From Gemmatimonadota bacterium (GTDB taxonomy: Bacteria > Gemmatimonadota > Gemmatimonadetes > Gemmatimonadales > GWC2-71-9): a stretch of 64,000 bases of DNA. This document shows, piece after piece, positions 1 to 64,000 of this stretch (the stretch's first letter is position 1; each line of letters opens with the position of its first letter). A program made the position numbers and the translations under genes. The stretch lies in NCBI GenBank assembly GCA_040388535.1, contig JAZKBR010000002.1:1086838-1150837 (forward strand), given 5' to 3'. Below the pieces are notes generated by a model. The model saw only the letters and a program-made list of their open reading frames with translations. It was not told the DNA's origin and ran no database searches.

Positions 1-12
1 GGGCCGACGGGC

Positions 13-627
13 CTAGTTGTCCCCTGCAGGGCGGGCGGGCTGAGCCGGCGGTGCCGGCCTGGCCCGGCGCATCGCAGGGCGCGCGGGGGCCTCGGGCGCG
101 CCATCCATCGCCCGACGCGGCATCGGCATCATCATGCCACGCCCGCCCACCACCCCCGGGGCCATTCGGCCGCGCATTCCCATCCTGCCTTCCATAGCGG
201 CACCCATCCGGCCGCGCATCTGCATCGGGGCCATGCCACGCATCCCGCGCCCCCTGCCGTTCCCTCGCATTCCGCGTGGCTGGGCCATCCGGGCCCGCAT
301 CCCGGGACCGCGATCCTGCATCATTTCACGACGGCGATCGAGCCGGGCTCGCTGCTCCGCCGTCAGGACCCCGCGGACCTCGTCGCGCATCTTTTCGCGG
401 CGGGCTCGCGAGGCTTCGCGGGCGCTGCGGGCTTCCTTGCTGTAGCGGCTCCGGATGGCTTCGAGGCGGTCGCGCTGGGCCTCGGTGAGGCGATCCGCTG
501 CCCGGTCCGCAGCGGCTGCGGCCTCGGCGGCCCGACGCGGCGCGGCCTGCGGCCTGGGTGCGTCCTGCGCGACCAGCGGCAGGGCTAGGAATGTGGCGGC
601 GATCAGACTCAGCGTCGTGGTGCGCAT
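13..627 (-). CDS. Exported LTxxQ-motif (Spy/CpxP-like) protein with Met/Arg/Gly-rich tail
   Basis: About 204 residues. Residues 1-20 form a clean signal peptide ending near LVAQ, so the product is probably periplasmic. Two copies of the LTxxQ motif (LTEAQ near residue 47, LTAEQ near 88) lie in a charged helical segment, as in the Spy/CpxP family of periplasmic chaperones and stress sensors. From about residue 105 the chain is low-complexity, with repeated RGM, MRGRM and GRG words and many Met residues, which might bind metal. The start is set at 627 because a GGAGG lies just upstream (about 631-636) and the signal peptide begins there; the longer open frame upstream looks non-coding. A GCGCCC/GGGCGC hairpin at 675-691 falls in its 5' leader. 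Specific function unknown. Confidence 0.72.
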   Translation of the reverse strand: MRTTTLSLIAATFLALPLVAQDAPRPQAAPRRAAEAAAAADRAADRLTEAQRDRLEAIRSRYSKEARSAREASRARREKMRDEVRGVLTAEQRARLDRRREMMQDRGPGMRARMAQPRGMRGNGRGRGMRGMAPMQMRGRMGAAMEGRMGMRGRMAPGVVGGRGMMMPMPRRAMDGAPEAPARPAMRRARPAPPAQPARPAGDN

Positions 628-738
628 CGGTGCCTCCGGAAACAGTATGTCGTGACGTGCTTCGGAGGTACTACGCGCCCACAGGGGGCGCAGGTTGCAG
701 CGGAAATTGCCACTTAACAAGCACTCCCGTGCTCCGTC

Positions 739-2466
739 TTGAACCCTTTTCGGTCGCGGGTCCGATTCCTGCCTAGATTGATGCCAATGCTTCTGCTCGC
801 TCCTGCCCTGATGATTGCGCTGCTCACGCCACCGGCTGACACCGGCAGTGCGGAGCTGCACACCGCCCTCGATACGCCGACCAACTCCCTGATGCGCTGG
901 GGCGACCTCGGTGATGTCCGCGTTGCATTGCGGACCGCCTACGATGGGCACCTCTGGGAGCCGTACTGGCTGGTTGGGGGGAAGCCGACGCCCGCCGCGC
1001 GCCTGGTGCTCAAGGAAATCGGCAGCGCCCGGGACCGCGGCCTCGATCCACTCGATTATGACGCCACGCGACTCGCCGCCGAAGTCGACTCACTCACGGG
1101 CCGAGACGACAGCCGGGCGGCGCGCTTCGATATCGCGCTGAGCGCCGCCGTCGTCCGCTACGCGCTCGCGCTCGACCGCGGCCGTGTCGATCCACGCACA
1201 CTGCATCCGACGCTGATGCTCAAGCGCGAAGCCTTCGATGCGACGGCGTTTCTCGCCGACGCAAGTCAGGCCGCCCAGCCGGCCGCGAGTTTTCGCGCGC
1301 TCGAGCCCCGGTTCTATCAGTACCGCCGGCTGCAGGCCGCGCTGGTGACCTATCGGATCCTGGCGCAGGACTCCACGCTGCTGTCGTTGCCGGAATTGCC
1401 GCGCAAGCTCAAGGTCGGCACCACGTATGCCGGGGCGCCGCAACTGCGCCGCCTGCTCACGCTGATCGGCGACCTCAGCGACAGCTCGGCGGTGCATCGC
1501 GCAGGAGAAGGTGATTCGATCTACGACAAGTCACTCGAGCAGGCGATCCGTCGTTTTCAGCGCCGGCAGGGCTTCTCCGCCGATGGCGTCGTGGGCGATT
1601 CCACCCGTGCGCGCCTGTTGCATCCTTTCGATGAGCGGGTCCGTTCGATCGAGTTGACGCTGGAACGGTGGCGCTGGCTGCCGCGACGCTTCGATGTGCC
1701 GCCGATCATCGTCAACATTCCGGGCTATCGGCTGACCGCGTTCAGCACCGCGCAGGATGTCGAGGCCGACATGCTCGCGATGAACGTGGTAGTCGGTGCA
1801 GCCGTGAAGCACGACACCCCGCTGCTCGCCGTGGATCTCGTCGCGGTCCAGTTTCACCCGTCGTGGAATGTTCCGAAGTCGATCGCCAAGGACGAGATCC
1901 TTCCCAAGGCGCGGAAGGACCCGGGCTATCTCGCGAAGGAACACTACGAACTGCTGCGCGGCCGGACTGTGGTGCCCGCGGTCGATTCGAATATCCGGCG
2001 CATCGGGACGACGGTGCAGGTGCGCCAGACGCCGGGGAGCTGGAACGCGCTCGGACGCGTGAAATTCGTGATGCCGAACGCCGAAGACATCTACCTCCAC
2101 GACACGCCCTCGAAGGGCTTCTTTGCCCGCGCGCGCCGCGATTTCTCGCACGGCTGCATCCGCGTGAGTGATCCGATGGCGCTGGCGGCCTTCCTGCTGC
2201 GCGATCGCGCGCAATGGCCCGCCGATTCGGTGAAGAGCGTGATGACGACCGATTCCGTCACCCGGTGGGTGCCGCTCACGGCCCGGGTACCGGTCTTCCT
2301 GGTGTATCAGACGGTGACGGTGAGCGAGGCGGGCGAGACTTTCTTCTACGGGGATGTCTACGGTCACGACCGTACCCTCGATCAGGTCCTCCGGAAGGGC
2401 TATCCCTACCCGGCGGCGGGGGTGACTGACCTGAAGCGGTCCACCGCAGTAGTTTCCGCCCCGTGA
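739..2466 (+). CDS. L,D-transpeptidase of the YcbB/YkuD type
   Basis: Makes 3-3 cross-links, or attaches proteins, in peptidoglycan in the periplasm. Order of parts: an N-terminal membrane anchor or signal peptide, a YcbB-like scaffold, a peptidoglycan-binding repeat (about residues 260-295, with FQRRQGFSADGVVGDST) and a YkuD catalytic domain. Its active-site motif SHGCIRV has the nucleophile Cys at codon 473. The length of about 575 fits the YcbB subfamily. The start is uncertain. TTG at 739 gives a positively charged n-region before the hydrophobic stretch, while ATG at 781 lacks those charges; neither has a good ribosome-binding site. It overlaps the following M15-type peptidase gene by four bases (GTGA), so the two are probably co-translated. 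Confidence 0.9.
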   Translation: MNPFRSRVRFLPRLMPMLLLAPALMIALLTPPADTGSAELHTALDTPTNSLMRWGDLGDVRVALRTAYDGHLWEPYWLVGGKPTPAARLVLKEIGSARDRGLDPLDYDATRLAAEVDSLTGRDDSRAARFDIALSAAVVRYALALDRGRVDPRTLHPTLMLKREAFDATAFLADASQAAQPAASFRALEPRFYQYRRLQAALVTYRILAQDSTLLSLPELPRKLKVGTTYAGAPQLRRLLTLIGDLSDSSAVHRAGEGDSIYDKSLEQAIRRFQRRQGFSADGVVGDSTRARLLHPFDERVRSIELTLERWRWLPRRFDVPPIIVNIPGYRLTAFSTAQDVEADMLAMNVVVGAAVKHDTPLLAVDLVAVQFHPSWNVPKSIAKDEILPKARKDPGYLAKEHYELLRGRTVVPAVDSNIRRIGTTVQVRQTPGSWNALGRVKFVMPNAEDIYLHDTPSKGFFARARRDFSHGCIRVSDPMALAAFLLRDRAQWPADSVKSVMTTDSVTRWVPLTARVPVFLVYQTVTVSEAGETFFYGDVYGHDRTLDQVLRKGYPYPAAGVTDLKRSTAVVSAP

Positions 2467-3350
2467 CGATTCGAGCGCTCCTCGCCCCGACCGGCCGCCT
2501 GGCGTCCGGCCTGCTCCTCCTCGTCGGCCTGATCGGCCGCGCGGCGGCGGAGCCCGTGGACACCACCCGTGGGCTCCTCTCCTTCCTGGGGAAAAGCGGT
2601 AAGCTCAGGATCATCCCCTCGCAGGCGGCCAGAGTCCTCCGGCTGCCGGCGCTCGAACGCCTCTTTGCTTCGCACGGCAGCGACCTCGACCCCGGCTTCC
2701 ACGACGCCGAGATGGCCGCCCCCGACGGCGAAGCAGTGCACCTGCTCTCACTGGTGCCATTCGCGGCCAAGGAGCATGGGCTGCTGGGGGGCTACCGCCT
2801 CGGCGTCTGGCCCGGCGAGCGAAATGGCCAGGAAGCGGTGCCGGATGGCTTCATCCCGGTCACGCTCGACAACCTGAACCTCGCGGTCTCCAAGCGATTC
2901 CACCTTGCCGACTTCGTCACCCACGACCAACCGACGGTCTGGCCGAAGTATCTGGTGCTCGAGCCCCGCCTCCTCGACAAGCTCGAGCTCCTTGCAGATG
3001 CGCTCGAGGCCGCGGGTCGCTCGGCGCATCTGGTTGTGATGTCCGGCTTCCGCACCCCCCAGTACAACGCCAAGGGTGTGGGTCGCCTGGGCGGACGGGC
3101 CAGGGACTCGCAGCATATGTATGGCAATGCCGCGGACGTCTTCGTCGATGGCGACGACAACGGCCGTATGGATGACCTCAACCGCGACGGCCGCGTCAAC
3201 CGTGCCGACGCGCAATGGCTGCTCACGCTGGCCGAGAGCATCGAGCTGGCACACCCCGATCTCATTGGGGGCCTCTCGGCCTACAAGCCCACGAAGGCCC
3301 ACGGCCCGTTCCTGCACGTCGATGTTCGCGGGGTCCGAGCCCGCTGGTAA
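2463..3350 (+). CDS. Exported M15-type D-Ala-D-Ala peptidase (DUF882/YcbK-like)
   Basis: 295 residues starting with GTG that overlaps the previous stop. Residues 1-28 look like a signal peptide ending in AAA. The C-terminal half has the zinc-site pattern of M15A/YcbK peptidases: SGFRTPQYN, then SQHMYGNAADV, then FLHVDVRG near the end. Between the second and third motifs lie two calcium-loop-like stretches (DGDDNGRMDD and DLNRDGRVNRAD) resembling EF-hand or dockerin loops. The likely role is trimming peptidoglycan stem peptides, consistent with the translationally coupled L,D-transpeptidase upstream. The family assignment is firm; the exact bond cut is inference. Confidence 0.85.
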   Translation: MTIRALLAPTGRLASGLLLLVGLIGRAAAEPVDTTRGLLSFLGKSGKLRIIPSQAARVLRLPALERLFASHGSDLDPGFHDAEMAAPDGEAVHLLSLVPFAAKEHGLLGGYRLGVWPGERNGQEAVPDGFIPVTLDNLNLAVSKRFHLADFVTHDQPTVWPKYLVLEPRLLDKLELLADALEAAGRSAHLVVMSGFRTPQYNAKGVGRLGGRARDSQHMYGNAADVFVDGDDNGRMDDLNRDGRVNRADAQWLLTLAESIELAHPDLIGGLSAYKPTKAHGPFLHVDVRGVRARW

Positions 3351-3470
3351 CGCTGCAGCCCTTGCGGTAATTGCCGTTCGGTCCGACCTTACCCGCTCCC
3401 CCAGCGCCAGCACCGGAAGCCACCGCTCAGGTCCCCCCCGAGTGGTCCGGTGTTCAACACACGAGTCACG

Positions 3471-4844
3471 ATGTCCCTCCTGGTCAGACACCCCTCTCGC
3501 GGGGGCTGGTGCCTTGTTGTGTCATTACTGGTCGCATGCTCGGTCGCGCCAACCGAATCGGTGGTCCCGCCGCCTGCGCGCGTCCGGATCGAGGTGATGG
3601 GTGGCAATGGCCAGGTCGGGGACCCGGGTGACTCACTCGCGCTACCGATCGATATCCGGGTCACGGACGAGAGCGGCACACCGCTCGCCGCGCGTCGTAT
3701 CGTCTGGGTGGGCGCGAATGGCCTCCCGACGGAGGACACCACCCAGACCGACCCGTATGGGCGGACCACCGTCCGTTTCGTGCTCGGCGACACGCCCGGC
3801 GCATCGCGGCTCATTGCCCGCCCCGTGGCGGCGACCGACTCCGTGATGCTCGACTTTGTGACTCGTCACGATCCGTCTGCTGACCCGGTGATTGCGTTCG
3901 ACCCGTTCTTGCCGCTCGATCTCCGCACCTACGACGGCTCCAACGAGACCGTGCATCCGGACTATGTCGATACTCCGCGAGGCAGCTTCCTCGTGGTGAC
4001 GCCGTATCCGCAGGGAAACCGGAACTTCGAGAACCCGTCGTTCTACGGCGGCCTCGGGAGCTGGCGCTGGCGCACCCCCAGCGGACTTCGAAACCCGGTC
4101 GTCCAACCGACGGGCTCGAGCTATCTCTCCGACCCCGATCTGGTCTACAACGCCTCGACGAGTGAGATCTGGCTCTATTATCGACAGGTAGACGAGGGCA
4201 ACGACATCTATCTGGTGCGCAGCACGACCGGGGTGAAGTGGTCGCCGCCAGTGCTCGTCGTACACGCCCCGCGAGATCAGCTGGTGTCGCCTGCCGTCGT
4301 GCGACGCAGCGCCACGGAATGGCTGATGTGGGCGGTTGATGCGGGGGCCTATGGCTGCTCGGCGACCAGCACGAAGATGACGGTCCGTCGTTCCTCGGAC
4401 GGCATCAGCTGGGGCCCTCCCACGGACGTTACCCTCTCGGCCGGCGCGCCGATGCCGTGGCACCTCGACGTGCAGTGGATCCCCTCACGCAACGAGTACT
4501 GGGGTATGTATAGCGCGAAGCCGAGCGGGAGCTGCGCACCCCCCGCAATGATGTTCGCCCGTTCGCCGGATGGCGTGGCGTGGGTGGTCAACGAGGCACC
4601 AGTCGTTGTGCGAGGCATGAACGAGCAGATTGCTGATGTGGTGTACCGCGCCTCCTTTCAGTACGACGCAACCACTGACAACCTGCGGCTCTGGATTTCC
4701 GGCGCTGCCGGGAGCGGCGGGGTCTACAGCTGGCACACGGTCTACGAACGGATCAGAGGGGCGACGCTCTTTGACGGGTCGGCACGACTGACCAACCCCT
4801 GGACCTTTACCCCATCGCTGCCATTGCTGACAGAGGGCCCCTAG
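3471..4844 (+). CDS. Lipoprotein with Ig-like domain and beta-propeller-like region
   Basis: About 457 residues from ATG 3471 (a GTG at 3450 is possible). A signal peptide ends in the lipobox LLVAC, so it is probably a surface or periplasmic lipoprotein. Residues of about 40-130 resemble a bacterial Ig-like (Big-1 type) domain (RIVWVGANG, TTVRFVLG). The rest has repeating W-containing strands and recurrent RSSDGISW/RSPDGVAW and SDPDLVYN motifs, typical of five-bladed propellers of the sialidase/glycosidase family 43 superfamily. No catalytic residues were identified. It stops three bases short of the convergent ArsR gene. Confidence 0.65.
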   Translation: MSLLVRHPSRGGWCLVVSLLVACSVAPTESVVPPPARVRIEVMGGNGQVGDPGDSLALPIDIRVTDESGTPLAARRIVWVGANGLPTEDTTQTDPYGRTTVRFVLGDTPGASRLIARPVAATDSVMLDFVTRHDPSADPVIAFDPFLPLDLRTYDGSNETVHPDYVDTPRGSFLVVTPYPQGNRNFENPSFYGGLGSWRWRTPSGLRNPVVQPTGSSYLSDPDLVYNASTSEIWLYYRQVDEGNDIYLVRSTTGVKWSPPVLVVHAPRDQLVSPAVVRRSATEWLMWAVDAGAYGCSATSTKMTVRRSSDGISWGPPTDVTLSAGAPMPWHLDVQWIPSRNEYWGMYSAKPSGSCAPPAMMFARSPDGVAWVVNEAPVVVRGMNEQIADVVYRASFQYDATTDNLRLWISGAAGSGGVYSWHTVYERIRGATLFDGSARLTNPWTFTPSLPLLTEGP

Positions 4845-4847
4845 CGC

Positions 4848-5174
4848 TCAGCCGACCGCACGACGCATCGCATCGGCACCGCGCAGGAGCCGACTGCAGA
4901 CGAGGTCACAGAGCTGCCACACTTCGGCGTCCGCGACGACATAGTGTACGTAAACCCCTTCGCGTCGCCGGGTAACCAGGCCGGCGGCGTGCAGGATCGC
5001 CAGGTGCCGCGAGACGTTCGCCTGGGTCTGCCCGCTCAGCGCCACCAGCTCCGTCACGGTGCGCTCGCCATCCCGTAACGCCTCCAGTAACGCCAGTCGC
5101 GCCGGTTCGCCGAGGGCGCGAAAGCGCTCGGCGATTTCGTCGAGTGCCTCGGTGGCCATCCGTCGCGACGTCAT
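4848..5174 (-). CDS. ArsR-family winged-helix regulator
   Basis: About 108 residues. A canonical ArsR fold: LGEPARLALLEAL (helix), TVTELVALSGQTQANVSRHLAIL (helix-turn-helix) and the wing TRRREGVYVHY. The start at 5174 is chosen because an AGGAAGG lies just upstream and it gives an ATGA overlap with the stop of the persulfide enzyme gene. It has no Cys near the recognition helix, unlike the persulfide sensors SqrR/BigR, but carries a CDLVC pair near residue 92-96 that could sense a metal or thiol. As last gene of the sulfur operon it probably autoregulates from the inverted repeat at 7388-7401. Confidence 0.88.
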   Translation of the reverse strand: MTSRRMATEALDEIAERFRALGEPARLALLEALRDGERTVTELVALSGQTQANVSRHLAILHAAGLVTRRREGVYVHYVVADAEVWQLCDLVCSRLLRGADAMRRAVG

Positions 5175-6580
5175 GCCGTTGCCTTCCTGGCCGCGGCGGA
5201 CCACGCCGTCCAGCCACCGGTCAGGTCGATCACATCGGTGAAGCCGAGCTGATCGAGCAGCGACGCACCGATTGCCGATCGAGTGCCGCTCTGGCAGTGG
5301 ATGGCGAGCGGCGTATCACGGTCGACCCCTGCCATCGCGTCGGCGAGCGTGCCGAGAGGGTGATGTTCTGCCCCCGGGATGTGACCGGCGTTCCACTCGC
5401 TTGCCTCGCGCAGGTCGATCACCGTCCTGCCCGCATCCATCAATGACTCGGCCGTCGTCACATCACCCTTCGTTACCCGCGCGTCGCGTGAGTCGTGTCG
5501 GGCCACGTCGATTACTGTCGTGTCGAACGCTCCGCGCACGCGATCGAGCCCGATTGAAGCGAGCGCCCGGCGCGCCTCGGCGGTGCTGCGCTCATCCGGG
5601 GAGATGAGGGTGATGTCGCGGTCGTAGCGAAGCAGCCACCCGGCCCAGGTCGTGAACGCCTTGATGAGCGGCAGATTCAGCGTGCCGCGGACGTGGCCTT
5701 CGGCGTATTGAGCAAATGGGCGCAGATCGACGACCGCTGTTTCCAGCAGCGCTGTCGCCAGCTGCTCTGCCGGGAGCTGAGCCACGGCTCCCTGCGCACC
5801 GAGCACGCGCGGGCCGTCGCGATTGATCCGCTTCATCGTGCCGAAATAGCTGGGCGGAGCAGGCTGGCCTTCGAGCACGCTGGCGACGAAGGTCGCCTCG
5901 TCGGAAATCGCGAAGGCCCAGTTGGTACGACGTTCGTAGCCGAGCGTGCTCGTTGGCATCGCTCCGAGCGCCTTGCCACACGCCGAGCCCGCGCCGTGCC
6001 CCGGCCAGATCTGCACGTGGTCGGGAAGCGACGCAAGCCGCTGGAGGGAGGCAAAGAGTTCGCGCGCGCCGGCGGCCATCGTGCCGGCGATGTGAGCGGC
6101 CTTCTCGAGCAGGTCGGGGCGGCCGACATCACCCACGAAGACGAAGTCCCCCGAGACGAGCGCGACCGGTTCTTCGCTGCGGGCACTATCGACCACGACG
6201 AACGCGAGATGCTCGGGTGTATGACCCGGCGTGTGCCACACTTCGAGACGGACGCCACCGAGCGAGATCACGTCGCCATCGTGCAGCAATGTCGCTCCGT
6301 CGGAGGCCGCCCAGCCGTATTGCCAGTCAGGGCCGCCTTCGGCAGAGAGGAGCGGCGTCGCACCAGTGCGCGCGGCCAGCTCGCGAGCGCCGGAGACGAA
6401 ATCGGCGTGGATATGCGTCTCGGTGACGCGAGTGATGCGCACGCCTTCGTCGCGAGCCGCCTCGAGATATGGTGTGATGTCGCGCGCGGGGTCGATCACG
6501 ATCCCTTCGCCCGTGCGCTGACAGGCAATCAGGTAACTCGCCTGCGCCAGGCGGTCATCATAGAATCGACGGACGAGCAT
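5171..6580 (-). CDS. Metallo-beta-lactamase/double-rhodanese persulfide dioxygenase-like enzyme
   Basis: 469 residues. N-terminal MBL domain with the ETHE1-type metal motifs THIHADFVSG, WHTPGHTPEH, SGDFVFVGDVGRPD and IWPGHGAGS. Two rhodanese domains follow. The first (VVDLRPFAQYAEGHVRGTLN) has LISPDERS where the catalytic Cys would be, so it is probably inactive. The second (VIDLREASEWNAGHIPGAEH) has HCQSGTRS with the nucleophilic Cys. This arrangement matches CstB-like and related enzymes that oxidise low-molecular-weight persulfide and pass sulfur on. GAGG before the ATG supports the start. It lies nine bases behind the TSUP gene and overlaps the ArsR gene, forming a sulfide-detoxification operon. 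Confidence 0.9.
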   Translation of the reverse strand: MLVRRFYDDRLAQASYLIACQRTGEGIVIDPARDITPYLEAARDEGVRITRVTETHIHADFVSGARELAARTGATPLLSAEGGPDWQYGWAASDGATLLHDGDVISLGGVRLEVWHTPGHTPEHLAFVVVDSARSEEPVALVSGDFVFVGDVGRPDLLEKAAHIAGTMAAGARELFASLQRLASLPDHVQIWPGHGAGSACGKALGAMPTSTLGYERRTNWAFAISDEATFVASVLEGQPAPPSYFGTMKRINRDGPRVLGAQGAVAQLPAEQLATALLETAVVDLRPFAQYAEGHVRGTLNLPLIKAFTTWAGWLLRYDRDITLISPDERSTAEARRALASIGLDRVRGAFDTTVIDVARHDSRDARVTKGDVTTAESLMDAGRTVIDLREASEWNAGHIPGAEHHPLGTLADAMAGVDRDTPLAIHCQSGTRSAIGASLLDQLGFTDVIDLTGGWTAWSAAARKATA

Positions 6581-6589
6581 GTCAGCGCC

Positions 6590-7369
6590 TCACGAGACGG
6601 GAGTCGGCGTTCGGAATTCCTGCCACAACATGAAGATCGCCAGTGCCAGCAGCAGCACCGCAAACGCGCGGGTCAGGGTGCGTGCCGCGAAGCGCGGTGC
6701 GAATCGCGTCCCGATCGCCATCCCGACCAGTGCCGCGGCGGTCACCGCCGCAGTGGTCCGCCAGTCGAGCGAGACGCGACCAATCCAGCCGGCACCGGCG
6801 GCGACCGTGTTGAGTGCGATCACCGCGAGCGAGGTGGCCGTGGCAGCGGCCATCGGGAGGCCGAGGACACCAGCGAGGGCGGGGACGATGAGGAAGCCAC
6901 CACCCACGCCGACGAGGCCGGTGAGCGACCCGACCGCGACAGCCGCGGGGATCACCCTCATGGGTGCCGCGACAACAGGAACCGCATCGTCCGGAACAGG
7001 CTGCGTCGGTTGCCGACGAGAGCGGTACCACATCGCCGAGGCAGCAACCAGCATCACCAGCGCGAACAGGATCAGCCGCGGCCGGTCGGCGATCTGGGTG
7101 CCGATGCGCGCCGCGAGGTAGGACGCGGTCATGGCACAGGCCGCGAAGAGCGCCACGGTCTTGAGCTGTAGCTGACCCTTGCGCCAGCGAGCCCAGGCTC
7201 CGGCCGCCGCCGCAATGCCGACCACCGGCAGCGACATCGGGACGGCAACTTTGGCGGGCAATCCCATGAGGTGCACGAGAACAGGGACAGCGAGGATCGA
7301 TCCGCCGCCGCCGAGCAGGCCAAGGGAAATCCCGACGGCGATGAAGCCGAGGAGGCCGAGGAGGATCAC
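6590..7369 (-). CDS. TSUP-family (TauE/SafE) sulfite/sulfur-compound exporter
   Basis: 259 residues, GTG start. Eight or so hydrophobic segments in two halves, each with a Gly-rich signature: LGLLGGGGSILAVPVLVHLMG in the first and TGLVGVGGGFLIVPAL in the second, diagnostic of the TSUP fold. First gene of the operon with the persulfide enzyme and ArsR regulator, so the cargo is probably sulfite, thiosulfate or another product of persulfide oxidation; the substrate is inferred from context only. Confidence 0.88.
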   Translation of the reverse strand: MILLGLLGFIAVGISLGLLGGGGSILAVPVLVHLMGLPAKVAVPMSLPVVGIAAAAGAWARWRKGQLQLKTVALFAACAMTASYLAARIGTQIADRPRLILFALVMLVAASAMWYRSRRQPTQPVPDDAVPVVAAPMRVIPAAVAVGSLTGLVGVGGGFLIVPALAGVLGLPMAAATATSLAVIALNTVAAGAGWIGRVSLDWRTTAAVTAAALVGMAIGTRFAPRFAARTLTRAFAVLLLALAIFMLWQEFRTPTPVS

Positions 7370-7387
7370 GGAGCCGAAAGTCTATTC

Positions 7388-7401
7388 ATATGTGCGCATA
7401 T
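7388..7401. promoter_or_regulatory. Candidate ArsR operator
   Basis: ATATG-N4-CATAT inverted repeat 19 bases before the GTG of the TSUP gene, in an AT-richer island. Symmetric ATA/TAT half-sites are typical of ArsR/SmtB-family operators. The remaining spacer to 7530 holds no other clear signal. Inferred, not tested. Confidence 0.45.
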
Positions 7402-7530
7402 CCTAGTTTCGTGGAGCTACTCGAGCAAGAGCCGGTCGACGGAACTAGTTCTTTGGATTGGACGTTGTAGGTTCTGCAGCCACGTTCCAGAGTGACGCTG
7501 CCGATAGATCCCGGAACTGAGGTGATTTCG

Positions 7531-8586
7531 ATGTTGGGACTGCTGTTTGCGCTCGGGGCCCTGACTGTGGCCGGCCCGCCCGCGTTGCCGTACCGTCATG
7601 ATCCGACTGCGACGGTAAAGATCGACAAGGCCCGCAGGGAAGTCGTCGTGACGCTTGGGCCATTCCACGTGCCGAATATGCCGCCGGGAATGGACCACGC
7701 GGACATGGCGATGATGAACGATCACAACACGCCGGTGCTCCCCTTCGTCTGGCCGGTGGCCGGGTGGCTTCGTGGCTTTCGCATCGAGGTCGCCGACGTC
7801 GACGGCAAGCCACTCCCCGCAGCAATGGTTCATCACCTCATCGGTATCAACTTCGATCGGCGGCAGCTGGTGTATCCGGCGGCCGAACGAATCTTCGGCG
7901 CCGGCGCCGAGACTGAGGCTGCACTCGTTCCGAAGTCGATCGGGGTGCCGATGAAGGTGGGAGCGAAGCTTGGTGTCTACCTCGCCTGGCAGAACACCAG
8001 CGGCAAGGATCTCGATTGCGTCACCGTGACCGTGCGCCTGCCGTACTCGCCCGAGAACCTGAGTCCGCGACCGGTTGATGCCCTCCCGTTCTACGCCGAT
8101 GTCAACCTCACCGTCGGCGGCGAAGATGCTTTCGACGTGGTGCCTGGGCACAGCGAGAAGTCCTTTGAATTCACGGTTCCGGCGTCAGGACGCCTGCTCG
8201 CGTTTGGCGGCCACATGCACGATTACGGCACCTCGGTCCGGCTCGAGGAGGTCGCCTCGGGCAAGGTGATCGCGAAGGTGGATGCGAGCCGGACGGCCGA
8301 AGGCAAGGTCACCGCGGTCTCGCGATCGCTTCCTGGTGTGACCGGCGACGGCATCAAGCTCAGGACCGCGACGCGCTACCGGGTCATTGGCGTCTATGAC
8401 AATCCGACGGGCAAACTGCTGCGCGCTGGTGCAATGGCGCACATTGTTGGTCTCTTCGCGCCAGACGACCTAAGCAAGTGGCCGGCGCTCGACCTCACCG
8501 ACAAAGGAATGATCGCCGACCTGGCCGACCTGAACCGGATGGGGAAGGGAATGGCGATGGACATGCACGACCACGCGGGTCACTGA
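7531..8586 (+). CDS. Exported protein resembling PHM/SURNod19-type copper-site proteins
   Basis: 351 residues from ATG 7531, which has GAGGTGA just upstream. A hydrophobic N-terminus is followed by a beta-rich body. Clustered potential metal ligands include HVPNMPPGMDHADM, MVHHLIG, FGGHMHDYG and a C-terminal DMHDHAGH tail. The HHLIG and HMHDYG blocks recall the histidine motifs of copper type II monooxygenase-like and SURNod19 domains, but I cannot confirm the family. It is divergent from the sulfur operon. Activity unknown; a periplasmic metal-binding role is likely. Confidence 0.55.
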   Translation: MLGLLFALGALTVAGPPALPYRHDPTATVKIDKARREVVVTLGPFHVPNMPPGMDHADMAMMNDHNTPVLPFVWPVAGWLRGFRIEVADVDGKPLPAAMVHHLIGINFDRRQLVYPAAERIFGAGAETEAALVPKSIGVPMKVGAKLGVYLAWQNTSGKDLDCVTVTVRLPYSPENLSPRPVDALPFYADVNLTVGGEDAFDVVPGHSEKSFEFTVPASGRLLAFGGHMHDYGTSVRLEEVASGKVIAKVDASRTAEGKVTAVSRSLPGVTGDGIKLRTATRYRVIGVYDNPTGKLLRAGAMAHIVGLFAPDDLSKWPALDLTDKGMIADLADLNRMGKGMAMDMHDHAGH

Positions 8587-8614
8587 CTCGAAAAAACGAG
8601 TTAGCTTGGGGTCG

Positions 8615-9109
8615 ATGACCGACGAGTCCGCGACCCCGTCGACTTCGCAGCTGCAAGCGGAGATCGGCCAGACCCGACCCTTCGGGAGCGCTGCCCAGGA
8701 GGCGCTCCTCGGCATTTCGCACACCGCTTCGATCCTCGATCGCGTGATCACCCGTGCGCTCGCGCCGTCCAAGATTTCGCCGGCCCAGTACAACGTCCTG
8801 CGAATTCTTCGCGGCGCCGGCGGCGCCGGGCTGCCGACCCTCGCCATTCGCTGCCGGATGATCGACCCCTCGGCCGCCATCACTCGACTCGTCGACAAGC
8901 TCGAGGAAGCCGGACTCGCCAGCCGCTCGCGTGCCTCCGATGACCGGCGCGAGGTGCGCTGCCGGATTACCCCGGAAGGGCTGGCGCTGCTCGCCGAGCT
9001 TGATCCGATCATGGCCCGCATCGAGGGGGAAGTCGGTCATGAACTTCCCGCTGCCGAGCTGAAAGCGCTGATTCACGCCCTGGATCAGATCAGAAACGCC
9101 CTGGAATAG
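8615..9109 (+). CDS. MarR-family transcriptional regulator
   Basis: 164 residues starting at ATG 8615. Winged-helix core: LAPSKISPAQYNVLRILRGAG, then CRMIDPSAAITRLVDKLEEAGLASR (recognition helix), then RASDDRREVRCRITPEGLALL (wing), all standard MarR features. Acts as a dimeric repressor, often released by phenolic or oxidant ligands. It precedes the DoxX/SnoaL-like pair, whose promoter carries an inverted repeat between its -35 and -10 boxes, making that pair the probable target. Confidence 0.9.
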   Translation: MTDESATPSTSQLQAEIGQTRPFGSAAQEALLGISHTASILDRVITRALAPSKISPAQYNVLRILRGAGGAGLPTLAIRCRMIDPSAAITRLVDKLEEAGLASRSRASDDRREVRCRITPEGLALLAELDPIMARIEGEVGHELPAAELKALIHALDQIRNALE

Positions 9110-9161
9110 CCATTTTCAATCTGGAACATACTCTGCCGGGAGACGGTTTGCTGAGTAATAC

Positions 9162-9190
9162 TTGACTAGTAAATCATATTGTACTAAGAT
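9162..9190 (+). promoter_or_regulatory. Sigma-70-type promoter with embedded operator
   Basis: TTGACT (9162-9167), a 17-base spacer and TAAGAT (9185-9190) form a good housekeeping promoter. An inverted repeat TAGTA-N10-TACTA (9167-9171 and 9182-9186) overlaps both boxes, so a bound repressor would block polymerase. The adjacent MarR gene product is the obvious candidate. The stretch is strikingly AT-rich for this genome. Confidence 0.7.
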
Positions 9191-9251
9191 ACCTCCATCG
9201 CCGTCGGGCCAGAGGGCCCGCAACGGTCAACCGATGCCCTGGAGGTACCAG

Positions 9252-9734
9252 ATGTTCCGCCGCTTGCTTGCCACCACCGACGATATCACCCCGCTCATCG
9301 CCCGGGTCGTCCTCGGGCTCGTCATCCTCCCGCACGCGCTACAGAAGACCCTAGGACTCTTCGGGGGCTACGGCTTCGACGGGACCGTGGGCTTCATGAC
9401 GTCGCAGGGAATTCCGCTGGCCTTCGCCGTGCTCGCCATCGTCGCTGAGCTCGCCGGATCCCTCGGCCTGGTACTCGGCCTCATTGGCCGGGTGGCCTCG
9501 TTCGGCGTCGCCTCGGTGATGACTGTCGCCGCGCTAATGGTGCATCGCGGGCACTTCTTCATGAACTGGACCGGCACCCAGGGCGGCGAGGGCTTCGAGT
9601 TCCACCTCCTCGCGCTCGCGCTCGCATCGATCGTGATGGTTCGCGGCAGTGGTCGGTGGTCGCTCGACAGGGCCATCAGCAATGTCACGATGCCCCGGCT
9701 CAGCTCGGCGACGCCGTCGCCAGCCAGCATCTGA
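9252..9734 (+). CDS. DoxX-family membrane protein
   Basis: 160 residues from ATG 9252, preceded by GGAGG at 9241-9245. Four hydrophobic helices and the DoxX signature: PLIARVVLGLVILPHALQK near the N-terminus, then AFAVLAIVAELAGSLGLVLGL and HFFMNWTGTQGGEGFEFHLLALAL. Proteins of this family sit in the inner membrane and are tied to quinone, thiol or oxidative stress responses. It is followed 38 bases later by a SnoaL-like gene; both probably share the regulated promoter. Confidence 0.87.
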   Translation: MFRRLLATTDDITPLIARVVLGLVILPHALQKTLGLFGGYGFDGTVGFMTSQGIPLAFAVLAIVAELAGSLGLVLGLIGRVASFGVASVMTVAALMVHRGHFFMNWTGTQGGEGFEFHLLALALASIVMVRGSGRWSLDRAISNVTMPRLSSATPSPASI

Positions 9735-9772
9735 ATCCGTCAATCACAACCACTTCCGAGAGGATGATCGCT

Positions 9773-10129
9773 ATGTCAAACCGTGATGCTGCCCACGACC
9801 TCGTGCATCTGGTCACGACGGGCAAGCTGCTGGATGCCTTCGAGAAGTACTACGACGAGGGCGTGGTGATGCAGGAGAATCGCAAGGAACCGATGATCGG
9901 GAAGTCGGCCAACCGTGAGCGTGAGGTGGAGTTCGTGAACTCGATCGAGGCGGTGCATTCGATGAGCGCGCCCGATGTGCTGGTCGACGGCGACCAGGTG
10001 GTGATCCACTGGATCGGCGATGTCACCCTCAAGGGTGGCTACCGGATCACGATGGACCAGCTGGCTCACCAGACCTGGAAGGGTGGCAAGATCATCAACG
10101 AGCGCTTCGTCTACGATACCGCGGCGTAG
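9773..10129 (+). CDS. SnoaL-like (nuclear transport factor 2 fold) protein
   Basis: 118 residues from ATG 9773, with GAGAGG nine bases upstream. Pattern of an NTF2/SnoaL cone: N-terminal helices (LLDAFEKYYDEGVVMQEN), then alternating strands (DQVVIHWIGDVTLKG, WKGGKIINERFVYD). Such proteins are small-ligand binders or isomerases; no catalytic residues can be assigned here. Probably co-transcribed with the DoxX gene under MarR control. Its stop abuts the convergent nuclease gene with no spacer. Confidence 0.72.
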   Translation: MSNRDAAHDLVHLVTTGKLLDAFEKYYDEGVVMQENRKEPMIGKSANREREVEFVNSIEAVHSMSAPDVLVDGDQVVIHWIGDVTLKGGYRITMDQLAHQTWKGGKIINERFVYDTAA

Positions 10130-10951
10130 TTACTGGCCGAGGGCCCGATTCAGGACTGCTGCGAGGCGCACGCCGGCTCGCAGCAGTCGGTCTTCCAGCA
10201 CCGGGCGAACGGCGGAGCGGTAGCTCGCATCGAGCACGAGCGAGGGCGGGACGAAGTTGTAGACCACATCACGCGCGACATCGTGCGATTCCATCGCCCA
10301 GTCAGTGATGCTTCCCGACGCAATGATTCGCAGATCGCCGCGCGTCGCGAGTCGCTGATTGATCCGCTCCACGAAGGCATCCTCGCTCTCGCCGATCGCC
10401 GTCAGAATCCCGCTATCCCAGACCGAATGCAGGTTCGTGGCGCGCCCCTCGAAGGTGAGCTTCACGTCATTGCCCCCCTTGTCGGCGCGTTCGCCGGAGT
10501 GGAGGGGCTGGTGCATGTCTCCCACGAAATGCACCACGAAGCGCAATGCCTCGGCGCGCTCGTCCTTTGAGCGACGTTTGTCACTCAGGATCGCGATCTT
10601 CGTATTGAGGGCAGCAATGACACAGCCTCCGTCCTTGCAGTCGCGGACCGAGTCGTAGCTCTTTTCCCAGGTAGGGATATCGACATAGTGCCAGACGCCC
10701 GTCTCGGGATGCTTGACCCGGAAGGAGTCGGCCCAGTTGGCGACCGACGGGATCCCGGCACCATCGAGCAACCGGGCCACCTCGGCGGCGGCGGCCGGGG
10801 TGAGGCGACCCTCGGCCACCCGCGCCACGATGCGATGACCCATGATGCCCCAACGGCGAACGTTGCCAGCGTGAACGGTCGCGGAGAGCGCAGGGTGAAC
10901 GGCGCCGAGGGTCAGGGCCGCGATCAGGGCAGAGCGGAGCAGTGGGCGCAT
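10130..10951 (-). CDS. Secreted S1/P1-type nuclease
   Basis: 273 residues from ATG 10951, with a signal peptide (LLRSALIAALTLGA). The mature region begins close to WGIMGHRIVA, the N-terminal Trp and His that bind the trinuclear zinc centre in S1/P1 nucleases. Further ligand motifs are VANWADSF, GVWHYVDIP, VHFVGDMHQPLH and NLHSVWDSGI, all in family order. It cleaves single-stranded nucleic acids in the periplasm or outside the cell, probably for nutrient scavenging. It stands alone on the minus strand. Confidence 0.92.
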   Translation of the reverse strand: MRPLLRSALIAALTLGAVHPALSATVHAGNVRRWGIMGHRIVARVAEGRLTPAAAAEVARLLDGAGIPSVANWADSFRVKHPETGVWHYVDIPTWEKSYDSVRDCKDGGCVIAALNTKIAILSDKRRSKDERAEALRFVVHFVGDMHQPLHSGERADKGGNDVKLTFEGRATNLHSVWDSGILTAIGESEDAFVERINQRLATRGDLRIIASGSITDWAMESHDVARDVVYNFVPPSLVLDASYRSAVRPVLEDRLLRAGVRLAAVLNRALGQ

Positions 10952-11087
10952 TGGCAGTCTCGAGGCAGTAGAGGGCGCACGCGCGCCCGAACGCCACCAT
11001 TTTAGTCGGTCTGCCGCTCCGGCGCCCCGGTGTGTCTCCGGGCAACGAGGTGGCGTCCACACGTCGAACCCCAGCGGGAGCAGGCTC

Positions 11088-11735
11088 GTGGTCTTGCGTC
11101 AATTGTTGCGCTTCTGTGTTCTGGCCACCGTGGTCTATGCGCCGGTCACGGCGTCGTCGGCTGCCGGGCAGACCTCGCCGTCGCCATCGCCAGCGCCGAT
11201 GCCAGGGTCGCTGATCACCAATGCTGGCGTCGCGCGTGCCAATCTCGCGGTCGATTCCGTGTTCGTGCAGAAGCGGACGAAACTCGAGACGATCGACGTT
11301 GGCGATTTCACGGGATACTTGCTGGCCCGGCTTGGCGTGCCGCGGCTCGATGATTCGCTGGCCTTCCGGGTCTCGTCGGATTCCGCTCGCATTCGCATTC
11401 GCGGCCGACTGATGGACTTCCCCGCGCAGGCGCGTGCCGAGCTCGGTCCGATCTTTTCGTTCGTCGACTCGACGGCCGTACTCGTGGCCGAAATTTCGAT
11501 GCCGCAATTCGCGAATGGCGTGATGAAGTTCCGGCTCCAGCGAGTCACTGTGGGTGGCACATCGATTCCTGATTTCTTCCTCTCCCCAGCCCTGTCGGAG
11601 TACGGCCGCCGGTACCCGGTCCTTTCCGGTGGCGGACGGGAATTGCTGGTGGCGATGCCACCCGAGGCCACCACTCGCCTCGTGAAAAATGCCATCGAAC
11701 TCCGGATGCCGGGAAAGGCGACAAAGACCCCTTAG
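11088..11735 (+). CDS. Exported hypothetical protein
   Basis: 215 residues, probable GTG start. A signal peptide (LLRFCVLATVVYAPVTASSA) is followed by a Ser/Pro-rich linker (TSPSPSPAPMPGS) and a beta-rich domain with strands such as FRVSSDSARIRIRGRLMDFP and MKFRLQRVTVGGTSIPDFFLSP. No family recognised. The domain resembles lipid-binding-like barrels only loosely. Eight bases before the MFS exporter gene, so likely co-transcribed with it. Confidence 0.55.
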   Translation: MVLRQLLRFCVLATVVYAPVTASSAAGQTSPSPSPAPMPGSLITNAGVARANLAVDSVFVQKRTKLETIDVGDFTGYLLARLGVPRLDDSLAFRVSSDSARIRIRGRLMDFPAQARAELGPIFSFVDSTAVLVAEISMPQFANGVMKFRLQRVTVGGTSIPDFFLSPALSEYGRRYPVLSGGGRELLVAMPPEATTRLVKNAIELRMPGKATKTP

Positions 11736-11743
11736 CTTAGGGG

Positions 11744-12997
11744 ATGCACGACCCGCGCGCCGCGCTCCGACTTCCCGATTTCCGCCGTTTCCTTGCCGCA
11801 CATTTCACCACGACCCTGGGTGTCCAGATCCAGGGCGTGGTCGTGGCGTGGCAGATGTATCTCGACACCCACGATCCGCTCTCGCTCGGCCTTATCGGTC
11901 TCGCCGAGGCGCTCCCGAACATCGCGTCGTCGCTCTTCGGCGGGCACGTCGCCGACCGGATGGATCGTCGCAAGCTGGCGCTGATCTCGACCGTGGTGCT
12001 GCTCGCGTGCGCCTTGGCGCTTGCGTTGCTCGCCGGACTCCCTGGCGATGCCGTGCACTACCGGATCTACGGTGCCTACGCGGTCATTGCCGTGAGTGGC
12101 GTCGCGCGGGCATTCCTGCAGCCGGCGCGAACGGCGCTCGCGGCCGCCATGATCCCGCGCGAGTTGCAGGCCAACGCGGTGACCTGGCGCAGCACGGCGT
12201 GGCAACTGGGGGCGGTGATCGGTCCTGCGGTGGGCGGCCTGCTCAATGCCTGGGTCGGGGCGCGCGGCAGCTATCTCGTCGATGCCGCATTGATCGCCAT
12301 CGCGCTGGTGGCCCTCGCGGCCATCCGCTTTCGCGCCGTGCCAGCGGCGGCGACGGGTGGCGAGCCAATCCTGGAGTCGCTCAAGGCCGGGGTGCGCTAT
12401 CTGCGCGGACAGCAGATCCTGCTCGGTGCGATGACCCTCGATCTCTTCAGCGTTCTCTTCGGTGGCGCCGTGGCGCTGCTGCCGATCTTTGCCGCCGATA
12501 TCCTGCACGTCGGCGCGTGGGGGCTCGGCGTATTGCGTTCAGCGCCGGCACTCGGTGCCGTGCTGATGTCGCTCTGGCTCGCGTGGCGCCCTCCGATGCA
12601 GCACGCCGGGCGCGCGCTCTTCCGCGCGATCACCGCATTTGCGTTCTTCACGATCATCTTCGGCCTGTCGCGCTCACTCTGGCTCTCGTTCGCAGCGCTG
12701 GTTCTGGGCGGTGCCGTGGACATGGTGAGCGTGGTTGTGCGATCGACCCTGCTGCAGCTGCTGGTGCCCGATCACCTGATGGGGCGCGTGACATCTGTGA
12801 ACGCGATCTTCATCGGATCGAGCAACGAGATCGGCAGCTTCGAGTCTGGCCTGACGGCCAAACTCTTCGGCGCGGTACCCGCCGTGCTTCTCGGCGGAGT
12901 GCTCACGCTTGGTGTGGTGGGTGTCACGGCGAAGCTCGCGCCGGAGCTCAGAGCGGTTGGACGACTGGATGAGGTGGGAAGAGAGACTAGAGATTAG
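11744..12997 (+). CDS. MFS exporter (EntS/MFS_3-like)
   Basis: 417 residues with about 12 hydrophobic segments. The N-terminal FRRFLAAHFTTTLGVQIQGVVVAWQMY and the loop motif GHVADRMDRRKLAL (between TM2 and TM3) are typical of the MFS_3/EntS group of drug and siderophore exporters; LQPARTALAAAMIPRELQANAV marks TM4-TM5. Substrate unknown. Its last four residues, ETRD, and the TAG stop are encoded by the first heptamers of the repeat array at 12983-13031. Confidence 0.85.
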   Translation: MHDPRAALRLPDFRRFLAAHFTTTLGVQIQGVVVAWQMYLDTHDPLSLGLIGLAEALPNIASSLFGGHVADRMDRRKLALISTVVLLACALALALLAGLPGDAVHYRIYGAYAVIAVSGVARAFLQPARTALAAAMIPRELQANAVTWRSTAWQLGAVIGPAVGGLLNAWVGARGSYLVDAALIAIALVALAAIRFRAVPAAATGGEPILESLKAGVRYLRGQQILLGAMTLDLFSVLFGGAVALLPIFAADILHVGAWGLGVLRSAPALGAVLMSLWLAWRPPMQHAGRALFRAITAFAFFTIIFGLSRSLWLSFAALVLGGAVDMVSVVVRSTLLQLLVPDHLMGRVTSVNAIFIGSSNEIGSFESGLTAKLFGAVPAVLLGGVLTLGVVGVTAKLAPELRAVGRLDEVGRETRD

Positions 12998-13157
12998 AGA
13001 CTAGAGATTAGAGACTAGAGATGAGAGATGGGGAGCGATTGTCGCCCTGAGCGCAGCGAGGGGGCTAAACCTTCGTTCCCGCCGAAAGCTCCGCCCCCTC
13101 ACTTCGTTCAGGGTGACCAAACCCCCAGCTAGTCTCTAGTCTCTAGTCTCTAGTCTC
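12983..13157. repeat. Nested inverted repeat with GAGANNN heptamer arms
   Basis: The left arm (12983-13031) is seven tandem heptamers, alternating GAGACTA and GAGATTA and then GAGATGA, GAGATGG. The right arm (13130-13157) is four copies of the complement TAGTCTC. Inside is a second inverted repeat: 13041-13065 and 13093-13117 match as complements at 21 of 25 positions, around the word CCCTGA. The transcript would fold into a long hairpin. The stop codons of both convergent genes lie within the arms. Probably acts as a two-way terminator, but its regular unit suggests a specific repeat family. Confidence 0.85.
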
Positions 13158-13603
13158 GTGCCCAGTCGCCTGCGGTCCAACAGGACGGCAATCCCGTGCG
13201 TCGTGATCGTCACGGCCGAGATCGCGCACCAGGGGCAGAAGGTCTTGAGGATCACGAACTCGGCGTATTTGAGCCGGATCGTGAAGAGGATCGCGGGGAC
13301 GATCAGCGCCACGAGGATCCGGGTGATCCGGGGGTCGTTGATCCAGCGCGGCTGGATGCCGACAATGGCCGTGGCGAAAATCAGGGTGTAGCCGATGGTG
13401 CCGATCAGGGCCACATCGACTCCCAGGAACCAGCCCCACGGTGACATCTGGGCGATCTCGCAGCCGTGGTTGGCGCTGCAGACCAGGGGCCCGGTCAGGC
13501 CGAGCTTCCAGAGGTGCAGGTAGAGGGCGACCAGCCCCGAGATCAGGGCGGTGACGGCGATCCAGTGGCGCGGGGTCAGCGGCGCATTGTCGGTGTCAGT
13601 CAT
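13136..13603 (-). CDS. Vitamin K epoxide reductase (VKOR) family protein
   Basis: 155 residues, four hydrophobic segments. Two redox Cys pairs in family order: a loop pair CSANHGC (about residues 42-48) and the active site CPWC in the last helix. VKOR homologues reoxidise DsbA-like thioredoxins using quinones, replacing DsbB in disulfide formation. No thioredoxin partner is fused or adjacent. Its C-terminus reads ETRD and stop, encoded by the repeat arm, the same four residues that end the convergent MFS gene. Confidence 0.88.
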   Translation of the reverse strand: MTDTDNAPLTPRHWIAVTALISGLVALYLHLWKLGLTGPLVCSANHGCEIAQMSPWGWFLGVDVALIGTIGYTLIFATAIVGIQPRWINDPRITRILVALIVPAILFTIRLKYAEFVILKTFCPWCAISAVTITTHGIAVLLDRRRLGTRLETRD

Positions 13604-13665
13604 TCGGGGATTCTATCCCGGCAGCGCCCGGGAGGGAACGGCAGGCCGGTGTACCTTTACCGCCG

Positions 13666-15270
13666 ATGACTGACGAAATCACTGGCGCGCTCGCTGCGGC
13701 GATCGCGCGCCGCCGCACCTTTGCGATCATTTCGCACCCCGACGCCGGGAAGACCACCCTCACCGAGAAGCTCCTGCTGTACGGCGGGGCGATCCACCTT
13801 GCCGGGTCGGTGAAGGCGCGCCGGGCGGCTCGCCATGCCACCTCCGACTGGATGGCGCTCGAGCGCCAGCGTGGCATCTCGGTCACCTCCTCGGTGATGC
13901 AGTTCGAGTACCTGGGCTATCAGGTCAACCTGCTCGACACTCCCGGGCACGCTGACTTCTCCGAGGACACTTACCGGACCCTGGTGGCGGCCGACAGCGC
14001 AGTGATGCTGCTCGACAATCGCCGGGGGGTGGAAGAGCGCACCCGTCAGCTCTTCGACGTCTGCAAGATGCGCCGGATGCCGATCTTCTCGTTCGTGAAC
14101 AAGTGCGATCGTCCGGGTGGCAATCCGCTGCAGCTGGTGAGCGATGTCGAGGCCGACCTCGGGCTCGGGATTCATCCGGTCACCTGGCCGATCACCACGG
14201 CGAACGGATTCGTGGGAGTGGCCGACCGGCGTCGCAAGGAAGTCCTGATGTTCGACAAGGGGATCGATCACGGCGCCTCGCTGGTCGAGACCCACCGGGT
14301 GCCGCTCGACAGCGCGTCCCTCGCCGACATCCTGGGGAGCGAGAATCTCGCGACGCTGCGCGATGAACTTGATCTGCTCGAGATGGCGGGGCAGCCCTGG
14401 GACGAGGCGGCGATCCTGAATGGCACCCTCTCGCCGATGTTCTTCGGCTCCGCGCTGACCAATTTCGGCGTCGAGCCGTTCCTGCACGACTTCCTCTCCT
14501 TCGCACCGGGCCCGCTGCCGCGCGAGGCGGAAGATCGGATCGTCTCGCCGACTGACGAGGAGTTCACCGGTTTCGTGTTCAAGATCCAGGCGAACATGGA
14601 CCCGAAGCATCGCGACCGGATCGCCTTCGTGCGGATCTGCTCGGGACGTTTCGCGGCCGGGATGAACGTCACGCTGGCGCGTACCAAGAAGGTGTTGCGG
14701 ATGGCGCAGCCGCAGCAGTTCCTCGCGCGCGAGCGGACCGAGATCGAAGAGGCGTGGCCCGGGGACGTGGTGGGCATCCACGATCGCGGATCGCTGCGAG
14801 TGTCCGATTCGCTCTCCGAAAAGGGCGACGTCGCGTTCGTCGGCATTCCGCGCTTCGCGCCGCAATTCTTTGCGCGCATCCTCGTCTCCGACCCGCTGCG
14901 ACGAAAGCATCTCGACACCGGCCTGCGGCAACTCGCCGAAGAAGGCGCGGTGCAGGTCTTCTTCCAGGATTCGGTCGTCGGACCGATCCCGATTGTGGGC
15001 GCCGTCGGCATGCTGCAATTCGACGTGCTGCTCTTCCGGCTCGAGGGCGAGTATGGCGTTCCCTGCAAGCTCGAGCCGTTGCCGTTCCGCCACGCGCGCT
15101 GGGTGCGCGGCGATGAAGAAGCGATCGATCAACTGGTGGAGGGGCGGTCGCGGATGCGACTCTTCGATTCGAAGGGATCCAGCATCCTGCTCTTCGAGGA
15201 TGAGTGGGCGCTGCGTTCGACGCTCGAACGGGTCAAGGGAAAGCTCGAGTTCCTCGACGCGGCGCCGTAA
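13666..15270 (+). CDS. prfC: Peptide chain release factor 3
   Basis: 534 residues, the usual RF3 length. A translational GTPase that recycles RF1/RF2 from the ribosome. GTP-binding motifs: SHPDAGKTT (G1), RQRGISVTSSVMQF (switch I region, RF3-specific), DTPGHADFSEDTYR (G3) and NKCD (G4, where NKLD is more usual). Domains II and III follow and the C-terminal region ends with the gene. It starts with ATG at 13666, divergent from VKOR. No clear ribosome-binding site is seen. Confidence 0.95.
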   Translation: MTDEITGALAAAIARRRTFAIISHPDAGKTTLTEKLLLYGGAIHLAGSVKARRAARHATSDWMALERQRGISVTSSVMQFEYLGYQVNLLDTPGHADFSEDTYRTLVAADSAVMLLDNRRGVEERTRQLFDVCKMRRMPIFSFVNKCDRPGGNPLQLVSDVEADLGLGIHPVTWPITTANGFVGVADRRRKEVLMFDKGIDHGASLVETHRVPLDSASLADILGSENLATLRDELDLLEMAGQPWDEAAILNGTLSPMFFGSALTNFGVEPFLHDFLSFAPGPLPREAEDRIVSPTDEEFTGFVFKIQANMDPKHRDRIAFVRICSGRFAAGMNVTLARTKKVLRMAQPQQFLARERTEIEEAWPGDVVGIHDRGSLRVSDSLSEKGDVAFVGIPRFAPQFFARILVSDPLRRKHLDTGLRQLAEEGAVQVFFQDSVVGPIPIVGAVGMLQFDVLLFRLEGEYGVPCKLEPLPFRHARWVRGDEEAIDQLVEGRSRMRLFDSKGSSILLFEDEWALRSTLERVKGKLEFLDAAP

Positions 15271-15291
15271 CGCCCTTCACCATTGCCGCAC

Positions 15292-15324
15292 CTCCGAGGT
15301 AAGCTTGATCACCCTCCCTCGGAG
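15292..15324 (+). promoter_or_regulatory. Hairpin overlapping a ribosome-binding site
   Basis: CTCCGAG (15292-15298) pairs with CTCGGAG (15318-15324). The right arm contains the GGAG that serves the propeller gene beginning at 15334, so the hairpin could hide it. No known riboswitch is recognised. Confidence 0.35.
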
Positions 15325-15333
15325 AAGTGCTGG

Positions 15334-16509
15334 ATGTCACTCGCCACTCGACTGGTGTTGCCCATCGCTGCCGTGGCCGCGCTTTCGAGTGGCGCGCTCA
15401 GCACCGCTGCATCTCAAGTTCCCGCCACGGCTCGTCCCGCGCCTCAAGTGCTCGTCACGATAGACCGCGCGAGCTACGGACTCGGTTCCTACAGCGACCT
15501 GGCGGTCTCTGCGAGCGGTGTGCTTGCAGTCGCTCCAATTTACGACAATGCCATCCGTTTCTTCTCGCCGCAAGGCGTGCACATCGCCACGGCAGGGCGA
15601 AAAGGCGATGGTCCCGGTGAGTTCCACTTCATCACCGCGATGGGGTGGAACGGCGACACCCTCTGGGTGGCTGATCATTACCTCGCGCGACTCACACTGC
15701 TGAGCAGTTCGGGTGTGGTGCTGCGTTCGCTCCCGATTCCGGTGGCGATTCAGGGGGCGTTGCCAAGAACAAAGAGTGAGCTTCGAGTGCCGTGGGTCGC
15801 CGCGCGATTTCCCAACGGCGATCTCCTGATGTCGGCCACGAGAAGTGGTCGTGCACTTCCGGGAGAAGCGGCAGCCTTCCGCGAAGTCGAGACCTGGCTG
15901 ATGAGGATTGGTGTTGACGGCTCGCGCGAGGCGATGCTCGCCAAGGTTCCGCGGGACGGATGCGTCGTCCGGCAGACGAGCTACTTCCAGGAGGAAGATC
16001 ATCGCTTCCAGCATTGCCCCGCGACTCTTTTTGCGGCGGCACGTGACGGCAGCACGATCGCCTTTGTGAAGCTGAAGCCGGGCTTCGATTCGATCGCGAA
16101 ATTCAAGTTGACCGTGCTGACGGGGAGTGGGGCGAGGCTTTTCGAAAAAACCATCTCCGCTCGGGCCACCAGAGCTACCCCAATCGTACGGCGGACCGAA
16201 CCCGATTCGTCCGCGCAGAAATCGCCGCTCTCCCGGCTTGACGCCCAGTGGAAACCCCAGACGTACTGGCCCGTGGTCTACGATCTGAAGGTTGCACTCA
16301 ACGGTGATATCTGGCTGGGACTCACCCCACCGTCCGACACGGTAGCGCGCGAGTGGCGGGTGTTCAGCCGGAAGGGAGAACCTCGGGGCACTCTCACCTT
16401 GTCCAAGGGGAGCCGGGATGCCTGGGTGCCGGAATCTCGAGGACTCTGGGCGCTCACTGAGTATGGCAAGGGAGTTCCGAACCTGCAGCTCCATGCGAGC
16501 CCGGAATAA
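15334..16509 (+). CDS. Exported six-bladed beta-propeller (NHL/BF3641-like) protein
   Basis: 391 residues from ATG 15334, with GGAG nine bases upstream. A signal peptide (VLPIAAVAALSSGALSTAAS) is followed by repeated propeller strands such as IRFFSPQGVHIATAGRKGDG, LWVADHYLARLTLLSSSG and WRVFSRKGEPRGTLTLS. The GRKGDGPGEF word is characteristic of the 6-bladed propeller group common in environmental bacteria. Ligand unknown. Confidence 0.75.
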   Translation: MSLATRLVLPIAAVAALSSGALSTAASQVPATARPAPQVLVTIDRASYGLGSYSDLAVSASGVLAVAPIYDNAIRFFSPQGVHIATAGRKGDGPGEFHFITAMGWNGDTLWVADHYLARLTLLSSSGVVLRSLPIPVAIQGALPRTKSELRVPWVAARFPNGDLLMSATRSGRALPGEAAAFREVETWLMRIGVDGSREAMLAKVPRDGCVVRQTSYFQEEDHRFQHCPATLFAAARDGSTIAFVKLKPGFDSIAKFKLTVLTGSGARLFEKTISARATRATPIVRRTEPDSSAQKSPLSRLDAQWKPQTYWPVVYDLKVALNGDIWLGLTPPSDTVAREWRVFSRKGEPRGTLTLSKGSRDAWVPESRGLWALTEYGKGVPNLQLHASPE

Positions 16510-16537
16510 ATTTACGACCTCACCAAATCCTCCCACT

Positions 16538-18514
16538 CTACCGACGCAGCCGGCTCCACGCCAGTGCCACGAGCACACAGAGCGCCGTCCACAGAATCAC
16601 GAGCCCTGTGCGCCCGGCAATCCACAGCACGAATCCGCCCGCGAGCGCCACAATCAACAGCGCACCGCCCGCGTTTCCGCGTGGCACTGGCACCGCAAAC
16701 TGCCCGAGCCATTGGCCTGCCGCGGTTCCCTCGGGCCCGCGGAAATCCACCATCGCGGTCGGTCGCTGCGAATTGACCTGCTCCACCAGCGCCATCATCT
16801 CGCCCGAGTGCACGAGCCGCTCCACGAGGGCCAGCGAAAGCAGCGTCGGCAGATCAGCGTGATTGCCACGCAGCGGTGCGAAGATCTCGGCGGCCTCCTG
16901 ATGAGACCGGACCGGAAACGGTGTGGCAAGGCCGTGATCAACGAGCTCCAGCATTTTCGCGAAGCTGGTGACGTGCGGCTGGAGATCGCGCGCCTGCTGC
17001 AGTTCGATCAGCGCCTCCGATCCGCGGCCACTCGCGATCAGCAGCCGCACGCGCGCTTCCATCATCAGCGGACTCCGCTGCGCCACGGCGGCATCGAGCA
17101 GCGGCAACGCCGCATCGGCGAGTGAGGTCACTGGCGCCGCGTCGGGCGACGTGACACCGAGTTGCACGGCCAGGGCACGAAGCATCAGCACCGACACCCT
17201 GGCGTCACGCTCGCCGAGCGGGAGGGCGAGCGCGGCGAGCAGCCGCTCGGCCATTGCGGCGAGCGGCTGGGCGGCCTCGGGAAAGCGCACCTGCGCCTCG
17301 CGAATCACCGCGAGCGCCGCCTCGGGTCGTTGCAACTGCAGCAGTGCCTCGGCGCGGAGCAACACCACCTGCGGATGACGCGGCGCTGCAGGGAGCTCGA
17401 GCAACACCAGCGCCTGCGCTGGTTCGCCGCTGGCGAGGAGGTCCGTCACCACCCGGGCGAAGCGCGGTGGGTCCGCCGTGAGCGCTTCCCGCGGTGCGAC
17501 GCTCTCGTGTTGCCAGAGCTCGGGGGCGGCGATTTGTCGCGCCCACGGATTCCATTCGGGCGGCGCGTTCCCGGAGAGCAGCGTCGCCAGTGCACGAATG
17601 GCCGGGTTTGCCGGCGCGACGCGTTCGAGTTCGCGGAAGAGTGCCATCATCAATGGCCGTTCGCGGCTCCCCATCAGCGCCGCCGCGATTCGCGCGAAAA
17701 TTGTCAGGTCGCGCGGTGCCAGGTCGACCGCCTGCAGCAGCAACGGGATCGCGCGTGACGGCGGCATCACGATGACCGGACTCAGCGGCAACGCCGTGAT
17801 GTCGGGCAACGCGGCCGGCTCGGCGGAAAGCCCGGCTGCGGCAACGGCCGCCGGAGTTGCCGCGATCAGTGCGCCCTGCAGCGGAGTAAGCGAAGTCGAC
17901 GCAACCTCTGCTGGGGTCACTGGCGCGCCTGGCACTCGCGGCAGCGTCACGTCGAGCAGCGTGGCCGGTGGCGGCTCGTGCATCGCGGGGTCGAGGAGGA
18001 GCCGACCGGGAATCAACGGTGGGGTTGTCGCCAGTGGCAATGGAACCGGAGCCAGTTCCCCTTCGCGCGTGACGACGGAGGGAGGCGGTTGAGGTGCAGT
18101 CGTCGTCGACGCCGGGCGGGTGGCAGCGGCAAGGAGCAACAGCGGCACGGAATCGGGGATCTGTTCGAGTGCGGCGGTCGCGATCGCGGCGGCATCGTCC
18201 ACTCGTCCCTGTTGCAGCAGTGCCATCCCGCCGAAATAGCTCGCCGCTTCGCCGTGGCGGATCATCGGTGGGAGCGTCGTGAGCAGCTGCAGCGTTTCGT
18301 GTGGCCGCCCCGCCGCCGTGGTGGTCTCGAGCGAGCGCATCATCGCGAAGAGCACTTCATCAGTGAAGTCGGCAGGCGGCGTGACGAGGGTGCCGATCGA
18401 GGCCGCCGCGGGCGGCAGAACGGCCTCACCAGTGTCGGGCACCGGGAGCAACAAGGGTGGTGATATGATCGGCGGTGGAACCGGCGCGCCGCCTGACGGA
18501 ATCGGACTCGTCAT
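16538..18514 (-). CDS. TPR-like protein with Pro/Ala-rich N-terminus and C-terminal membrane anchor
   Basis: 658 residues. The N-terminal 130 residues contain TPR-like helical pairs (ASYFGGMALLQQGRVDDAAAIATAAL). A Pro/Thr-rich linker follows, then more helical repeats (residues about 250-560, e.g. VVLLRAEALLQLQRPEAALAVIREAQ) and two hydrophobic segments at the C-terminus (GALLIVALAGGFVLWIAG, LVILWTALCVLVALAW). It overlaps the SelO stop by one base (TGATG), so the two are translationally coupled. No signal peptide; topology would put the repeats in the cytoplasm if the tail anchors it. Function unknown. Confidence 0.68.
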   Translation of the reverse strand: MTSPIPSGGAPVPPPIISPPLLLPVPDTGEAVLPPAAASIGTLVTPPADFTDEVLFAMMRSLETTTAAGRPHETLQLLTTLPPMIRHGEAASYFGGMALLQQGRVDDAAAIATAALEQIPDSVPLLLLAAATRPASTTTAPQPPPSVVTREGELAPVPLPLATTPPLIPGRLLLDPAMHEPPPATLLDVTLPRVPGAPVTPAEVASTSLTPLQGALIAATPAAVAAAGLSAEPAALPDITALPLSPVIVMPPSRAIPLLLQAVDLAPRDLTIFARIAAALMGSRERPLMMALFRELERVAPANPAIRALATLLSGNAPPEWNPWARQIAAPELWQHESVAPREALTADPPRFARVVTDLLASGEPAQALVLLELPAAPRHPQVVLLRAEALLQLQRPEAALAVIREAQVRFPEAAQPLAAMAERLLAALALPLGERDARVSVLMLRALAVQLGVTSPDAAPVTSLADAALPLLDAAVAQRSPLMMEARVRLLIASGRGSEALIELQQARDLQPHVTSFAKMLELVDHGLATPFPVRSHQEAAEIFAPLRGNHADLPTLLSLALVERLVHSGEMMALVEQVNSQRPTAMVDFRGPEGTAAGQWLGQFAVPVPRGNAGGALLIVALAGGFVLWIAGRTGLVILWTALCVLVALAWSRLRR

Positions 18515-19995
18515 CAGGAAGAGCAGGAGACCACGATCGGCACCGCGCCAGCCGGCGGCCCCTGCGCGAATCGTTCGTCGGCGGGATGTTCATCGAACGG
18601 CCGCGCCATCACGTCACGCACCCGCTCGATGCGCGTAAAGTCTCCGGCTTCGGCACGCTCGATCGCCTCCTGTGCGATCCAGTTGCGCAGGACGAATTTC
18701 GGATTGACCGCGAGCATCCGCGTCCGGCGATCCGCGACCAGCGACCCCTCGGCCTCGAGCCGTCCGGCGTAACGGGAGAGCCACGCGTCGAGCGCGGGCT
18801 CATCGCCCACTTCGTCCCGCAACGGCTCCACCGTGCCCGGATCGCTTGCTTCGTAGTGAGAGAGCGCACGGAAGAACCGGGTGTAGTCAGTTCCGGTGCG
18901 GGCCAGCAACCCGAACAGTTCGCCCTGCAGCGCGAGATCCGCAGCTTCGATGCTCTGCAGTCCGAGCTTCGCGCGCATCAGCGCATCAATCGCGGTCTCG
19001 AAGGTGCCGCGGTACGATTCAAGCGCAGAGAGCGCCGCCTCTTCCTCAAGCAGCGGATACAGGGCCTCCCCGAGCCGCGAACAATTCCAGAGGCCGACAC
19101 GCGGCTGCTGGTCGAAGGCGTAGCGCCCGGCGTGATCGGTGTGATTGCAGATGAAGCCCGGATCGTAGCTGTCGAGCCAGCCGAAGGGCCCATAGTCGAG
19201 GGTCAGCCCGAGAATCGACATGTTGTCGCTGTTCATGACGCCATGTGCGAAACCGACGGCGGTCCACTGTGCCATCAGCAGCGCGGTACGGTTGACGACT
19301 TCGCGATACCACGCCGCGTATCGTTCGGCGGCCGGCAGTGGAAGCAACTCGGGAAAGTGCAGCGTGATGATGTAGTCGGCGAGCTGGTGCACCTCCGCGC
19401 GCATCCCGCGTGATGCGAAGAGCTCGAATGAACCGAATCGCACGTGACTCGGCGCCAGCCGCACGAGTACCGCCGCCTGCTCCACCCGTTCGCGGTATAC
19501 CGGCAGGGCGCTGCCAGTGATCGCGAGTGCCCGCGTGGTGGGCACTCCGAGCCCTGCCATGGCCTCGCTCGCGAGATACTCGCGCACCGCCGACCGAAGC
19601 ACGGCACGACCGTCACCCATTCGCGAAAAGCGCGTCATCCCGGCGCCCTTGAGTTGCACTTCCCAGCGCGCGTGGCGGTCGGTGAGGACTTCGCCGAGCA
19701 GAATCGCCCGGCCATCGCCGAGCTCGGGGACCCAGACACCGAACTGGTGGCCGGCGTAGATCGCCGCGACCGGATCCATCGCCGAAATCCGCCCGCCCCC
19801 GCTCATCACCGCCAGGAACTCGGCCGTCGTTGCCGCAGCCGGGTCGAGATCGAGCAAGGCAGCGGCGTCGGGGCTGAAAGCGACGAGATACGGATCGGGG
19901 ATGGGTGTGGGCGCGACGCGCTGGTGGAACGTCTCGGGGAGGCGTGCGAACGAGTTATCCCAGCGAAGGGCGGCGAGAGGGCGCGACACCTCCAT
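18514..19995 (-). CDS. selO: SelO/YdiU protein adenylyltransferase
   Basis: About 493 residues. A pseudokinase that transfers AMP from ATP to hydroxyl side chains of target proteins and is linked to redox stress. Family blocks: AAIYAGHQFGVWVPELGDGRA, QLKGAGMTRFSRMGDGRAVLRS, HGVMNSDNMSILGLTLDYGPFG, NPKFVLRNW, and the C-terminal CSS in which Cys replaces the selenocysteine of animal homologues. ATG 19995 is preferred; an upstream GTG at 20022 is possible, and neither has a strong ribosome-binding site. It is translationally coupled to the TPR membrane protein downstream. Confidence 0.95.
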   Translation of the reverse strand: MEVSRPLAALRWDNSFARLPETFHQRVAPTPIPDPYLVAFSPDAAALLDLDPAAATTAEFLAVMSGGGRISAMDPVAAIYAGHQFGVWVPELGDGRAILLGEVLTDRHARWEVQLKGAGMTRFSRMGDGRAVLRSAVREYLASEAMAGLGVPTTRALAITGSALPVYRERVEQAAVLVRLAPSHVRFGSFELFASRGMRAEVHQLADYIITLHFPELLPLPAAERYAAWYREVVNRTALLMAQWTAVGFAHGVMNSDNMSILGLTLDYGPFGWLDSYDPGFICNHTDHAGRYAFDQQPRVGLWNCSRLGEALYPLLEEEAALSALESYRGTFETAIDALMRAKLGLQSIEAADLALQGELFGLLARTGTDYTRFFRALSHYEASDPGTVEPLRDEVGDEPALDAWLSRYAGRLEAEGSLVADRRTRMLAVNPKFVLRNWIAQEAIERAEAGDFTRIERVRDVMARPFDEHPADERFAQGPPAGAVPIVVSCSS

Positions 19996-20116
19996 AAGGT
20001 AAAGGCCCCCGTGCTGTTCCACCGCTGTAACGTCCGGATGAAACCGCGGACCACTCGATTACGTTTACTCTTGCAACGCCCCGCACGGCTGGGGGACACT
20101 CGCTCAGAGGTGCCCG

Positions 20117-20800
20117 ATGACCCCGAAATACTGGTTCCGGATCATTTTCGGAATGCTCGCGATCTTTGCTGTCGGCATGATCATCCGCGCCGGGGTTCAG
20201 AAAGGTCGCGGGGCCATTCACGAGATCGCCGACGGCAGCGGCACCATCAACATCCCGCTACTCGGCTTGCCCTTCAAGTTCGAGGGTGCCAAGGTCGGCT
20301 CCCTGCAGCGGCTCAGCATCGAGCGGAGCGCGCCGAAGACGGTGACCGGCTTCCATCTCTATGCCACGCTCAGCGATACCGTCGCGATCGCGAAGTTTGA
20401 CGATTGTCGCCTGACGGTGACGAACGCCAAGAACATCGACGAGCACACCTCCTTCCGTTGCGCGACGATCGAAGACAGCACGTCGGAGCAGATGGTGCCG
20501 TTCGGCTCGATGACGCTGCAGCCGTCCGGCCGCGAGTTCGTCCTGCTCATTCCGGAATCGGCCCGGCGCGACTTCCAGCACGAGCAGGCCGACTCCAGCG
20601 CCGAGGCGGGCGACAGCAGCAACGTCGATATCGACACGGCTGGTGGCAATTTCGATCTCAAGGTCAATGGAAAGAGCGTCATTTCGTCGAAGTTCGACTC
20701 CAACGGCGGGCGCCTGATCGTCAATGGCGACCACGGGAAGCGGGTGGTGGACCTCAAAGTCACGAACCCGCCCAAGCCCCCGGTGGTCAAGAAGCCGTAA
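20117..20800 (+). CDS. Membrane-anchored hypothetical protein
   Basis: 227 residues from ATG 20117, with GAGGTG just upstream. One N-terminal transmembrane segment (IIFGMLAIFAVGMIIRAGV) precedes a soluble beta-rich region with Ser/Asp-rich stretches (DSSAEAGDSSNVDIDTAGGNFDL). The tail NPPKPPVVKKP is proline/lysine-rich. No family recognised. Single gene between SelO (divergent) and a double terminator. Confidence 0.55.
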   Translation: MTPKYWFRIIFGMLAIFAVGMIIRAGVQKGRGAIHEIADGSGTINIPLLGLPFKFEGAKVGSLQRLSIERSAPKTVTGFHLYATLSDTVAIAKFDDCRLTVTNAKNIDEHTSFRCATIEDSTSEQMVPFGSMTLQPSGREFVLLIPESARRDFQHEQADSSAEAGDSSNVDIDTAGGNFDLKVNGKSVISSKFDSNGGRLIVNGDHGKRVVDLKVTNPPKPPVVKKP

Positions 20801-20820
20801 CCCGGCCGGCGGGTTACTTT
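20797..20820 (+). terminator. Small hairpin terminator
   Basis: GTAACCC (20797-20803) pairs with GGGTTAC (20811-20817), followed by TTTAG. It overlaps the stop codon of the hypothetical gene. Confidence 0.5.
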
Positions 20821-20830
20821 AGGGGGTCGC

Positions 20831-20876
20831 GGGCGCCGTCCGACGGGTTCTTCCGCTGGACGGCGCCCCGTTTTTC
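20831..20876 (+). terminator. Strong rho-independent terminator or attenuator
   Basis: An 11-base perfect stem (20831-20841 with 20858-20868) and a 16-base loop are followed by CG and TTTTTC. It ends only about 18 bases before the ABC-F start codon, leaving no space for a promoter, so it may control read-through into that gene as well as ending the upstream transcript. Confidence 0.85.
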
Positions 20877-20894
20877 TGTGTGGGAGTACCAGGC

Positions 20895-22847
<1,953 letters not shown>

Positions 22848-22849
22848 TC

Positions 22850-22877
22850 GAGAAGGGAGAAGGGAGAAGGGAGAAGG
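22850..22877 (+). repeat. (GAGAAGG)4 tandem heptamer
   Basis: Four exact heptamers begin two bases after the ABC-F stop codon and end right before the ATG at 22879, supplying its purine-rich ribosome-binding sequence. Same GAGANNN pattern as the arrays at 12983 and 33397, but with no inverted partner here. Confidence 0.85.
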
Positions 22878-22878
22878 G

Positions 22879-23616
22879 ATGGAACCACCAGCCACCCTGG
22901 GGAGTAGATCCCGCATGACGATGCCTTCGCTAGCGCCTTCGGCCCCGCCTGCCGTGGTCCGCCACCGCGGCATCGTGCGGCTGACCCACTGGCTCAACGC
23001 GGTCTTCCTCGCCGGAATGATCGCGAGCGGCCTGCAGATCTATACCGCCTACGCCCACATCGGGCCGCACGACGCGGTGTACCAGCTCCCTAATCCCTTC
23101 GACGCTTCACGGCTGCACATCCCGGGCGCGATCCGCCTCGGGGGCTGGCTTGCCGGCGGGCTCCGCTGGCACTTCGCCCTCGCCTGGCCGTTCGTGCTCA
23201 CGGGGGCGGCGTATCTCCTCTTCCTGATTGTGTCGGGGGAGTGGCGCGCGTTGCTCTTTCGCCCCAGGGACGTGCCCGGCTCGGTGGCAATGCTCAAATA
23301 CTATCTCCGGCTTCGCCCCGATCATCCGCCGCAGGGGAAGCACAACCCGCTCCAGAAGAGCGCCTACACCTTCATCCTGCTGCTCGCGATCATTTCGATC
23401 CTCACCGGCTTTGCCATCGCCAAGCCGGTGCAGCTTGGCTTCCTCACTTCGCTCTTCGGCGGCTACCAGCTCTCGCGCTACTGGCACTTCGTCGCGGTGT
23501 GGACCTTCACCGCGTTCCTGGTCGTGCACGTGGTGATGGTCTTCGTCGCCGATCCGGCGTCAATGCGGGCGATCATCACCGGGCGCTATCGGGGGAGGTT
23601 TCCGAACCATGGCTGA
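22879..23616 (+). CDS. Di-haem cytochrome b561-type membrane subunit
   Basis: 245 residues with four hydrophobic segments. His residues placed to bind haem include RLTHWLNAVFL (helix 1), GGLRWHFALAW (helix 2), RYWHFVAVW and FLVVHVVMVFV (last helices), as in cytochrome b subunits of formate dehydrogenase and thiosulfate reductase. It overlaps the molybdopterin oxidoreductase gene by eight bases, so it is most likely its membrane electron carrier. An alternative start is ATG 22915. Confidence 0.85.
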   Translation: MEPPATLGSRSRMTMPSLAPSAPPAVVRHRGIVRLTHWLNAVFLAGMIASGLQIYTAYAHIGPHDAVYQLPNPFDASRLHIPGAIRLGGWLAGGLRWHFALAWPFVLTGAAYLLFLIVSGEWRALLFRPRDVPGSVAMLKYYLRLRPDHPPQGKHNPLQKSAYTFILLLAIISILTGFAIAKPVQLGFLTSLFGGYQLSRYWHFVAVWTFTAFLVVHVVMVFVADPASMRAIITGRYRGRFPNHG

Positions 23617-24313
23617 CGCATTCGATCGCCGGGGCTTCCTTCTCCGGGCGGCGCCGTTCCTGCCCGCCGCGCTGGCCGCGTGCGGCTGGGATGGTGGGCC
23701 CCGACTGCAGCCGGTCCTCGACCGGGTCATCGGCTTCAACAATCAGCTGGGCGAGAAACTGCTGCAGGTGCGCGGCGCCACGGTGCCGCCGCACCAGGTG
23801 ATCACCGGCAGGATGCCGTCGTACTTCATCTCCGACACGATGCCGGTGCTCGCTGATCCGGCTGCGTGGCGGCTCGAGGTCGGTGGGCTCGTCACGACTC
23901 CGACCTCGTTCACCCCTGCCATGATCTCCGCGCTGCCGCACATCGACTACAGCGTCGAGCATCATTGCGTCGAAGGGTGGAGCGCGGTGGCCGCCTGGCG
24001 CGGGGTCCCGTTCAGCATCTTCGCCGACCTCGTCAAGCCGTTGCCGAACGCGCAGTATGTGAAATTCGAATCGTTCGACAAGGGTTACATGAATGGCTGG
24101 GATATCGCGAGCGCGATGCACCCGCAGACGATTCTCGCCGATGGCTTCGGCGATCGCCCGATTGGTCCCGATCACGGCGCCCCGCTGCGGCTCTACTCGC
24201 CGATCAAGCTGGGCTACAAGCTGACGAAATATCTCACCCGGGTGACTTTCACCGCGGAGAAGCCCGGCGGCTACTGGGAGGATCAGGGGTATCCGTGGTT
24301 TGGGGGCCTGTAG
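23609..24313 (+). CDS. Molybdopterin-dependent oxidoreductase (sulfite-oxidase fold)
   Basis: 234 residues. The N-terminus has a Tat-like motif (DRRGFLLRAAPFLPAALAACG), possibly with a lipobox ending in AAC, so it is exported folded. It carries the oxidoreductase molybdopterin-binding domain of the SuoX/MsrP group, with the molybdenum-ligating Cys in EHHCVEGWSAVAAWRGVP and a C-terminal YSPIKLGYKLTKYLTRVTF block. Substrate unknown. Coupled to the cytochrome b561 gene upstream, forming a two-gene respiratory or reductase module. Confidence 0.88.
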   Translation: MADAFDRRGFLLRAAPFLPAALAACGWDGGPRLQPVLDRVIGFNNQLGEKLLQVRGATVPPHQVITGRMPSYFISDTMPVLADPAAWRLEVGGLVTTPTSFTPAMISALPHIDYSVEHHCVEGWSAVAAWRGVPFSIFADLVKPLPNAQYVKFESFDKGYMNGWDIASAMHPQTILADGFGDRPIGPDHGAPLRLYSPIKLGYKLTKYLTRVTFTAEKPGGYWEDQGYPWFGGL

Positions 24314-24343
24314 TCCTCACGCAATCCGGGCGCCACACCCGTT

Positions 24344-24365
24344 CGTGCCGCGCGTGCGCGGCACG
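24344..24365 (+). terminator. Hairpin after the molybdoenzyme gene
   Basis: CGTGCCGCG (24344-24352) pairs with CGCGGCACG (24357-24365) around CGTG; no T-run follows. Probable 3' end structure or weak terminator. The rest of the 24314-24489 gap shows nothing else clear. Confidence 0.45.
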
Positions 24366-24489
24366 GATGTCGGAAGTCGCCGCCTGCTCCTGCTGTTCAT
24401 CGGCGTCGATGGATCTTTCTGCCGTCCTTGCGCGTTAGTACCGACAGCAACTGTAACCGCCGTACTTTCACCATGAAGAGGACTTCACG

Positions 24490-24903
24490 ATGCGAATGCG
24501 TACCCTGATGCCCGTGCTCGCCGCCGTCGCCCTGTTGCACGCTCCCGCGATGCTCAGCGCGCAGACGATGGACAAGCCCAAGGGCGAGATGATGAAGCAC
24601 GACTCGATGATGATGGGGAAGATGGATGCCGGAATGATGGCGAAGCACGACTCGATGATGAAGGGCAAGATGGACAAGGAGATGATGGCGAAGCATGACG
24701 CCATGATGAAGGGCAAGATGGACAAGAAGATGATGGCTGAGCACGAGGCCATGATGAAGGGCACGCTGGACAAGGAAACCATGGCGAAGCACGAGGCCAG
24801 GATGAAGACCATGATGGACAAGGAGATGATGGCGAAGCACGACGCCATGATGAAGCACGACTCCACCATGAAGCACGAGCATCCCGAGCCGAAGAAGCCC
24901 TGA
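24490..24903 (+). CDS. Exported Met/His-rich tandem-repeat protein
   Basis: 137 residues from ATG 24490, with GAAGAGG nine bases upstream. A signal peptide (MPVLAAVALLHAPAMLSAQ) precedes tandem units of 16 residues of the form MMAKHDSMMKGKMDKE, with unit starts at 24634, 24682, 24730, 24778 and 24826. An imperfect first unit precedes them and the tail is KHDSTMKHEHPEPKKP. The chain is almost only Met, Lys, His, Asp and Glu and lacks Cys. Met and His in this density usually bind copper or silver in the periplasm. It lies just before the copper-requiring cbb3 operon. No named family; the copper role is inference. Confidence 0.7.
   Translation: MRMRTLMPVLAAVALLHAPAMLSAQTMDKPKGEMMKHDSMMMGKMDAGMMAKHDSMMKGKMDKEMMAKHDAMMKGKMDKKMMAEHEAMMKGTLDKETMAKHEARMKTMMDKEMMAKHDAMMKHDSTMKHEHPEPKKP
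24586..24873 (+). repeat. 48-base coding tandem repeat
   Basis: Five 48-base units at 24634-24873 plus an incomplete 45-base unit before them, all in frame inside the Met/His-rich gene. Units 1 and 2 are nearly identical at DNA level and later ones have drifted, as expected of slippage- or recombination-driven expansion. Confidence 0.8.
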
Positions 24904-24960
24904 GTCCCCCGCCGGCCCGTTCGTTGCCGGCGGCCGGTAAAGGCAGTGTGAAGATGTGTT

Positions 24961-24997
24961 CATCCCGGACCTCCGCAGTGGCGGAGTGTCCGGGATG
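24961..24997 (+). other. Long hairpin upstream of the cbb3 operon
   Basis: CATCCCGGAC-CTCCGC pairs with GCGGAG-T-GTCCGGGATG around AGTG, about 16 base pairs with one bulged T. No T-run follows. It could end the Met/His gene transcript. The 24904-25150 gap otherwise holds the promoter at 25034. Confidence 0.6.
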
Positions 24998-25033
24998 CTC
25001 GCGTCGGGCTGCGCCGCAGGCCTTCATAGTCGC

Positions 25034-25063
25034 TTGAACGTGGTTCCGTCGCGCGGATACAAT
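25034..25063 (+). promoter_or_regulatory. Candidate promoter of the cco operon
   Basis: TTGAAC (25034-25039), an 18-base spacer and TACAAT (25058-25063), about 80 bases before the ccoNO start. No FNR-type half-site pair was seen nearby. Confidence 0.5.
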
Positions 25064-25150
25064 GCCGACAATCGACAGGCACAGGTCCTGTTCGTGGTGG
25101 GCGCACTGGGCGCGTCCGCCTGGCATTTCACCGCACGCCGAGGTTTCCGG

Positions 25151-27370
25151 ATGACCGCGACGGCCGCAGCTGCCGGGACCCCGCCAGGGGTCGTGCTCGA
25201 CGAGTTTTCGTACGACGATGATATCGTCCGCAAGTTCCTGGTGGCGTGTTTCGCCTGGGGCCTCATCGGGATGCTGGTCGGGCTGCTGATCGCGCTGCAA
25301 CTCGCCGATCATCGCTTCAATCTCGGGCTGCCGTTCACCTCGTTCGGCCGCCTCCGGCCGCTCCACACCAACGCGGTGATCTTCGCGTTCGCGGGGAACG
25401 CCTTCTTCTGTGGCTGCTACTACTCCTCGCAGCGCCTCTTGAAGACACGGATGTTCTCCGACACCCTCAGCCGCGTTCATTTCTGGGGCTGGCAGGCGAT
25501 CATCCTGAGTGCCGCGCTGACGCTCCCCTTTGGCCTGACGCAGGCCAAGGAGTACGCCGAGCTGGAATGGCCGATCGACATCGCGATCGCGGTGGTCTGG
25601 GTGATCTTCGCGGTGAACTTCTTCGGCACGCTGCTGCGCCGCCGGGAACGGCATCTCTACGTCGCGATCTGGTTCTACATTGCCAGCATCGTCACCGTCG
25701 CCGTGCTGCACATCTTCAACAACTTGTCGATCCCGGCGGGGCTCTTCAAGAGCTATTCGATCTACGCCGGCGTGCAAGACGCGTTCATGCAGTGGTGGTA
25801 CGGCCACAACGCCGTCGCGTTCTTCCTGACCACGCCGTTCCTCGGCCTGATGTACTACTTCATGCCGAAGGCGGCCGAGGGACCGGTCTTCTCGTACCGG
25901 CTCTCGATCCTGCACTTCTGGTCGCTGGTCTTCCTTTATATCTGGGCCGGTCCGCACCATCTCCACTATACCGCGCTGCCGGAATGGGCCTCGACGGTGG
26001 GGATGCTCTTCTCGATCATGCTCTGGGCGCCCAGCTGGGGCGGCATGATCAACGGGTTGCTCACCCTGCGCGGCGGCTGGGCCAAGGTGGTCGACGATCC
26101 GATCCTGAAATTCTTCGTTGTCGGCATCACCGCGTACGGCATGTCGACCTTCGAAGGGCCGATGCTCTCGATCAAGAGCGTCAACGCCCTCGCCCACTAT
26201 ACCGACTGGATCATTGCCCACGTCCACACCGGCGCGCTGGGATGGAACGGGTTCATCACCTTCGGAATGATCTACTGGCTGCTGCCGCGCCTCTTCCAGG
26301 CGCCGCTGCACTCGAAGAAGCTGGCGGAAGCCCATTTCTGGGTCGGGACTTTCGGCATCATCCTCTACGTGGTGGCGATCTACAGCGCCGGGGTCACTCA
26401 GGGGCTGATGTGGCGTGCCTTCGATGAAACCGGTCGCCTGATGTATCCGGACTTTGTCGAGACCGTCGCGAAACTGATGCCGATGTACTGGGTGCGGGTC
26501 GCCGGTGGCTCCCTCTATATCGTCGGGATGTTCCTGTTCGGCTACAACATCCTGATGACCTGGCGGAAGCGTCCGGCGAAGTACGAAGTCCCCGTGATCC
26601 GTGCCGCGCCGCTCGCCCCCGCCTTCATGGAGGCGCCCGTCGCGGTCCCGGCTGGCGAGGGATTCATCGGCCGGATCCGGGCGATGCGCTATCACCGTCG
26701 CTGGGAGCGGATGCCTCTCCTCTTCACCGCGCTGACGATTCTCGCGGTCGTGGTGGCCTCGCTCTTCGAGATCCTGCCGACCTTCCTGATTCGCTCCAAC
26801 GTGCCGACGATCGCCTCGGTGAAGCCCTATACACCGCTCGAGCTCTACGGCCGCGACATGTACATCCGCGAGGGGTGCTTCAACTGCCACTCGCAACAGA
26901 TCCGCCCGCTCCGCTATGAGACCGAGCGCTACGGCGAATATTCCAAGCCCGGCGAATTCGTGTACGATCACCCCTTCCTCTGGGGATCACGGCGCCTCGG
27001 CCCCGATCTCGCCCGCGAGGGCGGGAAGTATCCCAACCTCTGGCACGTGCGTCACTTCGCGAACCCGCGCGAGATCGCGGCGCGTTCGATCATGCCGAAC
27101 TACCCGCAGTTCGCCAGCACGGTGATTCCCTGGGACGTAATTCCGAAGCGCGTCGGCGTGATGGCGATGCTCGGCGTGCCCTACGGTGAGGCGGTGACCA
27201 ACGCGATTCCGATGGCGCAGGCACAGGCCCGCGCTCTCGCCGCCGATGTCGCGGCCTCCGGTGGTCCGCGCGGTCTCGAGGACAAGGAGATCATCGCCAT
27301 CGTCGCCTACATCCAGCGCCTCGGCCACGACATCGCCATGAATCGCCCGGCCGCGACGAGGACCCCATGA
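25151..27370 (+). CDS. ccoNO: cbb3 cytochrome oxidase, fused CcoN-CcoO
   Basis: 739 residues from ATG 25151, with GAGG seven bases upstream. Residues 1 to about 490 are the haem-copper subunit CcoN: LRPLHTNAVIF, WWYGHNAVAFFLTTPFLG, GPHHLHYTALPEW and HVHTGALGWNGF supply the haem b, b3 and CuB histidines. From about 530 a membrane helix (LLFTALTILAVVVASLFEILPTF) leads into CcoO with one haem c site (GCFNCHSQQI) and the family block RRLGPDLAREGGKYPNLWH. The two are normally separate genes. The enzyme reduces oxygen with high affinity and pumps protons. It overlaps ccoQ by four bases. Confidence 0.96.
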   Translation: MTATAAAAGTPPGVVLDEFSYDDDIVRKFLVACFAWGLIGMLVGLLIALQLADHRFNLGLPFTSFGRLRPLHTNAVIFAFAGNAFFCGCYYSSQRLLKTRMFSDTLSRVHFWGWQAIILSAALTLPFGLTQAKEYAELEWPIDIAIAVVWVIFAVNFFGTLLRRRERHLYVAIWFYIASIVTVAVLHIFNNLSIPAGLFKSYSIYAGVQDAFMQWWYGHNAVAFFLTTPFLGLMYYFMPKAAEGPVFSYRLSILHFWSLVFLYIWAGPHHLHYTALPEWASTVGMLFSIMLWAPSWGGMINGLLTLRGGWAKVVDDPILKFFVVGITAYGMSTFEGPMLSIKSVNALAHYTDWIIAHVHTGALGWNGFITFGMIYWLLPRLFQAPLHSKKLAEAHFWVGTFGIILYVVAIYSAGVTQGLMWRAFDETGRLMYPDFVETVAKLMPMYWVRVAGGSLYIVGMFLFGYNILMTWRKRPAKYEVPVIRAAPLAPAFMEAPVAVPAGEGFIGRIRAMRYHRRWERMPLLFTALTILAVVVASLFEILPTFLIRSNVPTIASVKPYTPLELYGRDMYIREGCFNCHSQQIRPLRYETERYGEYSKPGEFVYDHPFLWGSRRLGPDLAREGGKYPNLWHVRHFANPREIAARSIMPNYPQFASTVIPWDVIPKRVGVMAMLGVPYGEAVTNAIPMAQAQARALAADVAASGGPRGLEDKEIIAIVAYIQRLGHDIAMNRPAATRTP

Positions 27371-27573
27371 AACTCTCCGACATCATGAGTCATGCGGGAC
27401 TCTCGATCTACGCCGAAGTCGCGCTGGTGCTCTTCCTGGCAGCGTTCTGCGGGATCATCTACTGGGTCTTCCGTCCGGCGTCGGCCGCGACCTGGCAGCG
27501 TGCTGCCCGGCTCCCGCTGGATGATGAAGCGGAGCCGTCCTCTCTTCGTCGTGCAGGAGGCGATCGTGAGTGA
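27367..27573 (+). CDS. ccoQ: cbb3 oxidase small subunit CcoQ
   Basis: 68 residues. One transmembrane helix (YAEVALVLFLAAFCGIIYWVF) followed by RPASAATWQRAARLPLDD, matching the CcoQ pattern of a helix then a short charged tail. It stabilises the oxidase complex. Overlaps ccoNO (ATGA) and ccoP (eight bases). Confidence 0.88.
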   Translation: MKLSDIMSHAGLSIYAEVALVLFLAAFCGIIYWVFRPASAATWQRAARLPLDDEAEPSSLRRAGGDRE

Positions 27574-28120
27574 ACAGGACCGGATCATCGAACACAGCTA
27601 CGACGGGATTCAGGAGTACGACAATCCGATGCCGGCGTGGTGGGTCACCATCTTCTGGGCGACGATCATCTTCTCGGCGATCTACGCCGTCAACCGCTTC
27701 GGGATCGGGGCGGGGAAGGGGCGGATCGCCGAATACGAAGCCGAGATGGCCGCGGCGCGGAAGGCACACCCGCCCGAGGCACCGAGTATCACGCCGGAGC
27801 AGCTGCTCGCGCTCGCCGCGTCGCCGGAGCGCGTACACGAAGGGCAGGAAATCTTCGCCAAGAACTGCAGCGCCTGTCATGCGACGGACGGCGGCGGAAT
27901 CATCGGCCCTAACCTCACTGATGACGCGTGGATTCACGGCGGCCGGATCGAGCAGATCCACACGACCATCAACGGTGGCGTGCTCGCCAAGGGGATGCCA
28001 GCGTGGGGCCAGATCCTGAAGCCGAAAGACATCGATGAGGTGACGGCCTACGTGTGGTCGCTGCATGGCAGTCGTCCGGCGAAGCCGAAGGCGCCGGAAG
28101 GCGAGGTGATGGCCCGGTGA
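27566..28120 (+). CDS. ccoP: cbb3 oxidase subunit CcoP with a single haem c
   Basis: 184 residues from GTG 27566, with AGGAGG at 27555-27560. The N-terminal signature YDGIQEYDNPMPAWW and one membrane helix are typical of CcoP. Only one CxxCH (CSACHATDGGGIIGPNL) is present, with the axial Met in KGMPAWG, whereas classical CcoP has two haem sites and is longer. It delivers electrons to CcoO. The one-haem form is a real feature of the gene, since the frame is intact and ends in the four-base overlap with ccoG. Confidence 0.93.
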   Translation: MSEQDRIIEHSYDGIQEYDNPMPAWWVTIFWATIIFSAIYAVNRFGIGAGKGRIAEYEAEMAAARKAHPPEAPSITPEQLLALAASPERVHEGQEIFAKNCSACHATDGGGIIGPNLTDDAWIHGGRIEQIHTTINGGVLAKGMPAWGQILKPKDIDEVTAYVWSLHGSRPAKPKAPEGEVMAR

Positions 28121-29511
28121 CTGCCCCCGCCGCTCGCGGACGCGTGTTGCCGACCCTGAACGAAGACGGGTCGCGCAACTGGTTGCGCCCGAAGCTCTCC
28201 ACCGGGTCGTGGTTCAACCGGCGGCGGATCGTGGCCTATATCCTCGTCATCGTATTCATCGGCCTGCCGCACGCGACCATCCGCGGCAAGCCGGCAATCC
28301 TGCTCGACGTGCCGCGCCGGCAGTTCACCATCCTCGGCAGCACCTTCCTGCCAACCGACACGCTCCTGCTGATGCTGCTGCTGGCAAGCGTCGTGATCGC
28401 GATCTTCCTCTTCTCGGCGCTCTTCGGGCGGGTCTGGTGTGGCTGGGCCTGTCCGCAGACGGTCTATCTGGAGTTTCTCTACCGGCCGATCGAGCGTCTC
28501 TTCGAGGGCGGGCGCAGTGGCTCGCTCCAGCTCGACAAGCGTGGCGCGCACCTGCATCCTCGTCGGCTGGCCAAGTACGCTGTTTACCTCGCACTTTCGC
28601 TCCTGCTGGCGCACACCTTCCTGGCGTATTTCGTCGGGACCGAGGCGCTCGAACGCTGGGTGCGACTCTCGCCGGTGGAGCATCCCACGCCGTTCCTGGT
28701 GATGGCAGTGACTACCGCGCTCATCTTCACCGACTTCACCTGGTTCCGGGAGCAGACCTGCCTGATCGCCTGCCCCTACGGCCGGTGGCAGTCGGCCCTG
28801 CTCGACCGACAGTCGCTGGTCGTGGCCTACGACTACAACCGCGGCGAACCACGGGCGCGCGGCAAGGAGCGCGCGACAAACGCAGGCGATTGCATCGACT
28901 GCCACGCCTGCGTCACGACCTGTCCGACCGGCATCGATATCCGCAACGGCCTGCAGATGGAGTGTGTCCACTGCACCCAGTGCATGGATGCCTGTGATGC
29001 CATCATGGACCAGGTGGGGAAGCCGCGCGGCCTGATTCGCTACAGCTCGGGCGATGCGCTGGCCGGCAAGCCGCGGCACCTGCTCCGACCGCGTGTGGTG
29101 CTTTACCCGCTCGCGCTCACGCTGTTCTTCGGCGGGTTTCTGTACGCCCTGGGCACGCGCCCTGCTGCGGATGTCACCCTGCTTCGCTCACAGGCCGAGC
29201 CGTTCCGGATCGAGCAGGATGGCCGGATCGCAAACCAGATCCGCGTCCGGATCGGCAATCGCAGCCGCGTGCCACACGCATATCGGATCGACGTACGCGG
29301 CGCGGACGATGGCGAGGTCATTGCGCCCGAGAATCCGGTGCAGGTCAATGCCAACGATCTCCGGACCACGTCGCTCTTCGTACTGCTGCCGCGCACGGCG
29401 TTCCGCAACGGCCGGCGCGACATCACCGTGCGCATTCGCGCCGGTGAGACCTTCTCTGCCGAATACCCCTTCAACCTGATGGGACCGACCGCCGGCCCCG
29501 GGAAGCCCTGA
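28117..29511 (+). CDS. ccoG: cbb3 assembly ferredoxin-like protein CcoG
   Basis: 464 residues from GTG 28117, overlapping ccoP by GTGA. Several membrane helices with the WCGWACPQTVYLEF motif are followed by two [4Fe-4S] clusters (CIDCHACVTTCP and CVHCTQCMDAC), another helix and a C-terminal Ig-like domain. CcoG reduces copper for the oxidase active site. All Cys ligands expected of the family are present. Confidence 0.95.
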   Translation: MTAPAARGRVLPTLNEDGSRNWLRPKLSTGSWFNRRRIVAYILVIVFIGLPHATIRGKPAILLDVPRRQFTILGSTFLPTDTLLLMLLLASVVIAIFLFSALFGRVWCGWACPQTVYLEFLYRPIERLFEGGRSGSLQLDKRGAHLHPRRLAKYAVYLALSLLLAHTFLAYFVGTEALERWVRLSPVEHPTPFLVMAVTTALIFTDFTWFREQTCLIACPYGRWQSALLDRQSLVVAYDYNRGEPRARGKERATNAGDCIDCHACVTTCPTGIDIRNGLQMECVHCTQCMDACDAIMDQVGKPRGLIRYSSGDALAGKPRHLLRPRVVLYPLALTLFFGGFLYALGTRPAADVTLLRSQAEPFRIEQDGRIANQIRVRIGNRSRVPHAYRIDVRGADDGEVIAPENPVQVNANDLRTTSLFVLLPRTAFRNGRRDITVRIRAGETFSAEYPFNLMGPTAGPGKP

Positions 29512-30047
29512 TGGCGTGGATCAGGAAGGATCGCATCTGGCCGACGATCGTCATCACTGTCCTGGGAGCGAACGTGGTGTTGGGCATCGTGCTCGCGCGA
29601 GTGGCCAACAGTGACAGTCATTTTGCCGTCGAACCGGACTACTACCGCAAGGCAGTCGGCTGGGATTCGACCATGGCACAAGGAAGCCGGAACCATGCTC
29701 TCGGTTGGCAGGTGATTCCGCACATCGGGCCGGTCGCATCACGAGGGACCACGCCGCTCGAGCTCGAGATCCGGGATGCCACGGGTGAGCCCCTGGTGGG
29801 TGCCACGGTCTCCGTCGACGCGATGGCGGTCGCCTATGCCAACGACGCGGAGCAGCGTGACCTCCCGGCCACCGCACAGCCGGGACACTATGCCGCCCCC
29901 GTGAACATGGCACATACCGGGCTCTGGGAGTACCGGGTCTCGGCCTTCCGCGGCACGGAACGCTTCACGGCAAACCTCCGCCTCGATCTTTCAACAACCG
30001 CAGCCGCACAGGTAGTGGTCTCGCGCCCCGGTGACGCCCCACGATGA
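29511..30047 (+). CDS. ccoH: FixH/CcoH-family assembly protein
   Basis: 178 residues. One N-terminal helix (IWPTIVITVLGANVVLGIVLA), the FixH hallmark EPDYYRKAVGWD and a periplasmic Ig-like domain (PLELEIRDATGEPLVGATVSVD). Needed for assembly of cbb3 oxidase. It overlaps ccoG by one base and the next gene by four. Confidence 0.88.
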   Translation: MAWIRKDRIWPTIVITVLGANVVLGIVLARVANSDSHFAVEPDYYRKAVGWDSTMAQGSRNHALGWQVIPHIGPVASRGTTPLELEIRDATGEPLVGATVSVDAMAVAYANDAEQRDLPATAQPGHYAAPVNMAHTGLWEYRVSAFRGTERFTANLRLDLSTTAAAQVVVSRPGDAPR

Positions 30048-30778
30048 CCCTCGCGCTCGCCGTGCTGGTGGCATCGCTGCTCGGGAGCGTCCATTGCGTG
30101 GCGATGTGCAGCGGCTTCAGTTGCCTCTATGCCCCGGCCGGTGCGAACTGGCGTGATACCAGGTCGGCGCACACCGCGTATCATCTCGGCCGGTTGATCG
30201 CCTATCTGCTCCTCGGCATCGTCGCGGGCCTGCTCGGCGCGGGGTTCGATCGGACCGGTGCACTCGCGGGAGTGAGTGGCATCGCGGCAATTGTTGCTGC
30301 CATGTTGCTGACGGTGTGGGGCGCAAACGCCGTGCTGGTCGCGCTCGGGCAGCGCGCGGTGGTGGTGCGGCCCCCGGCGGGGTGGCAACGCGCGATGGGG
30401 AGCGTACTGCAGCGGTTCAGGGACGCCACGCCGATCGTGCGTGCGGCTGCGACCGGCCTCTGCACGAGTGTGCTGCCGTGCGGCTGGCTCTACGCCTTCG
30501 TGGTCGTCGCGAGCGGCAGTGGTTCGCCGTGGCGCGGGGCCGCCCTGATGTCGGTCTTCTGGCTCGGCACGCTGCCCCTGATGCTCACGGCGGCGGCGGG
30601 ACTGCAGCGAATCAACGGCGCGGTGCGCGCCCGATTGCCGCTCCTGAGTGCGACCACCATCCTGCTGCTTGGTACCTTCTCGCTCGCGGCGCATCTGGGG
30701 CTCCTCCCGATGCAGTGGCTCCATGCCCTCCTTCCGGCGACCCCGATGGCCGGGATGTCGCACGGACCACAGCCGTGA
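30044..30778 (+). CDS. SafE/DsbD_2-like membrane protein of the cco operon
   Basis: 244 residues, about six membrane helices. The N-terminal motif GSVHCVAMCSGF (usually HCxGMCGG) and the middle motif TGLCTSVLPCGWLYAF place conserved Cys residues in two helices, as in the DsbD_2 family that usually sits in cco operons and is thought to move copper or reductant for oxidase assembly. C-terminus is Met/His-rich (MAGMSHGPQP). The exact cargo is not known. Confidence 0.82.
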   Translation: MTLALAVLVASLLGSVHCVAMCSGFSCLYAPAGANWRDTRSAHTAYHLGRLIAYLLLGIVAGLLGAGFDRTGALAGVSGIAAIVAAMLLTVWGANAVLVALGQRAVVVRPPAGWQRAMGSVLQRFRDATPIVRAAATGLCTSVLPCGWLYAFVVVASGSGSPWRGAALMSVFWLGTLPLMLTAAAGLQRINGAVRARLPLLSATTILLLGTFSLAAHLGLLPMQWLHALLPATPMAGMSHGPQP

Positions 30779-33246
30779 GCACGACCCAGTTGGGGGTCGC
30801 ATGTGCACACTGCGGACTCGCGGTCCCCCCGGCGCTGCTCGACGTCGCGGGCGGACCCTCCTTCTGCTGCAACGGCTGCGCGGCGGTGTTCGAGATCCTC
30901 CGGCACCACGGGCTCTCGCGCTACTACGGCTTTCGCGAGCGGCGCGGTGCGGCGGTGCGGAGCAGCGGGCGGAGCTTCGAGGAATTCGATCACCCCGCGT
31001 TCGCCGAGCTCTACGTGCAGCCCATGCCGGATGGCCGGGCGGTGACCGAGCTCTACCTCGAGGGCGTGCACTGCGCGTCGTGCGTCTGGCTGGTTGAGCG
31101 CGTCCCGTTGCTGGTGCCAGGGGTCGTGCGCGCCGAACTTGATGTGCGACGGTCGCTGGCGCGGATCGAATGGGATCCGCACCAGCTGATGCTATCGCAG
31201 GTCGCCCGCACGCTCGATCAGCTGGGCTACACGCCGCATCCGTTCCGGGGTGTCGCGCGCGATGCGATGCGCCGTCGTGAAGACCGCGCCATGCTCGCGC
31301 GAATCGGTGTCGCCGGAGCGATCGCCGGCAACGTCATGCTCCCGGCGCTGGCCCTGTACTCCGGCGAGTTCCACGGGATGGAAGTGGCCTACACCGGTCT
31401 CTTCCGGTGGGTGTCGCTGCTGCTCACCATTCCGGCGCTTCTCTTTCCCGGTCGAATCTTTTTCACTGGTGCCCTCGCGGCGTTGCGCACCCGACGGCTC
31501 CATATGGACCTCCCGATTGCTCTCGCCCTCGGTGCCGGATTCCTGCGCGGTGCGATCAACACCGTTGCCGATAGCGGGCCGATCTACTTCGATGGTGTCA
31601 CGGTGCTGATCTTCGCGCTGCTGGCGGGGCGATTTCTCCAGCTGCGAGGTCAGCGCGCCGCCGCCGACGCAGCCGAACTTCTCTATTCGCTCACCCCCGA
31701 TTCAGCGCGCGTCTGCGATGCCGATGGAACCGAGCGGCTGGTACCGGCGACGGCGCTGCTCCCCGGCATGCAGATCCGGGTGCGCGCGGGCGAGAATTTC
31801 CCGGCGGATGGTGAGGTGTGCGAGGGCGCCACGACCGTCAATACGGCACTGCTCACTGGCGAGTCCCGACCCGTCTCGATCGGCCCCGGTGCGGCGGTGC
31901 ACGCGGGCACGCTCAACGTGGCCGCACCAGTGACCGTGCGCGTCGATCAGGCTGGCAGTGCGAGCCGGCTGGCGCGACTGCTCCGCCAGGTCGAGGAGAG
32001 TGCACTTCGTCGGGTTCCGGTGGTGGCCACGGCCGACCGGATGGCCGGATGGTTCATCGCCGCGGTGCTCCTGCTCGCGACGATCACTTTTCTGATCTGG
32101 CACGTGCGGAATCCGGCCGCCGCATGGGACAACGCCATCGCCCTGCTGATCGTGACCTGCCCCTGCGCGCTGGCACTCGCGACGCCGCTCGCGGTGTCGG
32201 TCGCCGTCGGCCGTGCGGCCGGGTGCGGCATCTACATCAAGGGCGGCGATGTCCTCGAACTCCTCGCGACGCCGGGGCACCTGGTGCTCGACAAGACCGG
32301 GACCCTGACCGAGGGACGCCTCGCGCTTGCGGAATGGCATGGTGACGAGCGCAGTCGCGCGATGGTGCTCGGTCTCGAGGCGGGTTCATCGCATCCCATC
32401 GCCGATGGCTTTCGTCGCGCCTGGCCTGGGCTCACCCTGCCGGCGGTCGAAGCGGTCGCTCATCATGTCGGGGGTGGCATCACCGGTCGCATTGCCGGGA
32501 GTGAGGTGGTGGTCGGCTCGCCGCGATTTGTCGAGCGTCGCGCCACGGGCGTCGAGCCCTGGCTCGATCGCCTCGCGGATCCGACGCTCACTCCCGTGCT
32601 GGTCGCGATTGATGGCGTGGTGCTCGCGGTCGCCGGACTTGGCGACCAGATTCGCAGCGGCGTCGCCGGCGCGCTCGACGCGCTGCGGAGCCGCGGCTGG
32701 ACCACGACCCTCCTCTCGGGCGATGACCCGGCGGTGGCGCGTGCGGTCGGGTCGCAGCTCGGCTTCAAACCGGCAGATGTCATCGGCGGGGCGACGCCAG
32801 AGGCAAAGCTGGCACGGGTAGCGGCGTGGCGCGCGGCGGGTAATACCGTGGTGATGGTCGGTGACGGCGTCAACGACGCCGCGGCCATCGCGGCCGCGCA
32901 CGTCGGAATCGGCGTACATGGTGGCGCGGAGGCGTGTCTCGCCACGGCCGACGTCTATCTCACCGAACCCGGGCTGGCGCCGCTGGTGCGACTGATGACC
33001 GGATCGGAGCGGACGCTCCGGGTGATTCGCCGCAATATCGGCTGGGCGCTTGCCTACAATGCGATCGGACTCACCCTGGCGATGACCGGGAAGATCTCGC
33101 CGCTCATCGCGGCCATCATGATGCCGCTCAGTTCGCTCACCGTCGTGCTGCGCAGCTGGCTCGGCACGACCTTCACCGGCTCGCGGCCGGAGCCACGCCA
33201 CGTGCTCGTCGAAACGGCGCCACGGGCCCGCGAGGTCGCCGCATGA
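30775..33246 (+). CDS. ccoI: Copper P1B-type ATPase for cbb3 assembly
   Basis: 823 residues from GTG 30775, overlapping the previous stop. The N-terminal Cys-rich segment (CAHCGLAVP, FCCNGCAAVF) is followed by a heavy-metal domain with HCASCVW. The membrane metal site is TCPCALALATP; phosphorylation DKTGTLTEG; nucleotide binding SSHPIADG; hinge GDGVNDAAAIAA. This matches CcoI/CtpA, which exports copper to the periplasm for the oxidase. ccoS follows with a four-base overlap. Confidence 0.95.
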   Translation: MSTTQLGVACAHCGLAVPPALLDVAGGPSFCCNGCAAVFEILRHHGLSRYYGFRERRGAAVRSSGRSFEEFDHPAFAELYVQPMPDGRAVTELYLEGVHCASCVWLVERVPLLVPGVVRAELDVRRSLARIEWDPHQLMLSQVARTLDQLGYTPHPFRGVARDAMRRREDRAMLARIGVAGAIAGNVMLPALALYSGEFHGMEVAYTGLFRWVSLLLTIPALLFPGRIFFTGALAALRTRRLHMDLPIALALGAGFLRGAINTVADSGPIYFDGVTVLIFALLAGRFLQLRGQRAAADAAELLYSLTPDSARVCDADGTERLVPATALLPGMQIRVRAGENFPADGEVCEGATTVNTALLTGESRPVSIGPGAAVHAGTLNVAAPVTVRVDQAGSASRLARLLRQVEESALRRVPVVATADRMAGWFIAAVLLLATITFLIWHVRNPAAAWDNAIALLIVTCPCALALATPLAVSVAVGRAAGCGIYIKGGDVLELLATPGHLVLDKTGTLTEGRLALAEWHGDERSRAMVLGLEAGSSHPIADGFRRAWPGLTLPAVEAVAHHVGGGITGRIAGSEVVVGSPRFVERRATGVEPWLDRLADPTLTPVLVAIDGVVLAVAGLGDQIRSGVAGALDALRSRGWTTTLLSGDDPAVARAVGSQLGFKPADVIGGATPEAKLARVAAWRAAGNTVVMVGDGVNDAAAIAAAHVGIGVHGGAEACLATADVYLTEPGLAPLVRLMTGSERTLRVIRRNIGWALAYNAIGLTLAMTGKISPLIAAIMMPLSSLTVVLRSWLGTTFTGSRPEPRHVLVETAPRAREVAA

Positions 33247-33398
33247 GTGTCCTCTTTCTCGTCGTGCCACTCGCCTTGGTGCTCGTGGCACTCGCTGTCG
33301 GCGCCTTCCTTTGGTCGTCGCGCAGCGGACAGTTCGACGATCTCGACACGCCGGCGCTGCGGGTGCTGCATGATGAGGAGACGGGTGACGGAGGGTGA
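33243..33398 (+). CDS. ccoS: cbb3 maturation protein CcoS
   Basis: 51 residues, starting at ATG 33243 inside the ccoI stop (ATGA). One membrane helix (LFLVVPLALVLVALAVGAFLW) followed by the CcoS signature SRSGQFDDLDTPALRVLHDE. Required for copper or haem insertion. Ends in ETGDGG and a stop that touches the left arm of the inverted heptamer repeat. Confidence 0.92.
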   Translation: MSVLFLVVPLALVLVALAVGAFLWSSRSGQFDDLDTPALRVLHDEETGDGG

Positions 33399-33464
33399 AG
33401 CGAGAAGGGAGAAGGTGAAGGGAGAAGGGTGACAGCTCCCTTCTCCCTTCACCCTTCTCGCTTC
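33397..33464. repeat. Inverted GAGAAGG-type repeat between convergent genes
   Basis: The left arm 33397-33429 is built of GAGAAGG and GTGAAGG-like units; the right arm 33438-33464 is its complement, lacking one heptamer-sized piece. The loop is about eight bases. It lies exactly between the convergent ccoS and S4 genes and probably terminates both. Confidence 0.85.
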
Positions 33465-33468
33465 TCGT

Positions 33469-33870
33469 CTATCTCCCTCTCAACTTATCGAGGGCGCGTC
33501 TGTCCTTCTTGCTCGGCTTGCCCTCGTCGAACTCCATCGCCGGCGCGAGACGCAGCATTTCGGCGTGACGCGCCCGCGCCGCGACGGACGCGACGGTTTC
33601 CTCGAAGAGCGCCGCGGCCTGGGTGGCGCTGCCGCGTCGCTCCGCCAACCCGGTCACCTGCACGATGTGTTCGAACGGCCCGAGTCGGACCCGGATCAGG
33701 TCGCCGCGCTGGATGGTCTTGGCCGGCTTGGGGTGTTCACCGTTGACCTCGACCTTTCCGCCGGCCACGGCTTCCGTCGCGGCTGAACGCGTCTTGTAGA
33801 AACGGGCCGCCCAGAGCCATTTGTCGAGGCGGACTTTCGTCGCGCTCTCTTCCGATCCCTTGCCTGCCAT
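33469..33870 (-). CDS. S4-domain RNA-binding protein (Hsp15-like)
   Basis: 133 residues. An S4 domain at the N-terminus (KVRLDKWLWAARFYKTRSAATEAVAGGKVEVNG) is followed by a basic tail (KPSKKDRRALDKLRGR), matching the heat-shock protein 15/HslR family that binds stalled 50S subunits. Start is ATG 33870; a hairpin at 33872-33905 lies directly before it. Confidence 0.85.
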   Translation of the reverse strand: MAGKGSEESATKVRLDKWLWAARFYKTRSAATEAVAGGKVEVNGEHPKPAKTIQRGDLIRVRLGPFEHIVQVTGLAERRGSATQAAALFEETVASVAARARHAEMLRLAPAMEFDEGKPSKKDRRALDKLRGR

Positions 33871-33871
33871 G

Positions 33872-33905
33872 CTGGTACCCCCCGGGCGAAAAGCCCCTGT
33901 ACCAG
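33872..33905. promoter_or_regulatory. Two-part hairpin between divergent genes
   Basis: CTGGTAC (33872-33878) pairs with GTACCAG (33899-33905), and inside it GGGC pairs with GCCC around GAAAA. It sits one base from the S4 start codon and upstream of the histidine kinase; could be an operator or leader structure. Confidence 0.45.
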
Positions 33906-33922
33906 ATCATATTACCTGTCTC

Positions 33923-35656
33923 TTGAATTCCAACCCAACGTCACCCGAGAACCCGGAGCAGCGCACCGGGGAATTTGCGGCGATCCAGCCCGCGATACCG
34001 AGCCCGCTCCGAGGACTCGACCGGCTCGCCGTGCCGGGACCTCGTCCGCTGCTCGCCGGGATTCTCGTCGCCCGACTGTTGCTGGTCACCCTGGCGCTGG
34101 TTCAGGTGCTCGCACCAGGATGGGCCCGCGACGAACGCTGGCTTGTGGTGCTCGTGGCCATCGCCGCCATTCTGGGAAGTGGCTGGCTGGCGCACGTGCT
34201 GCGCCGGGGTGAGTCGCTTCCCGGGCCGTGGGCGATCGTGGCCCAGGCTGCGATCGACACTCTGGTGGTCACGGCGATGGTGTCGGTGGTGGATCGCGAT
34301 GCAGCGACACCAGTCGCCGCACTCTACGTAGCGCTCGTCACCCTCTACGCCCTGCTCCTGCCGGTCCGTCGTGGCTTGCTCGTGGTGGCATTCGCGACCC
34401 TCTGCTATGTCGCGGTCACCCTTCGCTTCACCGGTCTCGCCCCTGGTGCGACCTTCTGGACCCAGCTCGGCGTCATCGCCTTCGTCGGTTGCCTCATCGC
34501 CGTCCTGGGCAACCGGCTCGCCGGCGTCTCGGTGGAGCAGGCCGCGCTCGCTGCCGCACTGCAACAGGCCCGACTCGAGGCCGACGAGATTCTCGCGACC
34601 ATTCAGTCGGGCGTGATCAGCGTCGACGGCGAAGGGCGGCTCGGCTTCGTGAATCCGCGTGCGCGTCGTCTGCTCGGCGCGACCAGGGACACTTTCGTCG
34701 CCGGGCAGCCGGTGATGGAGACGCTTCGCTCCCGCTCGCGCGAGCTGCACGATGCCATCCAGCGCGGCATCGTCGACGGGGCCCGGGTCGCGCGCGGCGA
34801 GGCCGTGGTGCGGCGGGGCGACGGCTCGCTCTTCCCCGTCGGCCTCAGCACGACGACGTTTCAGCGTCCGGGGAATGCCGGCTCGGTGGTGACGGCGATC
34901 TTCACCGACATTTCGGGACTCAAGAAGTTGCAGGAATTCCGGCTGCGGGCCGAGCGGCTTGAGGCAGTGGCCGCACTGAGTGCTTCGCTGGCGCACGAGA
35001 TCCGGAACCCGCTCGCCGCGATCCGGAGTGCCGTCGAGCAGCTGGCCCGGGGCGTCGACCCCGACGACGAAGACGAGCAGACGCTGGCCCGGCTGGTGAT
35101 GCGCGAAAGCGAACGCCTCAATCGGCTCCTCAGCGAGTTCCTCGACTTCTCGCGGGTGCGCGCCACCAAGTTCGAGCATCTCGACCTGCTCGACGTGGCC
35201 CAGGATGCGGCCCGCGTGGTGGGGGAACGCCCCGATGCCCGCGGTGTCGAGATCATCGTCACGGGGAGCTCCACCGAACTCGAGGCCGATGCCGACCTGC
35301 TCCACCGGATCGCGAGCAACCTGATCCTCAACGCAGCCCAGGCACTCGATGGTCGCGGGCTCGTGGCCGTGACGGTGGGCAGTGCCGAACCGGGGGAAGG
35401 GCCGGCTTCGCTGGGCGAACACCCGGCCAAGCTGGTGATCCGTGACAATGGCCCCGGCATTCCCGAGCCGGTTCGCGAGCGGCTCTTCGAACCGTTCGTG
35501 ACCGGACGCCAGGGTGGAACCGGACTCGGACTCGCTATTGTGCAGCGCGCCGTCGCGGCGCACGGTGGCATCATTCTGGTGGATTCCGCCCCGCGGGCGG
35601 GCACGACATTCTCGATATTTCTGCCGGCGACCTGGGACAGGGAGGACAGGGCATGA
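33923..35656 (+). CDS. pilS: Sensor histidine kinase (PilS-like)
   Basis: About 577 residues if started at TTG 33923 (uncertain: no good ribosome-binding site, and the frame stays open upstream). About six membrane helices are followed by a PAS domain (ILATIQSGVISVDGEGRLGFVN), a HisKA helix with the phospho-His at residue 358 (ASLAHEIRNPLAAI) and an ATPase domain (NLILNAAQAL, DNGPGIP, GTGLGLAIVQ). It overlaps the NtrC-type regulator gene by four bases. PilS identity rests on its architecture, the partner and the sigma-54 pilin promoters in the same window. Confidence 0.85.
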   Translation: MNSNPTSPENPEQRTGEFAAIQPAIPSPLRGLDRLAVPGPRPLLAGILVARLLLVTLALVQVLAPGWARDERWLVVLVAIAAILGSGWLAHVLRRGESLPGPWAIVAQAAIDTLVVTAMVSVVDRDAATPVAALYVALVTLYALLLPVRRGLLVVAFATLCYVAVTLRFTGLAPGATFWTQLGVIAFVGCLIAVLGNRLAGVSVEQAALAAALQQARLEADEILATIQSGVISVDGEGRLGFVNPRARRLLGATRDTFVAGQPVMETLRSRSRELHDAIQRGIVDGARVARGEAVVRRGDGSLFPVGLSTTTFQRPGNAGSVVTAIFTDISGLKKLQEFRLRAERLEAVAALSASLAHEIRNPLAAIRSAVEQLARGVDPDDEDEQTLARLVMRESERLNRLLSEFLDFSRVRATKFEHLDLLDVAQDAARVVGERPDARGVEIIVTGSSTELEADADLLHRIASNLILNAAQALDGRGLVAVTVGSAEPGEGPASLGEHPAKLVIRDNGPGIPEPVRERLFEPFVTGRQGGTGLGLAIVQRAVAAHGGIILVDSAPRAGTTFSIFLPATWDREDRA

Positions 35657-37035
35657 GTGTACAGCCCTCGGTGCTGATCATTGACGACGAATCAGGGATT
35701 CTCGATACCCTGCGGATTCTCCTCAAGAAGGAAGGATTCGAAGTCGTGGTGGCGCAGGGCGGCAAGGCGGGGCTCGATGCCATCCGCACCGCCAGCGCCG
35801 ACATCGTCCTCACCGACGTGCGGATGCCGCAAGTCACCGGACTCGACATTCTGCAAGCCGTCAAGGAACACGACCCGATGACGCCGGTCATCCTGATGAC
35901 GGCGCAGGCCTCGTTGCAGAGCGCGATCCAGGCCGTCAATGCCGGCGCCTTCTATTACCTGCAGAAGCCGTTCGCGAATGACGAACTGGTCGCGATTCTC
36001 CGCCGGGCGTGCGAGTTCCGCCAGATCCGGGTCGAGAACAAGCAGCTCAAGCAGGAGATCCGGAAAACGGGCGGTGGCGCGCGGCCGGTGGTGTCGCGCC
36101 CGGTCGGCAAATCGCGGAAATTCATCGACGTCCTCCGCCTCGCCGACGTGGTCGCCCCCACCGATTCCACGGTGCTGATCGGAGGCGAGAGTGGCACCGG
36201 GAAAGAGGTGCTCGCGCGCTACATCCACGAAGCCTCGTTGCGCGCTGATGGCCCCTTTCTCTCGATCAACTGCGGCGCACTTCCCGAGACGCTGCTCGAG
36301 TCGGAACTCTTCGGCCACGTGAAGGGCTCCTTCACCGGTGCCGTGCGCGACAAGCAGGGGCTCTTCTCGGCCGCGCGGGGCGGTACCTTCTTCATGGACG
36401 AAGTCGGCGAGATGCCGGCATCGCTCCAGGTGAAGCTGTTGCGAGTGCTGCAGCAGCGCGAAGTGATTCCCGTGGGCGCCACGGAGTCGATCCCGGTCGA
36501 CGTCCGCATCATCGCCGCCACCAACCGTGATCTCGAGGAGGAGATGCGGCGCGGAAACTTCCGCTCCGACCTCTTCTACCGCCTCAACGTCATCGCGATG
36601 GAACTGCCACCGCTGCGCGAGCGTCGCGACGATCTCATCCTGCTGATGGATCGCTTCCTTCAGGATCTCGCAGCAGACCGCGGGATCGAGCCGAAGGCAC
36701 TCAATTCGGAAGCGATGGACGCGGTAATGGTCTACGAGTGGCCGGGCAACGTGCGTGAACTGCAGAACGCCCTGGAACACGCCACGGTCTTTTCGCGTGG
36801 TGGCCTGATCGAGGCGCAGCATCTCCCCGACCGGATCACCCGCCGGAAGAAGGAACCGCTGGTCGCCGATCGAGCGCAGCCCAATCCACAGCTCGACCTG
36901 ATCGAACGCTCCTACATCATGTTCGTGCTGCAGGCCGAGGGCGGCAACAAGACGCGAGCCGCGGAAGTCCTCGGCATCGATCCAAGTACACTGTACCGCA
37001 AGCTGTCGCGTTACGAGGGAACCGAGGTCAAGTAG
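35653..37035 (+). CDS. pilR: NtrC-family sigma-54 activator (PilR-like)
   Basis: 460 residues: a receiver domain (LIIDDES, phospho-Asp in [10 protein letters not shown], Lys in LQKPF), an AAA+ domain with Walker A GESGTGKE, the sigma-54 contact loop GSFTGA (GAFTGA variant) and Walker [14 protein letters not shown], and a Fis-type HTH at the C-terminus ([20 protein letters not shown]). Activates sigma-54 promoters, most probably those before pilin 1, pilin 2 and pilM. Overlaps pilS by four bases. A glycosyltransferase gene follows one base after the stop. Confidence 0.93.
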
Positions 37036-37036
37036 C

Positions 37037-39049
37037 GTGGCGCAGCTCGCCGCACTGCTGCTGGCGCTGTTCGGATTGCTGCCGATCGCCAACTGGATCG
37101 CCGGCGGGCACGCGGCACCGTGGTACGACGAGCGGTTGCGGCTCTGGAGCATCGGCGGCGCGCTGGTGGCCGCCGCAGCAATATCCGTCGGTGCGGCCAT
37201 CCGTCGCTGGCCGACGCTCTGGGCCGACGGTGCGTGGGGCAGGGTATCCACGCGCTGGCACAGCGCCGGAAGGCGCGCCGATGCCGGCATCGCCCTCTCG
37301 GCTGGTGTGATCTACGCCGGCATTGCCCGTATCGTCTTCTCCGCCAAGCCGCTCCTCACCGACGAAATCATCCAGCTCTATCAGGCGCGGATCTTCGCGA
37401 GCGGACACCTCTGGCTCCCCGCGCCCGCACATCCCGAGTTCACGTCAGCGATGAACCTGATTGACTGGGGTGGCAAGGTGTACGGACAGTTTCCCGCCGG
37501 TGGACCGGCGATGCTCGCACTGGGCACACTGCTCCACATCGAATGGCTGGTCGGGCCGATCGCTGCGGCGGCCGGGGTCTACTGCTTCGCTCGGCTGCTC
37601 CGCATCGTCGAGCCACGCATTGGTGTTGCGCTCGCCGCGCTGCTGCTCTTCGCCCTGGCCCCGTTCACGATGTTCCTCGGTGGTTCGATGATGAACCACA
37701 CGACGACGCTGGCGTGGCTGCTCGGGGCCGCGCTCGCGCTTGCCCACGCGACCAGAGCGACGGCCCCGGCCGGTGCTGGTGCCGTGCCTCGCGCGGCACT
37801 CCTCCTGGGCGTAGCCCTCGGTGTCGCCGCGACGATCCGTCCGCTCGACGGGCTCGCGTTTGCGCTTCCCGCGGCAGTCTGGCTCCTGCTGCGCGCCTTG
37901 CGGGGTGGTCGCGCCGAATGGATCGCGTTGATCGCGAGCGGCATCGGTGTGGCGCTGCCGCTCGCGGCCCTCTTCTGGGTCAACAACGCCCAGACCGGCC
38001 ATCCGCTCGAATTCGGCTACATCACCATGTGGGGGCGGTCGCACGAACTCGGCTTCCACGACGCCCCCTGGGGCCCGCCCCACACGCCGGCGCGCGGACT
38101 CGAGCTGATCAATCTCTACCTGCTGAGGTTGCAGACCTGGTTCCTCGAGACGCCCGTGCCGGCGCTGCTCTTCGCCACCGGCGCGCTCGCCCTGACCCGC
38201 GTGCTGACTGCGTTCGACCGCTATGTGCTCGCTTCGTGCGGGCTCCTGTTGCTGGCATACTTCGCCTACTGGCACGACGGCTTCTATCTCGGCCCCCGCT
38301 TCGTCCTGCCGCTGGCTCCGTGGCTCGCGCTCTGGACCGCCCGCTTCCCGTCGGCACTGGCCGAACGCGGAGCATCGCTGATCGCGCAACGGATGACACT
38401 CACGGCCGGGATCACGGCGCTGCTCCTGGGCGGCCTGGTGTTGCTGCCGATCCGGGCCGAGCAATATCGCGCGGGGTTGCCGGTGATGCGGCTCGATGCG
38501 GATGACGCGGCGCGAACTGCCGGGGTGCACGATGCAATCGTGCTGGTGCGGGAGAGTTGGGGTGCGCAACTGTATGCGAGGATGTGGGGGCTCGGGGTGT
38601 CGCGCATCGACGCCCACAACATCTACTCGCGCATGGATATCTGCCGGCTCGATGCTCTGCTGCAGGAGTTCGAAGGACGCGGTGGCACCGCGGCCGATTT
38701 TCTTGCCCGGGCCAGACCGATCGCCGATGCATCACACCGCCTGGTGCGGTTGCGCAACGTCGGCGACTCGGCGGTGCACCTGATGGCGGGCGCCACGGTA
38801 TCGCCTGCCTGCCTCCGCCGCATCCGCGAGAATCAGGCGGGCTTCACGACCTTCGCACCGCTCCTGCTCGCGGGGAAAGCTGGCAATCATTTCGTGCGCG
38901 ATCTCCACGCGCTCGACTCGCTGCTGCTGCGTGAACACCCGGGGAAGCCGGTCTATCTGCTGGTCAGGGACACCACGGCGACGGCGCCGCTCCGGTTGCT
39001 GCCGGTCGCAATTGATTCGGCAGTGGCCGAATGGCGCGCGCGAGACTGA
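37037..39049 (+). CDS. GT-C-type membrane glycosyltransferase, paralogue 1
   Basis: 670 residues, GTG start one base after pilR. About 12 membrane helices. The first periplasmic loop has the acidic pair typical of GT-C enzymes (LLTDEIIQLYQARIF), followed by GGKVYGQFPAGGPAML. Such enzymes use polyprenyl-phosphate sugars as donors. It is closely related to the gene at 39900, the first 30 residues being nearly the same. Acceptor unknown; being the third gene of the pilSR run suggests pilin or a surface glycan. Confidence 0.8.
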   Translation: MAQLAALLLALFGLLPIANWIAGGHAAPWYDERLRLWSIGGALVAAAAISVGAAIRRWPTLWADGAWGRVSTRWHSAGRRADAGIALSAGVIYAGIARIVFSAKPLLTDEIIQLYQARIFASGHLWLPAPAHPEFTSAMNLIDWGGKVYGQFPAGGPAMLALGTLLHIEWLVGPIAAAAGVYCFARLLRIVEPRIGVALAALLLFALAPFTMFLGGSMMNHTTTLAWLLGAALALAHATRATAPAGAGAVPRAALLLGVALGVAATIRPLDGLAFALPAAVWLLLRALRGGRAEWIALIASGIGVALPLAALFWVNNAQTGHPLEFGYITMWGRSHELGFHDAPWGPPHTPARGLELINLYLLRLQTWFLETPVPALLFATGALALTRVLTAFDRYVLASCGLLLLAYFAYWHDGFYLGPRFVLPLAPWLALWTARFPSALAERGASLIAQRMTLTAGITALLLGGLVLLPIRAEQYRAGLPVMRLDADDAARTAGVHDAIVLVRESWGAQLYARMWGLGVSRIDAHNIYSRMDICRLDALLQEFEGRGGTAADFLARARPIADASHRLVRLRNVGDSAVHLMAGATVSPACLRRIRENQAGFTTFAPLLLAGKAGNHFVRDLHALDSLLLREHPGKPVYLLVRDTTATAPLRLLPVAIDSAVAEWRARD

Positions 39050-39062
39050 GGGTACTCGAACA

Positions 39063-39521
39063 TCAGTATTCGCCGTCTTTCAGAAGCATCGCCTCAAGCA
39101 ATGGGTGGCGGGGAGATGCGAAAGGCGACGTCACCGTCACGCCATTCCAGGTGAATCCCTCCTGATAGTCTTCGCTCAGGAGCAGGCGACATCCCGACTC
39201 CGCTGCCGACGCCAGAATCAGCGCGTCCCAGATGCCGAGTCGGTGGTCGACTGCAAGGTCGAGGGCCATGGCGAACGCGCCGGCGGTCGTCGAAACGAAG
39301 GGAACGGCATCGCCGAGACTGATTACGGCCTCTCGCGCCTCAACTCGCGACCGATTGCCCCGGTGGGTCAGGACGTGAAAGAACTCTCCCAGTACCACGG
39401 TGGGCACCGAGAGCGTGCCCCGCGGCATTCGCTGCAGCAAGTCGAGCACCGCCTCACGTCGGGGGGCGTCATCGAGCCCCTCGGCGTAGAGGAGCACATT
39501 GGTATCGATCGCGACTTTCAT
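39063..39521 (-). CDS. vapC: PIN-domain toxin (VapC-like)
   Basis: 152 residues. Acidic active-site residues in order: AIDTNVLLYAE, TVVLGEFFHVL and GIWDALILASA, with LLSEDYQEG near the end, matching PIN ribonucleases. It starts two bases after the antitoxin stop. Cleaves RNA when free of antitoxin. Inserted between two paralogous glycosyltransferases. Confidence 0.88.
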   Translation of the reverse strand: MKVAIDTNVLLYAEGLDDAPRREAVLDLLQRMPRGTLSVPTVVLGEFFHVLTHRGNRSRVEAREAVISLGDAVPFVSTTAGAFAMALDLAVDHRLGIWDALILASAAESGCRLLLSEDYQEGFTWNGVTVTSPFASPRHPLLEAMLLKDGEY

Positions 39522-39523
39522 CG

Positions 39524-39763
39524 TCAGTCGTCGTGCATGTCGTCGCGCGTGATCTTGCCGAGATGCATGACCGGGTTGTTTCGCAGCCGGGCGAGCAGGG
39601 CCGTCATTGCAGCATCTTTCACGCGGTCCTCGAGGGGAATAGGAACGATTTTCGCGACTGGCTTCCCGTGGCTCGTCACGACGTAGCTCGCGCCATCGCG
39701 TACTTCTCGCAGCACCCGCGAGAATTCCCGGTTCGCATCCGCCGCAGAGATGGAGATCGACAT
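39524..39763 (-). CDS. Phd/YefM-family antitoxin
   Basis: 79 residues. The N-terminal DNA-binding part is typical (ISAADANREFSRVLREVRDG, ASYVVTSHGKPVAKIVPI); the C-terminal helix neutralises the toxin. Starts with ATG 39763, preceded by GAGG in the leader and by the inverted repeat at 39778-39794, the likely autoregulatory operator. Confidence 0.88.
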   Translation of the reverse strand: MSISISAADANREFSRVLREVRDGASYVVTSHGKPVAKIVPIPLEDRVKDAAMTALLARLRNNPVMHLGKITRDDMHDD

Positions 39764-39777
39764 CGTTTCCTCACAAA

Positions 39778-39794
39778 GTAGTGATTTACACTAC
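39778..39794 (-). promoter_or_regulatory. Toxin-antitoxin operator
   Basis: GTAGTG-ATTTA-CACTAC, a perfect six-base inverted repeat 15 bases upstream of the antitoxin start, in an AT-rich patch. Fits autoregulation by a Phd/YefM-VapC complex. The rest of the 39764-39899 gap shows no further signal. Confidence 0.65.
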
Positions 39795-39899
39795 CATATC
39801 TATTTGGGCGCGATTGCCGCCGCAAGATCCCCGTTCTGGCGGGAATTGACGCGGCCGGCGGCTGGGCGAACGGCACCATTTCGCGCAGAGATGGGCTGA

Positions 39900-41906
39900 A
39901 TGGCCCAGCTCGCGGCGCTCGTCCTGATCGTGTTCGGGTTGCTCCCGCTCGCCAACTGGATCCCCGGCGGGCACGCGGCGCCGTGGTATGACGAGCGGCT
40001 GCGCCTCTGGGCGAGCGGCGGTGCGATCGTGGTCGGTGTGGCGCTCATCGCCGGGATCGCGGCGCGCCGCTATCCGGCGAAGTGGCCCGTGGGCGGCTGG
40101 ACCCGACTCGCCGAGCGCTGGCACGCGGCAGATCGCCGAGCCGACGGCGCCATCGCGCTGCTGGCTGCGCTGCTCTACGCCGTGGTCTCAAAGGTCGTCC
40201 TCTCGGCCAAACCGTTGCTCATCGACGAAGTCATCCAGCTCTACCAGGCGCGAGTCTTCGCCGGTGGCAGGCTCTGGGCAGTGGCAGCCGCGCACCCCGA
40301 GTTCACCTCCTCGATGCACCTGCTCGACTGGGGCGGCAAGGTGTACGGGCAGTTCCCGGCGGGCGGACCGGCGATGCTCGCGATCGGGACACTGCTCCAC
40401 GCCGAATGGCTGGTCGGGCCTGTCTCCGCCGCGATCGGCGTTTACCTCTTTGCCCGATTGCTCCGGGTCCTCGAGCCGCGCCACGGCGTCGCGCTCGCCG
40501 CCGTCCTGATGCTCGCCTTCGCGCCGTTCTCCGTCTTTCTCGACGCCTCGATGATGAATCACGTGACCGAGACGACGTGGCTGATTGCGGCGGGGTATTG
40601 GCTCGCCCGCGCGACGGATTCAGGTTCGACGGCGGCGCGAGGCACCGCCGCAGCGGGATTCCTCATGGGCGGATGTTTCGGCATCGCCGCGACGATCCGG
40701 CCGCTCGATGCGGCGAGCTTCGCGATTCCCGCAGCGGCCTGGCTCGGCTGGCGCGCGCTGCGCGGCGGCCGCCGGGAACTCCTGGCCTTCCTCGCGAGCG
40801 GGATCGGCGTCGCGATTCCAATCGCGCTCCTGCTGCTCGTGAACAAGTCGCAGACCGGCAACCCGTTCGAGTTCGGCTACATCGCGATGTGGGGTAAGTC
40901 CCACGAGCTGGGCTTCCACGAAGCGCCCTGGGGATTTCCGCATACGCCCGCGCGCGGTGTCGAGCTGGTGAACCTCTACCTGCTCCGCCTGCAGAGCTAT
41001 TTCCTCGAGACACCAGTGCCGGCGCTACTCTTCGCCACTGGCGCGCTCGCCCTCACTCGCGTGCTGTCGGCGTTCGATCGCTGGATCCTCGCCGGGAGTG
41101 CACTCCTGCTGCTCTCCTATTTCGCGTACTGGCACGACGGTTTCTACCTCGGGCCCCGCTTTGTCCTGCCGCTGGCGCCGTGGCTCGCGCTCTGGACCGT
41201 GCGCCTCCCCGCCGTGCTGCGTGAGCGCGGCGCGTCGCTCCCCGTGCAGCGGGGAGTACTCACCGGCGGGCTGGTCGCGTTGGTCATGGGCGCCACGATG
41301 CTGCTGCCGCTCCGGGCGGAGCAGTATCGCAACGGCATGCTCTCGATGCGGTTCGATGTCGACGCACTGGCCGAGCAGGCGGGGGTGCGCAATGCCGTCG
41401 TCTTTGCACGAGAGAGCTGGGGCGCGCAACTGGTCGTTCGGATGTGGGCGCTCGGCGTCACGCGCGTGGGGGCCGAGCAGCTCTATCGCACCAGCGACGC
41501 CTGTCGACTCGAGGAGACCCTCACCGCCGTCGAGCGGGTGCACGGTGATTCACTGATGCTCGTGCAACGACTCGCCCCGTTCCGGGCCGATTCCTCGAAG
41601 CTGGTAGCGCTGCACGGTTCGCCCGACACCACGGCGCACGTCCTCCCCGGCTCCACGCTCGCGCCCGCCTGCATCCGGCGGATCATGGAAGATCGCGCTG
41701 GCTTCACCGTCTATTCGCCGCTGCTGCTCGCAGGGAAGAGTGGAAACATCTATCTGCGCGACCTGCATGACCTCGACAGCATCGCCATCGCCGAACATCC
41801 GGGAAAGCCTCTCTTCCTGCTGACCCAGGAGGGCGTCACCGGCGGCGTCTTGCGCTTCACTCCGATCAGCATCGATTCGGCACGCACGGCGTGGGCCGAA
41901 CAATGA
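39900..41906 (+). CDS. GT-C-type membrane glycosyltransferase, paralogue 2
   Basis: 668 residues, ATG start. Same architecture as the gene at 37037: MAQLAALVLIVFGLLPLANW at the start, the acidic loop LLIDEVIQLYQARVF, GGKVYGQFPAGGPAMLAIG, then FEFGYIAMWGKSHELGFHEA and YWHDGFYLGPRFVLPLAPWLALW. The C-terminal 200 residues are periplasmic. Likely a tandem duplicate now separated by the toxin-antitoxin module. ATGA overlap with the GT2 gene downstream suggests a shared pathway. Confidence 0.8.
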   Translation: MAQLAALVLIVFGLLPLANWIPGGHAAPWYDERLRLWASGGAIVVGVALIAGIAARRYPAKWPVGGWTRLAERWHAADRRADGAIALLAALLYAVVSKVVLSAKPLLIDEVIQLYQARVFAGGRLWAVAAAHPEFTSSMHLLDWGGKVYGQFPAGGPAMLAIGTLLHAEWLVGPVSAAIGVYLFARLLRVLEPRHGVALAAVLMLAFAPFSVFLDASMMNHVTETTWLIAAGYWLARATDSGSTAARGTAAAGFLMGGCFGIAATIRPLDAASFAIPAAAWLGWRALRGGRRELLAFLASGIGVAIPIALLLLVNKSQTGNPFEFGYIAMWGKSHELGFHEAPWGFPHTPARGVELVNLYLLRLQSYFLETPVPALLFATGALALTRVLSAFDRWILAGSALLLLSYFAYWHDGFYLGPRFVLPLAPWLALWTVRLPAVLRERGASLPVQRGVLTGGLVALVMGATMLLPLRAEQYRNGMLSMRFDVDALAEQAGVRNAVVFARESWGAQLVVRMWALGVTRVGAEQLYRTSDACRLEETLTAVERVHGDSLMLVQRLAPFRADSSKLVALHGSPDTTAHVLPGSTLAPACIRRIMEDRAGFTVYSPLLLAGKSGNIYLRDLHDLDSIAIAEHPGKPLFLLTQEGVTGGVLRFTPISIDSARTAWAEQ

Positions 41907-42631
41907 ACAGTTCGCGGTTCGCCCTGGTGATCCCTGCCTTCAACGAGGCGAAGCGACTGCACGCGGAAGCGTTCCTCGCGTTTGTAGCGGCGCAGGATGC
42001 GGTCGACCTCCGTTTCGTCGACGACGGCTCCACCGATGACACGGCCGCGCAGCTCGATGCCCTCGCTGCCCAGGCTCCTGAACGAATCCAGGTGCTCCAC
42101 TTGCCGCGTAACGGCGGCAAGGGCGAGGCAGTGCGACGTGGACTGCGCGACGCCTTGTCAGCGGGCTACTCGCTGGTCGGCTATCTCGACGCCGATCTCG
42201 CGGCGCCGCTCGACAGCGCACTCCTTCTCCGTGGAGCACTCATCGCCGACCCCGCGCTCACGCTCGCGCTCGGCTCGCGCATCAAGCTGCTCGGCTGGCA
42301 TATCACCCGATCGGAGCGACGCCACTACCTCGGTCGTATCTTCGCGACCTGCGCTTCACTGGTGCTCGGGCTCGCCGTGTACGACACCCAGTGCGGCGCC
42401 AAGGCGCTGCGCAGCGGGGCGGCGGCCGATGCCGCGCTCGGCGCGCCCTTCCTGTCGCGATGGCTCTTTGATGTGGAGCTGCTTGCGCGGCTGCGCGATG
42501 CGGATGCCACGATGCGCGAGGTGCCGTTGCCGGTGTGGCAGGATCCCGGTGGCTCAAGCCTCCGCTTGCGCGATTTCCTGCGCGCCCCGCTCGAGCTCTG
42601 GCGAATTCGCCGCCGCTATCCGCCGCGCTGA
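41903..42631 (+). CDS. GT2 polyprenyl-phosphate sugar transferase (ALG5-like)
   Basis: 242 residues. GT-A fold with ALVIPAFNEAKRLH, DDGSTDDT, NGGKGEAVRRGL, YLDADLAAPL (metal-binding DxD) and VYDTQCGAKALR, the last being diagnostic of dolichyl-phosphate beta-glucosyltransferase relatives. It would make the lipid-linked sugar used by the GT-C enzyme coupled upstream. Its 3' end overlaps the convergent DUF2304 gene by 16 bases. Confidence 0.87.
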   Translation: MNSSRFALVIPAFNEAKRLHAEAFLAFVAAQDAVDLRFVDDGSTDDTAAQLDALAAQAPERIQVLHLPRNGGKGEAVRRGLRDALSAGYSLVGYLDADLAAPLDSALLLRGALIADPALTLALGSRIKLLGWHITRSERRHYLGRIFATCASLVLGLAVYDTQCGAKALRSGAAADAALGAPFLSRWLFDVELLARLRDADATMREVPLPVWQDPGGSSLRLRDFLRAPLELWRIRRRYPPR

Positions 42632-42945
42632 ACGCCCTCATCGCGCAGCGCCACGTGCTGCGCCAGTGTGGTGAGGTCGCGCTGCATGCGCCGCATCGTC
42701 GCCGCGCTGGTGGCGAAGTGGAAGAGGCAGAAGACGATGAAGAAGTAGAACATCAGGTCGGCGCCGCGGCCGATCCCGAGCAGCTTCGCGAGCATGTTGG
42801 TCCATTCGGGATAGACGATCAGCACCACGCCGGCACAGGCGAGGCTGAGGTAGGTGAGTCGGTCCATCGCGGTAGAGCGGAGCCGGATGGTGTAGAAGGC
42901 GAAGAGCGCCAGCGAGGCGAGCAGGGCAATCTGCGAACCCTTCAT
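42616..42945 (-). CDS. DUF2304-like small membrane protein
   Basis: 109 residues from ATG 42945, with GGAGAT just upstream. Three hydrophobic segments (IALLASLALFAFYTI, YLSLACAGVVLIVYP, LMFYFFIVFCLFHFA) and a C-terminal helix. DUF2304 proteins usually sit next to a GT2 gene, as here, where it overlaps the GT2 gene by ATGA, and are thought to anchor or flip its product. Confidence 0.8.
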   Translation of the reverse strand: MKGSQIALLASLALFAFYTIRLRSTAMDRLTYLSLACAGVVLIVYPEWTNMLAKLLGIGRGADLMFYFFIVFCLFHFATSAATMRRMQRDLTTLAQHVALRDEGVQRGG

Positions 42946-43670
42946 GATCGGGATCTCCGGGGTGTGAGCAGCAGGTCCCAGAGGATGCTGATGGCATCCA
43001 CGAACCGCTGGCCCTTGGCGATGGAATACTCGGTATAGCTCACGTGAACCGGTCGCTCGACACAGCGAAGCCCGCAGCGGGCAATCTCGGCCTGGATTTC
43101 CGACGCGTGCGCCATCCGGTCCTGCTCGAGTCGCAACTGTCGCAGCGCAATGGTGGAGAACGCGCGCAGCCCGTTGTGCGAATCGGTGAGGGCAAGCCCC
43201 GTGGTCGTGCGACTCACCCAGGTGGCCGCGCGCAGCAACAGCCGGCGGAGTGGTGGCACTTCGGCGCGAGTAGTCGCATCGAGAAAGCGCGAACCGAGGA
43301 CGACATCGGCCTCGCCCGCAGCAATCGGCGCGATGAGTGTGGCCACCGCGGCGGTGTCGTGCTGTCCGTCGGCATCGAAGGTCACCACATACCGGCACGC
43401 GGGTTGGGCGAGCGCCCAGGCGAAGCCGGTGCGGAGCGCGGCGCCCTGGCCAAGATTCACAGGGTGTCGCAGTACCGTGGCACCGGCGGCCGCTGCGGCG
43501 GTAGCTGTGGCATCGGGAGAGCCGTCGTCGACGACGCAGACGCGCCACCCGAGGTGCCGCAGGGCGGTGACGACCTGTGCCACCATCGTGGCCTCGCGGA
43601 AGGCCGGGACCACGATCACGGTTGCCGCCAATGCATCAGGCGTGACAGCTTCCTGCGACGTAACGCTCAC
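42942..43670 (-). CDS. GT2 glycosyltransferase (DPM1-like)
   Basis: 242 residues. TVIVVPAFREATMVAQVV, CVVDDGSPDAT, NLGQGAALRTGF, TFDADGQHD (DxD motif) and SRFLDATTR follow the order of polyprenyl-phosphate mannose/glucose synthases. The C-terminus has no membrane helices, the partner DUF2304 protein probably providing them. Divergent from the gene at 43700 with 29 bases between. Confidence 0.87.
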   Translation of the reverse strand: MSVTSQEAVTPDALAATVIVVPAFREATMVAQVVTALRHLGWRVCVVDDGSPDATATAAAAAGATVLRHPVNLGQGAALRTGFAWALAQPACRYVVTFDADGQHDTAAVATLIAPIAAGEADVVLGSRFLDATTRAEVPPLRRLLLRAATWVSRTTTGLALTDSHNGLRAFSTIALRQLRLEQDRMAHASEIQAEIARCGLRCVERPVHVSYTEYSIAKGQRFVDAISILWDLLLTPRRSRS

Positions 43671-43699
43671 TTCACCTCACCAATAAGCTGGTAGCCATC

Positions 43700-45319
43700 G
43701 TGAGTTTCCCGGGTCGGCAATCGTGGGTCCTGCTGCTGCTGATCGTGCTCGTCGCGTTGCTCGCGCGTCGGATCGTGCCGGCACGACTGGCACGAATCGC
43801 GGCGTGGAGCGATGGCCCGGCGCTCCCGATCCTTGCGGGGATTCTCGCGGCATCCCTCACCCTGTGGCAATGGGGCGGGCTTCACGCGGAAGCTGTGGTG
43901 TACGACGAAAGCGCCTACCTGCTCCAAGCGGAACTGCTCGCTGCGGGGCATTGGGCTCTCCCCTCCCCCCCCGTGCATGAGGCGTTTACGCAATCGGCGG
44001 TGCTGGTCACTCCAGTCCTTGCTCCCAAAATGCCCCCAGGGCACGCTCTAGCCTTGGTCCCAGGACTGCTATTGCACGCTCCGGGCCTGGTTCCTGTGAT
44101 CCTTGTCGGACTCACCGGGGCATTGCTGCTGCTCCTTGTCCGCAAAGTTGCGGGAGCGGGAGCGGGCACTATTGCCGTCGCGCTGTGGCTGACCCAGGCA
44201 GGCCAGGCTCGATGGCGCGCCTCCTACTTCTCGGAGAATACGACGACCGCACTGTGCCTCCTTGGCTGGTATGCGCTTCTGAAGTGGCGTGCGACTCGCC
44301 ATAGCGGGTGGCTGATCCTGCTTGGAATTGTTACGGGGTGGGGAGCGATCACCCGACCATTGACGATGATTGCCTTCACGATTCCCGTCGCCATCGTCGT
44401 AATTGCCGATACGCTTCGGTCAAGACAATGGGGGCCGTTGCTGGCGGCCGTCGGCATTGGAATGCTGCCGCTGCTCGCCATTCCCCTCCAGAACTCGATG
44501 GTACTCGGTTCCTGGAATGCGACTCCGCTCGGGCTGTATACTCGACAATATGTTCCATTCGACAAGATGGGATTCGGTCTCGACTCCACGGCGCCATTAC
44601 TGAAGGTGCCCCCGTTCATCGCCGCATCGAATGCCGACTTTGCGTTGCGACATCGCGAGCATCAACCCGCGGCGTTACCGCAAGTTCTGGCACAGCGCTT
44701 GAAATTCTGGTGGGTCGCCAATTTCTCGCTCTGGAGGAAACTGCTTGCCCCGATACTGATTCTCGGTTTGATCGTTATGCCGGTCGTGGTCTGGGTTCCG
44801 GTGGCCTCTGGAGTCTTGCTGTACATTTCGTACCTGCTCTATGCGCATCAGCCGTACTGGACGCTCTATTACGCAGAGGCAAATCCAGTCTGGGCCGCAG
44901 TGCTCGCGATGGGAGTAGCGTGGCTCCTGATCGAATCCAGGGCACCGCAGCGCACCACAGCCCTCGGCGTGATCATCGGCGCGGGCCTCCTGTTCTGGGC
45001 CCGACCGGACCTGATCCGTTGGCGCGACGCGAATCAGGATTCTCAGCGCAAGTTCCTGGTCTTCCGGCGGATGCTGGCGGAAATCCCTGGCGACAGGATC
45101 CTTGTCTTTGTCAGAGAGCGGGCCGATCACGACCCTCATGGAAGCTTTGTCCGGAATGTTGCCGACCCCAATCGTGCACGGGTGATCATTGCGTTCGACC
45201 TGGGCGATGCGGAAACAGACACGATACGGAAAGCGTTCCCCGATCGAATGGCCTTCAGGTGGGACGAAGCCACGAACTCTGTGGAGTCGTTGAGCGGAAA
45301 CTCACATCCGACTCCCTGA
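43700..45319 (+). CDS. GT-C-type membrane glycosyltransferase, third copy
   Basis: 539 residues, GTG start. About 11 helices, with the acidic first loop VVYDESAYLLQAELL and MPPGHALALVPGLL resembling the two paralogues, but shorter and more distant. Codons contain more A/T in the third position than nearby genes (e.g. runs near 44330-44640), suggesting a different origin. Acceptor and sugar unknown. Confidence 0.75.
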   Translation: MSFPGRQSWVLLLLIVLVALLARRIVPARLARIAAWSDGPALPILAGILAASLTLWQWGGLHAEAVVYDESAYLLQAELLAAGHWALPSPPVHEAFTQSAVLVTPVLAPKMPPGHALALVPGLLLHAPGLVPVILVGLTGALLLLLVRKVAGAGAGTIAVALWLTQAGQARWRASYFSENTTTALCLLGWYALLKWRATRHSGWLILLGIVTGWGAITRPLTMIAFTIPVAIVVIADTLRSRQWGPLLAAVGIGMLPLLAIPLQNSMVLGSWNATPLGLYTRQYVPFDKMGFGLDSTAPLLKVPPFIAASNADFALRHREHQPAALPQVLAQRLKFWWVANFSLWRKLLAPILILGLIVMPVVVWVPVASGVLLYISYLLYAHQPYWTLYYAEANPVWAAVLAMGVAWLLIESRAPQRTTALGVIIGAGLLFWARPDLIRWRDANQDSQRKFLVFRRMLAEIPGDRILVFVRERADHDPHGSFVRNVADPNRARVIIAFDLGDAETDTIRKAFPDRMAFRWDEATNSVESLSGNSHPTP

Positions 45320-45337
45320 GAAGGCCCGTCGCGTCTG

Positions 45338-46975
45338 CTAATCGTTATCTGACGGTGGCCTGGAAGCGACCTGCGCCGTCCGGCGGACGGTCGAGCGAGT
45401 CGACACCGTAGCAATCGAATCGCCAATCCACCGCATCTCCGTGAAATTGACGGGTTGCTGCCAGGTCGACCACCACGAACGGTCCGGCTGCTGCGGAAGG
45501 CTGGTACCGAATACGCTATTGAATGCCATCGGCAGGACATTTACCGGCGTAATGGTGTCGTAGACGGCCTCGGCGGCGCCCGGAAAGAGGTACGCGGCAA
45601 ACACACCGAGTCGTTCCCGACGCTGCAGCTCGGTCGCGTCGGTCGGTGCGATCGAGTTTCCGAGCAGCGGTGTCATCCCGATTCGTCCGTGCCCGTGGTC
45701 CGCCTGAATGATGATCACCGGCCGTACTCGCGATCGCTTGAGAATCTCGCGCACTGAGGCGAGTACCAGGCGGGTCGAACATTCCGCTTGCGCTGCGTAG
45801 GCCTCACGCACCTCCAGTGAATCGTCTCCAACATCGGTCTTCGGCCACCACGCTGTCCGATCCTTGCACTGCCCATCGAATACGTACGGCTCATGCGTTC
45901 CCAGGAAATGCAGGAACGCCACGATCGGGCCAGCGCTGTCCGGCAAAGTGGCGACGGTCTCGAGCTTCCACCTCAGCGCCTCGGGCGATTCAACTGGATA
46001 TGGAAAGTTTGATGCGGTCGCACAATTGGCGGAACCGCAGGTCCGCCCCCAGAGCGGCTCAAACGGCGAATTTCGGATCCAGGTCTGACCGAGTGTGACT
46101 ACCGGCGCCACCGGCGACTCCAGATTCAATTGCGCATGCCGATTGTGGTTGGTACCCGGAAATCCGGTCGGGAAGAAGGCAAAGCGGTAGCCTAGCGCCT
46201 GGAGAAACGCCCAAGCCTTGGCGTTCTCGATCAACTCCCGGGTTCGTTCCCATGGTTTTGGGGCATCGGCGTTGATGAGTGGAGGCAGGTAACTCCAATT
46301 CAGCATCGATGCGAGCGACAACTGTGTCTGGACGTAATTCGTGCGGGCGCGCTCTGGTACGACAAAGCCGAGCGCCCGCAAAGAATCGGCGAAAGGATGC
46401 AAACTGATGTGATAGCTCTCATCGAATGTCCTGACGCTCGAGAGCTTGTCGACAATGATGATGTAAATGTCCGGCCTGCCACCCGCACGATGGCCAAGTA
46501 CGGACGTCGGTGGCGGCACGGCCTCCGGTTCTCGCGGCCGCAACAGCGTGAACGCCGCCATCAGGATGAGCACGCTCAGTGCGGTGTTCATCCCGCGGAT
46601 CGCCCCGGTGGAGATCGTTGGGGTTCGCATCGTCAGAACGACTCCAACCACCATCGGGATGCTCCAGCACAACAGAAGCAATCCGGCGGAGGTCCACGGC
46701 GGCCTCAAATGCGGCGTCAGGAGCAATCGCACCGTGCCGAAGAGTGCGAACCAAAGCACCAGGATGACGGCTATCATCGTCGCTCGAGGCCGATCACGCC
46801 TGAGCAGCTTGCCAATCAACCATGCCAAAGCAGCGGTGAGAGTCGCAAGCAGAAGCGTCCCAACGACGTCGAGCCAGCGTTCGCGAGTCGTCGCGAACTC
46901 CCCCAACAGACTCAACGCCAGATACCACGCCGCGAGAAATGGCGCCGGGGCAGGGAGCCGCGCCCGCCAGCTCAT
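45338..46975 (-). CDS. Membrane sulfatase-fold protein (LTA synthase/phosphoglycerol transferase-like)
   Basis: 545 residues from ATG 46975. Five or so N-terminal helices precede a periplasmic sulfatase-fold domain: DIYIIIVDKLSS, a helix with QLSLASMLN in place of the usual catalytic Thr/Ser motif, FLHFLGTHEPYVFD and QADHGHGR. Such enzymes transfer phosphoglycerol or phosphoethanolamine groups to glycans. Overlaps the fused methyltransferase gene by ATGA. Its AT content is higher than its surroundings, as for the gene at 43700. Confidence 0.72.
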   Translation of the reverse strand: MSWRARLPAPAPFLAAWYLALSLLGEFATTRERWLDVVGTLLLATLTAALAWLIGKLLRRDRPRATMIAVILVLWFALFGTVRLLLTPHLRPPWTSAGLLLLCWSIPMVVGVVLTMRTPTISTGAIRGMNTALSVLILMAAFTLLRPREPEAVPPPTSVLGHRAGGRPDIYIIIVDKLSSVRTFDESYHISLHPFADSLRALGFVVPERARTNYVQTQLSLASMLNWSYLPPLINADAPKPWERTRELIENAKAWAFLQALGYRFAFFPTGFPGTNHNRHAQLNLESPVAPVVTLGQTWIRNSPFEPLWGRTCGSANCATASNFPYPVESPEALRWKLETVATLPDSAGPIVAFLHFLGTHEPYVFDGQCKDRTAWWPKTDVGDDSLEVREAYAAQAECSTRLVLASVREILKRSRVRPVIIIQADHGHGRIGMTPLLGNSIAPTDATELQRRERLGVFAAYLFPGAAEAVYDTITPVNVLPMAFNSVFGTSLPQQPDRSWWSTWQQPVNFTEMRWIGDSIATVSTRSTVRRTAQVASRPPSDND

Positions 46976-48348
46976 CGTGGCACGACCGTGAACAGGATGC
47001 GCGCACTCTCCGGCAACGCTTCGCGCGCTTCGATCCGGCCGTGCTGCTCGCAGGCGGCAACGAACCGCGCCTCGGTATAGTCCGTGAAGATGTCCTCGCG
47101 GCTCACCAGCAACCGCTGCGCCTGCGGATCGCTCTTGGGCACCCACTCGATCACCACCCGGTGACCGAGTCGCATCAGGAATGCGAGGATAGCATCGAGT
47201 GGCAGGTTGTTGCCGATGGCAAGGTGATGCACCAGCGCCAGCGCGAGCACCAGATCGGCCGGGCCGCGCGCCTCAAGTGACATCCGCTCGTCGTGCGCCC
47301 ACCCCTGCGAGGGCGAGGGATTGGTGAGGTCGACCCAGAGCGGCAGGATATCGGTACGCCCCGCCGCCTGCAGCCGCGTCAGCAGTGCCTCAATCGCGCC
47401 AGCGTCGCCGTCAATCGCCGTCACCTGAGCGCCACTGTCGGCAACGAGTTCGCTGTACCGACCGGTGTTGGCGCCGAGGTCGAAGGCGGTGCGCGGCCGG
47501 TGCTGCGTCGCGGTCGTGCGCACGAACGCTTCCTTGGCTTGCTGCGCTGCCGCACTGTAGCCGTCGGACGCGCCATAACCGCCCCATTCGGTGCGGCGTC
47601 CCTGCCAGGTCAGCGCCGCCACGCTCGACTGCAGATGTTCGAGCAGCGCCTGCAATCCGTCGCGGGTGACGCCGCGCCCCGCCGCGGCAGGGCGGGGCGA
47701 CTCGGCGTGTTGCGCGATACCGCGTGCGTGCAGATGAATGTGGGCGAGCAATGATGGCTGCAGCCAGGTGCTGCGCGGCAGCAGGCGACTCACCAGATCG
47801 AGTGGCGGACCATCGATGTGAGTACGCGACAAGTCTCGCAGCCGCACATCGGTGTGACGCATCAGGGCGAGCGGACCGAGAAAGTGCTGACAGAACTGGC
47901 GGTACGCCGCCCACGGCGTGCCAGGTACGTACGCCGCGAACGAGAGGGTGTCAATAAAAAGCGCGCCGGCGCCGATGAACTGCACGTTGAACGCCGAGGC
48001 ATCCTTCAGCGCCATCCCATGCTGCAAGGCGAGCAGTTGCACCTGCAAGGTGAGTTGCGCCGCGGCCAGCAACTGGCTCTGGCTCCACTCGTACGGATAG
48101 GAGATGAAGGGGATCTGATCGGGCGCGATGACCGCAACGGCGCGCTCGTCGAGCCGGTCGTAGAGCGAGACTTCGCGATGCGGAATCAGCAGGTCGGCGC
48201 GCCAGAGCGCATCGAGTAGTCCGGACGAATGCAGCAACGCCCAGTCGCTGGCGTAACTCGCGTGGAGTTGCCGGCGCGGGGCGCCATCCAGGAGATAGAA
48301 GACGCCGTCCGGATCCCGGAACGATGCGCCGACCCGCGCGCTGGTCAT
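46972..48348 (-). CDS. Kinase-like/SAM methyltransferase fusion
   Basis: 458 residues. The N-terminal half contains a kinase catalytic-loop-like stretch (LQHGMALKDASAFNVQF...GALFIDTLSF) similar to sugar or lipopolysaccharide kinases. The C-terminal half is a class I methyltransferase, with TAFDLGANTGRYSELVAD (motif I), AIDGDAGAIEALL and ADLVLALALVHHLAI. This arrangement occurs in proteins annotated as nodulation/surface glycan methyltransferases. Coupled by ATGA overlaps to the sulfatase-like gene and to the small membrane protein gene upstream. Confidence 0.72.
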   Translation of the reverse strand: MTSARVGASFRDPDGVFYLLDGAPRRQLHASYASDWALLHSSGLLDALWRADLLIPHREVSLYDRLDERAVAVIAPDQIPFISYPYEWSQSQLLAAAQLTLQVQLLALQHGMALKDASAFNVQFIGAGALFIDTLSFAAYVPGTPWAAYRQFCQHFLGPLALMRHTDVRLRDLSRTHIDGPPLDLVSRLLPRSTWLQPSLLAHIHLHARGIAQHAESPRPAAAGRGVTRDGLQALLEHLQSSVAALTWQGRRTEWGGYGASDGYSAAAQQAKEAFVRTTATQHRPRTAFDLGANTGRYSELVADSGAQVTAIDGDAGAIEALLTRLQAAGRTDILPLWVDLTNPSPSQGWAHDERMSLEARGPADLVLALALVHHLAIGNNLPLDAILAFLMRLGHRVVIEWVPKSDPQAQRLLVSREDIFTDYTEARFVAACEQHGRIEAREALPESARILFTVVPR

Positions 48349-48587
48349 AGCAGCCGGCGACGCGTCAATCGACGAAAGAATCCGACGATCGCCTGCCAGG
48401 AACGACGAATGCCGACGGTGGCTCCGAGAATACCGGCCACGACGACCTGCACGACGATGCTCCCCGACATCGGGTCGACATAGGCCGCCGCGGGAGCGGG
48501 GGCCGCCAGGTGCCAGATCACCAGCAAACCGAAGCAGCTGGCTGCGCGTCGCAGGTACTTCCGTCGAACCGTCAACAAAACGAACAC
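48345..48587 (-). CDS. Small membrane protein with YVDPMSGS motif
   Basis: About 80 residues; start uncertain (GTG 48587 chosen; TTG at 48575 or 48635 also possible). A signal-peptide-like or first helix (CFGLLVIWHLAAPAPAAAYV) is followed by DPMSGSIVVQVVVAGILGATVGI, a second helix, and a basic tail RRLTRRRLL. Similar small proteins with an aYxDPxSGS motif occur beside sulfatase and methyltransferase genes in glycan clusters. Overlaps the kinase-like/methyltransferase gene by four bases. Confidence 0.6.
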   Translation of the reverse strand: MFVLLTVRRKYLRRAASCFGLLVIWHLAAPAPAAAYVDPMSGSIVVQVVVAGILGATVGIRRSWQAIVGFFRRLTRRRLL

Positions 48588-48640
48588 TCTCAGTGGATAG
48601 GGGACCGTTCCACTATGGGCAAGAAGTGGGCGCAAACTTC

Positions 48641-50380
48641 TCAGGGGAGGAGCTTGCCCCCCATCTGCTCGCCCGCCGCGTTCGGTGTCGGCTTGTCGAA
48701 CAGGTATTCGTGCCCCTTCGGGAATCGCAGGGTGTGAGCCGGGGTGTGCTGCCGTTCCGCCTCGAGCGCGGTCCGGAACCAGATATGGAAGATCCCGCCA
48801 TACATCCCGGTCTTCATCCCCGTCAGCGCCACCTGCTGGGCCTCACGGTACCGGCCCTCCCAGGTGAGGCACGCCGCCAGACTCGCCATCGCCGGAGCGA
48901 AATCCCGGAGGGCGAGGGCCTGGCGATAGAGCGGAATTGCCTCGGGGCACTTCTCTGCCTGTCGGTACCACTCGGCGAGCTGGATCATCGGCCCTTCGGA
49001 CTTGTCGTAAAGCTTGAGGGCAATCCGGTAGGCGAGGATCCCCCGCTCGGTCGACTCCCGCCGATAGACCAGGGTCCCGAAGGCCACCCAGGCCCGGTAG
49101 CTCTCGGGCGCATCGATAATCGTCTGGCCCCACATCGACATCGAATTGCGCCAGATCTTGTGACGCGACCAGCTGCGAGAAGCACCCAGTACCGTGACCA
49201 TCACGACCACCACCGCCAGCGCCCGTTGCACCAGCACCCGGCGTTCCGGCGCCACGACCCGCACTCCCTCGAGAGCGAAGGCCACGATCGCGATCATTGC
49301 TCCGATGCTCGAGAGGAAGAGGGTCCGCTCCGCCATCGCGATCCCGGTCGGGATCAGCACGTTGCTCACCGGGAAGAGGCCGATCGTGACCCACGCCATC
49401 CCGAAGAGAATCATCGGCGCGCGCTGCCGCAGCCGGACCGCGAGCACTCCGATGAGCCCGATGATCGCGAGGCCGAGCCACTGGTCGTAGCCCCAGCCGG
49501 TGGCCTGCACGATCACCCGGGGGGAGTAATCGGCCTGCAAGGTGGCGGGCCAGAGGTGGAGCCGAAGCCATTCTGGCACCACCGCGAGCATCGTCTCGAA
49601 GCGGTTGAAGAGAGTGCTCTTCTCGAAGACCTCGGCCGTGAAGGTCCCGCTGAGCCGGTCGGTCTGGATGAAGGAGCGGATCACCACCACCACTTCAGCT
49701 GCGAGGAACTGCACCAGCCAGACCGGTCGCACCATCCGCCAGCGTCCCGGCGACGCCGGCATCACGAAGAGCTCGGCCGCCACCAGCAGCGGCGCGAGCA
49801 TCAGTCCGGTTTCCTTGAAATGTGCCGCAATCAGGGTGGTGAGCCCCAGCCCGACGGCGGCGCCCCACCCCAGCGGCCCTTCCCGCCGTCGATTGACATA
49901 CCACGCAACGGCCAGGGCGCAGATCAGCCCGACCATCACCTCGGCCTGATTCACCGCGAGCGCGACTGCCTCCACATGGACCGGGTGGACGGCAAAGAAA
50001 AGTGCGGCGACCAGCGCCCCCCACCAGGGGAGGAGCTGCAGCGCGAGGATCAGGACCGCGATCGCCGACGCACTATAGATGGCGAGCTGGACACACTTGA
50101 AGGAGAAGGGAACCCCGCGGCCGAGCTTCCATTCGGTGGCAATGAGCAGGGAGGTCAGTGGGCGGTAGAGGTCGCGCTGGTAGGGAGCCGGCCAGTAGGC
50201 CTCGGTAAAGATCCGCTTGAACTTCCCCAGGTCCTGGGCCCGATCGTCCTCGATAATGAGGGGGACGTCGTCCTGCGCGAAGAAGTTGAGAAGCGTCGTT
50301 CCGCCACTCACGGCGGCGACCGTGGCAACCAGCACGCCCGCGAGGAGATTGCGGGTACCGCGGAGTCGGTGACGGAGCAT
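48641..50380 (-). CDS. TMTC-like O-glycosyltransferase with TPR repeats
   Basis: 579 residues. About ten membrane helices with the GT-C acidic loop NFFAQDDVPLI, the DUF1736/TMTC motif HPVHVEAVALAVNQAEV and AAHFKETGLML, followed by C-terminal TPR units (MIQLAEWYRQAEKCPEAIPLYRQAL, MASLAACLTWEGRYREAQQVAL). Animal TMTC proteins mannosylate Ser/Thr of exported proteins. It is divergent from the first pilin gene 260 bases away, so the Ser/Thr-rich pilins are attractive substrates; that is inference. Confidence 0.8.
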   Translation of the reverse strand: MLRHRLRGTRNLLAGVLVATVAAVSGGTTLLNFFAQDDVPLIIEDDRAQDLGKFKRIFTEAYWPAPYQRDLYRPLTSLLIATEWKLGRGVPFSFKCVQLAIYSASAIAVLILALQLLPWWGALVAALFFAVHPVHVEAVALAVNQAEVMVGLICALAVAWYVNRRREGPLGWGAAVGLGLTTLIAAHFKETGLMLAPLLVAAELFVMPASPGRWRMVRPVWLVQFLAAEVVVVIRSFIQTDRLSGTFTAEVFEKSTLFNRFETMLAVVPEWLRLHLWPATLQADYSPRVIVQATGWGYDQWLGLAIIGLIGVLAVRLRQRAPMILFGMAWVTIGLFPVSNVLIPTGIAMAERTLFLSSIGAMIAIVAFALEGVRVVAPERRVLVQRALAVVVVMVTVLGASRSWSRHKIWRNSMSMWGQTIIDAPESYRAWVAFGTLVYRRESTERGILAYRIALKLYDKSEGPMIQLAEWYRQAEKCPEAIPLYRQALALRDFAPAMASLAACLTWEGRYREAQQVALTGMKTGMYGGIFHIWFRTALEAERQHTPAHTLRFPKGHEYLFDKPTPNAAGEQMGGKLLP

Positions 50381-50532
50381 TCGACCTGACTGAATGTGGT
50401 GAGACGCGAAGCGACCTCCCTCCGGTCCCTTGCAAACTACCGGCGCGGGGGAAGCCGGGAAAGGGGGCAGCGGGCCGCAGAGTGACGCAGTAACTCCTTA
50501 TCTGACAATGCCTTCCGGAATGCCATCTGGCT

Positions 50533-50550
50533 TTGGCATCACTCCTGCTC
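50533..50550 (+). promoter_or_regulatory. Sigma-54 promoter of pilin gene 1
   Basis: TTGGCATCACTCCTGCTC: GG at 50535-50536 and GC at 50547-50548 with exactly ten bases between, and TGGCA/CTGC flanks close to the consensus. About 92 bases before the pilin ATG. The 50381-50640 gap holds no other clear element. Confidence 0.75.
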
Positions 50551-50640
50551 TCTGGTCTGTCGTCAGACGGCCAGCGGTTGTGGGGCCGAATCGGCCGAGC
50601 GCGCCGTAACGCGCCACCACCAAAACGGAGATCCACCACC

Positions 50641-51015
50641 ATGCTGTCCAACAACAAGAAGGGCTTCACCCTGATCGAGCTCCTCATCGTCGTCGTGATC
50701 ATCGGCATTCTGGCCGCGATCGCGATCCCGAAGTTCGCCGCCACCAAGGACAAGGCGAAGCTGGCGTCGGTGAAGACCGACCTGCGCAACATCATGACCG
50801 CGCAGGAAGCGTACTTCTCTGACTACGCCACCTACACCGGCACGGTGCCGACCACGCTGTTCGCCCCGTCGACCGGCAACACCGCGTCGCACAGCGGCAC
50901 GGCGTCGTCCTTCACCTCGACCGTGACGAACAGCAGCATCACGACCAACCCGAAGCAGTGCACCGTGACGGTTGGCTCGGGCACGGCGACCGACGGCCAG
51001 ATCGCCTGCAGCTGA
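50641..51015 (+). CDS. pilA: Type IV pilin, copy 1
   Basis: 124 residues. A short leader MLSNNKKG, cut before Phe by the prepilin peptidase, and Glu at mature position 5 (FTLIELLIVVVIIGILAAIAIP). The C-terminal part is Ser/Thr-rich, with a likely disulfide between the Cys in KQCTVTV and IACS. The gene is identical to copy 2 except for one base in codon 3 (TCC/GCC). It has its own sigma-54 promoter and terminator, so it is probably a major pilus subunit. Confidence 0.95.
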   Translation: MLSNNKKGFTLIELLIVVVIIGILAAIAIPKFAATKDKAKLASVKTDLRNIMTAQEAYFSDYATYTGTVPTTLFAPSTGNTASHSGTASSFTSTVTNSSITTNPKQCTVTVGSGTATDGQIACS

Positions 51016-51043
51016 AGTAGCCTGGCTGCCTCCACAGCCGCTC

Positions 51044-51080
51044 AACGGGAGCTCCTTCGGGGGCTCCCGTTCTGTTTTCC
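51044..51080 (+). terminator. Terminator after pilin 1
   Basis: AACGGGAGC (51044-51052) pairs with GCTCCCGTT (51063-51071), followed by CTGTTTTCC. Ends the pilin 1 transcript before the second sigma-54 promoter. Confidence 0.85.
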
Positions 51081-51155
51081 CCCTTGCAATCCGCTGTGGC
51101 GACCGACCGACAACCTCCCGGGGTGACCCCGGTGTTGAGGCGCTATCTCATTGCA

Positions 51156-51168
51156 AATCAATGATTTG
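51156..51168 (+). promoter_or_regulatory. IHF-like site in pilin 2 upstream region
   Basis: AATCAATGATTTG fits the IHF consensus WATCAANNNNTTR and lies about 20 bases before the -24 element, within an AT-rich patch that also forms CAAATC-AAT-GATTTG. Whether this organism has IHF is unknown. Confidence 0.35.
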
Positions 51169-51185
51169 GAATGCCACACATTGGC

Positions 51186-51201
51186 TGGCACTGGATGTGC
51201 C
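51186..51201 (+). promoter_or_regulatory. Sigma-54 promoter of pilin gene 2
   Basis: TGGCACTGGATGTGCC: GG 51187-51188, ten bases, GC 51199-51200. The TGGCAC half is a perfect -24 match. About 75 bases before the ATG at 51275. Confidence 0.78.
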
Positions 51202-51274
51202 TATCCATGGCTCCGGTCGCGCGGGAGTCACCACGCGGATACCGAGACAACTTTTCGCACCGGAGAGAGACACC

Positions 51275-51649
51275 ATGCTGGCCAACAACAAGAAGGGCTT
51301 CACCCTGATCGAGCTCCTCATCGTCGTCGTGATCATCGGCATTCTGGCCGCGATCGCGATCCCGAAGTTCGCCGCCACCAAGGACAAGGCGAAGCTGGCG
51401 TCGGTGAAGACCGACCTGCGCAACATCATGACCGCGCAGGAAGCGTACTTCTCTGACTACGCCACCTACACCGGCACGGTGCCGACCACGCTGTTCGCCC
51501 CGTCGACCGGCAACACCGCGTCGCACAGCGGCACGGCGTCGTCCTTCACCTCGACCGTGACGAACAGCAGCATCACGACCAACCCGAAGCAGTGCACCGT
51601 GACGGTTGGCTCGGGCACGGCGACCGACGGCCAGATCGCCTGCAGCTGA
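51275..51649 (+). CDS. Type IV pilin, copy 2
   Basis: 124 residues, ATG with GGAGAGAGA upstream. Over 375 bases it differs from copy 1 only at codon 3 (Ser to Ala, in the leader peptide), so the mature pilins are the same. Surrounding DNA and promoters of the two copies are unrelated, which points to gene conversion or duplication limited to the coding region. It may allow dosage or condition-specific expression. Confidence 0.95.
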   Translation: MLANNKKGFTLIELLIVVVIIGILAAIAIPKFAATKDKAKLASVKTDLRNIMTAQEAYFSDYATYTGTVPTTLFAPSTGNTASHSGTASSFTSTVTNSSITTNPKQCTVTVGSGTATDGQIACS

Positions 51650-51676
51650 ATGCTGGTGTAGTCTTCTCTCCGGCCT

Positions 51677-51703
51677 CGATCGGCGGCGCAACGCCGTCGA
51701 TCG
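51677..51703 (+). other. Hairpin between pilin 2 and pilin 3
   Basis: CGATCGGCGGCG (51677-51688) and CGCCGTCGATCG (51692-51703) pair with one mismatch around CAA; no T-run follows. Could protect upstream mRNA or lower pilin 3 expression. No strong promoter is seen in 51650-51771, only a weak GG-N10-GC match near 51724. Confidence 0.5.
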
Positions 51704-51771
51704 AAGGTCAGAGCGGAATCACAGGGCAGCAGAGCAGCATCGGGTTCACAGCAAGCCGGAGGAGCACAGCG

Positions 51772-52146
51772 ATGTCGGTCAATAATCGGAAGGGCTTCAC
51801 GCTCATTGAATTGCTGATTGTTGTGGTGATCATCGGCATTCTTGCGTCGATCGCCATTCCGAAGTTCGCTGCCACCAAGGACAAGGCGAAGCTGGCGTCG
51901 GTGAAGACTGACATCCGGAATATCATCACCGGACAGGAAGCGTATTTCGCCGATTACGCGACCTACACCAACACGCTGCCGAACACGATCTTCCAGGCTT
52001 CCCAGGGCAACACGGCGAACGCTTCGGCGAACGCCACGTCCTTCACGGCGACCGTCACCAACGCGTCGATCAGCACCAACCCGAAGCAGTGCACCGTAAC
52101 GGTCGGGTCGGGAGCGGCCACGGATGGGGTGATCAGCTGCAGCTGA
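51772..52146 (+). CDS. Type IV pilin, divergent copy 3
   Basis: 124 residues, the same length as copies 1 and 2. MSVNNRKGFTLIELLIVVVI start; the N-terminal half is nearly the same but the C-terminal half differs (NTLPNTIFQASQGNTANASANATSF), keeping the Cys pair (KQCTVTV, ISCS). A GGAGGAGC ribosome-binding region precedes the ATG. Possibly an alternative or minor subunit. Confidence 0.92.
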   Translation: MSVNNRKGFTLIELLIVVVIIGILASIAIPKFAATKDKAKLASVKTDIRNIITGQEAYFADYATYTNTLPNTIFQASQGNTANASANATSFTATVTNASISTNPKQCTVTVGSGAATDGVISCS

Positions 52147-52185
52147 GCAGGTCGGCGCGCTAGCGCCCGTACCACGCAGCTTCCA

Positions 52186-52230
52186 CGACGAGCCGGTCGC
52201 GCACAATGCGCCACCGGCTCGCGTCGTTTT
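52186..52230 (+). terminator. Terminator after pilin 3
   Basis: CGAGCCGGT (52189-52197) pairs with ACCGGCTCG (52213-52221), with an inner GCGC/GCGC stem and flanking ACGAC/GTCGT pairs, followed by TTTT. Divides the pilins from the minor pilin genes. Confidence 0.82.
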
Positions 52231-52289
52231 GGTCGCCGTTGCCACCGCACCCTGTGCCATCGTAGCCACTCCCCTCGCCGGAGCGTCTC

Positions 52290-52571
52290 GTGGTACCTCG
52301 CAAAGGGAGTTCGCTGGTCGAACTCGTCGTCGCCCTCCTCCTGCTCGAACTCGCCGGAGCCGCTGCCCTCGCCGCCGCACTCACCGCCGATCGCCTCGGC
52401 CGACGTGCGCAGAGTGCCAGCGCTACCGATGCCGATCGCTGGGAGCGCTATCGCGCGGCCGAGACGGCGGCGAGTTGCCGGAATGCGGCGGCACCACGCG
52501 CCACGTCGTTGCTGCTCCCCGAGTCAGCCGATCGTGATTCGCTGCGGCTGGTCGTGCGATGCGGTCGCTGA
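52290..52571 (+). CDS. Minor pilin-like protein (PilV/GspI type)
   Basis: 93 residues, GTG start with GGAG six bases upstream. A prepilin-like N-terminus (KGSSLVELVVALLLLELAGAAAL) with Glu at the +5 position; Gly replaces the usual pre-Phe pattern with Ser-Ser after it. Contains one Cys pair (SCRNAAA, VRCGR). Overlaps the next gene by 13 bases. Confidence 0.72.
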   Translation: MVPRKGSSLVELVVALLLLELAGAAALAAALTADRLGRRAQSASATDADRWERYRAAETAASCRNAAAPRATSLLLPESADRDSLRLVVRCGR

Positions 52572-53266
52572 CGCGCGCGGGGGTCACGCTGCTCGAGCTG
52601 ATGCTGGTGCTCGTGGTCGCGGCGATCCTCGCGGCGCTGGTGACCACGGTGGTGGTCGCATCGGCGAAATCAGCGCAGCGTCAGTCGCTCGCCCTCGACG
52701 AGCAACGGAGTCTCGCCGCGGTCGCCGCCTGGTCGCGCGCCGACCTGCGCGACGGCGAGCCGGGTGATGTCGCGGTCCCGGCCGCTGATCGCCTGGTCGC
52801 GCACCATCCGGTCGGGGCAGGGGCGCCCTGTCGGGTGAGCGGCGCGGAGCTCTATATCAGTCGCGCCAGCTGGCGCGCGACTCGTGACCCGGAGCCAGGC
52901 CGCGACGAACTCTGGCTCCTCACCAGCGCGACCACCCCCGCGTGGGATGAGCCGCCCTTCGTTGCTGTCGGCACCTCGACCTGCCCCGACGGTAGCGCGG
53001 CTTTGCACCTCACTCTGGGCGTCGCCGTCGCACCGGTCCTCCTGGTCCGGGCCGTCGAGCCGGTCCAATTGCGACTCTACCGCTCGGGTTCTCGCTGGTG
53101 GGTCGGGATGGCCCCGGCCGACGGTTCCTCACCGGTGCAGCCGATCGCCGGGCCGTTCGATCCGGCGGGGTCGCGCTTCGCGATGGACAGCGGCGGAGTG
53201 CACATCTTCGTGCAGCCCGCCGCGCGCCGTGCCGCCGAGTTCTTCGCGCCCCTGCCGCCGCCGTGA
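52559..53266 (+). CDS. Minor pilin-like protein (PilW/GspJ type)
   Basis: 235 residues. Prepilin N-terminus MRSLTRAGVTLLELMLVLVVAAILAALV, with +5 Glu; a large beta-rich globular part follows. It is in the same run as the two neighbouring minor pilins, so they probably form the priming tip complex of the pilus or a type II-like pseudopilus. Confidence 0.75.
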   Translation: MRSLTRAGVTLLELMLVLVVAAILAALVTTVVVASAKSAQRQSLALDEQRSLAAVAAWSRADLRDGEPGDVAVPAADRLVAHHPVGAGAPCRVSGAELYISRASWRATRDPEPGRDELWLLTSATTPAWDEPPFVAVGTSTCPDGSAALHLTLGVAVAPVLLVRAVEPVQLRLYRSGSRWWVGMAPADGSSPVQPIAGPFDPAGSRFAMDSGGVHIFVQPAARRAAEFFAPLPPP

Positions 53267-53712
53267 CCAGAACCCAGCCACCCACCGCCACCCGGCGTGA
53301 CTGCGGTTTCGCACTGGCGCTCGCCCTCCTCGCCGTGATCCTCCTTGGCGGTTTCGCGGCCGTCGCCCTGGTCGCGGCGAGCGCGCGGCTCCGGCTCGCC
53401 GGCGATCTGCGCATCGCCATCGAGGGCGACCTGCAGGCAGCCAGCGCCCTCGCCGAACGGCGAGTGAATGCCGATTCCGTGCTGGTTGCGCTGACTGATG
53501 GCGACCGGATCGACTTCGGCACAGCCGCCGTCGGCAGCGGCTGGTGGGCGCACAGCATCGCGTGGCGCACGGGAACCTTGGTGCAATTGTCGACCGAGGT
53601 GACCCTGCGGAACGACCGCCTGCAGCTGGTCGGTGCGCGTCGCGCGACCCTGCTTATCGGCGTCGTCGCCGCCGATACTCTCCGGGTGTCAGGGTATCGC
53701 TCCCGCTATTGA
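53263..53712 (+). CDS. PilX/GspK-like minor pilus component
   Basis: 149 residues from GTG 53263 (GTGA overlap with the previous stop). A basic leader TATRRDCGF precedes the hydrophobic helix ALALALLAVILLGGFAAVALVA; Glu at +5 is missing, as in PilX/GspK. The soluble part is short and beta-rich. Its position and coupling support a minor pilin role. Confidence 0.66.
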   Translation: MTRTQPPTATRRDCGFALALALLAVILLGGFAAVALVAASARLRLAGDLRIAIEGDLQAASALAERRVNADSVLVALTDGDRIDFGTAAVGSGWWAHSIAWRTGTLVQLSTEVTLRNDRLQLVGARRATLLIGVVAADTLRVSGYRSRY

Positions 53713-53720
53713 TGTAGCCG

Positions 53721-53736
53721 TGGCACGGGGAGTGCT
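53721..53736 (+). promoter_or_regulatory. Sigma-54 promoter upstream of pilM
   Basis: TGGCACGGGGAGTGCT: GG 53722-53723, ten bases, GC 53734-53735; matches TGGCACGrNNNTTGCW at all but one defined position. It would give a leader of about 150 bases before pilM. Confidence 0.75.
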
Positions 53737-53746
53737 AACCTGATGA

Positions 53747-53835
53747 CTGTCTGCCGGGGGTAACAGCCCGGTTCCGTGCCGGGGGCGGTTGGCGTAAGTG
53801 GCCCTCGGACAACGGGTTGAAATAGGGTACCTCGC
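53747..53835 (+). other. GC-rich structured leader of pilM
   Basis: CCGGG (53754-53758) can pair with CCCGG (about 53767-53771), and further G/C blocks follow. No known riboswitch consensus fits. Function unknown. Confidence 0.35.
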
Positions 53836-53865
53836 TTGACCTCTCGGTCGGGGCGGCGATACCTT
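53836..53865 (+). promoter_or_regulatory. Possible sigma-70 promoter of pilM
   Basis: TTGACC (53836-53841), an 18-base spacer and TACCTT (53860-53865), about 32 bases before pilM. May give basal expression beside the sigma-54 promoter. Confidence 0.45.
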
Positions 53866-53897
53866 ACAGCAACCCTCCTCGCACAATCCGGGCTCCT

Positions 53898-54941
53898 ATG
53901 GCGCTCTTCCCCCGCGCGCGATCGACGGTCGGTCTCGACATCGGCAGCGGATTCATCAAGGTTGCGGTGGTGAACCACAGTTCGGGGCATCCTGTCCTCG
54001 AGCGGGTCGCCATCCAGGCCGTAGCCGACGACGCCATCGTCGAAGGCGAAGTGATGGATCCCACCCTGGTGGCCCACGCCGTCCGTGATCTGCTCGCTCG
54101 CCTCCAGATCAAGACTCGCGATGTGGTCGTGGCCGTCGGTGGCCGTGACGTGATCATCAAGAAGATCACGATGGATCGGATGAAAGAAGCGGAGGCCCGC
54201 GAGGTCATCCGCTGGGAAGCCGATCAGCACGTCCCCTTCGATCCCGAAAACGTCGAACTCGACTTCCAGATTCTCGATCCCGACGCCGATGGCCTGCAGA
54301 TGCAGGTCCTCCTGGTCGCCGCGAAGCGGGAACTGGTCGAGTCCAAGCTGGCGCTCCTGGCCGAAATCGGCCTCGATGCCAGCGTGATCGATGTCGAAGC
54401 GTTCGCCCTCCACAACGCCTTCGAGGTGAACTACCCCGAAGCGATGCGCGGCGTGGTCGCCCTGGCCAACATCGGTCACGAGACCACCACGGTGAACCTG
54501 CTCGAAGACGGCGTCCCGGTCCTCACCCGCGATCTCGCGGTCGGTGTCCGGCGGCTCCGCGAAGACCTCCAGCGTGAACGCGGACTCGCGGCCGATGCCG
54601 CCGATCGCGTGGTGCGTGGCTCCGATCTCGATCCCGCGCTGGCCCCGCACGTCGCCGCCCGCGGCGAGGAAATGGCCCTCGGCATCGAACGCGCGGCCGC
54701 CTTCCTCCAGACCTCGAATCGCCCGGTCGGCGCACTCGCGCGACTCTACCTCACCGGTGGCGGTTCGCGCGTGCCCGGCCTCGCCGGGGTGCTCGCCGAT
54801 CGTCTCCGCGTGCCGGTCACCCAGGCCCATCCGCTTGAGCGGCTCGATGCATCACCCGATGCTTTCGGGGAACTCAAGGTCGATGAGATTGCTCCGCTGC
54901 TGATGCTCCCAGTCGGACTCGCCCTGCGGTCGGCGGCGTGA
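53898..54941 (+). CDS. pilM: Pilus assembly ATPase-fold protein PilM
   Basis: 347 residues. Actin-like fold with TVGLDIGSGFIKVAVV (phosphate 1), ANIGHETTTVNLLEDG (phosphate 2) and LYLTGGGSRVPGLAGVLADR (adenosine). The segment AREVIRWEADQHVPFDPENV is the PilM-specific block that holds the PilN tail. Cytoplasmic face of the alignment complex. First gene of pilMNOPQ. Confidence 0.95.
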   Translation: MALFPRARSTVGLDIGSGFIKVAVVNHSSGHPVLERVAIQAVADDAIVEGEVMDPTLVAHAVRDLLARLQIKTRDVVVAVGGRDVIIKKITMDRMKEAEAREVIRWEADQHVPFDPENVELDFQILDPDADGLQMQVLLVAAKRELVESKLALLAEIGLDASVIDVEAFALHNAFEVNYPEAMRGVVALANIGHETTTVNLLEDGVPVLTRDLAVGVRRLREDLQRERGLAADAADRVVRGSDLDPALAPHVAARGEEMALGIERAAAFLQTSNRPVGALARLYLTGGGSRVPGLAGVLADRLRVPVTQAHPLERLDASPDAFGELKVDEIAPLLMLPVGLALRSAA

Positions 54942-54954
54942 GGAGGCCTACGCG

Positions 54955-55656
54955 ATGATTACAATCAACCTCCGGCCCGGTGCGCGGCGTCAGACGAAGA
55001 GCGGTCCCGCCTTCGCCGGCCTCGGTGCCCGGATCGTCGTCATCACCTCCAAGGTGAAGGAACCCTGGCTCGCCGCCGCGCTCACCGCGTGGGTCGGCGT
55101 CGTCATCTTCCTCGGCGCGGTCTACATCTCCACCGCGACCAAGCTCTCGACGCTGGAGCCGCAGCTCGATGCGGCCCGCACCGAGTATTCGCGCTACACC
55201 GACTTCGTGAAGCAGAAGCGGCGCGAAGAGAATGTCCGCGACTCGATTCTGGCCCAGATCGGCACCATCACGAGTGTCGACCAGGAGCGCTACACCTGGC
55301 CGCACATTCTCGATGACATCGGCTCGGCGCTCCCCGATTTCACCTGGCTGACCGAAGTCTCGATGCTGGCGCCTGCCGGTGCCGGCGCCAACAACGCCGC
55401 TGCCGCCGTCGAAACCGGAGTCGTTGCGCCGGTGAACCTGCGCATCATCGGTCGCACCAGCGACCTCCAGAACTACACCGCCTTCCTGCGGCGGCTCGAA
55501 GAAAGCCCGTGGCTTACCAACGTCCTCCCGGTCGAAGCGAAGACGGTGGTCGAAGGCAACCGCGCGCTCACGTCATTCATCATCCAGGCCTCGTATACCC
55601 GGGCCGACCCGGCGCACATCCGCACTGTGCCCGTCATTGAATCGGTGGTGAGGTAA
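54955..55656 (+). CDS. pilN: Pilus alignment protein PilN
   Basis: 233 residues. The N-terminus ITINLRPGARR is the conserved PilN motif that binds PilM; one membrane helix (LAAALTAWVGVVIFLGAVYI), a coiled coil (residues about 65-105) and a ferredoxin-like periplasmic domain. Follows pilM by 13 bases. Confidence 0.9.
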   Translation: MITINLRPGARRQTKSGPAFAGLGARIVVITSKVKEPWLAAALTAWVGVVIFLGAVYISTATKLSTLEPQLDAARTEYSRYTDFVKQKRREENVRDSILAQIGTITSVDQERYTWPHILDDIGSALPDFTWLTEVSMLAPAGAGANNAAAAVETGVVAPVNLRIIGRTSDLQNYTAFLRRLEESPWLTNVLPVEAKTVVEGNRALTSFIIQASYTRADPAHIRTVPVIESVVR

Positions 55657-55658
55657 CC

Positions 55659-56282
55659 ATGGCGGACATGTCCAAGTCCACGCCGGTGATGCTCACCGTG
55701 ATTGCCCTCCTGGTGGGCTACGTTGGCTACACCGGTGCCGGCATCGACCAGCTCGGAGTGAAGGGGTTGCAGTCGCGGCAGCAGCGCGTCGTGCTCCTCA
55801 CCGATACGCTCACCCGGCTCACCGCCGAGATCGACACCGCCAAGCGTGACCTGGCGCACGGTTCGGTCGAGGATCTGCGCAAGCGGGTCGAGGCCTACAA
55901 GGCGTCGCTCGGCGTGCTGCGCACCCTGGTGCCGGAGCAGCGCGAGGTCAACAACCTCCTCGACGATATCCAGATTCGCGCGAAGGTCCGCGGCGTGACG
56001 TTCTCCGGCTTCGCGCCGGTCGCGCCCGAGCCCGGCCCCGCGCCGTACGACACCTACACCTACAAGCTCTCGGTCATCGGGCACTACCATCAGGTGGGCC
56101 AGTTCCTCACCGACATCGCCTCACTCCGCCGGATCATCGTGCCGGGTGAAGTCGCGATCGGTGCGGCCAACCAGGCGCAGGCGCGCGCCCTCGGCGACAC
56201 CACGGCGATGATCGAAGCCCGCTTCTCGATCAAGACCTACGTGAAGGCCCGTCAGCTGGAGGACTCCACCAATGCGCCGTGA
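55659..56282 (+). CDS. pilO: Pilus alignment protein PilO
   Basis: 207 residues. One helix near residues 8-25, a coiled coil, and a periplasmic domain with YKLSVIGHYHQVGQFLTDIASLRRI, the typical PilO block. Pairs with PilN in the periplasm. It begins two bases after pilN and overlaps pilP by 11 bases. Confidence 0.9.
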   Translation: MADMSKSTPVMLTVIALLVGYVGYTGAGIDQLGVKGLQSRQQRVVLLTDTLTRLTAEIDTAKRDLAHGSVEDLRKRVEAYKASLGVLRTLVPEQREVNNLLDDIQIRAKVRGVTFSGFAPVAPEPGPAPYDTYTYKLSVIGHYHQVGQFLTDIASLRRIIVPGEVAIGAANQAQARALGDTTAMIEARFSIKTYVKARQLEDSTNAP

Positions 56283-56808
56283 GTCTCTCGCCGCGCTCGC
56301 GTTCGTGGCACTCGTCGGCTGCGGTGGCGGCAAGCCCGCGCTGTCGCCTGCCGATTCGCTGGCCGCACTCAAGTCCGATTCGGCGATGGCTGCCGGTGCC
56401 GCACGCCGCAAGGCCGCGACCAACGCCCAGGCCGCCAAGATGAGCAAGCTCGCGATCGATACTGTTGCCGCAGCCGGTGGCCGTCCGCTGCTGCGTGAGA
56501 CCTATTCCTACGAAGGTGCAGCACGCGACCCGTTCCGCTCGGTGCTCGCCACCGCGCAGCGCGGCCCCGAGCTGCCCGACCTCAAGCTCACGGCCATCAT
56601 GTACGACACCAGGGACCCGGGAAACAGTGTTGCCATCTTCCGGGATATTGGCAGTAACCGCCGCTATGACGTGCACCCCGGCCAGCGCCTTGGTCGGATC
56701 TATGTGGCCAGTGTGACTCGCAAGGATGTCACGCTGCGCCTGGACGACTTCGGCACCGTCCGTGAACAGACCTACTCGCTCCGTAAGGCGGAGGACGAGA
56801 CGCCATGA
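56272..56808 (+). CDS. pilP: Pilus lipoprotein PilP
   Basis: 178 residues. Lipobox LVGCG near residue 17. Its C-terminal domain (PDLKLTAIMYDTRDPGNSVAIFRD, YDVHPGQRLGRIYVASVTRKDVTLRL) is the PilP/HR fold that joins PilNO to PilQ. Overlaps pilQ by four bases. Confidence 0.9.
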   Translation: MRRESLAALAFVALVGCGGGKPALSPADSLAALKSDSAMAAGAARRKAATNAQAAKMSKLAIDTVAAAGGRPLLRETYSYEGAARDPFRSVLATAQRGPELPDLKLTAIMYDTRDPGNSVAIFRDIGSNRRYDVHPGQRLGRIYVASVTRKDVTLRLDDFGTVREQTYSLRKAEDETP

Positions 56809-58598
56809 TGACCCGATCACTCTCCTGGATGCTGGTGCCGATGTTCCTTGGCACGCCAGCCGCCACACTGCGCCCTGCTCCCGAAGCGCAAGTCACCGCG
56901 ATGTCGCTCACGAGTAGCGGCGGTACCGCCCGACTCGCGATCGCCGTCACCGGCAAGGTCACGGTCAAGGACGTGGTCTACCACGATCCCGATCGCCTCG
57001 TGCTCGACCTCGAGGGCGCGACGCTCGCCGACCTCACCGGCTACGATGGCCGCCAGCGCGGCATCGTGACCTCGGTGCGTCAGCGGCAGCATCTGCCGAA
57101 CGTCGTCCGCGTGGTGCTCGAATTCGATCGCCTGCCCGAGTTCCAGATCGATCGCTCGACGCCGGGGATCGTGACCGTCGCGTTCGCCGACTCGCCGTTC
57201 GACACCTGGTCGGCCAGCAATGGCGGCGCCAAGGCGATCGCCTCCGACGTGCGTGCCCCGGAACCGCGGGCGCAGGAAGCGCGTGCCGAGGCCTCGACGG
57301 CTCCCTCGCGGAACGGCCTCCGGGTCGGTCCGATGGCACCGCGTGCCGACGATCCACGGATCTCGGTCACCTACGACAAGACGCCGATCGAGGACGTGAT
57401 CTACTCGTTCGCCAAGGCCGGCAAGCGCTCCATCGTGACCGGCAAGGGAATCAGCGGCACCGTCTCGATGACGCTCGAAGACCAGACCTGGTCGGATGCG
57501 TTCGAAGCCTTCCTCGCAACCCAGGGCCTCTCGGCCGTGGTGATGAAGGGCGGCATCATTCGCGTCGACGCCCCGGGTGAACTCTCGCGCCTCGACTCGA
57601 TCGAAGTGCTGGAGACGCGCCAGGTGCGCCTGAACTACGCCAAGGCCGGCGAAATGGCGAAGTCGGTCGAAGGGATGATCACGAAGAATCGTGGCAAGAT
57701 CATTCCCGACACCTCGAGCAACTCGCTGATCATCACCGATTCGCGCACGCGCATCGAGAACATCGTCGACTTCGTGCACTCGCTCGACATCCGCACGCCG
57801 ACCGTGTCGATCCAGGCGAAGCTGATCTTCGTTGACCGGACCGACCTGCAGCAGCTCGGCCTCAAGTACGACATCGGTACCGGCCAGCAGTTCAACAACA
57901 AGCTGATCCAGCGGACTGACCCGAGCACCGGCCAGCCCTACAATCCGAACACCAACATCGTGAACCTCGGTGGTAATGCGGTCTCCGGCATCTCCAACGC
58001 CGACGCACTCATCTCCGGTTCGGCGCTCGACCTGGTGTTCAGCACGGCGATCGGCGGCTTCTCGGTGACCTCCTTCCTCTCCGCACTGGAGCGGGTCGAA
58101 CTCACCGACGTGCAGGCCGTGCCGATCATCAACACGCTCGACAATCGCAAGGCGAACATTCTCTCCGGCGAAGAAACGCCGGTGCGAGTCATCGACGCCT
58201 CGTCGTTCGGCCAGGTCAACCAGGCGCCGCGCGCCAACGTGACCTTCAAGGAGACCGGCATCAAGCTGGTCGCCACGCCGCACGTGACCAACAACCGCCA
58301 GATCCTGCTCGATCTCGAAGTCGAGCGCTCCTCCATTCAGGCGCTGGCCGCAGTCGACCTCGGCTTCACCATCCCGAAGCAGCGGGCCGAGAACCACCTG
58401 CTGGTCAATGACGGCGAAACCGCAGTCATCGGCGGCCTCACGGTCACCACCGTGACCCGCAACCGCTCAGGGATCCCGCTGCTCTCGTCGCTGCCGTTCG
58501 TCGGCAACCTCTTCTCCTTCACGGAGAATCGCGAGAATCGCAAGGACCTCATCATCCTCGTGATGCCGCGGATCCTCGACGACCCGACGCCTCCGTGA
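56805..58598 (+). CDS. pilQ: Type IV pilus secretin PilQ
   Basis: 597 residues. Signal peptide; one AMIN peptidoglycan-binding domain (about 30-125); an STN-type domain (ISVTYDKTPIEDVIYSFAKAG); an N1 domain (VRLNYAKAGEMAKSVEGMIT); and the secretin barrel with VPIINTLDNRKANILSGEETPV and NLFSFTENRENRKDLIILVMPRIL at the end. Forms the outer-membrane pore. Many PilQs have two AMIN domains, so this is a compact form. Confidence 0.95.
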   Translation: MMTRSLSWMLVPMFLGTPAATLRPAPEAQVTAMSLTSSGGTARLAIAVTGKVTVKDVVYHDPDRLVLDLEGATLADLTGYDGRQRGIVTSVRQRQHLPNVVRVVLEFDRLPEFQIDRSTPGIVTVAFADSPFDTWSASNGGAKAIASDVRAPEPRAQEARAEASTAPSRNGLRVGPMAPRADDPRISVTYDKTPIEDVIYSFAKAGKRSIVTGKGISGTVSMTLEDQTWSDAFEAFLATQGLSAVVMKGGIIRVDAPGELSRLDSIEVLETRQVRLNYAKAGEMAKSVEGMITKNRGKIIPDTSSNSLIITDSRTRIENIVDFVHSLDIRTPTVSIQAKLIFVDRTDLQQLGLKYDIGTGQQFNNKLIQRTDPSTGQPYNPNTNIVNLGGNAVSGISNADALISGSALDLVFSTAIGGFSVTSFLSALERVELTDVQAVPIINTLDNRKANILSGEETPVRVIDASSFGQVNQAPRANVTFKETGIKLVATPHVTNNRQILLDLEVERSSIQALAAVDLGFTIPKQRAENHLLVNDGETAVIGGLTVTTVTRNRSGIPLLSSLPFVGNLFSFTENRENRKDLIILVMPRILDDPTPP

Positions 58599-58608
58599 TT
58601 TCAACGGA

Positions 58609-58818
58609 CCGCGACTGAAGTCGCGGCTCGGCACAACGATGCGGGCGCCCGACGAAAGTCGGGCGCCTCGCATTTTATGGGCGGGCGTACATATTGGGAT
58701 GGTAGCATCGCGATCCCGAGCTCGTGGCTAAAGCCACGGCTCGGCAATCAGGCGGCTAAAGCCGCGGAAATATTTGTGCGGCTTCAGCCGCGGCAGCCGA
58801 GCCGCGGCTTCAGCCGCG
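58609..58818. repeat. Cluster of six short palindromes
   Basis: CCGCGAC-TGAA-GTCGCGG (58609-58626), GGCGCCCGAC-GAAA-GTCGGGCGCC (58644-58667), CGTGGC-TAAA-GCCACG (58723-58738), GCGGC-TAAA-GCCGC (58752-58765), GCGGC-TTCA-GCCGC (58778-58791) and CGCGGC-TTCA-GCCGCG (58803-58818). Each has a four-base loop of TGAA/TTCA, TAAA or GAAA. They fill the pilQ-aroC gap; the last ends 20 bases before aroC. Confidence 0.88.
58639..58677 (+). terminator. Terminator after pilQ
   Basis: The 58644-58667 palindrome extended by ATGCG/CGCAT and followed by TTTTA: a strong rho-independent terminator for the pilMNOPQ operon. Confidence 0.85.
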
Positions 58819-58837
58819 AGCGCGCGAGGAGAACGCA

Positions 58838-60088
58838 ATGCCGTTCCGTTTCACCACAGCCGGCGAATCACACGGCAAAGGCCTCGTCGTCATCGTCGAG
58901 GGTCTCCCTGCCGGTATCCCCATCGGCGCCGAAGCGATCGACAAGGATCTCGGCCGACGGATGCAGGGCTACGGCCGCGGCGCCCGGATGAAGATCGAAC
59001 AGGATCGCATTGAGTGGCTCGCCGGTGTGCGCGCTGGCGAAACACTCGGCTCTCCCATCGCGATGCTGATTCACAATCGCGACTGGGCCAACTGGGAAGA
59101 TGTGATGGCGGCCGAAGGCGCCGGTGAGCTGCGCCGTCGTCGCGTGACACGCCCGCGCCCCGGTCACGCGGATCTGGTGGGCGTGCTCAAATACGATCGC
59201 CTCGATGCGCGCGACATCCTCGAACGCGCTTCTGCTCGTGAAACCGCGGCGCGCGTCGCGGCCGGCGCCGTGGCACGGCGCTTCCTCGCCGAAATGGGGA
59301 TCGAGATCGGCTCGCACCTCGTGTCGCTCGGCGGCATTCGTGCGCAGCTCCCTGCCGTCTTGCCGACGCCACTCAATGACGCCAGCGACGCCTCGGCCGT
59401 GCGCACGCTCGACCCCGCCGCCGAAGCAGCGATGATCACCCGCATCGACCAGGCGAAGAAGGATGGCGACACACTCGGTGGCGAGATGGAAGTCATCGCG
59501 CGTGGCATTCCCGTCGGGCTCGGCAGTCACGTGAGCTGGGATCGCAAACTCGATGGTCGCCTCGCCGGAATGCTGATGTCGATCCCCGCCGTGAAGGGCG
59601 TCGAGATCGGGATGGGCTTCGAAGCCGCGCGCAGGCCGGGGTCCGCCGTGCACGATCCTATTGTGACGGGGAGCGACGGCGCAGGGGCGCAGCAAGCCGC
59701 GCCCCTACACGACCCGCGCGCCGGGTTCCGTCGTGTTGGCAACAATGCTGGAGGTCTGGAAGGTGGCATGACCACCGGCGAGCCCCTCGTCGTCCGCGTC
59801 GCGATGAAGCCGATCGCGACGCTGATGTCGCCGCTCAAGACCGTGAATCTTGCGACCGGTGCGGAAGCGAATGCGCAGAGCGAACGTTCCGATGTCACCG
59901 CGGTGCCGGCGATGGGTGTGATTGCGGAAGCGTTGGTGGCGCTCGTGCTGGCCGAGGCGATGATGGAAAAGTTCGGCGGCGATTCACTCGCCGAGACACG
60001 GCGCAATCGCGACAGCTATCTCGCGGCGGCGGGGCAGCGCTGGGCAGTGATCCAGGCCGACGCAGAGCCGGCGGCGGAGGAAGGCTGA
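58838..60088 (+). CDS. aroC: Chorismate synthase
   Basis: 416 residues, ATG with GAGGAG upstream. Removes phosphate from EPSP to give chorismate, needing reduced FMN. Family motifs: TAGESHGKG, RRRRVTRPRPGHADLVG, RASARETAARVAAGA, NNAGGLEGGMTTGEP and RSDVTAVPAMGVIAEALVALVLA. Between HDPIV and FRRVGNNAGG there is about a dozen extra residues (SDGAGAQQAAPLHDP), encoded by a palindrome (59683-59706) flanked by CACGATCC/CACGACCC. Otherwise normal in length and frame. Coupled to aroK. Confidence 0.95.
   Translation: MPFRFTTAGESHGKGLVVIVEGLPAGIPIGAEAIDKDLGRRMQGYGRGARMKIEQDRIEWLAGVRAGETLGSPIAMLIHNRDWANWEDVMAAEGAGELRRRRVTRPRPGHADLVGVLKYDRLDARDILERASARETAARVAAGAVARRFLAEMGIEIGSHLVSLGGIRAQLPAVLPTPLNDASDASAVRTLDPAAEAAMITRIDQAKKDGDTLGGEMEVIARGIPVGLGSHVSWDRKLDGRLAGMLMSIPAVKGVEIGMGFEAARRPGSAVHDPIVTGSDGAGAQQAAPLHDPRAGFRRVGNNAGGLEGGMTTGEPLVVRVAMKPIATLMSPLKTVNLATGAEANAQSERSDVTAVPAMGVIAEALVALVLAEAMMEKFGGDSLAETRRNRDSYLAAAGQRWAVIQADAEPAAEEG
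59651..59715 (+). repeat. Palindromic insert inside aroC
   Basis: AGGGGCGC (59683-59690) and GCGCCCCT (59699-59706) form a perfect stem. Near-direct repeats CACGATCC (59651-59658) and CACGACCC (59708-59715) flank it like a target-site duplication. The whole insert keeps the reading frame. Confidence 0.65.
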
Positions 60089-60606
60089 GCGGCCCGCGAC
60101 CGATTGTCCTGATCGGCTTGCCCGGCGCGGGGAAGACCACCGTGGCCGAACGCGCGGCGACGATTCTGGGCGCCGGGTGGCACGATCTCGACTCCTCGAT
60201 CGTCACCACGGCCGGGAAGAGCGTGAAGGAGATCTTCGCCGACCAGGGAGAGCCGCATTTCCGGGCGCTCGAACGGGCGGCGATGGACCTGGCGCTTGAG
60301 ACAACGCAGATCATCGCGGCCGGGGGCGGCTGGGCGGCGGAACCGGGGAACCTCGAGTCGGTTGAGACCCGGGCGCTGATCGTCTATCTGTCGCTGCCGG
60401 CCGAGGTGGCCGCAGCCCGGCTCGCCGGCTCTACCGATCGCCCGCTCCTCTCCGATGCTCCTCTCGAGGCGCGGCTGACGGAGCTCCTCGCGGCCCGGGA
60501 GAAGTATTACCGGCTCGCCGGGGTCGAAATCGCGGTCGGCTCCCTTTCGCCGGAGCGCGCCGCCGTCGCGGTGGCCGCTGCCGCGAAGCACTACGGCGGC
60601 TGGTAA
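60085..60606 (+). CDS. aroK: Shikimate kinase, probable CTG start
   Basis: About 173 residues. P-loop GLPGAGKTT, HDLDSSIVTTAGKSVKEIF (shikimate-binding Asp), FRALERAAM, and AAGGGW (the GGG motif); the lid carries AGSTDRPLL. The kinase fold needs the beta strand PIVLIG before the P-loop. No ATG, GTG or TTG codes for it in this frame: TTG 60118 starts inside the P-loop. CTG 60085, with GGAGGAAGG directly before it and a CTGA overlap with the aroC stop, is the best start. Phosphorylates shikimate in the aromatic pathway with AroC. Confidence 0.88.
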   Translation: MSGPRPIVLIGLPGAGKTTVAERAATILGAGWHDLDSSIVTTAGKSVKEIFADQGEPHFRALERAAMDLALETTQIIAAGGGWAAEPGNLESVETRALIVYLSLPAEVAAARLAGSTDRPLLSDAPLEARLTELLAAREKYYRLAGVEIAVGSLSPERAAVAVAAAAKHYGGW

Positions 60607-60615
60607 AGCGTTACC

Positions 60616-60634
60616 CGGAAACGACTTCCGTTTT
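60616..60634 (+). terminator. Weak terminator after aroK
   Basis: CGGAA (60616-60620) pairs with TTCCG (60626-60630), followed by TTTT. The rest of the 60607-60749 gap contains GC-rich hairpin-like sequence and no convincing promoter. Confidence 0.45.
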
Positions 60635-60749
60635 CCTGAGCAGTGCGGCGGTGCCGCGGCGGGGTTTTTCGCCCCCTTCCCAAAGTGGGGCTCGCGCTAC
60701 CTTATTCGCCGCAGACGAGGGCGCAGCCCCTCCTATATATGAGAGCGTG

Positions 60750-63431
60750 ATGGCGACTACCACGAAGAAGAAGGCCGCGGCGTCCAAGTCCCCCCGCACC
60801 CGAGCGTCGGCAACGTCGCAGGGCGGGGGCCTCGGCACGTCGCTGGTCATCGTGGAGTCGCCCACCAAGGCGCGCACCATCCGCGCCTTCCTCCCCGACG
60901 GCTTCACCGTGGCAGCCTCGATGGGCCACATCCGCGACCTCCCCGGCGACGCCAAGGAAATTCCGGCGAAGTACAAGGGCGAGGAGTGGGCCCGCTTCGG
61001 CGTCGATGTTGCCAACGACTTCGCGCCGCTCTACATCGTGCCGAGCGACAAGAAGTCGGTCGTGAAGGAACTGAAGGAACTGCTCAAGGGCGTCGACACC
61101 CTCTACCTCGCGACCGACGAAGACCGCGAGGGTGAGAGCATCTCCTGGCATCTGCTCGAAGTGCTGCAGCCGAAGGTCACCGTCAAGCGGATGGTCTTCC
61201 ACGAAATCACCAAGGAAGCGATTCGCGAGGCGCTGCTGCACACGCGCGATGTCGACAACGACATGGTGCGCGCGCAGGAAGCGCGACGCATCCTTGATCG
61301 CCTCGTGGGCTACACGCTCTCGCCGCTGCTCTGGAAGAAGGTCGCCTTCGGGTTGAGTGCTGGCCGAGTGCAGAGTGTGGCGACGCGCCTCGTGGTCGAT
61401 CGCGAGCGCGAGCGGATGGCGTTCCGCACCGGTTCCTACTGGGATCTCTCGGCGACCCTCGCGCACGCAGGGGCCGAGTTCGAAGCGGGGATGGTCGCCC
61501 TCGACGGCAAGCGCCTCGCGACCGGCAAGGACTTCGACGAGAACACCGGCAAGGTCGCCGCCGACAAGGACGTGCTACTGCTCGACGAGACCACCGCGCG
61601 CAAGCTGGTCGATACCCTGCAGGGCGCGCCGTGGAAGATCACCAGCGTCGAAGAGTCGCCGCGCACCATGCGGCCCTACGCGCCGTTCACGACCTCGACG
61701 CTGCAGCAGGAAGCCAACCGCAAGCTCCGCTACAGCGCGAAGCAGACGATGCAGACGGCGCAGAAGCTCTACGAGCGCGGCTACATCACCTACATGCGTA
61801 CCGACTCGGTGTCGCTCTCCGATCAGGCGATCACCGCGTCGCGTGAACTCGTCGGCCGGCTCTACGGCGCCGAGTATCTCCCGGACTCGCCGCGTCGCTA
61901 CGCCAACAAGGTCGCCAACGCGCAGGAAGCACACGAGGCGATTCGTCCCGCGGGCTCGCACTTCCGTACGCCAGAAGAGACCGACCTCGAGGGCAACGAA
62001 CTCGCCCTCTACGACCTGATCTGGAAGCGCACCGTCGCGTCGCAGATGAAGGACGCGAAGAAGACCTCGACCACCGCCGAAATCGCGGTGATGAACGCGA
62101 CCTTCCGTGCCAGCGGCTTGCGCACCGATTTCGCCGGCTTCCTTCGCGCCTACGTCGAAGGCTCCGACGACCCGGAAGCGGCGCTCGAAGATCGCGACAC
62201 ACCGCTGCCGCCGCTGAAGAGTGGCGACACGCCGAAGTGTTCCGCGCTCGAACCGGTTGGCCACGAGACCAAGCCGCCCGCGCGCTTCACCGAAGCGTCG
62301 CTGGTGAAGGCGCTCGAAGAGAACGGCGTCGGTCGTCCGTCAACGTACGCGTCCATCATCGGCACCATCGTCGATCGCGGCTATGTCGTGCGCCAGGGCC
62401 AGGCTCTGGTCCCCACGTTCACGGCCTTCGCGGTCACCGACCTGCTGATTCGCCACTTCGGCCACCTGGTCGACGTGGAGTTCACCAAGGGAATGGAAGA
62501 CCGCCTCGACGAGATCTCCGAAGGGCAGCGCGATATGCTCGCCTACCTCAAGGAGTTCTACCTTGGTGAGGAAGGCCTCCAGCAGCAGACCGCCAATGGC
62601 GAGCGCGACATCAAGCCGAACGAGGCGCGTCAGGTCGCCATCGACGGCCTCGGCGCCACCGTGCGCATCGGTCGCTTCGGGCCGTATGTCGAGCGCGAAG
62701 GTGATGAGCCGCTACGCGCCTCGCTCCCGAAGGATGCCACGCCCGCCGATCTCGATCCGGAGCGCGTCGAAGCATTGCTCCGTCAGCGCGCCGAAGGGCC
62801 CGCGTCGGTCGGCACCCATCCGGAGAGTGGCGAAGCGATCTACGTGCTCGATGGCCAATACGGCCCGTACGTGCAGCTCGGTCAGCAGGAAGAGGGAAGC
62901 AAGGTCAAGCCGAAGCGCTCGTCTCTCCCCAAGGGTGTGAAGCCCGATGCGGTGACACTCGAGATGGCGATCGGCCTGCTCTCGTTGCCGCGCCTCCTCG
63001 GTGAGCATCCCGAGAGCAAGCGCCCGGTGAAGGCCGGCCTCGGTCGCTTCGGTCCGTACATCCTGCACGATCTCGGCAAGGGTGAAGTCGAGTTCCGCTC
63101 GCTCAAGGCCGGTGATGATGTGCTCACCGTGCAACTCGATCGCGCGGTGGCATTGCTCGCGGAGCCGAAGGCCGCACGTCGCGGGCGCGGCGCGAATGCC
63201 ACGCCGCTGCGCGAGATCGGCGCGCATCCGTCCGATGGCAAGCCGGTGCAGCTCTTCGATGGCAAGTATGGTCCGTACGTGAAGCACGGCGAGCTCAACG
63301 CCTCGGTCCCTAAGGGAACTGATCCGATGACCTTCCCGCTCGAGTCGGCCGTCGCACTGCTCGCCGACAAGGGGAAGGCGCCCAAGGCGAAGCGGGGCGC
63401 AGCGGGCAAGCGGCGCTCCGTCACATCGTGA
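60750..63431 (+). CDS. topA: DNA topoisomerase I
   Basis: 893 residues from ATG 60750 (an upstream in-frame start at 60651 would add an unlikely tail). A lysine-rich N-terminal extension (ATTTKKKAAASKSPRTR) precedes the TOPRIM domain (VIVESPTKARTI, TDEDREGE) and the active-site Tyr block YITYMRTDSVSLS. The C-terminus has no Cys4 zinc ribbons but four repeats containing GRFGPYV, GQYGPYV, GRFGPYI and GKYGPYV with HPESG/HPSDG words. Relaxes negative supercoils. Overlaps trmFO by GTGA. Confidence 0.95.
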   Translation: MATTTKKKAAASKSPRTRASATSQGGGLGTSLVIVESPTKARTIRAFLPDGFTVAASMGHIRDLPGDAKEIPAKYKGEEWARFGVDVANDFAPLYIVPSDKKSVVKELKELLKGVDTLYLATDEDREGESISWHLLEVLQPKVTVKRMVFHEITKEAIREALLHTRDVDNDMVRAQEARRILDRLVGYTLSPLLWKKVAFGLSAGRVQSVATRLVVDRERERMAFRTGSYWDLSATLAHAGAEFEAGMVALDGKRLATGKDFDENTGKVAADKDVLLLDETTARKLVDTLQGAPWKITSVEESPRTMRPYAPFTTSTLQQEANRKLRYSAKQTMQTAQKLYERGYITYMRTDSVSLSDQAITASRELVGRLYGAEYLPDSPRRYANKVANAQEAHEAIRPAGSHFRTPEETDLEGNELALYDLIWKRTVASQMKDAKKTSTTAEIAVMNATFRASGLRTDFAGFLRAYVEGSDDPEAALEDRDTPLPPLKSGDTPKCSALEPVGHETKPPARFTEASLVKALEENGVGRPSTYASIIGTIVDRGYVVRQGQALVPTFTAFAVTDLLIRHFGHLVDVEFTKGMEDRLDEISEGQRDMLAYLKEFYLGEEGLQQQTANGERDIKPNEARQVAIDGLGATVRIGRFGPYVEREGDEPLRASLPKDATPADLDPERVEALLRQRAEGPASVGTHPESGEAIYVLDGQYGPYVQLGQQEEGSKVKPKRSSLPKGVKPDAVTLEMAIGLLSLPRLLGEHPESKRPVKAGLGRFGPYILHDLGKGEVEFRSLKAGDDVLTVQLDRAVALLAEPKAARRGRGANATPLREIGAHPSDGKPVQLFDGKYGPYVKHGELNASVPKGTDPMTFPLESAVALLADKGKAPKAKRGAAGKRRSVTS

Positions 63432-64000
63432 GCGGCACCACCCGCCACGCCACGGTGGTTGGCGGCGGACTCGCAGGATCCGAAGCCGCCTGGGCGCTCG
63501 CCGAGCGCGGCATCAGCGTCACGCTGGTCGAGATGCGCCCGGTTGTGAAGACCCAGGCGCACCAGACCGACCGGATCGGCGAACTCGTCTGCAGCAACTC
63601 CTTCAAGTCAGTCGAACTCGAGAACGCGCACGGGCTGCTCAAGGCCGAGCTGCGTGACTTGGGCTCCATCCTGCTGCCGATCGCCGATCTCGCCCGCGTG
63701 CCGGGTGGTGCGGCGCTCGCCGTCGATCGCGAAGTCTTCTCCACGCTCGTCAACGAGAAGATCCAGTCGCATCCGCTGATCACCATCGCGCGTGAAGAGT
63801 CGGTCGCGCTGCCATCGCCGGGCATCGTCGCCACCGGCCCGCTGACGAGCGACGCGCTCGCCGCTGCGATCGCCGAGCGCCTCGGCACCGGCGCCCTCGC
63901 CTTCTACGATGCCATCGCGCCGATCATGAGTGCCGAATCGCTCGACATGGACGTGCTCTACGCCAAGTCGCGCTGGGGCAAGGGCGACGGCGATGACTAT
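63428..64000 (+). CDS. trmFO: tRNA (uracil-5-)-methyltransferase TrmFO, 5' part
   Basis: First 191 codons; the gene runs off the window. GTG start overlapping topA. FAD-binding motif TVVGGGLAGSEAAWALAERG, the TrmFO signature LVEMRP, and ELVCSNSFKS with the Cys. Methylates U54 of tRNA using methylene-tetrahydrofolate. The topA-trmFO order is common in bacteria. Confidence 0.95.
   Translation, partial: MSGTTRHATVVGGGLAGSEAAWALAERGISVTLVEMRPVVKTQAHQTDRIGELVCSNSFKSVELENAHGLLKAELRDLGSILLPIADLARVPGGAALAVDREVFSTLVNEKIQSHPLITIAREESVALPSPGIVATGPLTSDALAAAIAERLGTGALAFYDAIAPIMSAESLDMDVLYAKSRWGKGDGDDY

Follow-up and report, generated by a model that had tools for sequence, protein, structure and literature searches.

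A Met/His-repeat protein encoded behind a cytochrome b561-YedY pair in Gemmatimonadota as a candidate periplasmic methionine sink

The repeat gene and its immediate neighbors

The window analyzed here, a stretch of 64,000 nucleotides from a Gemmatimonadota bacterium, carries a gene for a methionine-rich protein between a cytochrome b561-YedY pair and the operon for a cbb3 oxidase (Table 1). The open reading frame (ORF) opens with an ATG codon, with a GAGG sequence ~8 nt upstream, and its product begins with MRMRTLMPVLAAVALLHAPAMLSAQ, which by eye resembles a Sec signal peptide; the repeat units follow, most frequently in the form GKMDKEMMAKHDAMMK, and the chain ends in a short KHD/KHE tail. 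Counted manually from Q25 onward, 30 of the 113 residues are Met and 9 are His, and Cys, Trp, Tyr, and Phe are absent; from residue 23, the composition is 26% Met, 8% His, 20% Lys, and 17% Asp+Glu. The dipeptide H-D/E recurs at residues 37, 53, 69, 85, 101, and 117 (i.e., with a spacing of exactly 16), the lag-16 identity of the protein is 0.56 (the best-lag maximum over 2000 shuffles being 0.29), and Tandem Repeats Finder reports a 48-bp unit in 5.5 copies with 84% matches. The ORF, the lag-16 identity, and the repeat finder thus bear out the regular 16-residue chain of Met, His, Lys, and acidic residues described in an earlier sequence-only reading of this DNA. Because the differences among the repeat copies are mostly silent (pS 0.47 vs. 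pN 0.14), we conclude that this gene is translated and under constraint. On the opposite strand, the long ORFs at 24397–24963 and 24468–24869 are by-products of the repeat.

No Pfam model scores above its cut-off for the Met-rich protein, and NCBIfam returns zero matches. A single-sequence AlphaFold2 model of low confidence (pLDDT 63.6, pTM 0.24) contains about one short helix per unit; a Foldseek search with this low-confidence model gave no match, nor was any solved structure matched. Hairpins flanking the gene are no better than those in shuffled sequences (z = −1.7 and −0.8), and we therefore make no terminator claim.

The two genes directly upstream, which share the strand of the Met-rich ORF and do not figure in the sequence-only reading, encode the b561 cytochrome and a molybdopterin oxidoreductase. 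The best NCBIfam model for the latter is MsrP (E = 1.5e-25), under that model's cut-off, and its sole Protein Data Bank match is E. coli YedY (1xdq); since the MsrP cut-off is not reached, "YedY-like" is the safe name for this product. The gap between the YedY-like gene and the Met-rich ORF is 176 bp, and that between the Met-rich ORF and the likely ccoN ATG is 247 bp. Downstream, profile matches identify a CcoNO fusion, CcoQ, CcoP, CcoG, CcoH, DsbD_2, and CcoI, in agreement with the cbb3 operon with ccoI, ccoG, and a DsbD_2-like gene that had been described earlier. CcoN and CcoO lie in one frame (ORF 24956–27370, matching the bifunctional model), a fusion seen in several relatives as well. 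The promoter match ahead of this operon hints, on weak evidence, at a separate cco transcription unit.

Table 1. Features of the b561-YedY, Met-rich, and cco region (positions in the window)
Feature	Position	Strand	Remarks
Cytochrome b561 (Ni_hydr_CYTB)	22879..23616	+	Pfam PF01292, E=7.4e-29; true start possibly ATG near 22921
YedY/MsrP-like molybdopterin oxidoreductase	23609..24313	+	PF00174, E=2.6e-29; overlaps b561
Met/His-rich 16-residue-repeat protein, predicted exported	24490..24903	+	137 aa
Probable Sec signal peptide, residues 1-24	24490..24561	+	By-eye reading; cleavage before Q25 assumed
Six 16-residue (48-bp) units, residues 27-122	24568..24855	+	Five with M-X2-H-X2-M
Sigma-70-like promoter match, TTGAAC-18-TACAAT	25034..25063	+	1 found vs. 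0.5 expected by chance
CcoN-CcoO fusion, first gene of the cbb3 operon	25151..27370	+	NF011053, 1223.9 bits vs. cut-off 1080; start inferred from sequence

Gene neighborhoods within and outside the phylum

The position of the Met-rich gene, closely ahead of ccoN on the same strand and followed by CcoI and other maturation genes, had led to the proposal that its product stores or delivers copper specifically for the cbb3 oxidase. With CcoNO as the query, 24 of the family's 102 genomes gave matches, and most of these genomes were sampled for a comparison set of 20 cco regions (293 kb) from relatives; six-frame scans found a Met/His/Lys-repeat ORF of similar kind in none of the 20. The survey of gene neighborhoods that the sequence-only reading had called for thus speaks against the association with a copper oxidase that it had suggested, an outcome which that reading had itself listed as counting against its proposal. 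The regions without a Met-rich gene include those of two genomes of the same genus (G077 and G079), in which cco occupies the same chromosomal site. Together with the possible promoter between the Met-rich gene and ccoN, these results make a store serving the cbb3 oxidase very unlikely; the position ahead of the operon looks incidental, and cco looks like an unrelated neighbor.

The site in question (22847–33469), flanked on one side by an ABC-F gene and on the other by an S4-domain gene followed by a histidine kinase (S4-HisK-RR), is variable in the genus. In G077 and G079, it holds neither b561-YedY nor the Met-rich gene besides cco (G079 is contiguous through to S4-HisK, and the G077 contig stops within ccoI). 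In G076, G081, G082, G084, and G078, it holds b561-YedY and no cco; G078 has a cation:proton antiporter there as well. All three elements occur together at the site only in the source genome, and the b561-YedY loci of all other genomes of the genus have no Met-rich neighbor. Hence, the presence of the cco operon varies irrespective of the Met-rich gene, and because the same holds for b561-YedY, the genus alone cannot choose between the two neighbors.

In searches with the Met-rich protein, none of the family's 102 genomes yielded a further homologue at E ≤ 0.001 and the 395 genomes of the phylum yielded only weak matches, and a DNA-motif search within phylum genomes found no relatives of the gene. 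A plasmid search with the low-complexity filter on gave nothing, and no homologue was confirmed in a collection of genome contigs, where low complexity may impair confirmation as well. Scanning that collection for the pattern MMxKHDxMM gave nine matches, mostly unrelated low-complexity proteins; among the matches inspected, one adjoins a Cus-type efflux set and none adjoins YedY. In a protein from a Flavobacteriaceae metagenome-assembled genome (L128, 178–651, minus strand), MMKHDKMM repeats alternate with metal-binding-like stretches of the form YTC(A/T)MHP...CPECGM, and the neighboring genes are CusA/CusB/TolC-like (named by resemblance). The TIGR02953 profile (cut-off 41 bits), which four control proteins pass, does not match the Met-rich protein even at E = 10, and finds no match in the whole source genome.

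A few simple Met/Lys/His-repeat exported proteins surfaced in searches of the phylum in which Met-rich sequences were the only queries. In G312, which belongs to another family of the same order, the gene for a Met/His/Lys-repeat protein containing ...MKHDGMAKGDAMKHD... and a divergently oriented b561-YedY pair are ~130 bp apart, and genes for ECF sigma and zf-HC2 anti-sigma factors follow; the repeat protein scores 41.1 bits against TIGR02953, barely above the cut-off. In G448, a Met/Lys-rich exported protein is the first gene of the divergent unit, in the same place as in G312. Simple Met/Lys-repeat proteins are found at 3 of 117 YedY loci (a set that includes the window and G312) vs. 0 of 20 cco loci, and most of the b561-YedY loci examined have no Met-rich neighbor. 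A counter-example is G158, in which a Met/Lys-rich protein is encoded ~0.9 Mb from YedY.

G041, from the source genome's own family, encodes a DM13-domain protein with MxKDx stretches ~1.6 kb from YedY, adjoining ECF and RskA-type anti-sigma genes. G040, G185, and G041 have exported proteins in which Met-rich, MxKDx-like stretches are joined to a domain of the DM13 type (electron transfer), the assignment coming from Pfam for G041 and from resemblance for the other two. In G087, again from the source genome's family, a small, moderately Met-rich lipoprotein-like ORF (L122, 8407–8712, plus strand) overlaps the end of YedY.

The same gene order is also found outside the phylum. With the window's YedY-like protein as the query, we retrieved plasmid records and inspected 16 regions, and in four plasmids of Pseudomonadota (from Kozakia baliensis, Yersinia ruckeri, Burkholderia contaminans, and Caballeronia grimmiae) a b561-type cytochrome b gene, yedY, and a gene for a Met-rich exported peptide follow each other in the same order and orientation. 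Three of the four peptides carry an MXKDX repeat annotation and pass TIGR02953. A sigma factor with DUF1109/NrsF is also present in Kozakia, Caballeronia, and a Methylobacterium, and MsrA/MsrB in Kozakia and Methylobacterium. In two further regions (Methylobacterium bullatum and Cupriavidus), an MxKDx-type ORF lies 1–3 kb away, and the remaining ten of the 16 have no Met-rich ORF; the link between YedY and Met-rich peptides outside the phylum is frequent, not universal. Some of the YedY pairs lie close to metal-related genes: on a Paraburkholderia fungorum plasmid, cueR and the genes for an HMA protein and a metal ATPase are ~1.2 kb away from b561-YedY, and on two Rhizobium plasmids, the pair lies beside a heavy-metal-type two-component system.

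The absence of homologues among the 395 genomes of the phylum and the variability of the chromosomal site would also fit a young, lineage-specific repeat protein unlinked to either neighbor (e.g., a general charge or stress-buffer protein). The constraint on the repeat copies, the high Met content, the probable signal peptide, and the presence of b561-YedY pairs beside similar proteins in other lineages argue against this explanation, and we consider it quite improbable.

Promoter motifs and sigma factors

The motif GGAAC[CT]-N15-GTCTA has 18 matches in 658 kb, distributed over ten loci, and 17 of the 18 lie in the gap before b561; a shuffled sequence gave 1 match and the reversed pattern gave 2. 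In both G312 and G448, a copy is present on either side of the divergent gap (i.e., on the Met-rich side and on the b561-YedY side), so that the Met-rich gene and the pair share a divergent promoter region of the ECF type. The Met/Lys-rich gene of G158 is without the motif. Among ~80 b561-YedY loci in the family of G312, about twenty have an ECF gene nearby, nearly all of them with a zf-HC2 gene, and in several, CcdA/DsbD-like and thioredoxin-like genes lie between the ECF gene and b561. In genomes of one family (f2; L120 and L164–L173), a unit of CcdA/DsbD-like, thioredoxin-like, ECF, and zf-HC2 genes is divergent from b561-YedY, with paired motifs; such loci look like a periplasmic redox-repair regulon.

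In the source genome, the motif was found neither upstream of b561 nor upstream of the Met-rich gene, a tblastn search around the b561-YedY-Met-rich locus detected no ECF gene, and NrsF was not found in the genome. An ECF factor 48% identical to that of G312 is encoded elsewhere, and with other ECF genes elsewhere in the genome, another ECF factor could act on the Met-rich locus. A TGTAACC sequence upstream of the Met-rich gene was considered as a promoter of the Brucella BcrS type and rejected; it is a lone 7-mer with a poor −10 element and spacing, and NrsF is absent.

Methionine cycling, metal binding, and known systems

The recurring association of Met-rich proteins with b561-YedY elsewhere points to methionine-sulfoxide cycling, and we favor, at a probability of a little under 0.6, the reading that the Met-rich protein is a periplasmic methionine sink like MrpX and BcrX that is recharged by YedY-b561. 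As judged from its N terminus, the protein would be exported to the periplasm, where it may be unfolded or loosely helical; its exposed Met residues would be converted to Met sulfoxide by hypochlorite or other strong oxidants, and the adjacent YedY-like molybdoenzyme would turn the sulfoxides back to Met, with the b561 cytochrome as the proposed quinol-linked electron donor. Against this reading, the regular His residues are unnecessary for an oxidant sink, the upstream enzyme scores under the MsrP cut-off, and the locus has neither an adjacent ECF/NrsF gene nor the promoter motif of its relatives.

An alternative is a sponge for Cu(I)/Ag(I) in the periplasm, similar to SilE/PcoE and disordered when empty, with M-X2-H-X2-M units that bind soft metal and fold to helix, in which case YedY would merely keep the Met ligands reduced. 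With 7 MX2H, 5 HX2M, and 5 MX2HX2M motifs, the window protein exceeds the other Met-rich proteins compared, its M-X2-H-X2-M motif resembles the MxxH...HxxM motifs with which SilE binds Ag(I) and folds upon binding (PMC5008109), and the short helices of the low-confidence model fit such a protein. In E. coli, MsrP repairs the copper chaperone CusF, and CusSR controls msrPQ in copper stress (PMC9302797). The SilE-like motif, the Flavobacteriaceae protein encoded beside Cus-type genes, and the repair of CusF make a metal sponge or a dual role possible, and the Paraburkholderia plasmid provides a further metal connection. The neighborhood examined, however, has no sil/pco/cus genes, the neighbors being b561-YedY and cco, the protein matches no metal-binding family (NCBIfam, Pfam) and no solved structure, Met far exceeds His, and what recurs as a partner is a pair resembling sulfoxide reductase. 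From its motifs, it is plausible that the window protein binds Cu(I)/Ag(I), and a dedicated metal sponge seems to us unlikely, if well worth keeping in view. Rather doubtful is a dual use, in which the Met/His repeat would both bind Cu(I)/Ag(I) and act as an oxidant sink, reduced by a dedicated YedY-b561 pair; if true, metal buffering and Met-sulfoxide repair would be one system.

On the methionine-sink reading, what was supposed to be a cbb3 copper store is recast as a methionine-cycling system, and Met-rich sinks linked to YedY-b561 are indicated outside Proteobacteria; in some relatives, the sigma/anti-sigma pair is a different one (ECF and zf-HC2), and CcdA- and thioredoxin-like genes are present as well. 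With its distinct M-X2-H-X2-M unit, the window protein also allows one to ask directly whether Met-rich sinks handle copper as well.

Among known systems, SilE/PcoE share with the window protein a predicted periplasmic location, Met/His at i, i+3, and an expected disorder with helix-forming units; the window protein differs in having no family match, no sil/pco neighbors, far more Met, and a strictly regular 16-residue unit, and neither sequence nor context makes it a member of SilE/PcoE. MsrPQ-CusF of E. coli is similar in that a YedY enzyme maintains a Met-dependent protein of the periplasm in the reduced state; in contrast to the window protein, CusF is a folded, single-site chaperone, and the membrane cytochrome MsrQ belongs to a different family from b561. 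The TIGR02953 pentapeptide MXKDX proteins have a signal peptide and Met-rich repeats in common with the window protein, and several of the members examined directly follow b561-YedY, as the window gene does; unlike them, the window protein gives no match to the model. BcrX, a Met-rich MXKDX protein of Brucella, is encoded in one transcribed operon with BcrQ and BcrP; HOCl induces this operon, which plays a part in resistance to HOCl, and regeneration of BcrX by BcrPQ has been proposed (PMC8315932). MrpX of Azospira, a Met-rich hypochlorite scavenger encoded with yedYZ, is presented as the prototype in three papers (PMC8315932, PMC5748585, PMC4623255). Like MrpX (Azospira suillum) and BcrX (Brucella melitensis), the window protein is a small Met/Lys/acidic repeat protein, predicted to be exported and encoded beside a YedY-like reductase and a membrane cytochrome; it has a 16-residue M-X2-H-X2-M unit instead of the five-residue MXKDX, and its gene has no adjacent ECF/NrsF genes; MrpX and BcrX belong to the SigF/NrsF and BcrS/AbcS regulons with yedYZ and bcrQP, respectively. 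It also comes from a different phylum, and context suggests a corresponding role; by function and context, the Met-rich protein is best filed as a variant of the MrpX-type scavengers outside TIGR02953.
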